28,794 nt of DNA from a virus: the IMG/VR virus record IMGVR_UViG_3300006802_009416, positions 1 through 28,794 of that record; one strand, given 5' to 3'. Under the pieces are notes generated by a model. That model ran no database searches. It had not been told where the DNA came from and saw only the letters and a list, made by a program, of their open reading frames with translations. Shown here one piece after another: positions 1-28,794 of this stretch; positions within the stretch are counted from its first letter, which is position 1, and each line of letters opens with the position of its first letter. The position numbers were made by a program, and so were the translations under genes.

Positions 1-1550
1 CGACAGGCCAATGGTATCATGTGGCCGTGTCCAGATCAGGGTCCACGACCAAGCTATTTTTGGATGGAGTGGAGTCCGGCAGCGCCACCGACAGCACAAA
101 CTACATTGCTCCGGCAGACAACCTGCACATTGGAGGGCTTAACGGGACCTACAATATAAATGCAAAGATGTCTAACTTGCGCATAGTCAAGGGTACGGCT
201 TTGTACACTGCGGCATTCACACCCCCAACCAAGACCCTGACCGACGTAACCGGAACCTCTCTGCTGACCTTTGTCAACGGGGCTATTGTCGATTACTCGT
301 CAGAGGCTCACGATATCACGACTGCAGCCGGGGCTGTTAGGGCGTATCCGGGCGGGCCACTGAATAAGCCGTACGATGAGAATGCAGGGTCTATCGTCTA
401 CCCCAACGACACTAGCGGCAGCGCAAACTATGTAGACTACTCGGGCGCCCAAACGGGAATGGGTACAACCTTCACGATTGAGTTTTGGTATTATCCTTAT
501 ACTGTAAACACCACTTATGCGGACGGCTCGATTGCGTGTCTACTTGATGCCGAGGCCAGCGCAGGGTCTAGCACAGCGGATTACTGGTCCGTCTTTCAAT
601 CATCTGACGACCTTCGATTTTACAGCGGCGGCGGTGGCGGCGTTACAGTTGAAGGCTCGTGGCTCAATGTGCTTAAGGACCTCTCGTGGCACCACATAAT
701 GATAACGGGAGATGGCACTAATGTCGAGCTATTTGTTAATGGTGTGTCGCAGGGGACCAGTGCGTTTACCTACGGTACTGGTACGGGAACGCGAAAGCTC
801 CGGGTGGGGAGAGAGGACAGCGCTTTCTCTCGGTACGTGAGAGGACTCATCTCAGACGTTCGCCTCAGCGACACGGTCCGAGAGACTGCTGACTTCACGC
901 CTCCTACTGCGCCACTCACGAGTGATGCCAACACCACAGAGCTGCTGCAGTTCAACGAGGCAGCTTGTGGCGACTTGACCGGAAGGGCTATCGTGACCGA
1001 GGCGGGCGATGCCCAGATGGACACAGGCATCTTCAAGTACGGCGCGGGGTCTCTGCTGTTTGACGGAACTGGTGATTATCTCGCCTACGATGACTCGTCC
1101 TTGACGGTTGGCGATGGAGACTTTACGGCTGAGGGATGGGTTTATTGGTCATCAATCGCGGCAAACGATAGTGTCATTTTCGATGCTAGAGATGTAAACC
1201 TATCTTCAACCGGATGGGTTTTAAACATACGCAGCACTAATAAGGTGATCCGCTTCTTTACAGGCTCGGTAGGCTACGATGGAGTCACGGCTACAACCGT
1301 CAACACATGGCATCATGTTGCTGTGACGCGAGAAGGTACGACCCTCCGCATCTTCCTCGACGGTAACCTCGATGCCACGCACACAGTGACCAACAACTTT
1401 ACTGACGGGCAGGTCAAAATTGGACAAGGCGTATACTCCAGCAGCGACTGGAACGGCCATATGGACGATTTACGCATCACCAAGGACGTGGCTAGGTACA
1501 CAGCCAACTTTACACCACCAACAAGAGCAGCGGAGACGCAACAGACATGA
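1..1550 (+). CDS. LamG/concanavalin-like repeat protein, 5' partial (phage adhesin or fibre)
   Basis: The reading frame is already open at the first base, so the start lies upstream of the window; the GTG at 21 sits inside a domain and is not the true start. Three LamG-like (Laminin_G_3) units are visible, each with a WYHVAV/WHHIMI/WHHVAV strand, a LFLDG/LFVNG/IFLDG turn and a closing DVRLSD or DDLRITKD stretch followed by FTPPT. These sandwich domains usually bind glycans, so I infer a surface adhesin or tail-fibre part. It ends in an ATGA overlap with the next gene. It looks richer in G+C than the genes after about 2100, which hints at separate acquisition. Its place just before the portal is unusual for a fibre gene. 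LamG-type fold is confident; virion location is inferred. Confidence 0.85.
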   Translation, partial: TGQWYHVAVSRSGSTTKLFLDGVESGSATDSTNYIAPADNLHIGGLNGTYNINAKMSNLRIVKGTALYTAAFTPPTKTLTDVTGTSLLTFVNGAIVDYSSEAHDITTAAGAVRAYPGGPLNKPYDENAGSIVYPNDTSGSANYVDYSGAQTGMGTTFTIEFWYYPYTVNTTYADGSIACLLDAEASAGSSTADYWSVFQSSDDLRFYSGGGGGVTVEGSWLNVLKDLSWHHIMITGDGTNVELFVNGVSQGTSAFTYGTGTGTRKLRVGREDSAFSRYVRGLISDVRLSDTVRETADFTPPTAPLTSDANTTELLQFNEAACGDLTGRAIVTEAGDAQMDTGIFKYGAGSLLFDGTGDYLAYDDSSLTVGDGDFTAEGWVYWSSIAANDSVIFDARDVNLSSTGWVLNIRSTNKVIRFFTGSVGYDGVTATTVNTWHHVAVTREGTTLRIFLDGNLDATHTVTNNFTDGQVKIGQGVYSSSDWNGHMDDLRITKDVARYTANFTPPTRAAETQQT

Positions 1551-2107
1551 AATTAGCTAAAGTAACAGACGGCGTTGTTGAAATTGTTGACAGCGCATCC
1601 GAGTGGCCCAATGTGTCATTCCCGAAGAAAGGCCCTAACGCTGAATGGATGGGGCAGAGCGGTGTTGTGCCGTTTGCAAAGCGCCCGAGCTACGACCGAT
1701 CGACACACAAGTGCGTAAGCGCAACCCCGTTCCTGGAGGATGGCAAGTGCCAGAGATGGCAGGCTGTCGCCAAGACTGCCGAGGAGATTGCTGCGGAGCA
1801 AGAGGTCGAGCAGAAGCGCACCGACAAGAGTCTAAAGGACTTTCTGGAGGCTCAGGTTGATCCCCTCACGCAGGAATACTCTCCCTCAGAGATCGCTTCA
1901 TGGCCGATCCAACTCAGTGAGGCTCGTGCTTATCTTGATGACCCCGCCGCCTACACGCCATTCATGGACGCCGTGTGCGTCGAGTCTGGTGAAGACAAGG
2001 TGGACTATGCCAACAGTATCATTGCCAAGGCGGAGACTTATTCCGCTATGGTTGGTAAGGCCTTGGGTAAGAAAAGGAAGGCATTAAACCTTGACCATAC
2101 CAGATGA
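1547..2107 (+). CDS. Probable tail-fibre assembly-like protein
   Basis: A 186-aa soluble protein whose ATG overlaps the stop of the LamG gene (ATGA), so the two are probably translationally coupled. The N-terminal part is a small beta-rich segment. From about residue 75 it becomes charged and helical, then carries EIASWPIQLSEARAYLDDP and PFMDAV, a pattern I associate with small phage proteins encoded just after fibre genes and thought to help fibres fold or attach. No catalytic motif or membrane segment is visible. The role as assembly partner of the LamG protein rests on position and general resemblance only. Confidence 0.55.
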   Translation: MKLAKVTDGVVEIVDSASEWPNVSFPKKGPNAEWMGQSGVVPFAKRPSYDRSTHKCVSATPFLEDGKCQRWQAVAKTAEEIAAEQEVEQKRTDKSLKDFLEAQVDPLTQEYSPSEIASWPIQLSEARAYLDDPAAYTPFMDAVCVESGEDKVDYANSIIAKAETYSAMVGKALGKKRKALNLDHTR

Positions 2108-2465
2108 TTTCCTTGTGTACTTGATGGGCATTGTTGCAAGTGTGCTTGGCATTTTAGAGTTCTACCGCAGGAAAGTCATTGCTGAGGCTAATGAGGCTCA
2201 TTCCCATGAGCAGATCGAGACTCGACTAGGCGATGTGTTAATAGACGTTCAAAAAATAAGCCGCCGCTTGAATGAGATTGCAAAGCGGCCAAACTACACA
2301 AACGCACATCTTGAAATAGATATCAAAGAAATAAAGCAGCGGCTTCTTGAGACATCGCCTACGCTCGTTGCAGAGGAGCTGAAAGAAATCAAAGAGGAGA
2401 TACATAAAATGCAGCAGACTGTGGACTTGCTTGAACGACAAATAGCATTCAAGACGAAAATTTAG
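2091..2465 (+). CDS. Small membrane-anchored coiled-coil protein, unknown function
   Basis: 124 aa starting at TTG 2091, with an AGGAAGG Shine-Dalgarno about nine bases upstream; an in-frame ATG at 2124 is an alternative. The first ~25 residues form a hydrophobic segment (VYLMGIVASVLGILEFY). The rest is highly charged with heptad-like spacing and looks like a long coiled coil. It overlaps the preceding gene by 17 bases and is followed after four bases by another small membrane protein. A membrane anchor with a coiled-coil tail would suit a holin-associated or spanin-like role, but no family motif proves this. Confidence 0.6.
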   Translation: MTIPDDFLVYLMGIVASVLGILEFYRRKVIAEANEAHSHEQIETRLGDVLIDVQKISRRLNEIAKRPNYTNAHLEIDIKEIKQRLLETSPTLVAEELKEIKEEIHKMQQTVDLLERQIAFKTKI

Positions 2466-2469
2466 CAAG

Positions 2470-2682
2470 ATGACTTTGAGTATTGAGCAATCAAATAATC
2501 GTCAAATGAAATCGGCGCTGCTGGCCTCTATTGAATTGATCGGCATCGGCCTGATGGGGTACGGCGCATGGCTTTGTTATGAGCCTGCTGGTTACGTGCT
2601 AGTGGGTTTTCTTTTATGGTTCGAGGTGAATCAAAATGTTTTCACAGTTAATCGAGAAGCGAGAACTATCGACGATAGGTGA
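2470..2682 (+). CDS. Small two-helix membrane protein before the portal
   Basis: 70 aa with two hydrophobic stretches (about residues 15-32 and 37-50) joined by a short CYEPAG turn, so a hairpin membrane protein is likely. The last 47 bases overlap the portal gene in another frame. Small proteins of this type are common just upstream of HK97-type portal genes and are usually unnamed. A holin role is possible because no other clear holin is in the window, but it is not demonstrated. The Shine-Dalgarno is weak, consistent with translation coupled to the gene ending four bases earlier. Confidence 0.55.
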   Translation: MTLSIEQSNNRQMKSALLASIELIGIGLMGYGAWLCYEPAGYVLVGFLLWFEVNQNVFTVNREARTIDDR

Positions 2683-4174
2683 CGCATCGGCGTTCGCTCG
2701 CTGGCTGATCGACAACACAGGCGGCGATACTTCCTCTGGGGTCAATGTCTCAGAAGGGACAGCGTTACAGCTAACCTATGTTTACGCTTGCATCAATGTT
2801 TTAAGTCAAACATTGGCGCATGTTCCTTTGGAGCTTTTGAAGGAAGAATCAAAAGGGCCGAAGCGAGCGACAAACCATTATTTGTGGGGAGTCATCAGCA
2901 ATCCGTTTTCAGAGTGCAGCGATTATCTTTGGAAAGAAACGCTAGAGTCACATAGGAATGGATGGGGAAACGGTTTCGCTTTGATTCGCCGCGATGGTGC
3001 AATGGTTCAAGATTTGCCGTTGCTTTATCCAGACAGGACGCAAGCTCACAGACTGCTGAATGACAGTTCGATTGTTTACATCACAGAAAGGGAAGGCAAG
3101 AAACTTCAAATACCTGCTGCTGACGTTCTTCATTTTTCCGGCATGGGATTCGATGGGCTGACAGGTTATTCGCCAATTCATCAAGCGCGTGAAGCAATTG
3201 GCTTAGGCTTGTCCACTCACAAGTATGGCGGGTCATTCTTTGGCAAGGGCGGAACACCGAAGGGCGTGATTGAGTCAGAGGTTCCAGCTAATTCGCTTGG
3301 TCAGTTTGCTGACGAGTTCAGAAAGAACTATGGCAGTCTGGATCAGGCTAATGGAACACCCGTACTGCCGAAGGGTTTGAGTTATAAGCCGCTGTCGGTA
3401 AACCCTGACGATGCGCAAACGCTGGAAACTCTTAAGTTCAACCGAACAGAAATTGCGGGGCTGTACCGAGTACCACCGCAGTTCATCATGGATTTGGAAC
3501 GCTCCACGTTTACGAATGCCTCAGAAATGGATTTGCACTTCGTGAAGCACACCATGATTCCGATTTACAGTCGATGGGAAGCCGAGTTGAATCGCAAGCT
3601 GTTGACCGAATCGGAGCGCAGGCGAGGCTATCACTTCAAATTTAACGTCAACGGCTTGCTTCGCGGTGCTACGAAGGAACGATTTGAGGCGTACCACGTA
3701 GCGCTGCAAGATGGCTGGATCAGTCGCAACGAAGTGCGAGTAAAAGAGGATATGCCGACTGAGGCAGGGCTGGACGAGTTTCTGGTGCCTAACAATATGG
3801 TTAGGCCTAATGACGAGACTGCAAGCGAGCCGCAAGATGATGATACTGGCGAGCAGCTAACTGATGAGCAAGCGCGATTCTTACCGCTTGTTGAAATGAT
3901 TTCGCAGCGTATCGCAAGCAAAGAGCGTCGATGCCTTGAGCGCTATTCGATAAGCCCGAGTAAGCTGGCTGATCTGTACGTAACTGAACTGCCGGAATTT
4001 ATTGCGACTACTGTCGAGCCGCTGTCAAGAGTAATGGTGGACAACCACGAAACATTTATGGACAATTTCTCAAAACAGTACATCAAGCGCCAGATGACTA
4101 AACCCGCAACGGCAGAATCGGTCACTGAAAGCGATGTGCAAAAAACCTTTTTCGAGGTGTTGAATGGACATTGA
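2636..4174 (+). CDS. HK97-type portal protein
   Basis: 512 aa, the normal size for the HK97-type portal family. It forms the dodecameric ring at one capsid vertex through which DNA is packaged and leaves. Family features seen: ALQLTYVYACINVLSQTLA near residues 40-60, VPLELLKE, a GLTGYSPIHQAREAIG segment and FNRTEIAGLYRVPPQFI followed by SRWEAELNRKLLTE. The C-terminal ~110 residues are acidic then helical and look less conserved. A GAGGTGA Shine-Dalgarno lies about seven bases before the ATG, inside the preceding gene. It overlaps the protease gene by 11 bases, the classic portal-protease-capsid order. Confidence 0.95.
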   Translation: MFSQLIEKRELSTIGDASAFARWLIDNTGGDTSSGVNVSEGTALQLTYVYACINVLSQTLAHVPLELLKEESKGPKRATNHYLWGVISNPFSECSDYLWKETLESHRNGWGNGFALIRRDGAMVQDLPLLYPDRTQAHRLLNDSSIVYITEREGKKLQIPAADVLHFSGMGFDGLTGYSPIHQAREAIGLGLSTHKYGGSFFGKGGTPKGVIESEVPANSLGQFADEFRKNYGSLDQANGTPVLPKGLSYKPLSVNPDDAQTLETLKFNRTEIAGLYRVPPQFIMDLERSTFTNASEMDLHFVKHTMIPIYSRWEAELNRKLLTESERRRGYHFKFNVNGLLRGATKERFEAYHVALQDGWISRNEVRVKEDMPTEAGLDEFLVPNNMVRPNDETASEPQDDDTGEQLTDEQARFLPLVEMISQRIASKERRCLERYSISPSKLADLYVTELPEFIATTVEPLSRVMVDNHETFMDNFSKQYIKRQMTKPATAESVTESDVQKTFFEVLNGH

Positions 4175-4823
4175 AAGACGATTCCTTGCCCAACCTGTCG
4201 AGATCAGAGCCGAGACTGATAACGAAGGTGAAAAGATTGTTGGTTATGGCGCTGTGTTTGAAAGCCGCAGCGAGAATTTAGGCGGGTTCACTGAGATCAT
4301 TGAAAAAGGCGCGTTCGATAACGTGCTCGATCAAGACGTTAGAGGGCTTTTTAATCACGACCCGAATTATGTGCTCGGCAGACAATCGGCAGGAACGCTT
4401 AAACTGTCAGTTGATGAGCGCGGTTTGAAATACGAGATTGACCCGCCAGCAACAGACACAATTCGCGATCTGGTCATGGAGCCAATGAAACGCGGTGATA
4501 TTTCAGGCAGTTCATTTGGTTTCATCGTTGACGATGATGAATGGACAGAGGGCGACGATGGCGCTGTGACGCGCACGATCAAATCGGTTCGCTCTTTGAT
4601 GGACGTTGGGCCTGTGACTTTTCCTGCATACCCTGAAACGGGGGCCGCTATGAGATCATTAAACGAATTCAGACAAGCGATCAAAGAGGGTCGAACCCTT
4701 GACGCTGATCAGCTTGTTGCGCGCATCGAGGACTTAGAGCTTGAGGTGCGCCGCCTTCAAGAGTCGAACGCCACTTATCGGCGTTTGCTCAACATTGAAA
4801 CTGCATCGGCAGACAACGACTAA
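4164..4823 (+). CDS. HK97-family prohead protease (S78)
   Basis: 219 aa. This serine protease is packaged in the procapsid, removes the scaffold-like N-terminal domain of the capsid protein and then digests itself. The N-terminal part shows VGYGAVFESRSENLGGF, the conserved histidine in LFNHDP (H65) and the conserved serine region GDISGSSFGF (about residues 111-120), both typical of the family. The C-terminal ~45 residues (LVARIEDLELEVRRLQ) form a coiled coil, probably for procapsid assembly or targeting. It starts inside the portal gene and is followed 23 bases later by the capsid gene, its substrate. Confidence 0.94.
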   Translation: MDIERRFLAQPVEIRAETDNEGEKIVGYGAVFESRSENLGGFTEIIEKGAFDNVLDQDVRGLFNHDPNYVLGRQSAGTLKLSVDERGLKYEIDPPATDTIRDLVMEPMKRGDISGSSFGFIVDDDEWTEGDDGAVTRTIKSVRSLMDVGPVTFPAYPETGAAMRSLNEFRQAIKEGRTLDADQLVARIEDLELEVRRLQESNATYRRLLNIETASADND

Positions 4824-4846
4824 ACCATCACAGGGAGCATCCGACT

Positions 4847-6124
4847 ATGGATTTGAATCAGAAACTCTCGGCCTATCGGGACGAGGAAATGGAAAAACGG
4901 TCACGCGCTGCCGATCTCGCAGATGAGCAAGCAAAGCGCGAACTGAACAGCGACGAGATTGCAGAGCTTGACGAGATTCACGGTCGAATCAAGACACTGC
5001 AAGAGCAACAGCGTTCGATTCAGTCTCAGCTTGAAATTGGCCCGTACTCGAAAGACGTCAACGAGCCGATTGGCATGAATGACAAAGAAATCCGCGAGTT
5101 CTCGCTGCTCAAGCTGCTCAAGGCACAATCGCGTGACGCTTCACAGGCTGATCGTGACGCTGCGACGCTGGAGCTTGAAGCATCACGCGCAGTCGAGCAG
5201 AAAATCGGTCAGGCAGCAACAGGCTGCTATATCCCGACAGAAATTACGGGTGATTATCGCTCAGTTAATGACCCGGTCGAAAAGCGCGATCTGTCAGCTG
5301 ACGTTTTCAGTCAGGCAGGCGCGCTGGTTGGTGTTGACTTTAGACCGCAACAGCTGATCCCTCTGCTGCGTAACGCAATGGCGCTTTCCACCGCTGGCGT
5401 GACGATGCTCGATGGCCTCGTCGGCGATGTTGCGATTCCTCGTCAGACGGGTGCTGGTTCAACGACTTGGGTCAACACTGATGGCGGCGCAGTCAGCGAA
5501 ACGAATCAAACGGTCGGTCAGGTAACGCTGACTCCGCGAACGCTTGGCGCATTCACTGACTACACTCGCCAGCTAAGGCTGCAAAGCTCGGTTTCTGTCG
5601 AGAACTTCATCCGTCAGGACTTGATGACAATCGTTGCTCTTGAGAAAGATCGCGCTGCGCTTCACGGTTCTGGCACAGCGGGTCAGCCTGTTGGTATCGC
5701 GAACACCACTGGCGTCGGTACTGAGACTTTCTCAACGACTGGAGGCCCGACTCGCCCTGAAGTGATCGCCATGCGATCTGATCTGGCGACTGCAAACGCT
5801 CTTGCTGGCAATCTGAACTTCATCACGAACAGCACCGTTTACGGCAACCTGCTCTCTGAGCTTGTCGATGCTGGCTCTGGTCAGTTCCTGCTGAACGAGA
5901 ACACCAGCACCATGATCGGTCGCAACGTGATCGAATCGAATCAGGTCGCAGCCAATACAATTTTCTTTGGAAATTGGGCTGATCTGCTCATGGGTTCTTG
6001 GGGCGGCATGGATATCCTTATCGACCCCTATACCGCGAGCACAACTGGCACAGTTCGAGTGGTGATTTTCCATACTTGCGACGTAGCTGTGCGCAGACCC
6101 GCATCATTCACTGTTGGCTCGTAA
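4847..6124 (+). CDS. HK97-fold major capsid protein
   Basis: 425 aa with a GGGAG Shine-Dalgarno. The first ~75 residues are charged and coiled-coil-like, matching the delta (scaffold) domain that the protease removes. After a helical linker the mature part carries VGVDFRPQQLIPLLRN, DVAIPRQTGAGSTTWVN, GGAVSETNQTVGQVTLTP and LEKDRAALHGSGTAGQPVGI, the usual run of conserved segments in HK97-type capsid proteins, and ends with VRVVIFHTCDVAVRRPASF. The cleavage point cannot be fixed from sequence alone, but should fall between residues ~90 and ~145. It is followed by the small decoration-like gene and a terminator, consistent with high expression. Confidence 0.95.
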   Translation: MDLNQKLSAYRDEEMEKRSRAADLADEQAKRELNSDEIAELDEIHGRIKTLQEQQRSIQSQLEIGPYSKDVNEPIGMNDKEIREFSLLKLLKAQSRDASQADRDAATLELEASRAVEQKIGQAATGCYIPTEITGDYRSVNDPVEKRDLSADVFSQAGALVGVDFRPQQLIPLLRNAMALSTAGVTMLDGLVGDVAIPRQTGAGSTTWVNTDGGAVSETNQTVGQVTLTPRTLGAFTDYTRQLRLQSSVSVENFIRQDLMTIVALEKDRAALHGSGTAGQPVGIANTTGVGTETFSTTGGPTRPEVIAMRSDLATANALAGNLNFITNSTVYGNLLSELVDAGSGQFLLNENTSTMIGRNVIESNQVAANTIFFGNWADLLMGSWGGMDILIDPYTASTTGTVRVVIFHTCDVAVRRPASFTVGS

Positions 6125-6152
6125 GCGCTGACTCAACTGAGAGGAACATTAA

Positions 6153-6581
6153 ATGTTCGAGAAAAAAGATTTTGGTAATGACAGCATCGTTATAGGCCTG
6201 ATCTCGCAAACGCTTACTGCTGATGGCACTGGCGCGGCGATTGACGCAAAGGACTTTGACGCGACTGCTGTTCTGTTCAACATCGGCAATTCCGGTGACA
6301 CGCTTTCCGGCTCGGTTTATATCGAGTGCGAAATTCAAGTGTCTGATGACAACAGCACTTGGACAGCAGCAGCTGATGCAGAAGTGTATAACCCTGTAAC
6401 TGGCACCAACACTGGTACGGTTGCAGTGATTAACGCACCTGCTGAGGACTCGCTGCTTGTCACTGGCATTTACCGTGGTCGTGATCGCTATGTGCGGGGC
6501 GTGATTAACCTCACTGGCACCCATTCGAATGGGACGCCTTGCGGCATTACTTACGTCAAGACTCGCGACAAGTACAGCTAA
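6153..6581 (+). CDS. Probable capsid decoration/cement-like structural protein
   Basis: 142 aa, GAGAGGA Shine-Dalgarno. It looks like an all-beta domain: VLFNIGNSGDTL, ECEIQVSDDNSTW and YRGRDRYVRGVINL, a pattern shared by small phage surface domains that coat capsids or tails. Its place directly after the capsid gene and before a terminator suggests co-expression with the capsid at high level, as expected for a decoration protein. A similar arrangement of motifs (QSDDNAGF, DDYWRISYTI) recurs in the C-terminal half of the tail protein encoded at 8959-9660. No experimental family name can be assigned from sequence alone. Confidence 0.6.
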   Translation: MFEKKDFGNDSIVIGLISQTLTADGTGAAIDAKDFDATAVLFNIGNSGDTLSGSVYIECEIQVSDDNSTWTAAADAEVYNPVTGTNTGTVAVINAPAEDSLLVTGIYRGRDRYVRGVINLTGTHSNGTPCGITYVKTRDKYS

Positions 6582-6603
6582 ACGGCTGTTGCTTTTCCAC
6601 GTT

Positions 6604-6643
6604 GGGCGGCTTCCATTACCTCTGGTGGTTGCCGCCCTTTTTA
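6604..6643 (+). terminator. Intrinsic terminator inside the head operon
   Basis: A perfect 7-bp stem, GGGCGGC at 6604-6610 and GCCGCCC at 6631-6637, with a 20-base loop and a following TTTTTA tract. It lies between the decoration-like gene and the neck genes, so it should reduce read-through and lower neck-gene dosage relative to capsid. Confidence 0.8.
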
Positions 6644-6659
6644 TTTGAGAGATTGAAAC

Positions 6660-6914
6660 ATGGCAAAACGAGTCAAGTTCAACATTCCTTGCTTAGTCGC
6701 TGGCGCGAAGTACGCAGCAGGTGATGAAGAAACGATCAACGACAACGATTACTCAGAGCTTTCAATGATGAGTCGGTTGGGCGTTCCTTACGTCGAACTG
6801 GTTGAGGATCACAAGAAAGAAACCGTGATCGAGCAGGCAGAGAAAGCGCCGAAGCCAAAGCGCAAAGCGAAAGCGAAGGCAAAAGCGAAACGGGAAACGG
6901 CCACTAAAGAATGA
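6660..6914 (+). CDS. Small neck-region protein with lysine-rich tail, unknown function
   Basis: 84 aa beginning MAKRVKFNI. The first ~50 residues form a small folded unit with the pattern KFNI...AGAKYAAGDEETI...LGVPYVELVED. The C-terminal ~30 residues are a low-complexity basic tail with KRKAKAKAKAKRE, which could touch DNA or an acidic surface. The core resembles the small protein at 7539-7742 in motif order (RFNI, GVEYRPGDEAE), so the two are probably paralogues. It overlaps the head-tail connector gene by four bases (ATGA). Similar short proteins occur around connectors in other siphoviruses, without a known job. Confidence 0.7.
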   Translation: MAKRVKFNIPCLVAGAKYAAGDEETINDNDYSELSMMSRLGVPYVELVEDHKKETVIEQAEKAPKPKRKAKAKAKAKRETATKE

Positions 6915-7558
6915 GCATTGTTCGTCAAATCAGCCGCGGGGATACGTTCAACCATCAGGTCAATCTGGTGACTGGCCCCACGTTTGAGCCTGTGACAACT
7001 CAGGAGGCTAAAGACCATCTGCGCGTTACGCATGACGATGATGACATTGAAATTGCAACCATGATCACCGCTGCTCGACTTCGGATAGAGGCGCTGTCGG
7101 GCATGAGACTGGCGAGCCAGACTGTTGACGTCATCGCTGATAATTGGGAAGCGCTTGCAGACCCCAATCGCCGTGAAGTGCTGCGGCTTGGCATTGCGCC
7201 TGTGACGTCGATTACTTCGGTGAAGTATTACGATGGTGACGATAACGATACGACCTACAGCGCATCGAATTACTGGACTGACACCAACTCGGTGCCTGCT
7301 CGCATTCAGTGCAAGACAAGCTGGCCGACAAGTGTCAACGAGCGCATTGGTAATATCAGGATTCGCTGCGTCGTGGGCTACTCAAGCCGCAATGCAGTGC
7401 CTGCGATATTCAAGCAAGCGATCAAGCTGCTTGTCGGTCACTATTACGAGAATCGGGAGCAGGTCACTGATCTGCGTCTGATCGAAATACCGGATGGCAT
7501 TTACCATCTGGTGCAAAGCCACCCTGAGTTTCATCATTATGCCACTGGTGCGCTTTAA
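6911..7558 (+). CDS. Head-tail connector (gp6-like)
   Basis: 215 aa. The N-terminal motif FEPVTTQEAKDHLRVTHDDDDIEIATMI followed by AARLRIEALSGM is characteristic of the gp6-like connector family (the phiE125 gp8-type branch); quoted here only in part as EAKDHLRVTHDDDD. These helical proteins form the ring below the portal. The middle holds the usual LRLGIAPVTSITSVKYYD segment and the C-terminal region ends with helices around AIKLLVGHYYENRE, a second family signature. Position between the capsid block and the head-closure gene fits. Starts with ATG overlapping the previous stop. Confidence 0.9.
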   Translation: MSIVRQISRGDTFNHQVNLVTGPTFEPVTTQEAKDHLRVTHDDDDIEIATMITAARLRIEALSGMRLASQTVDVIADNWEALADPNRREVLRLGIAPVTSITSVKYYDGDDNDTTYSASNYWTDTNSVPARIQCKTSWPTSVNERIGNIRIRCVVGYSSRNAVPAIFKQAIKLLVGHYYENREQVTDLRLIEIPDGIYHLVQSHPEFHHYATGAL

Positions 7559-7742
7559 CATTATTACGAACTTCCGTGGAGTCGAGTATCGCCCCGGCGA
7601 CGAGGCTGAACTGACTGAAGCGGAAATAAAAACATTTGATGGCACTGGCTCGTCCGGTATGCCTCACATCATAAGGGTGAAAGATGGCGCGACGAATGCT
7701 CAAAGCGGGGACGTTACGGCATCCGATCACGATTCAGAGTAA
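7539..7742 (+). CDS. Small neck-region protein, paralogue of the 6660-6914 product
   Basis: 67 aa from ATG 7539, chosen because homology to the 6660-6914 product begins there (MPLVRFNI against MAKRVKFNI) and because an earlier in-frame start at 7494 would extend deep into the connector gene. The shared order is FNI, then GxxYxxGDE, then an acidic loop, then P-[YH]-[VI]-x-x-[VR]. It lacks the lysine tail and ends in an acidic, flexible stretch (DVTASDHDSE). It overlaps the connector by 20 bases and the head-closure gene by 59 bases, in different frames. Function unknown. Confidence 0.65.
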   Translation: MPLVRFNIITNFRGVEYRPGDEAELTEAEIKTFDGTGSSGMPHIIRVKDGATNAQSGDVTASDHDSE

Positions 7743-8025
7743 CACGATTGGCCGTGATGCTTACGGCGGTCTGACTGAATCATGGGCGACCCATTTCACC
7801 ACTCGCGCCAGCGTCAACTCAATCGGCGCCACTGAGCGTCAAAGCGGTGACAGGATCACTGCTGACCACGTTTACGAGTTCATCTTTAGAGTTCACCCTT
7901 CCAAGTCTGTCACGCCTCAGAATCGCATAAGTTACGACTCGCGCACGTTCGACATTGAGACTGTCGAGAATTTCGAGGAAAAGGATCACATCATTCGACT
8001 GACCGCTGTCGAGAGGAATCTGTAA
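7684..8025 (+). CDS. Head closure / head-tail adaptor protein (SPP1 gp16-like)
   Basis: 113 aa. It begins ...MLKAGTLRHPITIQ, followed by DAYGGLTESWATHFTTRASVN and ATERQSGDRITADHVYEF, which is the standard signature of the phage head-tail joining family. These small beta-barrel proteins plug the connector to keep DNA in the filled head and provide the tail docking face. Typical length for the family is about 100-115 aa. The gene ends TAATG, sharing one base with the start of the gp10-like gene, so the two are coupled. Confidence 0.88.
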   Translation: MARRMLKAGTLRHPITIQSNTIGRDAYGGLTESWATHFTTRASVNSIGATERQSGDRITADHVYEFIFRVHPSKSVTPQNRISYDSRTFDIETVENFEEKDHIIRLTAVERNL

Positions 8026-8579
8026 TGGCTGAGATAACAGGGTTCGATAGAACGTATTTTAGCCATAAAGGCGCTGGCGGCATGGGATTCGATCTTGACG
8101 CCACGGACTTCGTGAAAGCGCTCGGGCATTTGTCGTATGACTTAGAGCACCAGCTAGGCAGCAAGGCTGTCAGAGCAGGCGCGAATATGTACGCAAAGCA
8201 GATGCGCAAAGCAGTTCCAATGGACACTGAGGACGAAGGCGGCAGAAAGCGACGCGAGACACGCATGAAATGGAAAAAGGCGGGGAAAGGTCAGTGGTTT
8301 GACTCAAAAGTTGAGGACAAAGATACCCGCGACGTTCATCTGCGGCGTTCTATTCGTGTCAGACAGGAAAAGGGAGCCAAGAAACGCGGCATCTTGAATT
8401 TCAGAGTCGGCATCATTGGTTGGGCGCGAGCTTACGCGCACGTTTTTGAGTTTGGTTCGAGCAAGGGCCATCGAGCCAATAGGATTTTCACTCGCACACT
8501 TGAAGCAAACTGGAGTCAATACGTCGAGGAAATGACGAAGGTGATGCGCGAGGGGTTAAAGCAACATGGCAGAAGTTGA
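8025..8579 (+). CDS. HK97 gp10-like tail/neck completion protein
   Basis: 184 aa. The N-terminal half has ALGHLSYDLEHQLGSKAVRAGA followed by AVPMDT, the centre is rich in lysine and arginine, and the C-terminal half contains LRRSIRV, FRVGIIGWARAYAHVFEFGSS and a closing helix. This is the layout of the HK97 gp10-like family that caps or joins the tail. Only short parts are quoted as motifs (AYAHVFEFGSS is the most diagnostic). It sits at the expected place between head closure and tail terminator and overlaps the next gene by 14 bases. Confidence 0.85.
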   Translation: MAEITGFDRTYFSHKGAGGMGFDLDATDFVKALGHLSYDLEHQLGSKAVRAGANMYAKQMRKAVPMDTEDEGGRKRRETRMKWKKAGKGQWFDSKVEDKDTRDVHLRRSIRVRQEKGAKKRGILNFRVGIIGWARAYAHVFEFGSSKGHRANRIFTRTLEANWSQYVEEMTKVMREGLKQHGRS

Positions 8580-8955
8580 GTCAGCTGTAAAATCGTTGCT
8601 TGAGACTGTCACCAGCAACCTTTCAAGCAGCAGCGCGATTTATGCGGTTCTTGGGCCGCAGAACGCTGTAAAGCCTTACGTTGTTTTCGATGTGGTTGGC
8701 GATGACGTCACGAACGTCATGGGAACAGAAACAAAGCCGACACGCGCAACCGTTGAAGTGATGATGTATGCGTCCACCTTTCTTGAGATCGTCAACATCA
8801 CGAACGATATACGTGGAGCTTTCAACCGTTATAGCGGTACAATCAACAGCGTTGTGATTCAGGATATTTTTTACGATGGTCGGGATGACTACTACGACGA
8901 ACCCGACAGAACTTACGAAAGGTCACTGACCTTTACCATTTGGTACGAGGAATAA
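8566..8955 (+). CDS. Tail terminator/completion protein (DUF3168-like)
   Basis: 129 aa, a standard size for the DUF3168/gp17-like tail completion family. Seen: an N-terminal helix (VESAVKSLLETV), then IYAVLGPQNAVKPYVVFDVV, and after the middle helix ITNDIRGAFNRY a beta segment with DDYYDEPDRTYERSLTFTI. These proteins form a ring that stops tube growth and joins the tail to the neck. The gene lies directly before the tail tube genes, as in other siphoviruses. Confidence 0.88.
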   Translation: MAEVESAVKSLLETVTSNLSSSSAIYAVLGPQNAVKPYVVFDVVGDDVTNVMGTETKPTRATVEVMMYASTFLEIVNITNDIRGAFNRYSGTINSVVIQDIFYDGRDDYYDEPDRTYERSLTFTIWYEE

Positions 8956-8958
8956 AGC

Positions 8959-9660
8959 ATGGCAACGTCAGTCATAACAGACCGTGACTTATGGGTTGGC
9001 TCGCTTAATCTGAGCAACATCGCGCACACTGCCGTTTTAGATTACGGCGCTGAGGCTGTGGACAATACAACGCTGGCCGATACGACGCGCAGCAATGCGG
9101 GTGGTTTGAAAACGGTCGGATTTTCGATTGACGCCTATTCTGACTTCACCACTTATGATGGTGTGCTGTTCTCAAGTGTCGGTGGCTCGACGCCCATCAC
9201 GTTCGACGTTCGCGAAAACAACAACTGTTTCATTTTCAACGCGACGCACTTGGTTCATAACCCGCTGACTGGCGCAGTTGGCGATATGGCAGGCATGAAC
9301 ATTTCTGGCGCGACTGCTGGCGTCATGGCTGATGGTGTTGTCATGTATGACGATTCAACAGCATCGTCAGGGAATACGTCAGGCTCGCAGGTTGGATCAG
9401 TGAGCGCGACTCGCGCTATGTTTGCAAATCTACACGTTACCGCAGCGGCGGGAACCTCACTTGACGTTGTTGTTCAATCTGATGACAACGCAGGATTTAC
9501 CAGCCCGACTAACCGAATCACGTTCACGCAGGCGACAGGCGTTACTAGCGAGCACTTGTCGGTAGCGGGCGCAATCACTGACGATTACTGGCGCATCAGC
9601 TACACCATTGTCGGAGGTTCGTTCACTTTTGCCGTTGCGATTGGCGCAGCGGATATTTAA
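8959..9660 (+). CDS. Tail tube-like protein A with C-terminal beta domain
   Basis: 233 aa. The first ~110 residues share a clear framework with the next gene: YGAEAVDNTTLADTTRSNAGG here and YEAESVDDTNMADTTRINTGG there, followed by VLFSSVGG against TLFSLVGS. This supports a tail tube fold. The C-terminal ~100 residues are a separate beta-rich part with LDVVVQSDDNAGF and DDYWRISYTI, resembling the capsid decoration-like protein at 6153-6581. It might be the major tube protein with a decorating domain exposed on the tail, or a tube-associated protein. It is preceded closely by the tail terminator gene. Confidence 0.75.
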   Translation: MATSVITDRDLWVGSLNLSNIAHTAVLDYGAEAVDNTTLADTTRSNAGGLKTVGFSIDAYSDFTTYDGVLFSSVGGSTPITFDVRENNNCFIFNATHLVHNPLTGAVGDMAGMNISGATAGVMADGVVMYDDSTASSGNTSGSQVGSVSATRAMFANLHVTAAAGTSLDVVVQSDDNAGFTSPTNRITFTQATGVTSEHLSVAGAITDDYWRISYTIVGGSFTFAVAIGAADI

Positions 9661-9675
9661 GGGAGGTCATTTCAC

Positions 9676-10083
9676 ATGGCAACTTTTGTTCTTACGGATG
9701 CAAGCGTCACGATCAACAGCGTTGACCTTTCTGATCATGTTCGCAGCGTCACAATGTCCTATGAAGCTGAGTCGGTGGATGACACCAACATGGCTGACAC
9801 AACGCGAATCAATACTGGCGGCCTGCTGAATTACTCGGTGGAGGTTGAGTTTTCGCAAGACTTTGCAGCTAACGAAGTTGATGCGACGCTGTTCAGCTTG
9901 GTTGGTTCAACGACCACGGTGATCATTAAGCCGACTTCGAGCGCTGTCAGTTCAACCAATCCGTCATTTAGTGGCACGATGCTGTTGACAAGTTACACGC
10001 CTGTTACTGGTACTGTCGGCGATCTGGCGACTGCCACGGCATCGTTTGTACCTGCTGGCGCACTGACGAGGGCCACGAGCTAA
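9676..10083 (+). CDS. Tail tube-like protein B (paralogue of the preceding gene)
   Basis: 135 aa with a strong GGGAGG Shine-Dalgarno. It is one tube-like domain (VLTDASVTINSVDLSDHVRS, VEVEFSQDF, LFSLVGSTTTVII, then GTVGDLATATASF). It lacks the C-terminal extension of the neighbour at 8959-9660, with which it shares the ADTTRxNxGG core. Siphophage tails are usually built mainly from one tube protein, so either this short form makes the tube and the longer one caps or decorates it, or both mix. The chaperone gene follows after four bases, which is the normal order. Confidence 0.78.
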   Translation: MATFVLTDASVTINSVDLSDHVRSVTMSYEAESVDDTNMADTTRINTGGLLNYSVEVEFSQDFAANEVDATLFSLVGSTTTVIIKPTSSAVSSTNPSFSGTMLLTSYTPVTGTVGDLATATASFVPAGALTRATS

Positions 10084-10087
10084 TAAG

Positions 10088-10453
10088 ATGGACGAATTTA
10101 CCGCCGAGGATTTGGAAACTTATACTGCAACTGTTCATCCGATTGAGTTGCTTGGCAAACGCGCTTACATCCGAGGGCTGACGCTTGACGGACAGGAGGC
10201 GATTGCCAAGAAATTCAATCAGCGAGACATTGAACAAGAAACGACTGCCGCCGATCTGCGTTTTTTGCTTGCTTGTGTTCTGTGCGACTCAAAAGGAAAT
10301 CTGATCTTTTCGGATTTTGAGAAAGGCGCGCAGGCGTTGAATAGACTCGATCACGATGATCTGCTCGGGCTGATTGAAAGCTACAACGCAGCGAACGGAC
10401 AGGACATTGAAGCGGAAAAAAAGCCCTCAGAGACAATCCAATCAGTGCGCTAA
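10088..10453 (+). CDS. Tail assembly chaperone, gpG-like short form
   Basis: 121 aa, located between the tube genes and the tape measure, the fixed place of the tail assembly chaperone. It contains PIELLGKRAYIRGLTLDG, a central helix (AADLRFLLACVLCDSKGN) and a closing helical part (LDHDDLLGLIESYNAANG). The protein is expected to bind the tape measure during tail assembly and is not part of the finished virion. Its 3' end carries a slippery A AAA AAG heptamer, and the -1 frame beyond it is open up to the tape measure gene, giving a longer product. Confidence 0.85.
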   Translation: MDEFTAEDLETYTATVHPIELLGKRAYIRGLTLDGQEAIAKKFNQRDIEQETTAADLRFLLACVLCDSKGNLIFSDFEKGAQALNRLDHDDLLGLIESYNAANGQDIEAEKKPSETIQSVR

Positions 10454-10629
10454 AGATTCGATTGTCGAAAGAATACGGCATACCGCCAAGCGAAATAGGC
10501 CGGCGGTTCACCGCGAAAGAAGTGAGCCAGATAGTCGCGTTTGAGTTGATACAGGACGAGATCGCGAAAGAAGCGCAGAGAGTTGCAGAGCTTGAGGCGA
10601 AAGCGAAAGGCATGAGGCATCAACTGTAA
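10088..10629 (+). CDS. Tail assembly chaperone, gpGT-like frameshift product
   Basis: After slipping back one base at 10417-10423 the ribosome reads on as KKALRDNPISALKIRLSKEY... to the TAA at 10627-10629, adding about 68 residues. The extension carries GIPPSEIGRRFTAKEVSQI and QDEIAKEAQRVAEL, like the T part of lambda GT (short hydrophobic-to-helical segment with a basic, glutamate-rich end). In lambda the GT form bridges the tube protein and the tape measure. The extension has no clear start of its own: only a TTG at 10462 without a good Shine-Dalgarno. Its stop overlaps the tape measure start (TAATG), so frameshifted ribosomes could couple to that gene. The full length is about 180 aa. Confidence 0.83.
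10417..10423 (+). promoter_or_regulatory. Programmed -1 ribosomal frameshift site (A AAA AAG)
   Basis: The heptamer A AAA AAG is in phase with the gpG-like frame (GAA AAA AAG), the same efficient slippery sequence as in E. coli dnaX. An AGGAC element about 11 bases upstream could act as a Shine-Dalgarno stimulator. The zero frame stops at 10451-10453, while the -1 frame stays open to the TAA at 10627-10629. I saw no convincing strong downstream hairpin. Confidence 0.85.
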
Positions 10630-12209
10630 TGGCTATACTCGGTTCAATCATTGCCAATCTTGGCATGAACACAGCCAACTTTAAGGCTGGCGTTAAGACT
10701 GCGACCACGCAGCTTGAGCGTTTTTCCCATACTGCTAAACGCAAGTTCCGCGAAATCAACAAATCAGCTGGCGTCACTGCTGAACGTATCGGAGCAATCG
10801 GTGCGGTCGGCTTTGGCGCATTAGTGAAAAATGCGATTGATTCGGCTGATCAGATGGAAAAAATCAATCGGCGCTTGGGGATATCGACTGAAGCTCTATC
10901 ACAGCTGAAATTCGCAGCAGAGCAGTCAGGCATCGCTTTTAATCAGCTGACAATGGGAATGCAAAGGATGCAGCGCCGCGTCGCTGAGGCCGCTCAGGGA
11001 ACGGGTGAGGCGAAAGATGCTCTGATCGAGCTTGGTCTGTCTGCGCAGCAGTTGAATAAAATGTCACTCGATCAGCAGTTGCTTGCTGTCGCTGACGCAA
11101 TGCAAGGGCTTGAGGAATCGGGCGACAAGACTAGATTAGCGATGAAGCTGTTTGACAGCGAAGGCGTTGCCTTGCTGCAAATGTTCGAGGAAGGAAAGAT
11201 TGGCATTGAGGAGTTGATGGCTGAAGCTGACAAGCTCGGCTTGACCCTGAACAACAAGACAGCGAAAGGTGCTGCTGCTGCCAATGACGCGATAAACCGA
11301 GCAAAGGCCGCGATGCAAGGTGCTGCTTTGCAAGCTGCTGAGAACACTGCGCCAGCTATCGAGCATCTTGCAAATCAGTTTTCATCGGTCATCCCTCTTG
11401 GTGTAAATCTCGCGATCAAGGGACTTTATAAGTTTCAACAGGTTGCGGGATCAAGTTTGGCTTGGATTGTTGAGAAGTACGCGACACTCCATCTGGTGAT
11501 TGGTGACGCGCTAGGGCGATTGGGTTTTCACCAACAGGCGCTGGCCGAATTTAAGGATGCCGAGGTTTTGGCGAACTTTGCTCAATCGTTGCAAAACGTC
11601 GCAGATGGCGCAGCGGCAGCTGAATCTCAACTGAATGAGACAAAGCACACTGTTGGGGAAATGGCTGCGAATCCAGACGCGAAAGACGCAAATACGCAAA
11701 TCAACTTAATGACGGAAGGGCTTGCAGCAGCACAGCAAGAGGCTGCGAAACTCGGTGAAACAATGTCAGTTGATCTGTTCGACTCAAGCAAAAACGCTTT
11801 TGAGCAGATACAAGATCAGTTCAAGCAGACATTGAAAAACATGATCAACGACTGGATCAGTTCAGGCATTCGTGATCTCTTTAAGAATCTCGGCTTTTTC
11901 TCAGGAAAGGGCGGGTTTTTTAAATCGCTTTTCCCCGGCTTCGCTACCGGAGGATCGTTCACTGTGGGCGGCAGAGGCGGCACTGATAACAATCTGGTTG
12001 CTTTTCGCGCTTCTCGCGGTGAACAAGTTACAGTCAGCACACCAGCACAACAGGCAGCAATGGGCGGCGGTGGTGGTATTGTTTTCCAGAATTCTTATGA
12101 CTTCAGTGGTTCCACATTAAGTGAAGCGGAAGTCAGACAGATGATCGAGCAAAGCCAGCAGATGACGAAGCGACAAATTCAAAACGAAATGATCAGGGGT
12201 AGATTCTAA
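10629..12209 (+). CDS. Tail tape measure protein
   Basis: 526 aa. The N-terminal part begins MAILGSIIANLGMNTANFKAG, the usual opening of tape measures, followed by a long helical region (e.g. LERFSHTAKRKFREI, RRLGISTEALSQLKFAAEQSG, ALIELGLSAQQLNKMSLDQQ). A more hydrophobic helical stretch covers about residues 245-310. The C-terminus is the glycine-rich FATGGSFTVGGRGGTDNN and VTVSTPAQQ segment found in many tape measures. The length sets tail length; at roughly 1.5 angstrom per residue a short tail near 80 nm is expected, which is an estimate. It is coupled to the chaperone stop and ends TAATG-like into the next tail gene. Confidence 0.92.
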   Translation: MAILGSIIANLGMNTANFKAGVKTATTQLERFSHTAKRKFREINKSAGVTAERIGAIGAVGFGALVKNAIDSADQMEKINRRLGISTEALSQLKFAAEQSGIAFNQLTMGMQRMQRRVAEAAQGTGEAKDALIELGLSAQQLNKMSLDQQLLAVADAMQGLEESGDKTRLAMKLFDSEGVALLQMFEEGKIGIEELMAEADKLGLTLNNKTAKGAAAANDAINRAKAAMQGAALQAAENTAPAIEHLANQFSSVIPLGVNLAIKGLYKFQQVAGSSLAWIVEKYATLHLVIGDALGRLGFHQQALAEFKDAEVLANFAQSLQNVADGAAAAESQLNETKHTVGEMAANPDAKDANTQINLMTEGLAAAQQEAAKLGETMSVDLFDSSKNAFEQIQDQFKQTLKNMINDWISSGIRDLFKNLGFFSGKGGFFKSLFPGFATGGSFTVGGRGGTDNNLVAFRASRGEQVTVSTPAQQAAMGGGGGIVFQNSYDFSGSTLSEAEVRQMIEQSQQMTKRQIQNEMIRGRF

Positions 12210-12889
12210 TGCCGAGCGTTGTAGCCTTTCCTTCGATCACTCCCAACGTCACCGAGGCGGGGATTATCACTAACTCGAAACAGTTTGTTTCACCGCTTAC
12301 TGGATACACGCAAACAGCGAGCCGCAAGGGTGGCCGCTGGATGATGCGAATGGTGTTCAACAACCTGCAAGGCTCATCGCGTCGAGTCCTGCAAGGTTAT
12401 CTGAATTTTATGGAAGGTCAGGTTAATCGAATCGAAACCGTTGACCATTCGTATACTGGTGCGCTCGGTGCGCTCGGCGTAAATATCGAAGTTGATGGGG
12501 CTAACCAGACAGGCACCACGCTGAACATCAAAGAAGTTTCAGCAGGCACCAGTACGATTGCTAATTTTTTCCGCGCTGGCGATCTGATCTGTTTCAGCAA
12601 CGGTACTTATTACGAACTGAAACAAGTGACCAGCGACACTGACTTGACCACTGGCACCGCATCAGTTCCCATTGCGCCGGAAATCCACACTTCACCGACT
12701 GACGCGCAAGCCGTAGAAACTGGCTCTTTCACTTCCGCTATTACGTCAGCATCTTGGAGCTATCCGGTCGGGACGTTCATGCTGGTTTCGCCTGTTGTGC
12801 GATGGGGTAACCGACCGGGGCAAGTCTCTGGATCGTCATCGCCGTTTTCTGATTTCACCGTTGAGTTGATGGAGGATATTGGCACATGA
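12209..12889 (+). CDS. Minor tail protein, probably distal tail
   Basis: 226 aa, directly after the tape measure. The N-terminal part (SITPNVTEAGIITNSKQFVS, then GGRWMMRMVFNNLQGSSRRVL) and a C-terminal beta part (VSPVVRWGNRPGQVSGSSS) fit the small proteins at the tip end of siphophage tails that bind the tube end and start the hub. An inserted beta domain covers roughly residues 75-165. There is no catalytic motif. Named mainly from position plus general resemblance. Overlaps the next gene by four bases. Confidence 0.65.
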   Translation: MPSVVAFPSITPNVTEAGIITNSKQFVSPLTGYTQTASRKGGRWMMRMVFNNLQGSSRRVLQGYLNFMEGQVNRIETVDHSYTGALGALGVNIEVDGANQTGTTLNIKEVSAGTSTIANFFRAGDLICFSNGTYYELKQVTSDTDLTTGTASVPIAPEIHTSPTDAQAVETGSFTSAITSASWSYPVGTFMLVSPVVRWGNRPGQVSGSSSPFSDFTVELMEDIGT

Positions 12890-13527
12890 GTCGCGGCATT
12901 GATTCTGCTGTCACCACTGACGTTTCAACTGAAAGACATATCAGGCTTGTCAGTTTCGTTGCGCTTGAGCTTGATAGTGGAACTGTTTATTTGCATGACT
13001 CAATCGGTACATTCAGTTTCGGTGGCAATGATTATCTAGGTGTTGGTGACTTTGGCGGGATCAGCACTATCGAAGAAAATCAGCAAATGTCAGCTTACGA
13101 AATCACGCTGGTATTGTCGGGCCTCGATGCTGATCTGCTGGATGAAGCGCTCAACCAAAATTATCAGGGTCGCCCCGTGACCATTTATCTCGGCGCGATT
13201 GATCTGGACACTGGCGCACTGTTGGCAACGCCGAATGAGATCTGGTCGGGTGTCACTGATATTGCCCGAATTGCGTTAGGTGCTGGAAATGAAAACGCCA
13301 TTGAAATCACTTGTGAATCGGATTTTGCCAAACTCGAAAAGATTAACGGCAGAACCTTCAGTGATGCTGATCTACAGGCCGAGTATTCCGGTGACACGTT
13401 TCTGCAATATTTGGCGGCGATGGAGGATGCAAAAGTTGTCTGGCGCGGCGAAAACGCAAACAAGTTTGGTAAGCCGGGGCGGGATGGAAACGATCCTAGA
13501 ATTGCGCCTAAGTTTATGGGTTTTTGA
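12886..13527 (+). CDS. Tail tip/hub protein
   Basis: 213 aa. Shows RLVSFVALELDSGTVYLHDS, FSFGGNDYLGVGDFGGIS and LSGLDADLLDEALNQNYQGR with a following YLGAIDLDTGAL. This layout is common in minor tail proteins encoded between distal tail and NlpC/P60-like genes, and resembles a gpL/DUF2163-like hub component without the full match. The C-terminal third (residues about 140-213) is charged and may contact the next proteins. The gene is coupled on both sides: ATGA at the start, TGATG at the end. Confidence 0.65.
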   Translation: MSRGIDSAVTTDVSTERHIRLVSFVALELDSGTVYLHDSIGTFSFGGNDYLGVGDFGGISTIEENQQMSAYEITLVLSGLDADLLDEALNQNYQGRPVTIYLGAIDLDTGALLATPNEIWSGVTDIARIALGAGNENAIEITCESDFAKLEKINGRTFSDADLQAEYSGDTFLQYLAAMEDAKVVWRGENANKFGKPGRDGNDPRIAPKFMGF

Positions 13528-13922
13528 TGAACGAAAGACAAAAAGCAGTCAGGGAAATTATGCTGGAATATGCAGGCGAGCCGTTTGAATGGGGTTCGCT
13601 TGATTGCTGTCACTTCGCGGCAAAGGTTGCTGAAAGAATAACGGGTGTTGATTATTCGGCAGGCTTCGATTACTGGTCAGAGCAAGGGGCTGAAACAATC
13701 ATTGAAAGGTTTGGCGATCTGACTGGCTTGGTATCGCACATTTTGAATCGCAGCCATGTTGAGATAAGCGCGCTCGATGTTGGCGATCCTTGCTTAGTGA
13801 GAATTCCCATTCAAGGTGATTTGCTTGGAATCTACAATGGCAACAATGCAATCGTAAAAATGAAAGCGAGAGCGTATCAGGTTGAGCGCAAGCGCGTGAT
13901 GTGGGGGTGGAACATTGGCTAA
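13527..13922 (+). CDS. NlpC/P60-like (DUF6950-type) tail protein
   Basis: 131 aa from ATG 13527, which overlaps the stop of the previous gene by one base (TGATG). The family signature is FEWGSLDCCHFAAKVAERIT, with cysteines at 27 and 28, followed by a GDPCLVRI beta segment, LLGIYNGNNAIVKM and a tryptophan-rich end. This matches small cysteine-hydrolase-like proteins encoded just before gpJ in many phages, such as the DUF6950 group, thought to help the tail cross the cell wall. I see no clear active-site histidine, so activity is uncertain. Overlaps the tip protein gene by eight bases. Confidence 0.7.
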   Translation: MNERQKAVREIMLEYAGEPFEWGSLDCCHFAAKVAERITGVDYSAGFDYWSEQGAETIIERFGDLTGLVSHILNRSHVEISALDVGDPCLVRIPIQGDLLGIYNGNNAIVKMKARAYQVERKRVMWGWNIG

Positions 13923-16900
13923 CGCAGTCATAAATTGGGTAGTCAATACGCTTGTCACTATTGGTGTCAGTGCTGAAACGGCTGTTGCTGTCGGAAATGT
14001 TTTAACTACCATTGCGGCAAGCAAGACTTTCGCCACTATTGCCACGCTTGCTGTTAGTTCTGCCGTGATGAAATCGAGGATGCCCGACCTTTCCGATAAT
14101 GCGGATTTGAAACGGGACATAAATATCAGGTCAGCTATCGAAGGGCGAAAAATACTCTACGGTGAAACTCAAGTCGGCGGCGTTGTCGTTTATACCAATG
14201 TTGGTGGTACTGACAACTCCACGCTGACCGTTGTCATTGCTCATGCAGGACATCAGGTCAACGATATGACTGATTTCTATCTGGATGGTACGCTGATCGC
14301 TGACGCTGATATCGGCAGTGGTGCTGGTGCCGATAGCGGATTGCAGCAAGTTTCTGGCGGCGCTTATTACAGCGCAACTTCTGGTCAGGGTTATGTCAGC
14401 ATTGATCGCCGCACTGGTTCACCGACTCAAGCAACAAACTCACTTTTGAATTCGCAGTTTCCATCTGATTTCGATACGGCAGACCGTGGCAGAGAGATTG
14501 CGTATTCACTGGTTCAGTTGCGCCTCGAAGAAATCAGCGAAAAAATGTTTGAGTCTGGCGCGCCTTCTGCTTACAAGTGTTTGATTCAGGGAAAGCTGCT
14601 TTACGATCCGGCTGCTGACGCTGGTGTTGCTGGCGCTGATATGATCGCCAATGGTTTTAGTTCTGGCACGTACAAATCATATTCAACCAATCCGGTACTC
14701 GCTGCTATCGATTACATGATGGATGATCGGCTAGGCATGGCGATTGATCCATCCAAGATTGATTGGGATGAAGTTGTAGACGAAGCCGCGTATTGCGATC
14801 AGCCAGTGGTGAATAGCACGACAGGTCAGCGTGAAACACGCTTCACCTGTAACGGTGTGCTTTCCACTTACGACACGCACAAAACTAATCTGCAACGCTT
14901 GCTGTCATCTTGTAATGGTTCCATTGCTTACAAAAACGGCAAATGGTTCGTTAAGGTCGGTCGCTATGGTCAGGGTGCGAACCTTGTCAGCAACGGCGAT
15001 TTTTCCGGTGGTCTAACAGGCTGGACAACATTCGGCACCGCCACCACGAACACAGTTACCAGCGAACGGCTTGAACTGGTCGTTGCTGCTGGTAATAAAG
15101 CAGGACGTTACCAAACACTATCAGGGTTGACGGTCGGTAACCTTTACACTGTGTCTGTTCTGTTTGAGAACATGAGCATCGGCGCATCGTCAACCGCTGA
15201 GTGTACGGTATCAACTGGAACGGCTGACAGCGGCACGAATCTCGGCGGGGCCAATATCGGCGTTGGTGGTCAAGATGGTAATTATGAGTTCGATTTCATT
15301 GCAACAGGGACTACGGCTTATCTGAATCTCTTTATCAATGCGGCGAATAACAGCAGCGGGTTTTTCGATAACGTCGAAACCTATCTGGTCGCTGAAAAGA
15401 CAGTTACGGCAGATTGGCTTCGTGACACTGTAGGCATTCAAACTGGTTTGACGAAAGCTGAAAGATACAATGGCGCTAGGGCGTTTTATTTCAGCAAGGA
15501 CGAAACTTATAAGCAGGTGCAGACCTTAGAGGTCACCAGCACTGTAAACCTATCACGTGACAATCAGGAAGTGTTGTTCAGAGAAATCAACCTTCCCTGC
15601 ACTGATACCGAGGACGAATCGCAGCGCATCCTTTACAAGTTGCTCAAGATGAACGAGCAGAATGTACGCCTGACGGTTCCTTGTAACTATCTGGCGCTCG
15701 ATGTGGCTGTGCATGACCGAGTGATGGTCACCATTGATGAATTGAGTTACAGCAACAAGCCGTTTTTGGTTGAAGGCTGGCAGCTTGTAGACAATCAGGG
15801 TGGCGTTGATCTTATCTTGATCGAGGATGACAACGACTATTGGCGCGACCCTGATCAGAATGATTACGCCACACGAACGGCGACAGGTGCGCTTGTGCCT
15901 GCAACGCCTGAAGTTCCACCGCCGACCAACGTTACGCTCACCGCAAAAACTGATTTACCATCATTTTTGATAACTTGGGACGATCCTGAACCGTCGAGCA
16001 TGTTCGACTTTGCGCAGGTATATCGCTCAACCACAAACAGTTTTGGCTCTGCAACCGTTCTCGTAGATACTCGCGCAAACGCATTTGTTGACACGACCGT
16101 TACTGCTGGAACGACATACTACTATTGGGTGCGGTCAAGAAAATGGAATGAATTTTCTACCGAAGTCGCTACGACCCCGACTAATTCCGCAGCGGCCACG
16201 ATCAGTGCCACGAGCATCGAATGGGCTGCGGTTCTTGATGGTGCTGGAACTCGGCCAGATGACAATGCGACTGTCGGCGGCCAGCTTGGAACAAATATCC
16301 TCGACGAAGGCGGCGCAACGCTTTCAGATATTGATGCTGTAAATGACTACGCGCAATCGGGTGGATTCGTTGCAGCCAATCCCAATGCGTACATGGATAT
16401 CGTCAAAAGTGATGGTACACCGCAAGGCTATTGGATTGGCGATCAGTCGGGATCAGCAGCGCGCACTGATTTGCTTGGCTACACCGACGCGAACCGTGAT
16501 GTGATGGAAGTAACAAACAGCGGCGGGTCGATTCCGGTGATCTGTACAACCGCCATCAGGGCAGACTATTTCAATCGCTTGAAGGTTTGGGCGCGCATGA
16601 AATGCGACTCATCAACCAGCGTCTATATTCGCATGAGGCAGTTTGATACTTCCGACCTTGGCGCTGACAAACTGGCAGTCGGGACAGCATCGCCGACGAA
16701 TGCGGATTCAGAAGTGGTTACGGCAGACCGCTCCTATGGCAACGTCACGCCTTCGGAAACTGCTTACTCTTTGACTAGCGGCTATAGCGAAATCACTGTT
16801 GATTTTGGGTCGGTGTATAAAGATGACGATGACCTGAACACTGGCGCGGTTGATGAACCACGTTGGATTTCGGTTAGCTTTGAAGCGACCAGCGCTGTTG

Positions 16901-18069
16901 ATGTGCAGGTCGATTCTTTCATCGTCTATTGGGAACCGCTGACAATTATTCAAAACTCTGGCGCTCCGACGCTGCTCAACGCCTCAATGAAAGGTTTGCA
17001 ATATAGTGACATTTCAACAGACGATTTGTATGTTTGCGATGGTACTGCGTGGAACAAAATTAATACTGCGCATCCAAGCGGCACTGACATTTCTTTCGTT
17101 GGCAATCAGGCGATTGTTGACACTGTAAATGCATTCGATATTTTTGCTCTTGACGGGTCATATAATGTCAAAGTTGATTCTTCTGCCAACACCACGATTG
17201 ATGCGACAAATTTCTTGGGTTTGACCGCAGGCATTTTGATCGAAGTTACGCAAAACCTCGACATGAACAGCAATAACATTGTCGGCGGCGGGACTATCAC
17301 GGCGACAACTTTCAGCGGTTCGCTGTCAGGTAACGCCACAACCGCAACGACTGCTGGCACAGTGACAACCGCAGCGCAACCAGCGATCACCAGCGTCGGG
17401 ACGCTAACCAGCCTAACTACCTCTGGCCTTGTTACTGCTCAAACCAGCGGCGCATCAGGCGGCGCACTTGTTGCCAGCAATACGAACGGCTCTTTTTCTG
17501 GTCTGCTCAATCAAGTAAAGGCGACTCGCGCAGCGTCGAGCGCATATCAGCTTTTACGTTGCGATGCGTCTGGCGGTGCTGATGCGAAGTTTAGGGTAAA
17601 AGGTGATGGTAATGTTACTTGCGATGGCAGCTTTACAGGTGGCGGCGCTGACTTTGCTGAATTCATGGAATGGGCTGATGGCAACCCAACAGGCGAGGAT
17701 CGCGCCGGGATGGTGGTGCAGATTGCCGAGGGTTCCGGCGGCATGATCGAAGTGTGCACTGACCCCGCGAAAGCCATTGGAGTCATATCAGTCAACCCAA
17801 CAGCAACAGGCGGCAGTGATTGGGCAGGCTGGCAGGGCAAATATGCTACTGATGCTTTCGGTCGCAGACTGGTCGATGAGAATGGCGACAACTATTATGC
17901 CGATGACTATGATCCTGATCGCGAACACAAATCTCGTGAAGATCGACCCGAGTGGGATAAGGTTGGATTGGTGGGAATTGTTCCTATTCTTGACAACCAG
18001 CAAACCGCGCCAAGCTGGATAAAGCTCAACAATATTGGCAACGGGATCAGCAGGTGGTTGATCAAATGA
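13915..18069 (+). CDS. gpJ-like tail tip/host-specificity protein with inserted carbohydrate-binding-like domain
   Basis: 1384 aa from TTG 13915 with a GGGGGTGG Shine-Dalgarno; overlaps the previous gene by eight bases. Order: hydrophobic helical start (1-50); hub region with ILYGETQVGGVVVYTNVGG and AYKCLIQGKLLYDP (to ~355); an inserted CBM_4_9-like beta sandwich (about 356-493: NLVSNGDFSGGLTGW ... SGFFDNVETYL); hub continuation (495-660, TKAERYNGARAFYF); a fibronectin III-like domain (about 665-757, TTYYYWVRSRKW); further beta regions; a threonine/serine/glycine-rich fibre part (about 1105-1190, GNATTATTAGTVTT); and a C-terminal domain from about 1242 with GADFAEFMEWADGNPTGEDR, like Peptidase_G2 self-cleaving chaperone domains. 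It should sit at the tail tip, recognise the host and carry the fibre. Domain calls are from motifs only. Confidence 0.88.
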   Translation: MANAVINWVVNTLVTIGVSAETAVAVGNVLTTIAASKTFATIATLAVSSAVMKSRMPDLSDNADLKRDINIRSAIEGRKILYGETQVGGVVVYTNVGGTDNSTLTVVIAHAGHQVNDMTDFYLDGTLIADADIGSGAGADSGLQQVSGGAYYSATSGQGYVSIDRRTGSPTQATNSLLNSQFPSDFDTADRGREIAYSLVQLRLEEISEKMFESGAPSAYKCLIQGKLLYDPAADAGVAGADMIANGFSSGTYKSYSTNPVLAAIDYMMDDRLGMAIDPSKIDWDEVVDEAAYCDQPVVNSTTGQRETRFTCNGVLSTYDTHKTNLQRLLSSCNGSIAYKNGKWFVKVGRYGQGANLVSNGDFSGGLTGWTTFGTATTNTVTSERLELVVAAGNKAGRYQTLSGLTVGNLYTVSVLFENMSIGASSTAECTVSTGTADSGTNLGGANIGVGGQDGNYEFDFIATGTTAYLNLFINAANNSSGFFDNVETYLVAEKTVTADWLRDTVGIQTGLTKAERYNGARAFYFSKDETYKQVQTLEVTSTVNLSRDNQEVLFREINLPCTDTEDESQRILYKLLKMNEQNVRLTVPCNYLALDVAVHDRVMVTIDELSYSNKPFLVEGWQLVDNQGGVDLILIEDDNDYWRDPDQNDYATRTATGALVPATPEVPPPTNVTLTAKTDLPSFLITWDDPEPSSMFDFAQVYRSTTNSFGSATVLVDTRANAFVDTTVTAGTTYYYWVRSRKWNEFSTEVATTPTNSAAATISATSIEWAAVLDGAGTRPDDNATVGGQLGTNILDEGGATLSDIDAVNDYAQSGGFVAANPNAYMDIVKSDGTPQGYWIGDQSGSAARTDLLGYTDANRDVMEVTNSGGSIPVICTTAIRADYFNRLKVWARMKCDSSTSVYIRMRQFDTSDLGADKLAVGTASPTNADSEVVTADRSYGNVTPSETAYSLTSGYSEITVDFGSVYKDDDDLNTGAVDEPRWISVSFEATSAVDVQVDSFIVYWEPLTIIQNSGAPTLLNASMKGLQYSDISTDDLYVCDGTAWNKINTAHPSGTDISFVGNQAIVDTVNAFDIFALDGSYNVKVDSSANTTIDATNFLGLTAGILIEVTQNLDMNSNNIVGGGTITATTFSGSLSGNATTATTAGTVTTAAQPAITSVGTLTSLTTSGLVTAQTSGASGGALVASNTNGSFSGLLNQVKATRAASSAYQLLRCDASGGADAKFRVKGDGNVTCDGSFTGGGADFAEFMEWADGNPTGEDRAGMVVQIAEGSGGMIEVCTDPAKAIGVISVNPTATGGSDWAGWQGKYATDAFGRRLVDENGDNYYADDYDPDREHKSREDRPEWDKVGLVGIVPILDNQQTAPSWIKLNNIGNGISRWLIK

Positions 18070-18099
18070 GCAATTCAGCTAACTGATTTAGAGGACATA

Positions 18100-19287
18100 A
18101 TGATCCAATCACAATTTAGAGGGGCGGACGTTGATGCTTTCGGTCGCCAAAGAGTTAGTCAGGTTACAAGCCTGCTTGATGTAAAACATCAGAACGACAA
18201 AACTCCTGATGTTGTCGATGAGCAAATTATTGGCAGCAGCACCAGCACACATAGCGCTGCGAATGGCAGTGTAACGATGTCGGTTAATGCTGATGCTGAG
18301 GCAGTAATCAGACAGACGTTTCAACGGGTGCCGTATTTCCCCGGCAAAGGTCAGCAATTCTATTTCACATTCGATAACTTTGTTAACGAAACAAATATTA
18401 TCAAGCGTGTCGGATGCTTTCATTCAAACACAACATCACCATTTGATAGCGACATTGATGGTATTTTTCTGGAATCATCTGGTAGTGATTACACCGTCAA
18501 TGTTTACAAGAACGGCACTGCCACCGCGTCGATTTCCAGAGCTGATTGGGATGATCCGATGGATGGAACAGGTCCATCGTTGCAAACTATCGACTTAAGC
18601 AAAAGTCAAATTTTGACCATCGACTATGAGTATCTTGGTGTTGGCTACGTCCGATTTTCGTTCGTGATTGATGGCGTCATCTATCAGTTCCACCGATACA
18701 ATCATTCTAATGTTGGCAACTCCACTTACATGACTCACAGCAACCAGCCGATCCGTTATGAAATTCGTCAAGCTGGTGCGGGGTCAGGCTCGTTCGAAAT
18801 GATATGTGCAACGGGTGGCAGTGAGGGAAGCATTAACACCCTTGGGGTCGATGGTACGCTTAATATGGGAACGACTCACGTTAACGCAAACGTTGCAGGC
18901 ACAAGCTATGCGCTCATAGGCATTAGGCTGAATGCCTCAAAGCCGAATATCTACGCACACATTACCTCATTTTCAATTTTGTCGACTACCAATGACAATT
19001 ACCTTTGGCGACTTGTAAGAAATCCGACTGTCGCAGGTACGTTCACATATAGTGAGGTGGATGCGATCGAGGGCGCGATAGGCGCTACGGCAAATACTGT
19101 GACAGGTGGAACTGAGCTTCTATCTGGATATGCGGCAGCTCGTACGGTTTTCGAATTGCCCATCGAGGCAGCGTTGCATATCGGCATTGCAATTGACGGA
19201 ACGCCTGATGAAATTGTGCTCTGTGCGACCCCGTTAAGCAATAACTCCGACATTATTGCCAGTATTGATTGGCTTAAGTCACTGTGA
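18100..19287 (+). CDS. Phage structural protein, probable receptor-binding/tail protein
   Basis: 395 aa, AGAGGAC Shine-Dalgarno. The N-terminus carries DAFGRQRVSQVTSLLDVKHQ, then RVPYFPGKGQQFYFTF, KRVGCF, GIFLESSGSDY, ILTIDYEYLGVGYVRFSFVI, TYMTHSNQPIRYEIRQ and MICATGGSEGS. I recognise this sequence order from structural proteins found in many environmental tailed phages, where the DAFGR start and GVGxVR segment recur. The protein is beta-rich without membrane segments. It follows the tip gene and so may be a separate receptor-binding protein or fibre. The function is inferred from position; the exact role is unknown. Stop overlaps the next gene (GTGA). Confidence 0.7.
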   Translation: MIQSQFRGADVDAFGRQRVSQVTSLLDVKHQNDKTPDVVDEQIIGSSTSTHSAANGSVTMSVNADAEAVIRQTFQRVPYFPGKGQQFYFTFDNFVNETNIIKRVGCFHSNTTSPFDSDIDGIFLESSGSDYTVNVYKNGTATASISRADWDDPMDGTGPSLQTIDLSKSQILTIDYEYLGVGYVRFSFVIDGVIYQFHRYNHSNVGNSTYMTHSNQPIRYEIRQAGAGSGSFEMICATGGSEGSINTLGVDGTLNMGTTHVNANVAGTSYALIGIRLNASKPNIYAHITSFSILSTTNDNYLWRLVRNPTVAGTFTYSEVDAIEGAIGATANTVTGGTELLSGYAAARTVFELPIEAALHIGIAIDGTPDEIVLCATPLSNNSDIIASIDWLKSL

Positions 19288-19640
19288 TCAAGCACCGCAT
19301 CATGGTGTATCAAACCGCTGATTTGTGTCTTGGCTTCAAGGGGCGATCATGCAGCTTTGAGCATCGACCTTTGCCGGACAGGACACCAGAAGCGCAGGCA
19401 GCGTATCAGCGCCTCAGAAACGACCTGCTGGCGAATGGGATGAAGCACCCGCTAATAACCTACTGCGGTCACATTCTGATTGGAATGCGGCGCTTTGAAA
19501 TCCTCAAAGATCGACAGGACGAATTCAAATGCGTCGAAGTGCTTGAAGATGTGAGGTTTTGGGAGCGTGACGATATCAAGCGGCTGCAAGCATTCAAGCG
19601 TGAACTGTACGGGGACTCGATTGATGCCTTCGAAGGTTGA
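19284..19640 (+). CDS. ParB-like (N-terminal domain) small protein, copy 1
   Basis: 118 aa from GTG 19284, which overlaps the previous stop; ATG 19302 is an alternative. The segment HPLITYCGHILIGMRRFEIL (about residues 55-74) is like the ParB N-terminal nucleotide-binding/nuclease core (G-x-x-R-R-F/W). The rest is short, ending in an arginine/lysine-rich helix. The next gene is a related protein (same CGYKGRELHF-like start against CLGFKGRSCSF, plus GHVLIGQRRFEIM). Phage ParB-like proteins include nucleases and CTPase-like switches, but this one is too short to tell. No partner ParA is seen. Confidence 0.65.
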   Translation: MIKHRIMVYQTADLCLGFKGRSCSFEHRPLPDRTPEAQAAYQRLRNDLLANGMKHPLITYCGHILIGMRRFEILKDRQDEFKCVEVLEDVRFWERDDIKRLQAFKRELYGDSIDAFEG

Positions 19641-20007
19641 ATTTAAAGAATGCAAACAGCCTGTCAGTGCGCTTGTGTGCGGCTACAAGGGGCGCGAGCT
19701 TCACTTTAAGCACAAGCATTACTCAGAGCGCAGCGACGCGCAGAGAGCTATGTACGACCGCCTGAGAGCGCATCTGGCTGAAAACGGCATGTTTAATCCC
19801 ATCGTGACGCATAAAGGTCACGTTCTGATCGGTCAGCGGCGCTTTGAAATCATGCGCGAATGGGTGACGGAAATAGACTGCCTCGAAATCATCACCGATA
19901 TTTATGATTGGCCGATTGCTCGGGTAACTGAGATCACGAACGCAGTGAAACGCTATTACTGGAAGCGAGAGCAAGAGCGATGCGTAAGCATTCCCAAAAA
20001 TCTGTAG
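19624..20007 (+). CDS. ParB-like small protein, copy 2
   Basis: 127 aa from ATG 19624, chosen because the resemblance to copy 1 begins soon after (VCGYKGRELHFKHKHY) and because the earlier frame start at 19567 lies well inside copy 1. It contains NPIVTHKGHVLIGQRRFEIM, the ParB-like core, with GQRRF in place of copy 1's GMRRF, then LEIITDIYDW and a basic C-terminus (AVKRYYWKREQERC). The two genes overlap by 17 bases. It ends 28 bases inside the downstream lipoprotein gene. The pair looks like a tandem duplication that has diverged strongly. Confidence 0.66.
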   Translation: MPSKVEFKECKQPVSALVCGYKGRELHFKHKHYSERSDAQRAMYDRLRAHLAENGMFNPIVTHKGHVLIGQRRFEIMREWVTEIDCLEIITDIYDWPIARVTEITNAVKRYYWKREQERCVSIPKNL

Positions 20008-20168
20008 CCACAACTTTTTTTGTGGTGCTCACAACTTTTTTTGTGGTCAGCTGCGCCAGCCAGCCGAGCGTCGATAACCCGCCCACTGATTTCGAGCGTG
20101 GCGAGGAAACAATGGAGCCGTGGGGCTGTTTAGAGTCAAAGGTATTTGGGAGGGAGGTAGATTGTTAA
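19980..20168 (+). CDS. Small lipoprotein with duplicated signal segment (possible Rz1-like)
   Basis: 62 aa. A basic start (MRKHSQK) leads to a hydrophobic stretch TTFFVVLTTFFVVSC with lipobox-type VVSC; cysteine 25 would be the lipidated residue. The mature part is only ~38 residues, with proline-containing SQPSVDNPPTDF. A short proline-containing lipoprotein near a peptidase and lipase is compatible with an outer-membrane spanin (Rz1-like), but there is no embedding Rz gene around it. The hydrophobic part is encoded by a tandem in-frame 21-base repeat. Start ATG is inside the preceding gene; the end overlaps the HNH start. Confidence 0.6.
   Translation: MRKHSQKSVATTFFVVLTTFFVVSCASQPSVDNPPTDFERGEETMEPWGCLESKVFGREVDC
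20010..20047 (+). repeat. In-frame tandem 17-bp direct repeat in the lipoprotein signal
   Basis: ACAACTTTTTTTGTGGT occurs at 20010-20026 and exactly again at 20031-20047, a period of 21 bases (seven codons), coding TTFFVVL then TTFFVVS. Each copy is also a small inverted repeat (CCACAA/TTGTGG around T's for the first), so both hairpin formation and slippage are possible. Confidence 0.9.
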
Positions 20169-20608
20169 AGCGCATCGCGGAAAAAATCGAAATGATCCCG
20201 TTTACAACTTGCTGGATTTGGAATGCGTCAATAACGAAAACTGGTTATCCGCAGGTTTACTATCAGGGGCAAATGCGTAAAGCGCATCGAGTTATTTCGC
20301 ATATAGAAAATGGAACCCCATTAGTTGGATCGAAAAACAGCTTTATCAATCATAAATGCAACAATCCTTTTTGTGTTAACCCTGCTCATCTTTACGAAGG
20401 AACGCGGTCCGAAAACGAGATAGACAAAGCAATAGCAGGCAATGTTTGCAACCCGTTTGGTCGCCAGCGGTTGAGCGTTGCAGACGTCAAGCAAATTAAA
20501 AAGTTATTGGCTCAAGGCGAAAAGCAGATTGTGATTGCGAAGCGGTATGGCGTGAGCCGAACCACAATAGGGAAAATAAAATCTGGTGACAATTGGTCAT
20601 GGCTTTAA
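20162..20608 (+). CDS. HNH endonuclease with C-terminal HTH
   Basis: 148 aa from TTG 20162, chosen because GGGAGGGAGG at 20148-20157 is a strong Shine-Dalgarno and the start overlaps the lipoprotein stop; a GTG at 20120 in the same frame has no such site. The N-terminal part shows CWIWNASITKTGYP, then FINHKCNNPFCVNPAHLYEG with H64, C66, C71, N73 and H76, a typical HNH_3-type core. Residues about 100-148 form a helix-turn-helix (VIAKRYGVSRTTIGKIKSGD). Such free-standing genes are selfish homing endonucleases in phages, usually not needed for growth. It lies between two host-exit-type genes, so it probably inserted there. Confidence 0.85.
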   Translation: MLKRIAEKIEMIPFTTCWIWNASITKTGYPQVYYQGQMRKAHRVISHIENGTPLVGSKNSFINHKCNNPFCVNPAHLYEGTRSENEIDKAIAGNVCNPFGRQRLSVADVKQIKKLLAQGEKQIVIAKRYGVSRTTIGKIKSGDNWSWL

Positions 20609-21009
20609 CGCAGGCAGACATAGATATTTTTTCTTACCTTCATCAGTGGGTAATTAAGCGGTTTGATTATGTGTCTGACCAGTTTCAATTTGGGAAGGTT
20701 GAGCACTTTGTCGATAAAGATACCTGCGCCGCCTTTGTGGCGTTTGAGTCGATATTCGGCTGGCGATTTAAAGGTGATTGTGATGACGCAGCGCTCCTTT
20801 GGCGAATGATGCTCAGAGCTTATGGGTTCAAACCGATGCTGGTCGTTTGCGAGACTGAGGCAGGCGAACTGCACATGGTTTGCTCAGTGAACGGGTGGAT
20901 TTTTGATAATCGCTACCGAGCGTTGAAGCGTCGCGACGATCTGCCTTACAAGTGGCTTAAAATAAGCTCCGCAGAAGCGGGAGGAAAATGGCATGAAATA
21001 CATCATTAG
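20599..21009 (+). CDS. Transglutaminase-like cysteine peptidase (BTLCP-like)
   Basis: 136 aa from ATG 20599 (the TTG at 20593 is an alternative). The catalytic pattern of the bacterial transglutaminase-like cysteine protease family is visible: C61 in KGDCDDAALLWRMML, H92 in GELHMV and D103 in WIFDN. There is no signal peptide or membrane segment. Related proteins appear in phages near host-lysis genes; here it precedes a lipoprotein and a lipase. It may cut peptide crosslinks in the cell wall or modify a protein, but the substrate is not shown by sequence. It overlaps the HNH stop by 10 bases and the next gene by 17 bases. Confidence 0.75.
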   Translation: MALTQADIDIFSYLHQWVIKRFDYVSDQFQFGKVEHFVDKDTCAAFVAFESIFGWRFKGDCDDAALLWRMMLRAYGFKPMLVVCETEAGELHMVCSVNGWIFDNRYRALKRRDDLPYKWLKISSAEAGGKWHEIHH

Positions 21010-21319
21010 TTTGATCGCTCTTTGTTTAGTTTCCGGCTGTGCTGGAATGAAACCTGTCAGTGCTCACGTTGACCTTGGAATGCTCGGCGGCATTGTCAAC
21101 GTGGGCATTGGCGGGTCTATCGGTGACGGCAAATTTGATCCCGTCATCGAAGTCAACGGCGACCAGAAAAGACCACTGCGACAGCGCAGTTATCTTGATG
21201 AACTGATGGCGAAAGGTGAACCTATAGAAACCCACGGCGCGTTTACATTTAAAGAGTCAAGGAAGCTGACCGATGCGGGATGGATTGAGCGCGACGGTTG
21301 GTGGTTCCCTCCCGAATGA
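20993..21319 (+). CDS. Predicted phage lipoprotein
   Basis: 108 aa. A signal peptide MKYIISLIALCLVSGC ends with a lipobox VSGC; cysteine 16 is the predicted lipidated residue. The mature part has glycine-rich, low-charge sequence (GMLGGIVNVGIGGSIGDGK) then a charged C-terminus ending in GWWFPPE. No known domain recognised. It could anchor at the outer or inner membrane facing the periplasm. It starts inside the peptidase gene and ends overlapping the lipase frame, so the three may be expressed together. A spanin, superinfection-exclusion or envelope-modifying role would all be possible; none is proven. Confidence 0.7.
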   Translation: MKYIISLIALCLVSGCAGMKPVSAHVDLGMLGGIVNVGIGGSIGDGKFDPVIEVNGDQKRPLRQRSYLDELMAKGEPIETHGAFTFKESRKLTDAGWIERDGWWFPPE

Positions 21320-21866
21320 CATGGCCCGTTACTCGCATCTAACGCTTTCACAGTATTGCGTTGAGAGTTATCAGCGCTCAGATCATTCTGATGGAAACTT
21401 TCAGTACATCAACCCTAAACCTGATCTTCTGGTTTTCAGGGGAACGGACGAAATTCGTGACGTGCTTTCTGACGTTCAATTGATCCTGATGACACGGTTC
21501 GACTCTCACGTTGTTGACCTGATTGGTGAACTGGTAGAATCGGGCAGATTGCAGTTTCCAATCACGTTGGCGGGTCACTCGATGGGTGCCGCCATTGCAC
21601 AACGCGCCGGGATACTTTTCAGAAAGTTCGGATATCAGGTCGATCAGATCGTGTGCTTTGCCCCACCGCGCATCGGAAAGAACAAGCACATTAAAAGAAT
21701 TACGACTTGCTATCGGAACGGCAACGACTTGGTGACTTACGTGCCGTGGTTTAGGCACCAGTCCAAGCCGATCCAGTTGGCTCACTTCAGCTTTCGCGTT
21801 GTATCCCGACACCGAATGTCGGAATACAATCATCTGATGCGGAAAAAGTACGGGCTTGAATCTTAA
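21273..21866 (+). CDS. Class 3 lipase-like (alpha/beta hydrolase)
   Basis: 197 aa from ATG 21273, which has an AAGGAAG Shine-Dalgarno; ATG 21321 (181 aa) begins where the family core starts and is a real alternative. Typical class 3 lipase segments are LLVFRGTDE, the nucleophile elbow LAGHSMGAAIA (serine about 103), ICFAPPRIG-like CFAPPRIGKN, YRNGNDLVTYVPW (aspartate about 152) and a C-terminal EYNHL histidine (about 187), so a Ser-Asp-His triad is plausible. Such enzymes cut ester bonds in lipids. It has no signal peptide. In a phage it may attack the host membrane at exit, or be a structural enzyme. It ends just before a palindrome-rich gap. Confidence 0.8.
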   Translation: MRDGLSATVGGSLPNDMARYSHLTLSQYCVESYQRSDHSDGNFQYINPKPDLLVFRGTDEIRDVLSDVQLILMTRFDSHVVDLIGELVESGRLQFPITLAGHSMGAAIAQRAGILFRKFGYQVDQIVCFAPPRIGKNKHIKRITTCYRNGNDLVTYVPWFRHQSKPIQLAHFSFRVVSRHRMSEYNHLMRKKYGLES

Positions 21867-21868
21867 AT

Positions 21869-21904
21869 TTGGTATCACTCTGATATCAAAAATGATCTCA
21901 TTTT
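21869..21904. promoter_or_regulatory. Two adjacent palindromes after the lipase gene
   Basis: TTGGTATCA (21869-21877) and TGATATCAA (21881-21889) form 9-base arms with one mismatch around a 3-base spacer. Directly after comes AAAATGA (21889-21895) TC TCATTTT (21898-21904), perfect 7-base arms. These could be operators for a dimeric regulator, or a weak AT-rich terminator for the lipase block. Function is inferred. Confidence 0.5.
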
Positions 21905-21960
21905 AGCACCAAATCGACTCGATGCGCTGAAAGCCGCGTGGTTACTGCGTTTCACGATGC

Positions 21961-21989
21961 TTTACATTAAGCATAAAAAGTCGTTTAAT
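21961..21989 (+). promoter_or_regulatory. Sigma70-type promoter for the DUF932 operon
   Basis: TTTACA at 21961-21966 (5 of 6 bases of the -35 consensus) and TTTAAT at 21984-21989 (5 of 6 of the -10 consensus) are spaced by 17 bases. Transcription would begin near 21996 and give an ~86-base leader. The -35 lies inside an ATGCTT..AAGCAT inverted repeat (21957-21974). Confidence 0.7.
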
Positions 21990-22002
21990 TCGTTTTGAAG
22001 GG

Positions 22003-22060
22003 GCGCAATAGCGCAGGTGCTTCAAACTGAATTCCTACCTATTTCGCACCTTCTTTTTTT
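22003..22060 (+). terminator. Structured leader with terminator-like hairpin before DUF932
   Basis: After the promoter, GCGC (22003-22006) AATA GCGC (22011-22014) makes a small tight hairpin, then AGGTGC (22015-22020) can pair with GCACCT (22046-22051), followed by TTCTTTTTTTTC. A long-loop stem followed by a T-run looks like an attenuator upstream of the gene start at 22082. The loop is long (25 bases), so strength is uncertain. Confidence 0.5.
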
Positions 22061-22081
22061 TCAATAACAAAGGAATGCGAA

Positions 22082-23314
22082 ATGACTTATATAATCGAAA
22101 ACGAAAACCGATCACTGACTCAACTGCTTGAGCAAATCAAAGATCAAGCAGCGAGGACAGCTGATTACCTTTCGCCGACTACTGACCTACAGTTTGAAAC
22201 TGTGAAGTCAGATGACGCACCGAATCGCAGCAGGATCGTGATCGAAGCGCGACAAGGTATGCCGACAACTTGTTTGCAAGTGAATGACGTTGCATTCGAC
22301 CAGATTGCACAACGCGCTGACTTGCCAGCAAAAACGGCTCGCCGCTTGCGTGACGATTATCCTGATGTGCTTGATCACGCGATCAGACGCATTTGGGATC
22401 AAGAGCCTGAAATGCGAATGGTTCGCGCTTTTATGAATCACGGCAACTATACCAGTGTCGAAACTGGCACTGCTCGCGCATTTGTCTCTGATCGTTTCAA
22501 GACGTTCGACAACGTGCATCTCCTTGAAGCTGCTTTGCCGCAGTTGATGGAGTCAGACGCGCAATGGAAAATCGTCAACGGAACGGTGACTGATAAGCGA
22601 ATGTATTTGCAACTCAAGTCAGAAGTGATCACGGCAGACGCAGCAGCGCGAGCCGCTAACCCTTCGCAGAATGTACACATCATGCGACCGACTGAGTACA
22701 CGCGAGATTTTGGAAACGGAGTCAATCGCACAGTTGGTGACGCAATGGCTTTGGGCATTCGCATTAGCAACAGCGAAGTTGGTCACGGCTCGATCAGCAT
22801 CAACCAGCTTGTTTGGACGCTGGCTTGCTTGAACGGTATGCAAACAGAAAATCTTTTCCGCAAGGCGCATCTTGGAGCGAAGGCGCAGGATCAAGAGTTT
22901 GCATCACTGCTCAAGCAAGACACAATCGACGCAAGCAACCGCGCTTTGAGTTTGCAGATGCGTGACATTGTTGAAGGCTTCGCATCACGCGATTCATTCG
23001 AGCAAGTCATCGACAAGATGCGTAACGCTCACGAAAACGTGGTTGAGGCGACTCCGCAAGATGCAGTCGAAAAACTCGGCACAGTTCTCAAGCTGACAAA
23101 AAGCGAAACGAGTTCAGTGCTTGATGGTTTGCTCGACACACTCCAGCAATCTGGTTACACCGGAAAGCCTGTTTCTCAAGCAACGATGGTCAACGCAGTG
23201 ACAGCAGTTCAACATAAAGTTGACGCTGACAATGTTGGCGACTGGCAGCGACTTGGCGCGAAAGTGCTGAACATGCCGCAGCGTGAATGGGAATATGTAG
23301 CGAGGGCAGCATGA
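22082..23314 (+). CDS. DUF932-domain phage/plasmid protein
   Basis: 410 aa with AAAGGA Shine-Dalgarno about seven bases upstream. The conserved DUF932 pattern includes VRAFMNHGNYTSVETGTARAF in part, RAFVSDRFKTFDN, then LQLKSEVI, an acidic-poor middle and ISNSEVGHGSISINQLVWTL. This family is common in phages and plasmids, is soluble and has no settled biochemical role. The C-terminal 130 residues are helical (ENVVEATPQDAVEKL, VSQATMVNAVTAVQ). It is the first gene of the early-type region, directly after a good promoter, so it is probably transcribed early and abundantly. Coupled to a tiny gene at its stop (ATGA). Confidence 0.85.
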   Translation: MTYIIENENRSLTQLLEQIKDQAARTADYLSPTTDLQFETVKSDDAPNRSRIVIEARQGMPTTCLQVNDVAFDQIAQRADLPAKTARRLRDDYPDVLDHAIRRIWDQEPEMRMVRAFMNHGNYTSVETGTARAFVSDRFKTFDNVHLLEAALPQLMESDAQWKIVNGTVTDKRMYLQLKSEVITADAAARAANPSQNVHIMRPTEYTRDFGNGVNRTVGDAMALGIRISNSEVGHGSISINQLVWTLACLNGMQTENLFRKAHLGAKAQDQEFASLLKQDTIDASNRALSLQMRDIVEGFASRDSFEQVIDKMRNAHENVVEATPQDAVEKLGTVLKLTKSETSSVLDGLLDTLQQSGYTGKPVSQATMVNAVTAVQHKVDADNVGDWQRLGAKVLNMPQREWEYVARAA

Positions 23315-23409
23315 TCGTTTATCGTTATCAGGGAGTCGTATATCAAAGCCGTGATCAGTTGATCGCGGCGATATGCGAAAAACTCAAAGCAGAAGGGAAA
23401 ATGAAATGA
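23311..23409 (+). CDS. 32-aa small protein, unknown function
   Basis: ATG 23311 overlaps the DUF932 stop (ATGA), giving MIVYRYQGVVYQSRDQLIAA and a lysine-rich end, terminating TGA 23407-23409. The next gene starts within that stop. Such chained starts and stops argue for a translated gene in spite of its size. The MIVYxYxGxxYxSxxxL pattern recalls small DUF-type phage proteins that follow early genes. No function can be given. Confidence 0.6.
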   Translation: MIVYRYQGVVYQSRDQLIAAICEKLKAEGKMK

Positions 23410-23597
23410 CACAAGACGAACAGCGAGAGATCGCTGAAAAGTATCAGCACTGCAAAAGAGAGCTTTTCGAGTTCTGCAATTTGAACGATTTGACCGTGAT
23501 GCAACGTCAGTATTTGGACAACATTTGCGAATTGTATCGCGCTCAAGGTCGAATCGAAGGCTGTTTTCAGATTTGTGATGCTCTTGTAACTGATTGA
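23406..23597 (+). CDS. 63-aa helical protein, unknown function
   Basis: From ATG 23406, overlapping the previous stop (ATGA), with GAAGGGA upstream as Shine-Dalgarno; an ATG at 23373 in the same frame would sit inside the 32-aa gene and is less likely. The protein is charged and helical (MTQDEQREIAEKYQHCKREL, then LTVMQRQYLDNICELYR) with four cysteines, but no zinc pattern. It is the last gene before a strong bidirectional terminator, closing the DUF932 operon. Confidence 0.65.
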   Translation: MTQDEQREIAEKYQHCKRELFEFCNLNDLTVMQRQYLDNICELYRAQGRIEGCFQICDALVTD

Positions 23598-23607
23598 TCT
23601 GTCTAAG

Positions 23608-23649
23608 AAAAAAGCCCCTTTACTCATTGCGAGTATTGGGGCTTTTTTT
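23608..23649. terminator. Strong bidirectional intrinsic terminator
   Basis: AAAAAAGCCCC (23608-23618) pairs with GGGGCTTTTTT (23638-23648), and the loop adds TACTC/GAGTA (23621-23625 with 23631-23635). A T-run follows on the + strand and A-run precedes, so it should stop transcription from both sides. It ends the DUF932 operon. Confidence 0.92.
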
Positions 23650-23680
23650 ATGCGCCAAATTGTTGTTAAATTTGACGCAT
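23650..23680. promoter_or_regulatory. Large imperfect palindrome beside the terminator
   Basis: ATGCGCCAAATT (23650-23661) and AATTTGACGCAT (23669-23680) form 12-base arms with one mismatch around a 7-base spacer. It could be an operator for a dimeric repressor, or an RNA hairpin. It is immediately followed by a CGGCT(8)AGCCG hairpin at 23681-23698. Confidence 0.55.
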
Positions 23681-24020
23681 CGGCTGTTCACATAGCCGCA
23701 TTGATAGAAAGATAGGTAAGAAACAACGCGGCTCAGCCTTGACGCGAATTCTAACTACTTTTTTCTCTTTGCACCACTATGCGATCAGCGCGGCTCTAAG
23801 GGTCACATGGATCGTTCACACTTCTGCCGCAACCGATGACGCTGAATCGTAGGGGAAGGCAGGACGCGATCAGCCAGAAGCATTCGACAGGAGTCGTTAG
23901 ATACTGCCTCCCGAACGCCGATGGAACTCGTCTGAAAGGGCATATCGGAAGGGAACACAGATTGTAATGATCTTTGGGTTCCCTTTTCCTCAAGAATCTG
24001 AACTGAAGGGCATATATAAG
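23681..24020. other. Gap without a confident gene, with structured and repeated elements
   Basis: About 340 bases before the HNH-AP2 gene hold no convincing gene. Seen: CGGCT/AGCCG hairpin (23681-23698); AGGCAG (23855-23860) able to pair with CTGCCT (23904-23909); repeats GCGATCAGC (23781, 23866), CGCGGCTC (23727, 23789) and AAGGGCATAT (23936, 24006). A possible 43-codon frame at 23836-23967 has no Shine-Dalgarno. The short repeats could be chance. An untranslated RNA, a replication origin or remains of an inserted element are all possible; I cannot decide. Confidence 0.4.
23949..23990 (+). terminator. Hairpin with short T-run before the HNH-AP2 gene
   Basis: AAGGGAAC (23949-23956) pairs perfectly with GTTCCCTT (23978-23985) across a 21-base loop, followed by TTCCTC. 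It is terminator-like but the T-run is short. It could also regulate the gene starting at 24021. Confidence 0.4.
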
Positions 24021-24476
24021 ATGATTACTCAAGAAATGATAAGGCAGCACTTCGAGTATCGCGATGGGATGCTTTTCAGAGATGGGAAACGCTTAGGGTT
24101 TGATGCGAGAAATCGAGGGTATCGACAAATCACTGTGGGGAGTCGCAAAAAATATTACGAGCATCGCGTGATTTGGGTATATCACAATGGCGAAATACCA
24201 GAAGGCTTAGAGATTGATCACATCAACGGCAAGCGTGACGATAACAGAATAGAAAACATGCGGCTTGTTACGAGAGCAGATAACAACAAAAACACAGGAA
24301 CAAAACGCGATGATTGCGGAGTTTACTTTGATCGAGGTAAGTGGGTGGCGAAAATAACTGTAGATTATGAACAAAAACATTTGGGGCGATTTGATAAAAA
24401 ATCAGACGCGACAAAGGCGCGCAAATGCGCAGAGAAGCAATACAACTTTCACAAAAATCATGGGCGAAAATTATGA
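24021..24476 (+). CDS. HNH endonuclease with AP2-like DNA-binding domain
   Basis: 151 aa from ATG 24021, with GAAGGG ten bases upstream; an ATG at 23967 in frame would add an odd hydrophobic start. The HNH core is EHRVIWVYHNGEIPEGLEID with IDHINGKRDDNRIENMRLVT (D66, H67, N69, N75, N79). After that GVYFDRGKWVAKITVDYEQK and LGRFDKKSDATKARK look like an AP2-type DNA-binding domain. This is the common architecture of phage homing endonucleases. The gene is squeezed between a structured gap and the replication-like gene, whose start overlaps its stop by four bases. Confidence 0.88.
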   Translation: MITQEMIRQHFEYRDGMLFRDGKRLGFDARNRGYRQITVGSRKKYYEHRVIWVYHNGEIPEGLEIDHINGKRDDNRIENMRLVTRADNNKNTGTKRDDCGVYFDRGKWVAKITVDYEQKHLGRFDKKSDATKARKCAEKQYNFHKNHGRKL

Positions 24477-24949
24477 ACGACTTATTAGGCGACAGCGAAA
24501 ATGAACTGAGCGAATTAGTAAAAAAACAGAAAGCGGAAACAGAATATAGATTCAAAAAATTCTGGCTTGCATATCCGCGTAAAGAGGGAAAGAAAACAGC
24601 ATGGGATAAATTCAATCGGTTGTCGCCTGATGTGCAGCAACAGGTTGTTGATCATGTTGGCGAGCGAGCAGATAAAGATGCGAAATGGCTTGCTGGTTAT
24701 GTCCCTATGCCTGCGACGTTTTTTAATCAAGAAAGGTGGCATGATGAATATGAGGTCAGAGCAGACAAGAAACGCAGCGCAAAGCATAAAGCTGTCGAGC
24801 AGATCATTTGCTCAGTTTGCAAGTCTGACACGCGAGCACAGCGCCATAAGGATATATGCATTGGCGGTGTGCCGTTGTTTGATGTAAAGATAAACGGTGC
24901 GCATTTCAGACTGAACGCAGATGGTTCAGGTATTACTGAAATTCGCTGA
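24473..24949 (+). CDS. Replication-protein-like C-terminal domain protein
   Basis: 158 aa from ATG 24473, overlapping the HNH stop (ATGA); the longer frame from 24425 would be read inside the HNH gene. The motif FWLAYPRKEGKKTAWDKF with LSPDVQQQ and YVPMPATFFNQERW is the C-terminal part seen in phage replication initiator-type proteins, which load or bind helicases. A normal protein of this type also has an N-terminal winged-helix half; it is absent here. The C-terminus adds CSVCKSDTRAQRHKDIC, a possible zinc site. Either this is a natural short form or the HNH insertion removed the first half. Confidence 0.68.
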   Translation: MNDLLGDSENELSELVKKQKAETEYRFKKFWLAYPRKEGKKTAWDKFNRLSPDVQQQVVDHVGERADKDAKWLAGYVPMPATFFNQERWHDEYEVRADKKRSAKHKAVEQIICSVCKSDTRAQRHKDICIGGVPLFDVKINGAHFRLNADGSGITEIR

Positions 24950-24967
24950 TCCCTGAAGTCATGCTTT

Positions 24968-24993
24968 AGCCTCGCATTGCGGGGCTTTTTTTT
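24968..24993 (+). terminator. Intrinsic terminator after the replication-like gene
   Basis: AGCCTCGC (24968-24975) pairs with GCGGGGCT (24979-24986), including one T-G pair, around an ATT loop, followed by a run of eight T's to 24993. It separates this gene from the recombination operon. Confidence 0.85.
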
Positions 24994-25009
24994 GGCCTGA
25001 AAAAAGTTA

Positions 25010-25044
25010 TGGACGCAGGCTTGCGGCTGCGGTACATTAAGCAT
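25010..25044 (+). promoter_or_regulatory. Possible promoter/operator of the recombination operon
   Basis: TGGACG (25010-25015) and TACATT (25033-25038) are 17 bases apart and each keep four of six consensus bases, so a weak promoter is possible. The stretch TACATTAAGCAT (25033-25044) is repeated exactly at 21963-21974 in the DUF932 promoter region, suggesting a shared regulator or promoter element. Confidence 0.45.
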
Positions 25045-25059
25045 TCAACAACTACATGA

Positions 25060-25680
25060 ATGCCGAGCATGGAACATATCAAAACCGCGATATTCGCAGC
25101 GCTGGTCAAAGCGCAATCACAATTTCCCACCATTGAGCGCAGCGTCGAAGTTGACACTGGAAAATATAAATACAAGTTCGCTCCCTATTCAGCAGTGTGC
25201 GATGCGATTAAGCAGCCGCTGTCAGAAAACGGGCTGGCGTTTACTCACTTGCTGACAAAAATAGGCGATCAGGAAAGGCTTGAAACGCATCTGTTTCACG
25301 AATCGGGCGAGAGCATCGAAACGTCAATGCCTGTTCCGTCGATTGCGTCACCGCAACAGTTTGGTGGTTGGCTGTCTTACATGAAGCGTTATCAGCTGTC
25401 AGCGCTGTTGGGTTTGGCGACTGATGACGATGTTGACGCGCAAGACTATGACGCGGCACCGCAAATTGATCCCGCAGAGGTCGCTAGCACAGTCGCATGG
25501 TTCATGCAGAAAGCAGCAGACCTTGAGATCGACCCGACAAAAACGCTGCCGTTCGTTGCTGACGATGCCAGCGTGACACGCATCGAGGACTTTCCCCCGC
25601 ACTTGTACGGCAAGCTGCAAAGAGCAGTCGAAGTCATCGAACTGAAAAAGCAGGCAGAGGGCGATGCGAGTACCGATTAA
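25060..25680 (+). CDS. erf: Erf-family single-strand annealing protein
   Basis: 206 aa from ATG 25060 (ATG 25069 possible). The ERF signature is clear: YKYKFAPYSAVCDAIKQPLS followed by ENGLAFTH, ETHLFHESGE and SPQQFGGWLSYMKRYQLSAL with LATDDDVDAQ. This annealing protein pairs complementary single strands and forms rings, as P22 Erf does in recombination and genome circularisation. The C-terminal half is charged and helical. It overlaps the exonuclease gene by 17 bases, so the annealase and nuclease are made together, the standard two-gene recombination unit. Poor Shine-Dalgarno. Confidence 0.92.
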   Translation: MPSMEHIKTAIFAALVKAQSQFPTIERSVEVDTGKYKYKFAPYSAVCDAIKQPLSENGLAFTHLLTKIGDQERLETHLFHESGESIETSMPVPSIASPQQFGGWLSYMKRYQLSALLGLATDDDVDAQDYDAAPQIDPAEVASTVAWFMQKAADLEIDPTKTLPFVADDASVTRIEDFPPHLYGKLQRAVEVIELKKQAEGDASTD

Positions 25681-26554
25681 ACAAGGCACTGAGGATTGGC
25701 ATCTGTGGCGTGATGGCGGCATTGGTGCGAGTGAGATCGCGTCGCTTGCTGGTTGCTCGCCTTACATCGCAGCGCACGAATTGCTCGATGTGAAATGCGG
25801 CAGAGTGGAAGCAAAAGCATTCCCGCAATTTCTTGCTGACAAAGGTCACAGACTTGAAGCGATTGCGCGCAGCTACGTCGAGGACTTGTTGCAGTCTCGT
25901 CTGTATCAGTTCTGTTATCAGCATGACGAGCATGAATTTATCCGTTACTCGTCAGACGGTATCACTGAGCAGGAAAATATCATTCTTGAGGTCAAGCACG
26001 TTGGTGCTGAGTTGTGGGAAAAAGTTGCGTCAGAGCAGCACATACCCGAGCACGTTAAATGGCAGCTAACGCAGGGGTTCGTCTGTTCAGGCGCACGAGT
26101 CGGTATCTATGCAGCAGTGCATACGAAAACGAACGAGGTTGCCACCGTCACCTATAACGCTGTGGACACGAAAATGCAGCAGTGCGTCGAACTGTGCTGC
26201 GAGTTCTGGCAGATGATTCAGAACGGCGACACGTTGCCTGATCCTGATGCGCCAGTAAACATGGAAGGCAACAACGAGTTCATGGCAGCGATGCAGTCTT
26301 ACTTTGATATTGCTGAACAAATTGAATCGTTGCAGAAAGCGCAGAGCGAAATCAAATCAGTGTTGATTGATCTGTCAGGTGACAAGAAAGCTGAGTGCTC
26401 ACTCGGCTCGATCTCAAGTTACGAAAGGGCTGGCAGTCTGTCTTATGCGAAGTTCATCAAAGATGAAGGGCTGAAAGTGCCTGAAAAGTATCGGGGCAAA
26501 TCATCAACTGTTTACAAGATAGGAAAGGCAAGTGCTGACACACCAGCAGATTAG
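25664..26554 (+). CDS. YqaJ-like viral recombinase exonuclease
   Basis: 296 aa. The N-terminus shows KQGTEDWHLWRDGGIGASEI followed by LAGCSPYIAAHELL, then E65 in GHRLEAIARSY, D98 in YSSDGI and E109/K111 in LEVKH, matching the metal-binding acidic residues and lysine of the PD-(D/E)xK alkaline exonuclease group (lambda Exo/YqaJ). A glutamine-bearing helix (HVKWQLTQGFV) follows. The enzyme digests the 5' strand at DNA ends, giving 3' overhangs for the Erf protein. It ends overlapping the LexA-like gene by 23 bases. The C-terminal 90 residues are coiled-coil-rich (EQIESLQKAQSEIKS). Confidence 0.93.
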   Translation: MRVPIKQGTEDWHLWRDGGIGASEIASLAGCSPYIAAHELLDVKCGRVEAKAFPQFLADKGHRLEAIARSYVEDLLQSRLYQFCYQHDEHEFIRYSSDGITEQENIILEVKHVGAELWEKVASEQHIPEHVKWQLTQGFVCSGARVGIYAAVHTKTNEVATVTYNAVDTKMQQCVELCCEFWQMIQNGDTLPDPDAPVNMEGNNEFMAAMQSYFDIAEQIESLQKAQSEIKSVLIDLSGDKKAECSLGSISSYERAGSLSYAKFIKDEGLKVPEKYRGKSSTVYKIGKASADTPAD

Positions 26555-26774
26555 TGTGCTGTCGTTCGTTGACGGTTACATGAAACGCCACGGCATTGCG
26601 CCGACTCAAACTGAAATCGCAGACGGTATAGGTGTGCGGTACAACTCCACGGCTGCTCATCACATCAACACCTTACGCCGAGAGGGTTATCTAAATGGAC
26701 AAGCAAGAATTCCACGTAGTACAACGATCACACGAAAAGGGAAAACGGCGCTCGCCAAATCACGCAAAGATTGA
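26532..26774 (+). CDS. LexA-like winged-helix DNA-binding protein
   Basis: 80 aa from GTG 26532 with AGGAAAGG upstream. The sequence THQQISVLSFVDGYMKRHGI and APTQTEIADGIGVRYNSTAA then HHINTLRREGYL is like the N-terminal domain of LexA, including the helix-turn-helix spacing and PTxxEIA. The catalytic C-terminal domain of LexA is missing, so it cannot self-cleave. It probably acts as a small regulator of this or another phage operon, or competes for a LexA box. The start is inside the exonuclease gene, and its end overlaps the next gene by 80 bases. Confidence 0.82.
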   Translation: MLTHQQISVLSFVDGYMKRHGIAPTQTEIADGIGVRYNSTAAHHINTLRREGYLNGQARIPRSTTITRKGKTALAKSRKD

Positions 26775-26910
26775 AGCGCTGACAAACCAAAACGCTGCAT
26801 TGCAGCAACAAGTGGCAGACATTAAATCAATGGCTGTGCTTGGCTACGTTTTCACCAGTGCGCTAGGCATGTTAGCTGGAGCGTTCGCAGCTTGGGCAAT
26901 CATTCATTGA
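26695..26910 (+). CDS. Small tail-anchored membrane protein
   Basis: 71 aa from ATG 26695 with GAGAGGG eight bases before. The N-terminal 45 residues are charged with a coiled-coil part (IEALTNQNAALQQQVADIKS). The C-terminus is one membrane segment (AVLGYVFTSALGMLAGAFAA), so it is probably inserted with the N-terminus in the cytoplasm. No family recognised. An 80-base overlap with the LexA-like gene in another frame is unusual, but the Shine-Dalgarno and the amino-acid layout support translation. Confidence 0.6.
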   Translation: MDKQEFHVVQRSHEKGKRRSPNHAKIEALTNQNAALQQQVADIKSMAVLGYVFTSALGMLAGAFAAWAIIH

Positions 26911-27350
26911 AAGCGACATTCTGCAAACTGAAGCATCAAGACAGGCAAGGCAGTTACCTGTCGCCCTATGATGATGATGCGAAAGAGGCGATCAAGAAAT
27001 TCAGCGATGGTGAGTTAGTCGTTATCGACATTAAGAAAACCCGCAACCCTAAATTTCATCGGCTCGCGTTTGCAATGATGCGGCATCTTTACGACATGGT
27101 TGACGAGTCAATGCCTTTTGAGAACTGGCGAAAGCTGATGTTGATCAAAGCGGGTTACTTTACATCGGTCGGCAAGGTGGACATTAAAGGGACGGTATCA
27201 CAAGCGCTGATCCCCGATTCAATCGCCTACGAGAAAATGGACGAGATCGAGTTTCAAGAGTGCATGAATAATTTTATTCAGCAGTTCATTGATAAGTACG
27301 GGCGACAAATAACCTATGAGCAATTAGCAGAGGCGGCAGCAGCATTATGA
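26907..27350 (+). CDS. DUF1367 family protein (lambda YbcN-like)
   Basis: 147 aa from TTG 26907, overlapping the stop of the previous gene; another TTG at 26892 is possible. The family pattern is ELVVIDIKKTRNPKFHRLAF, MMRHLYDMVDES and FENWRKLMLIKAGYF, with a C-terminal helical part containing FQECMNNFIQQFIDKYG. DUF1367 members occur in the recombination/nin-type region of lambdoid phages; YbcN has been described as a DNA-binding recombination helper, which is family knowledge. It sits between the exonuclease and the SSB-like gene and overlaps the latter by four bases. Confidence 0.8.
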   Translation: MKATFCKLKHQDRQGSYLSPYDDDAKEAIKKFSDGELVVIDIKKTRNPKFHRLAFAMMRHLYDMVDESMPFENWRKLMLIKAGYFTSVGKVDIKGTVSQALIPDSIAYEKMDEIEFQECMNNFIQQFIDKYGRQITYEQLAEAAAAL

Positions 27351-27628
27351 AAGACTTAGTTTTAAAAGTGGGCGAGTACGAAAAAGACGGTGAGAAGAAA
27401 TCGAACTGGCTGAAACTCGGTGTGATCGTTCAGGGCAAAGACGGTGGCGAATACGCGCTGATTGACCCGACAGTTAATCTGGCAGGCGTGATGATCAAGC
27501 AGCGTTTGATGAACCCGAAGAAGTCGAGCGACATGGTTATGGCGAGTGTCTTTGATCGACAGAACAGGCAGCAGAGCAGCAACACGCCGCCCCCTGCGGA
27601 TGACTTCAATGATGACATTCCGTTTTAG
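27347..27628 (+). CDS. Phage single-stranded DNA-binding protein
   Basis: 93 aa from ATG 27347 (ATGA overlap with the previous stop). The body is a small beta-type fold (LVLKVGEYEKDGEKKSNWLK, then VIVQGKDGGEYALIDPTV). The C-terminus has a flexible NTPPPADDFNDDIPF tail, the acidic SSB tip that recruits partner proteins, here almost the E. coli-like DDDIPF ending. It should coat single strands made by the exonuclease and bring other enzymes. Smaller than bacterial SSB (about 178 aa), as in other phage types. Family named from the tail plus position. Confidence 0.82.
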   Translation: MKDLVLKVGEYEKDGEKKSNWLKLGVIVQGKDGGEYALIDPTVNLAGVMIKQRLMNPKKSSDMVMASVFDRQNRQQSSNTPPPADDFNDDIPF

Positions 27629-27637
27629 GAGCTGGTT

Positions 27638-27847
27638 ATGAGAGTTTGCAACGGAACAGGCTTTAATCGTGATCGCATGTATGACCGAGAAAAGTTCAGC
27701 GGCAGCAACGAAGCTCAAAAGCTGCTGTGTGCGCCTTGGAGTATGGCGCAGCTTGACGCTGATTTGGTGTACAAGCCTCATCGGTACTGGATAGGGGAAT
27801 TCGGTGGCAAAGCGATGCCGCAACCAGAATTGCGCCAAGTTGTTTGA
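27638..27847 (+). CDS. 69-aa protein, unknown function
   Basis: ATG 27638 has a clear TAGGAG Shine-Dalgarno. The short protein is rich in arginine and aromatic residues (MRVCNGTGFNRDRMYDREKF, HRYWIGEFGG). It lies between the SSB-like gene and ninG, and its last 44 bases overlap ninG in another frame. No domain or membrane segment is seen. Probably translated because of the good start; function unknown. Confidence 0.55.
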   Translation: MRVCNGTGFNRDRMYDREKFSGSNEAQKLLCAPWSMAQLDADLVYKPHRYWIGEFGGKAMPQPELRQVV

Positions 27848-28379
27848 GCCCACGTTCAGCAGCTTGCAGGTGTGCTGTTCGTATACCTGCGCTGCTGAGT
27901 GGGCAAAAACTGAAAAAGGCAAAGCTCACGCAGAGAAAGCGGCGCGCAAAGAGCATCGAGAACGAAAAGCAAAGCTAAAGACACGGTCAGAGTGGTTAAG
28001 TGATGTTCAAAAAGAGTTCAACGCCTACATCAGAGAGCGAGACAAAAACCAGCCTTGTATTAGCTGCAATCGCCAGCCCAACGATGGCGACTTACTTACT
28101 GGTAGTAGGTGGGACTGTGGGCATTATCGTTCTGTCGGCGCTTGTCCTGAATTGAGGTTCAACGAATTGAATGCGCACAAGCAATGTGTGAACTGCAATC
28201 GAGACAAGTCGGGCAATATCGTGGAATACCGGATCAACCTCGTTAATCGCATCGGGCGGCATCTGCTGCACTGGCTGGAGGGGCCGCACGAACCCAAGAA
28301 ATACACAATTGCCGAGTTGAAAGAACTGAAAGCGATATTCAAAAAGAAAAGAAAAGAAGCGGAAAAAGCAGATGAGTGA
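27804..28379 (+). CDS. ninG: NinG/Rap recombination protein
   Basis: 191 aa from GTG 27804 with AGGGGA upstream. The N-terminus has a CxxxxC...CxxxC zinc-ribbon (CRNQNCAKLF and CCSYTCAAEW). The NinG core contains FNAYIRERDKNQPCISCNRQ, WDCGHYRSVGACPELRFNEL, CVNCNRDKSGNIVEYRINLV and GRHLLHWLEGP. Lambda Rap/NinG is a structure-specific endonuclease that cuts branched recombination intermediates and helps the Red pathway, so it fits beside Erf, YqaJ and SSB. The C-terminus is a lysine-rich helix (LKAIFKKKRKEAEK). Overlaps the next gene by eight bases. Confidence 0.93.
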   Translation: MAKRCRNQNCAKLFEPTFSSLQVCCSYTCAAEWAKTEKGKAHAEKAARKEHRERKAKLKTRSEWLSDVQKEFNAYIRERDKNQPCISCNRQPNDGDLLTGSRWDCGHYRSVGACPELRFNELNAHKQCVNCNRDKSGNIVEYRINLVNRIGRHLLHWLEGPHEPKKYTIAELKELKAIFKKKRKEAEKADE

Positions 28380-28692
28380 TATGCCAGAAAGAATCTACGT
28401 TGATCCTGACGGTTATGAAATGGCTTGGTGCTATGAGGCTTTCGAGGAGTTCACCGGATACATCAGAGCAGACAAGTACGCTGAACTGGAAGAACAGAAC
28501 AAGCGGCTGGTTGAGTTGCTGGACAAGGCTCAGTGGCTGCTCTGCGACATTGCCAACGATGGAAATAATTTAGACGGCAGTACGTTCATGTATTCCGGGC
28601 TGCTTGGCGACGATGAGTGGATGATCATGAGCAACGAGTGGTGCAGTGAGAAAGTGGCCGCTCTCGCCAGCATGGAGAAAGATGATGAGTGA
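28372..28692 (+). CDS. 106-aa phage protein, unknown function
   Basis: Starts eight bases inside ninG. The N-terminus PERIYVDPDGYEMAWCYEAF is like many small phage proteins that contain an IYVDxDG/YIRAD pattern, then GYIRADKYAELEEQNKRLVE and a coiled helix (LLDKAQWLLCDIAND). Acidic overall. No function is known for this group. Ends overlapping the start of the next tiny gene by eight bases. Confidence 0.65.
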   Translation: MSDMPERIYVDPDGYEMAWCYEAFEEFTGYIRADKYAELEEQNKRLVELLDKAQWLLCDIANDGNNLDGSTFMYSGLLGDDEWMIMSNEWCSEKVAALASMEKDDE

Positions 28693-28762
28693 TCAAGACG
28701 AAATTAACACTAGCGCAGAGTATGTAGACCGTCTACATGCAAATTTAAGGAGAGAAGAATGA
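28685..28762 (+). CDS. 25-aa small protein, unknown function
   Basis: ATG 28685 (or the ATG at 28682 in the same frame) follows GGAG at 28674-28677. It codes MSDQDEINTSAEYVDRLHAN and ends LRREE at TGA 28760-28762. Its stop overlaps the next ATG. The chained overlaps on both sides and the Shine-Dalgarno favour translation, but its small size leaves it uncertain. It could also serve mainly to couple translation to the next gene. Confidence 0.4.
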   Translation: MSDQDEINTSAEYVDRLHANLRREE

Positions 28763-28794
28763 ACGAACTTAAACAACCTCACTTTTGTGATGGC
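28759..28794 (+). CDS. Start of a gene cut by the window end
   Basis: ATG 28759 has an excellent AAGGAG Shine-Dalgarno at 28747-28752. Only MNELKQPHFCDG is visible. The opening resembles small zinc-ribbon phage proteins of the Lar type that begin MNELKPCPFCGG, but with one of the cysteines missing, so the identity is open. Confidence 0.5.
   Translation, partial: MNELKQPHFCDG

Follow-up and report, generated by a model that had tools for sequence, protein, structure and literature searches.

A small lipoprotein paired with a leaderless LapG-fold protease in phages, and its possible role as a lysis accessory

A compact gene cassette in virus record IMGVR_UViG_3300006802_009416 raises the question of how a phage might turn a protease and a lipase against the envelope of its host. 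The whole stretch analysed here, 28,794 nt, is referred to as the window. An initial annotation had described an envelope-attack cassette in which a transglutaminase-like peptidase and a class 3 lipase would bring about host exit instead of a classical endolysin. We therefore ask below what the genes are, which of them belong together in other phages, and whether their genomic context agrees with a role in lysis.

Gene content and extent of the window

All the ORFs of the cassette were confirmed on the + strand at 19980-21866, in the order lipoprotein 1, HNH endonuclease, LapG/BTLCP-type peptidase, lipoprotein 2 and class 3 lipase (Table 1). They overlap or abut as initially annotated, with 6 nt shared by the lipoprotein 1 and HNH genes, 10 nt by the HNH and BTLCP genes and 17 nt by the BTLCP and lipoprotein 2 genes, and with the ATG of the lipase 1 nt from the stop codon of lipoprotein 2. 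The HNH gene indeed lies between envelope genes; as the lipoprotein and BTLCP genes of relatives are directly coupled without an HNH gene between them, it would most simply be an insertion between two genes belonging together. A terminator 3′ of the lipase gene was considered and found unconvincing (fold z -1.4, terminator-like sites without excess).

Table 1. Features of the cassette and of the tail gene block that precedes it.
Feature	Position	Strand	Remarks
Tail tip J-like protein with Peptidase_G2 domain	13915..18069	+	phrog_31, phrog_5616, PF11962; tail gene block before the cassette
Virion structural protein upstream of the cassette	18100..19287	+	phrog_1645, 1.9e-69
Small lipoprotein 1 (62 aa), signal II peptide	19980..20168	+	Lipobox VSC; mature end ...PPTDFERGEETMEPWGCLESKVFGREVDC-stop
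HNH endonuclease, homing-type, C-terminal HTH	20163..20608	+	TTG start; PF13392 and PF02796 (HTH_7) above cut-off; phrog_59, 8e-24
Leaderless LapG-fold cysteine peptidase (BTLCP, Peptidase_C93), 136 aa	20599..21009	+	PF06035; triad C61-H92-D103
Lipoprotein 2 (108 aa)	20993..21319	+	Lipobox CLVSGC; overlaps BTLCP
Leaderless class 3 lipase (181 aa)	21321..21866	+	Best start ATG 21321; PF01764, phrog_21992

The virus record that makes up the window is incomplete and lacks a terminase; a near-identical contig added TerL on the left. NinG relatives compared for the region to the right had little else in common with the window. Pfam and PHROG scans of this partial contig gave no match to a classical endolysin family, as had been claimed, and no holin or endolysin gene lies next to the cassette in the window. 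As the window is a fragment without a terminase, the absence of an endolysin carries no weight. DUF6950 (13524-13922), in which an NlpC/P60-type Cys region was recognised by eye, was evaluated as a possible concealed endolysin and rejected given its tail-tip position and the absence of a clear catalytic His.

The lipoprotein-BTLCP pair and the lipase unit

The peptidase scored above the curated cut-off of PF06035 (36.7 bits versus 27, 4.7e-9), and a BTLCP profile matched LapG (4u65) at 2e-5. An AlphaFold2 model built from a 57-sequence alignment, which replaced a poor single-sequence fold, reached a pLDDT of 92.8, and LapG was the best PDB match to this predicted structure (Foldseek E 1.3e-6, Z 13.6). 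The catalytic triad named in the initial annotation was correct: C61 and H92 are invariant among 57 relatives, and D103 is conserved in at least 90%. The N terminus, MALTQADIDIFSYLHQ, carries no leader; the enzyme thus lacks the periplasmic signal peptide typical of LapG and HvyA, which the family profile itself does not include. This is the usual state in viruses, where 62 of the 73 BTLCPs counted are leaderless.

A lipoprotein of 40-90 aa was found upstream of 58 of the 62 leaderless viral BTLCPs in deduplicated viral loci, which are still partly non-independent (L138 and L139 may share descent). Elsewhere it was mostly absent, being present at 2/11 leader-bearing phage BTLCPs, 0/29 chromosomal BTLCPs and 11/482 control genes (Fisher P 4e-7 and 1e-61 for the pairing against these sets). 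The two genes are usually translationally coupled through TAATG or a longer overlap. A programmed frameshift fusing the two products was rejected, as their relative frames vary by locus with no common slippery site. Natural fusions of lipoprotein and BTLCP do occur (L039/L040, L058, L059 and L196), and the catalytic domain is therefore predicted to lie outside the cytoplasm in these cases. In L192 the N terminus of the BTLCP is itself leader-like, and a lipoprotein is encoded upstream as well. A tiny lipoprotein and a leaderless LapG-like protease make up a conserved pair, apparently without a name so far, that recurs in many unrelated phages of Gram-negative hosts.

By its sequence, lipoprotein 1 belongs to the conserved family of lipoproteins encoded ahead of leaderless BTLCPs. 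Among 53 lipoproteins at the homologous position, the lipobox Cys, Gly49 and the C-terminal Cys62 are invariant and Cys50 is conserved in at least 90%; the C-terminal Cys loop follows the consensus ...PxPFxxGxExxPPxGCxExRxRGxDC-stop. No Pfam or PHROG family covering these proteins was found, and only one of the 53 matched the Cor PHROG, weakly (E 3e-4); short lipoproteins match badly in such searches. The same C-terminal motif recurs in phages of very different host and genome size. The lipoprotein family is unclassified and occurs in phages of roughly 30 kb up to more than 300 kb.

The lipase matched PF01764 (35.8 bits versus a cut-off of 22) and the esterase/lipase family phrog_21992 (2.8e-11), and phmmer aligned it with fungal class 3 lipases around GHSxG. 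Its nucleophile is Ser87 in GHSMG, with Asp136 and His171 as probable triad partners. Single-sequence patterns retrieved no close relatives of the lipase or the BTLCP from viral contigs, nor did any viral contig contain an exact 30-mer from the lipase; lipoprotein 2 had no relatives in phages, plasmids, Pfam, PHROG or the PDB. Because only one of the 50 BTLCP-carrying records has a lipase, the latter was regarded as a local addition.

Lysis-gene context and possible functions

A recognisable endolysin was present in 19 of the 50 BTLCP-carrying records. In nine of these 19 it lies at most 2 kb from the BTLCP gene, against 2.0 expected (P 5e-5), and in about half of them the pair is far from it. 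The pair is flanked by a GH108 endolysin and an Rz-like spanin in L138, L139 and L136, followed by Amidase_3 334 nt downstream in L158, and followed by GTA_holin_3TM in L171. An M15 peptidase gene is directly downstream of the BTLCP gene in L143, L051 and Shewanella phage 3/49, while in jumbo phage PhiXhv-12 the pair comes shortly after the genes for two glycoside hydrolases and Rz/Rz1. In LucasX-related jumbo phages the pair occurs on its own in the vicinity of a thymidylate kinase gene. The description as an envelope-attack cassette therefore holds in part: the genes are compact and envelope-directed, and relatives of the core pair lie inside or beside holin, endolysin or Rz genes in several phage lineages, but replacement of the endolysin does not follow.

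That replacement, with peptidase and lipase as the exit enzymes, appears very improbable. It could draw on the lack of an endolysin family in the window and on the coupling of the lipase to the cassette; the contig is partial, however, and relatives often encode an endolysin, frequently adjacent, and hardly ever a lipase. LapG-type enzymes are proteases, and to our knowledge none acts as a murein hydrolase. The core pair is more likely a helper in envelope breakage than a substitute for the usual lysis enzyme. We tentatively favour, at slightly less than an even chance, a split, lipoprotein-anchored LapG-fold envelope protease that serves as a lysis accessory; in the window, an HNH gene would interrupt it and a lipoprotein-lipase unit would extend it.

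The role in lysis, timing, docking, outer-membrane location and substrate that we infer for the pair would be as follows. Lipoprotein 1 would be exported and lipidated, and its C-terminal Cys-Cys loop, probably a disulfide, would be retained on the periplasmic side, with the outer membrane as the most likely site. Lacking a leader, the peptidase from the next gene would remain cytoplasmic up to the moment at which the holin breaches the inner membrane, and would then enter the periplasm, dock on lipoprotein 1 and cleave envelope proteins, contributing to envelope disassembly alongside the ordinary endolysin and spanins. In the window phage, the HNH gene would have landed between lipoprotein 1 and the peptidase, and lipoprotein 2 with the class 3 lipase, as a second unit of lipoprotein and leaderless hydrolase, may add a predicted lipid-directed activity.

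The BTLCPs of known function argue against a lysis role, as LapG and HvyA remodel surface adhesins or the capsule (PMC4359373, PMC4241560). The phage enzyme might likewise be an auxiliary gene product that cleaves giant adhesins or affects the capsule of the infected cell; it shares the LapG-type fold and triad, and HvyA governs capsule and phage sensitivity (PMC4241560). In a river-virus survey, BTLCP is reported as the most frequent auxiliary metabolic gene, occurs across viral clusters and has been assigned, so far by guesswork, a role in biofilm or surface change (PMC11283719). LapG and HvyA, however, have export signals of their own, chromosomal BTLCPs lack the lipoprotein partner, and activity in living cells leaves the loss of the leader unexplained, so that we regard surface remodelling as improbable, though a serious rival. 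Superinfection exclusion or receptor inactivation, likewise a serious rival, seems unlikely too, if less so: lipoprotein 1 would bind an outer-membrane receptor from the periplasm, as T5 Llp, Cor and Rtp45 do, and the BTLCP would trim or free surface proteins, so that progeny would not be wasted on debris or on infected cells. Exclusion of this kind is known from small, single-disulfide lipoproteins of phages (Rtp45, about 6 kDa, Cys30-Cys38; PMC12685063), tail-tip or tail-fibre genes precede the pair both in the window and in several relatives, and there is the single weak Cor match. Receptor-specific exclusion proteins would not be expected to keep one C-terminal motif over such diverse genome sizes and hosts, neither protease fusion nor strict pairing with leaderless BTLCPs has been described for Llp, Cor or Rtp45, and the pair clusters significantly with endolysins. 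The position after the tail block would also suit a tail-associated BTLCP or lipase used in infection, and tail-tip peptidases are common in siphophages. Such an entry function is nevertheless quite improbable, since an exported lipoprotein would be an unusual virion part and the pair is separated from tail genes in the lysis-cassette loci.

A lysis accessory of the kind favoured above would open the Gram-negative outer envelope by cleaving proteins, a route different from that of the spanins. Literature joining a lysis cassette with transglutaminase, or lysis genes with a phage BTLCP, was not found, which is weak evidence as most subscription papers lay outside the scope of the search. A general phage design can be imagined, though we consider it doubtful, in which an envelope lipoprotein is the waiting receptor for a leaderless hydrolase later freed by the holin; the LapG-type protease would be its widespread, unnamed version and the class 3 lipase of the window phage a second one, in an exit step attacking outer-membrane proteins and lipids besides murein. 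Through the strict pairing with a lipoprotein, the fusions and the clustering with endolysins, the BTLCP gene can be given a role in host lysis or exclusion that is open to experimental test.

Comparison with known systems

The peptidase shares with the LapG/BTLCP family (PF06035, MEROPS C93) the fold, the C-H-D triad, the GDC[DE]D motif beside the nucleophile and a score above the curated cut-off. It differs from LapG in being short, phage-borne and without a signal peptide, and in having a separate lipoprotein, fused to the enzyme in some relatives, in place of LapD. The LapG/HvyA subtype is characterised by the calcium-dependent, LapD-controlled cleavage of a LapA-type adhesin; the likeness of the window BTLCP to it is one of fold and sequence. 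The BTLCP-like genes of Shewanella phages 3/49, 1/4 and 1/40 and of river viruses encode the same enzyme family, and the available portions of the published descriptions mention no lipoprotein partner. That of phage 3/49, unlike the window BTLCP, has its own leader and no lipoprotein partner; the M15 gene directly downstream of it encodes an endolysin.

Lipoprotein 1 resembles the o-spanin Rz1 as a small outer-membrane-type lipoprotein encoded near lysis genes. It is, however, not nested with a coiled-coil i-spanin, is followed by HNH and BTLCP genes, and has a conserved C-terminal Cys loop; where spanins are present (PhiXhv-12; L136, L138 and L139), they are separate genes. With Llp, Cor and Rtp45 it shares size, lipidation, a probable single disulfide and a frequent location near receptor-binding genes, whereas the regular neighbour of its family is a protease and 52 of the 53 members have no Cor match. 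Class 3 lipases known from other phages (Cylindrospermopsis phage Cr-LKS4; phrog_21992) are of the same family as that of the window. Mycobacteriophage LysB, a lysis lipase, illustrates that phages can use lipolytic enzymes to leave the host. The window lipase differs from LysB and the Cr-LKS4-type lipases in its coupling to a lipoprotein and in a presumably Gram-negative host, and its lipolytic function is a predicted one.

The lipoprotein-peptidase pair

The real finding is a conserved, apparently unnamed pair formed by a small lipoprotein and the adjoining BTLCP, a LapG-like transglutaminase-fold cysteine peptidase. The nearest isolate relatives of the window peptidase are encoded by two Xanthomonas jumbo phages, LucasX and PhiXhv-12, and by Shewanella phage 3/49. 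In LucasX and PhiXhv-12, a gene for a 47-54 aa lipoprotein ending in PPGCV(D/E)LRK(R/Q)GG(A/K)C-stop lies directly upstream of BTLCP with a one-base overlap; lipoprotein 1 of the window ends in EPWGCLESKVFGREVDC-stop.

Alignment-based searches yielded approximately 90 loci in viral contigs and 80 in bacterial and archaeal genomes, and pairing was counted by script on deduplicated loci. A lipoprotein with a Cys loop at its C terminus was encoded upstream of 58 of 62 leaderless viral BTLCPs, 2 of 11 leader-bearing viral BTLCPs, none of 29 chromosomal BTLCPs, and 11 of 482 other genes from the same viral loci (Fisher tests, 4e-7 and 1e-61); the search queries were leaderless pair-carrying proteins, so these counts contrast groups and give no paired share among all viral BTLCPs. 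Among the four leaderless misses, LucasX (L026) has an upstream Cys-loop lipoprotein by eye, and locus L136 has a version lacking the last Cys. Lipoprotein and BTLCP distances were modestly correlated (Mantel r 0.30, P 2e-4), a result that co-inheritance of the two genes would predict.

The 53 aligned lipoproteins share the consensus LLxGCxxxxPxPFxxGxExxPPxGCxExRxRGxDC. The lipobox Cys, Gly49 and terminal Cys62 are invariant; conservation of the Cys columns partly reflects selection, as members were chosen by a rule requiring the Cys loop, while conservation at Gly49, PxPFxxG and PP is independent of this rule. No Pfam or PHROG family covers these lipoproteins, any one family being matched weakly by at most three members.

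The two genes meet at TAATG or a longer overlap in most cases. A conserved frameshift between them was rejected, since relative frames vary across loci. Natural lipoprotein-peptidase fusions occur in L039/L040, L058 (Pontibacterium contig), L059 (Marinobacterium contig) and L196, and L192 has a BTLCP with a leader-like N terminus in addition to the upstream lipoprotein, which together place the catalytic domain outside the cytoplasm. In L188, BTLCP is itself a lipoprotein with an unrecognisable loop.

A gene separates lipoprotein and BTLCP in the window (HNH), L033 (nuclease-like, by eye), L185 and L193. Nuclease-like genes (secreted HNH-like, SNase-like or HNH; those outside the window by eye) turn up repeatedly next to or within the unit, which may reflect chance, homing or removal of DNA during lysis. 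Reverse-transcriptase-like neighbours suggest diversity-generating retroelements adjoining the pair; phrog_1423 occurs in three upstream neighbours of the lipoprotein.

The cassette and the extent of the window

Re-examination bore out the coordinates, gene order, overlaps and families of the initial annotation, with better starts for three genes. The peptidase (PF06035) and lipase (PF01764) both scored above curated cut-offs.

Features of the window and of related loci
Feature	Location	Remarks
Cassette	window 19980-21866	+ strand
HNH gene	window 20163-20608	better start 20163 (TTG), overlapping lipoprotein 1 stop; recurring nuclease-like gene
BTLCP	window 20599	better start, ATG
Class 3 lipase	window 21321	better start, ATG
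Two short tandem ParB-like genes	window 19284-20007	tail block to cassette; resemble paralogues, common motifs GxKGR...H and HxLIGxRRFEI (by eye)
J-like tail protein	window 13915-18069	C-terminal Peptidase_G2 (intramolecular chaperone autoprocessing) domain, PF11962
Major tail protein paralogues	window 8959-10083	adjoining, 36% identical
124 aa and 70 aa proteins	window 2091-2682	fibre genes to portal; one N-terminal transmembrane segment plus coiled coil (124 aa), two-TM, phrog_502 (70 aa)
371 aa ORF	L023:1705-2820 (record G002)	upstream of terminase genes; ATPase-like N-terminal and GNAT-like C-terminal parts (by eye)
Nuclease-like genes	L136:3925-4293, L033:5595-5996, L053:9178-9597	
Reverse-transcriptase-like genes	L032:3468-4520, L153:1201-2259	directly upstream of lipoprotein

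The peptidase and lipase had also been read as an exit system replacing a classical endolysin, which is unsupported. In order along the window come a LamG-domain fibre gene; portal, protease, major capsid, connector and tail genes; the gene of a J-like tail tip protein; the cassette; and then phrog_1362 (unknown function), HNH, replication-initiation-like, Erf-type annealing protein, RecE-like exonuclease, NinB and NinG genes. No terminase was found within its 28,794 bases, and the contig of L013 (record G001), whose major capsid protein is 100% identical, reaches 5.7 kb further left, holding a large terminase subunit (by eye) and additional fibre genes. The window is thus a fragment, and the missing endolysin is therefore uninformative. 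In L015 (record G002; capsid protein 70% identical), no obvious lysis gene was found in the 3 kb upstream of the terminase block. The 124 aa and 70 aa proteins are unproven holin-like candidates for the window phage.

Lipoprotein 2 and the leaderless lipase form a second case of an exported lipoprotein followed by a leaderless hydrolase; searches found no relatives of lipoprotein 2, which has no Cys loop. Among 50 BTLCP-carrying records, a class 3 lipase was found only in that of L053; it lies 4 kb downstream of a BTLCP with a lipobox-like leader of its own. Joint action of lipase and peptidase is speculation, resting on one operon.

Association with lysis genes and alternative roles

A search of these 50 records for six endolysin families (PF08291, PF00959, PF05838, PF01510, PF13539, PF00182) found an endolysin in 19, lying within 2 kb of BTLCP in nine against 2.0 expected under random placement (P 5e-5), two of the nine (L138 and L139) being possibly related. 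L136, L138 and L139 share the order membrane proteins, GH108 endolysin, membrane protein, lipoprotein, BTLCP, secreted HNH-like protein (by eye) and Rz-like spanin. Elsewhere, BTLCP is accompanied by an Amidase_3 334 nt downstream (L158), a GTA-type holin downstream (L171), an M15 peptidase directly downstream (L143, L051, Shewanella phage 3/49) or a GH19 enzyme (L188), and PhiXhv-12 carries two glycoside hydrolases and Rz/Rz1 upstream of the pair. Further pair loci adjoin tail fibres, and in LucasX-like jumbo phages the pair is a small unit near a thymidylate kinase gene, so the link to lysis holds as a statistical tendency and does not extend to every locus.

Many endolysins wait for the holin, and a leaderless enzyme with an exported partner fits an enzyme kept back until the holin acts. 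The families, the fold, the pairing, the fusions and the enrichment of endolysins near BTLCP are shown here; we infer outer-membrane sorting, a disulfide, docking, holin-dependent release, the substrate and a role in lysis. The main rival to this lysis role is superinfection exclusion, which has a precedent in Rtp45, a 6 kDa lipoprotein containing a single disulfide, which acts from within the periplasm on LptD (PMC12685063). Surface remodelling by BTLCP, the second rival, is favoured by a river-virus survey in which BTLCP came out as the commonest AMG (PMC11283719). A murein role for BTLCP is conceivable, although nothing here points to it.

Structural comparison with LapG

The window BTLCP model, built from a 57-sequence alignment, was confident (pLDDT 92.8, pTM 0.86). 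Its best solved-structure matches were LapG from Pseudomonas fluorescens and Legionella (Foldseek E 1.3e-6), with Z 13.6 over 116 residues at 2.6 A, compared with Z 9.5 for the next fold. In the adhesin-release (Lap) system, LapG is a protease that acts in the periplasm and binds calcium (PMC4359373, PMC3032545). The phage BTLCP retains the LapG triad and the GDC[DE]D motif.
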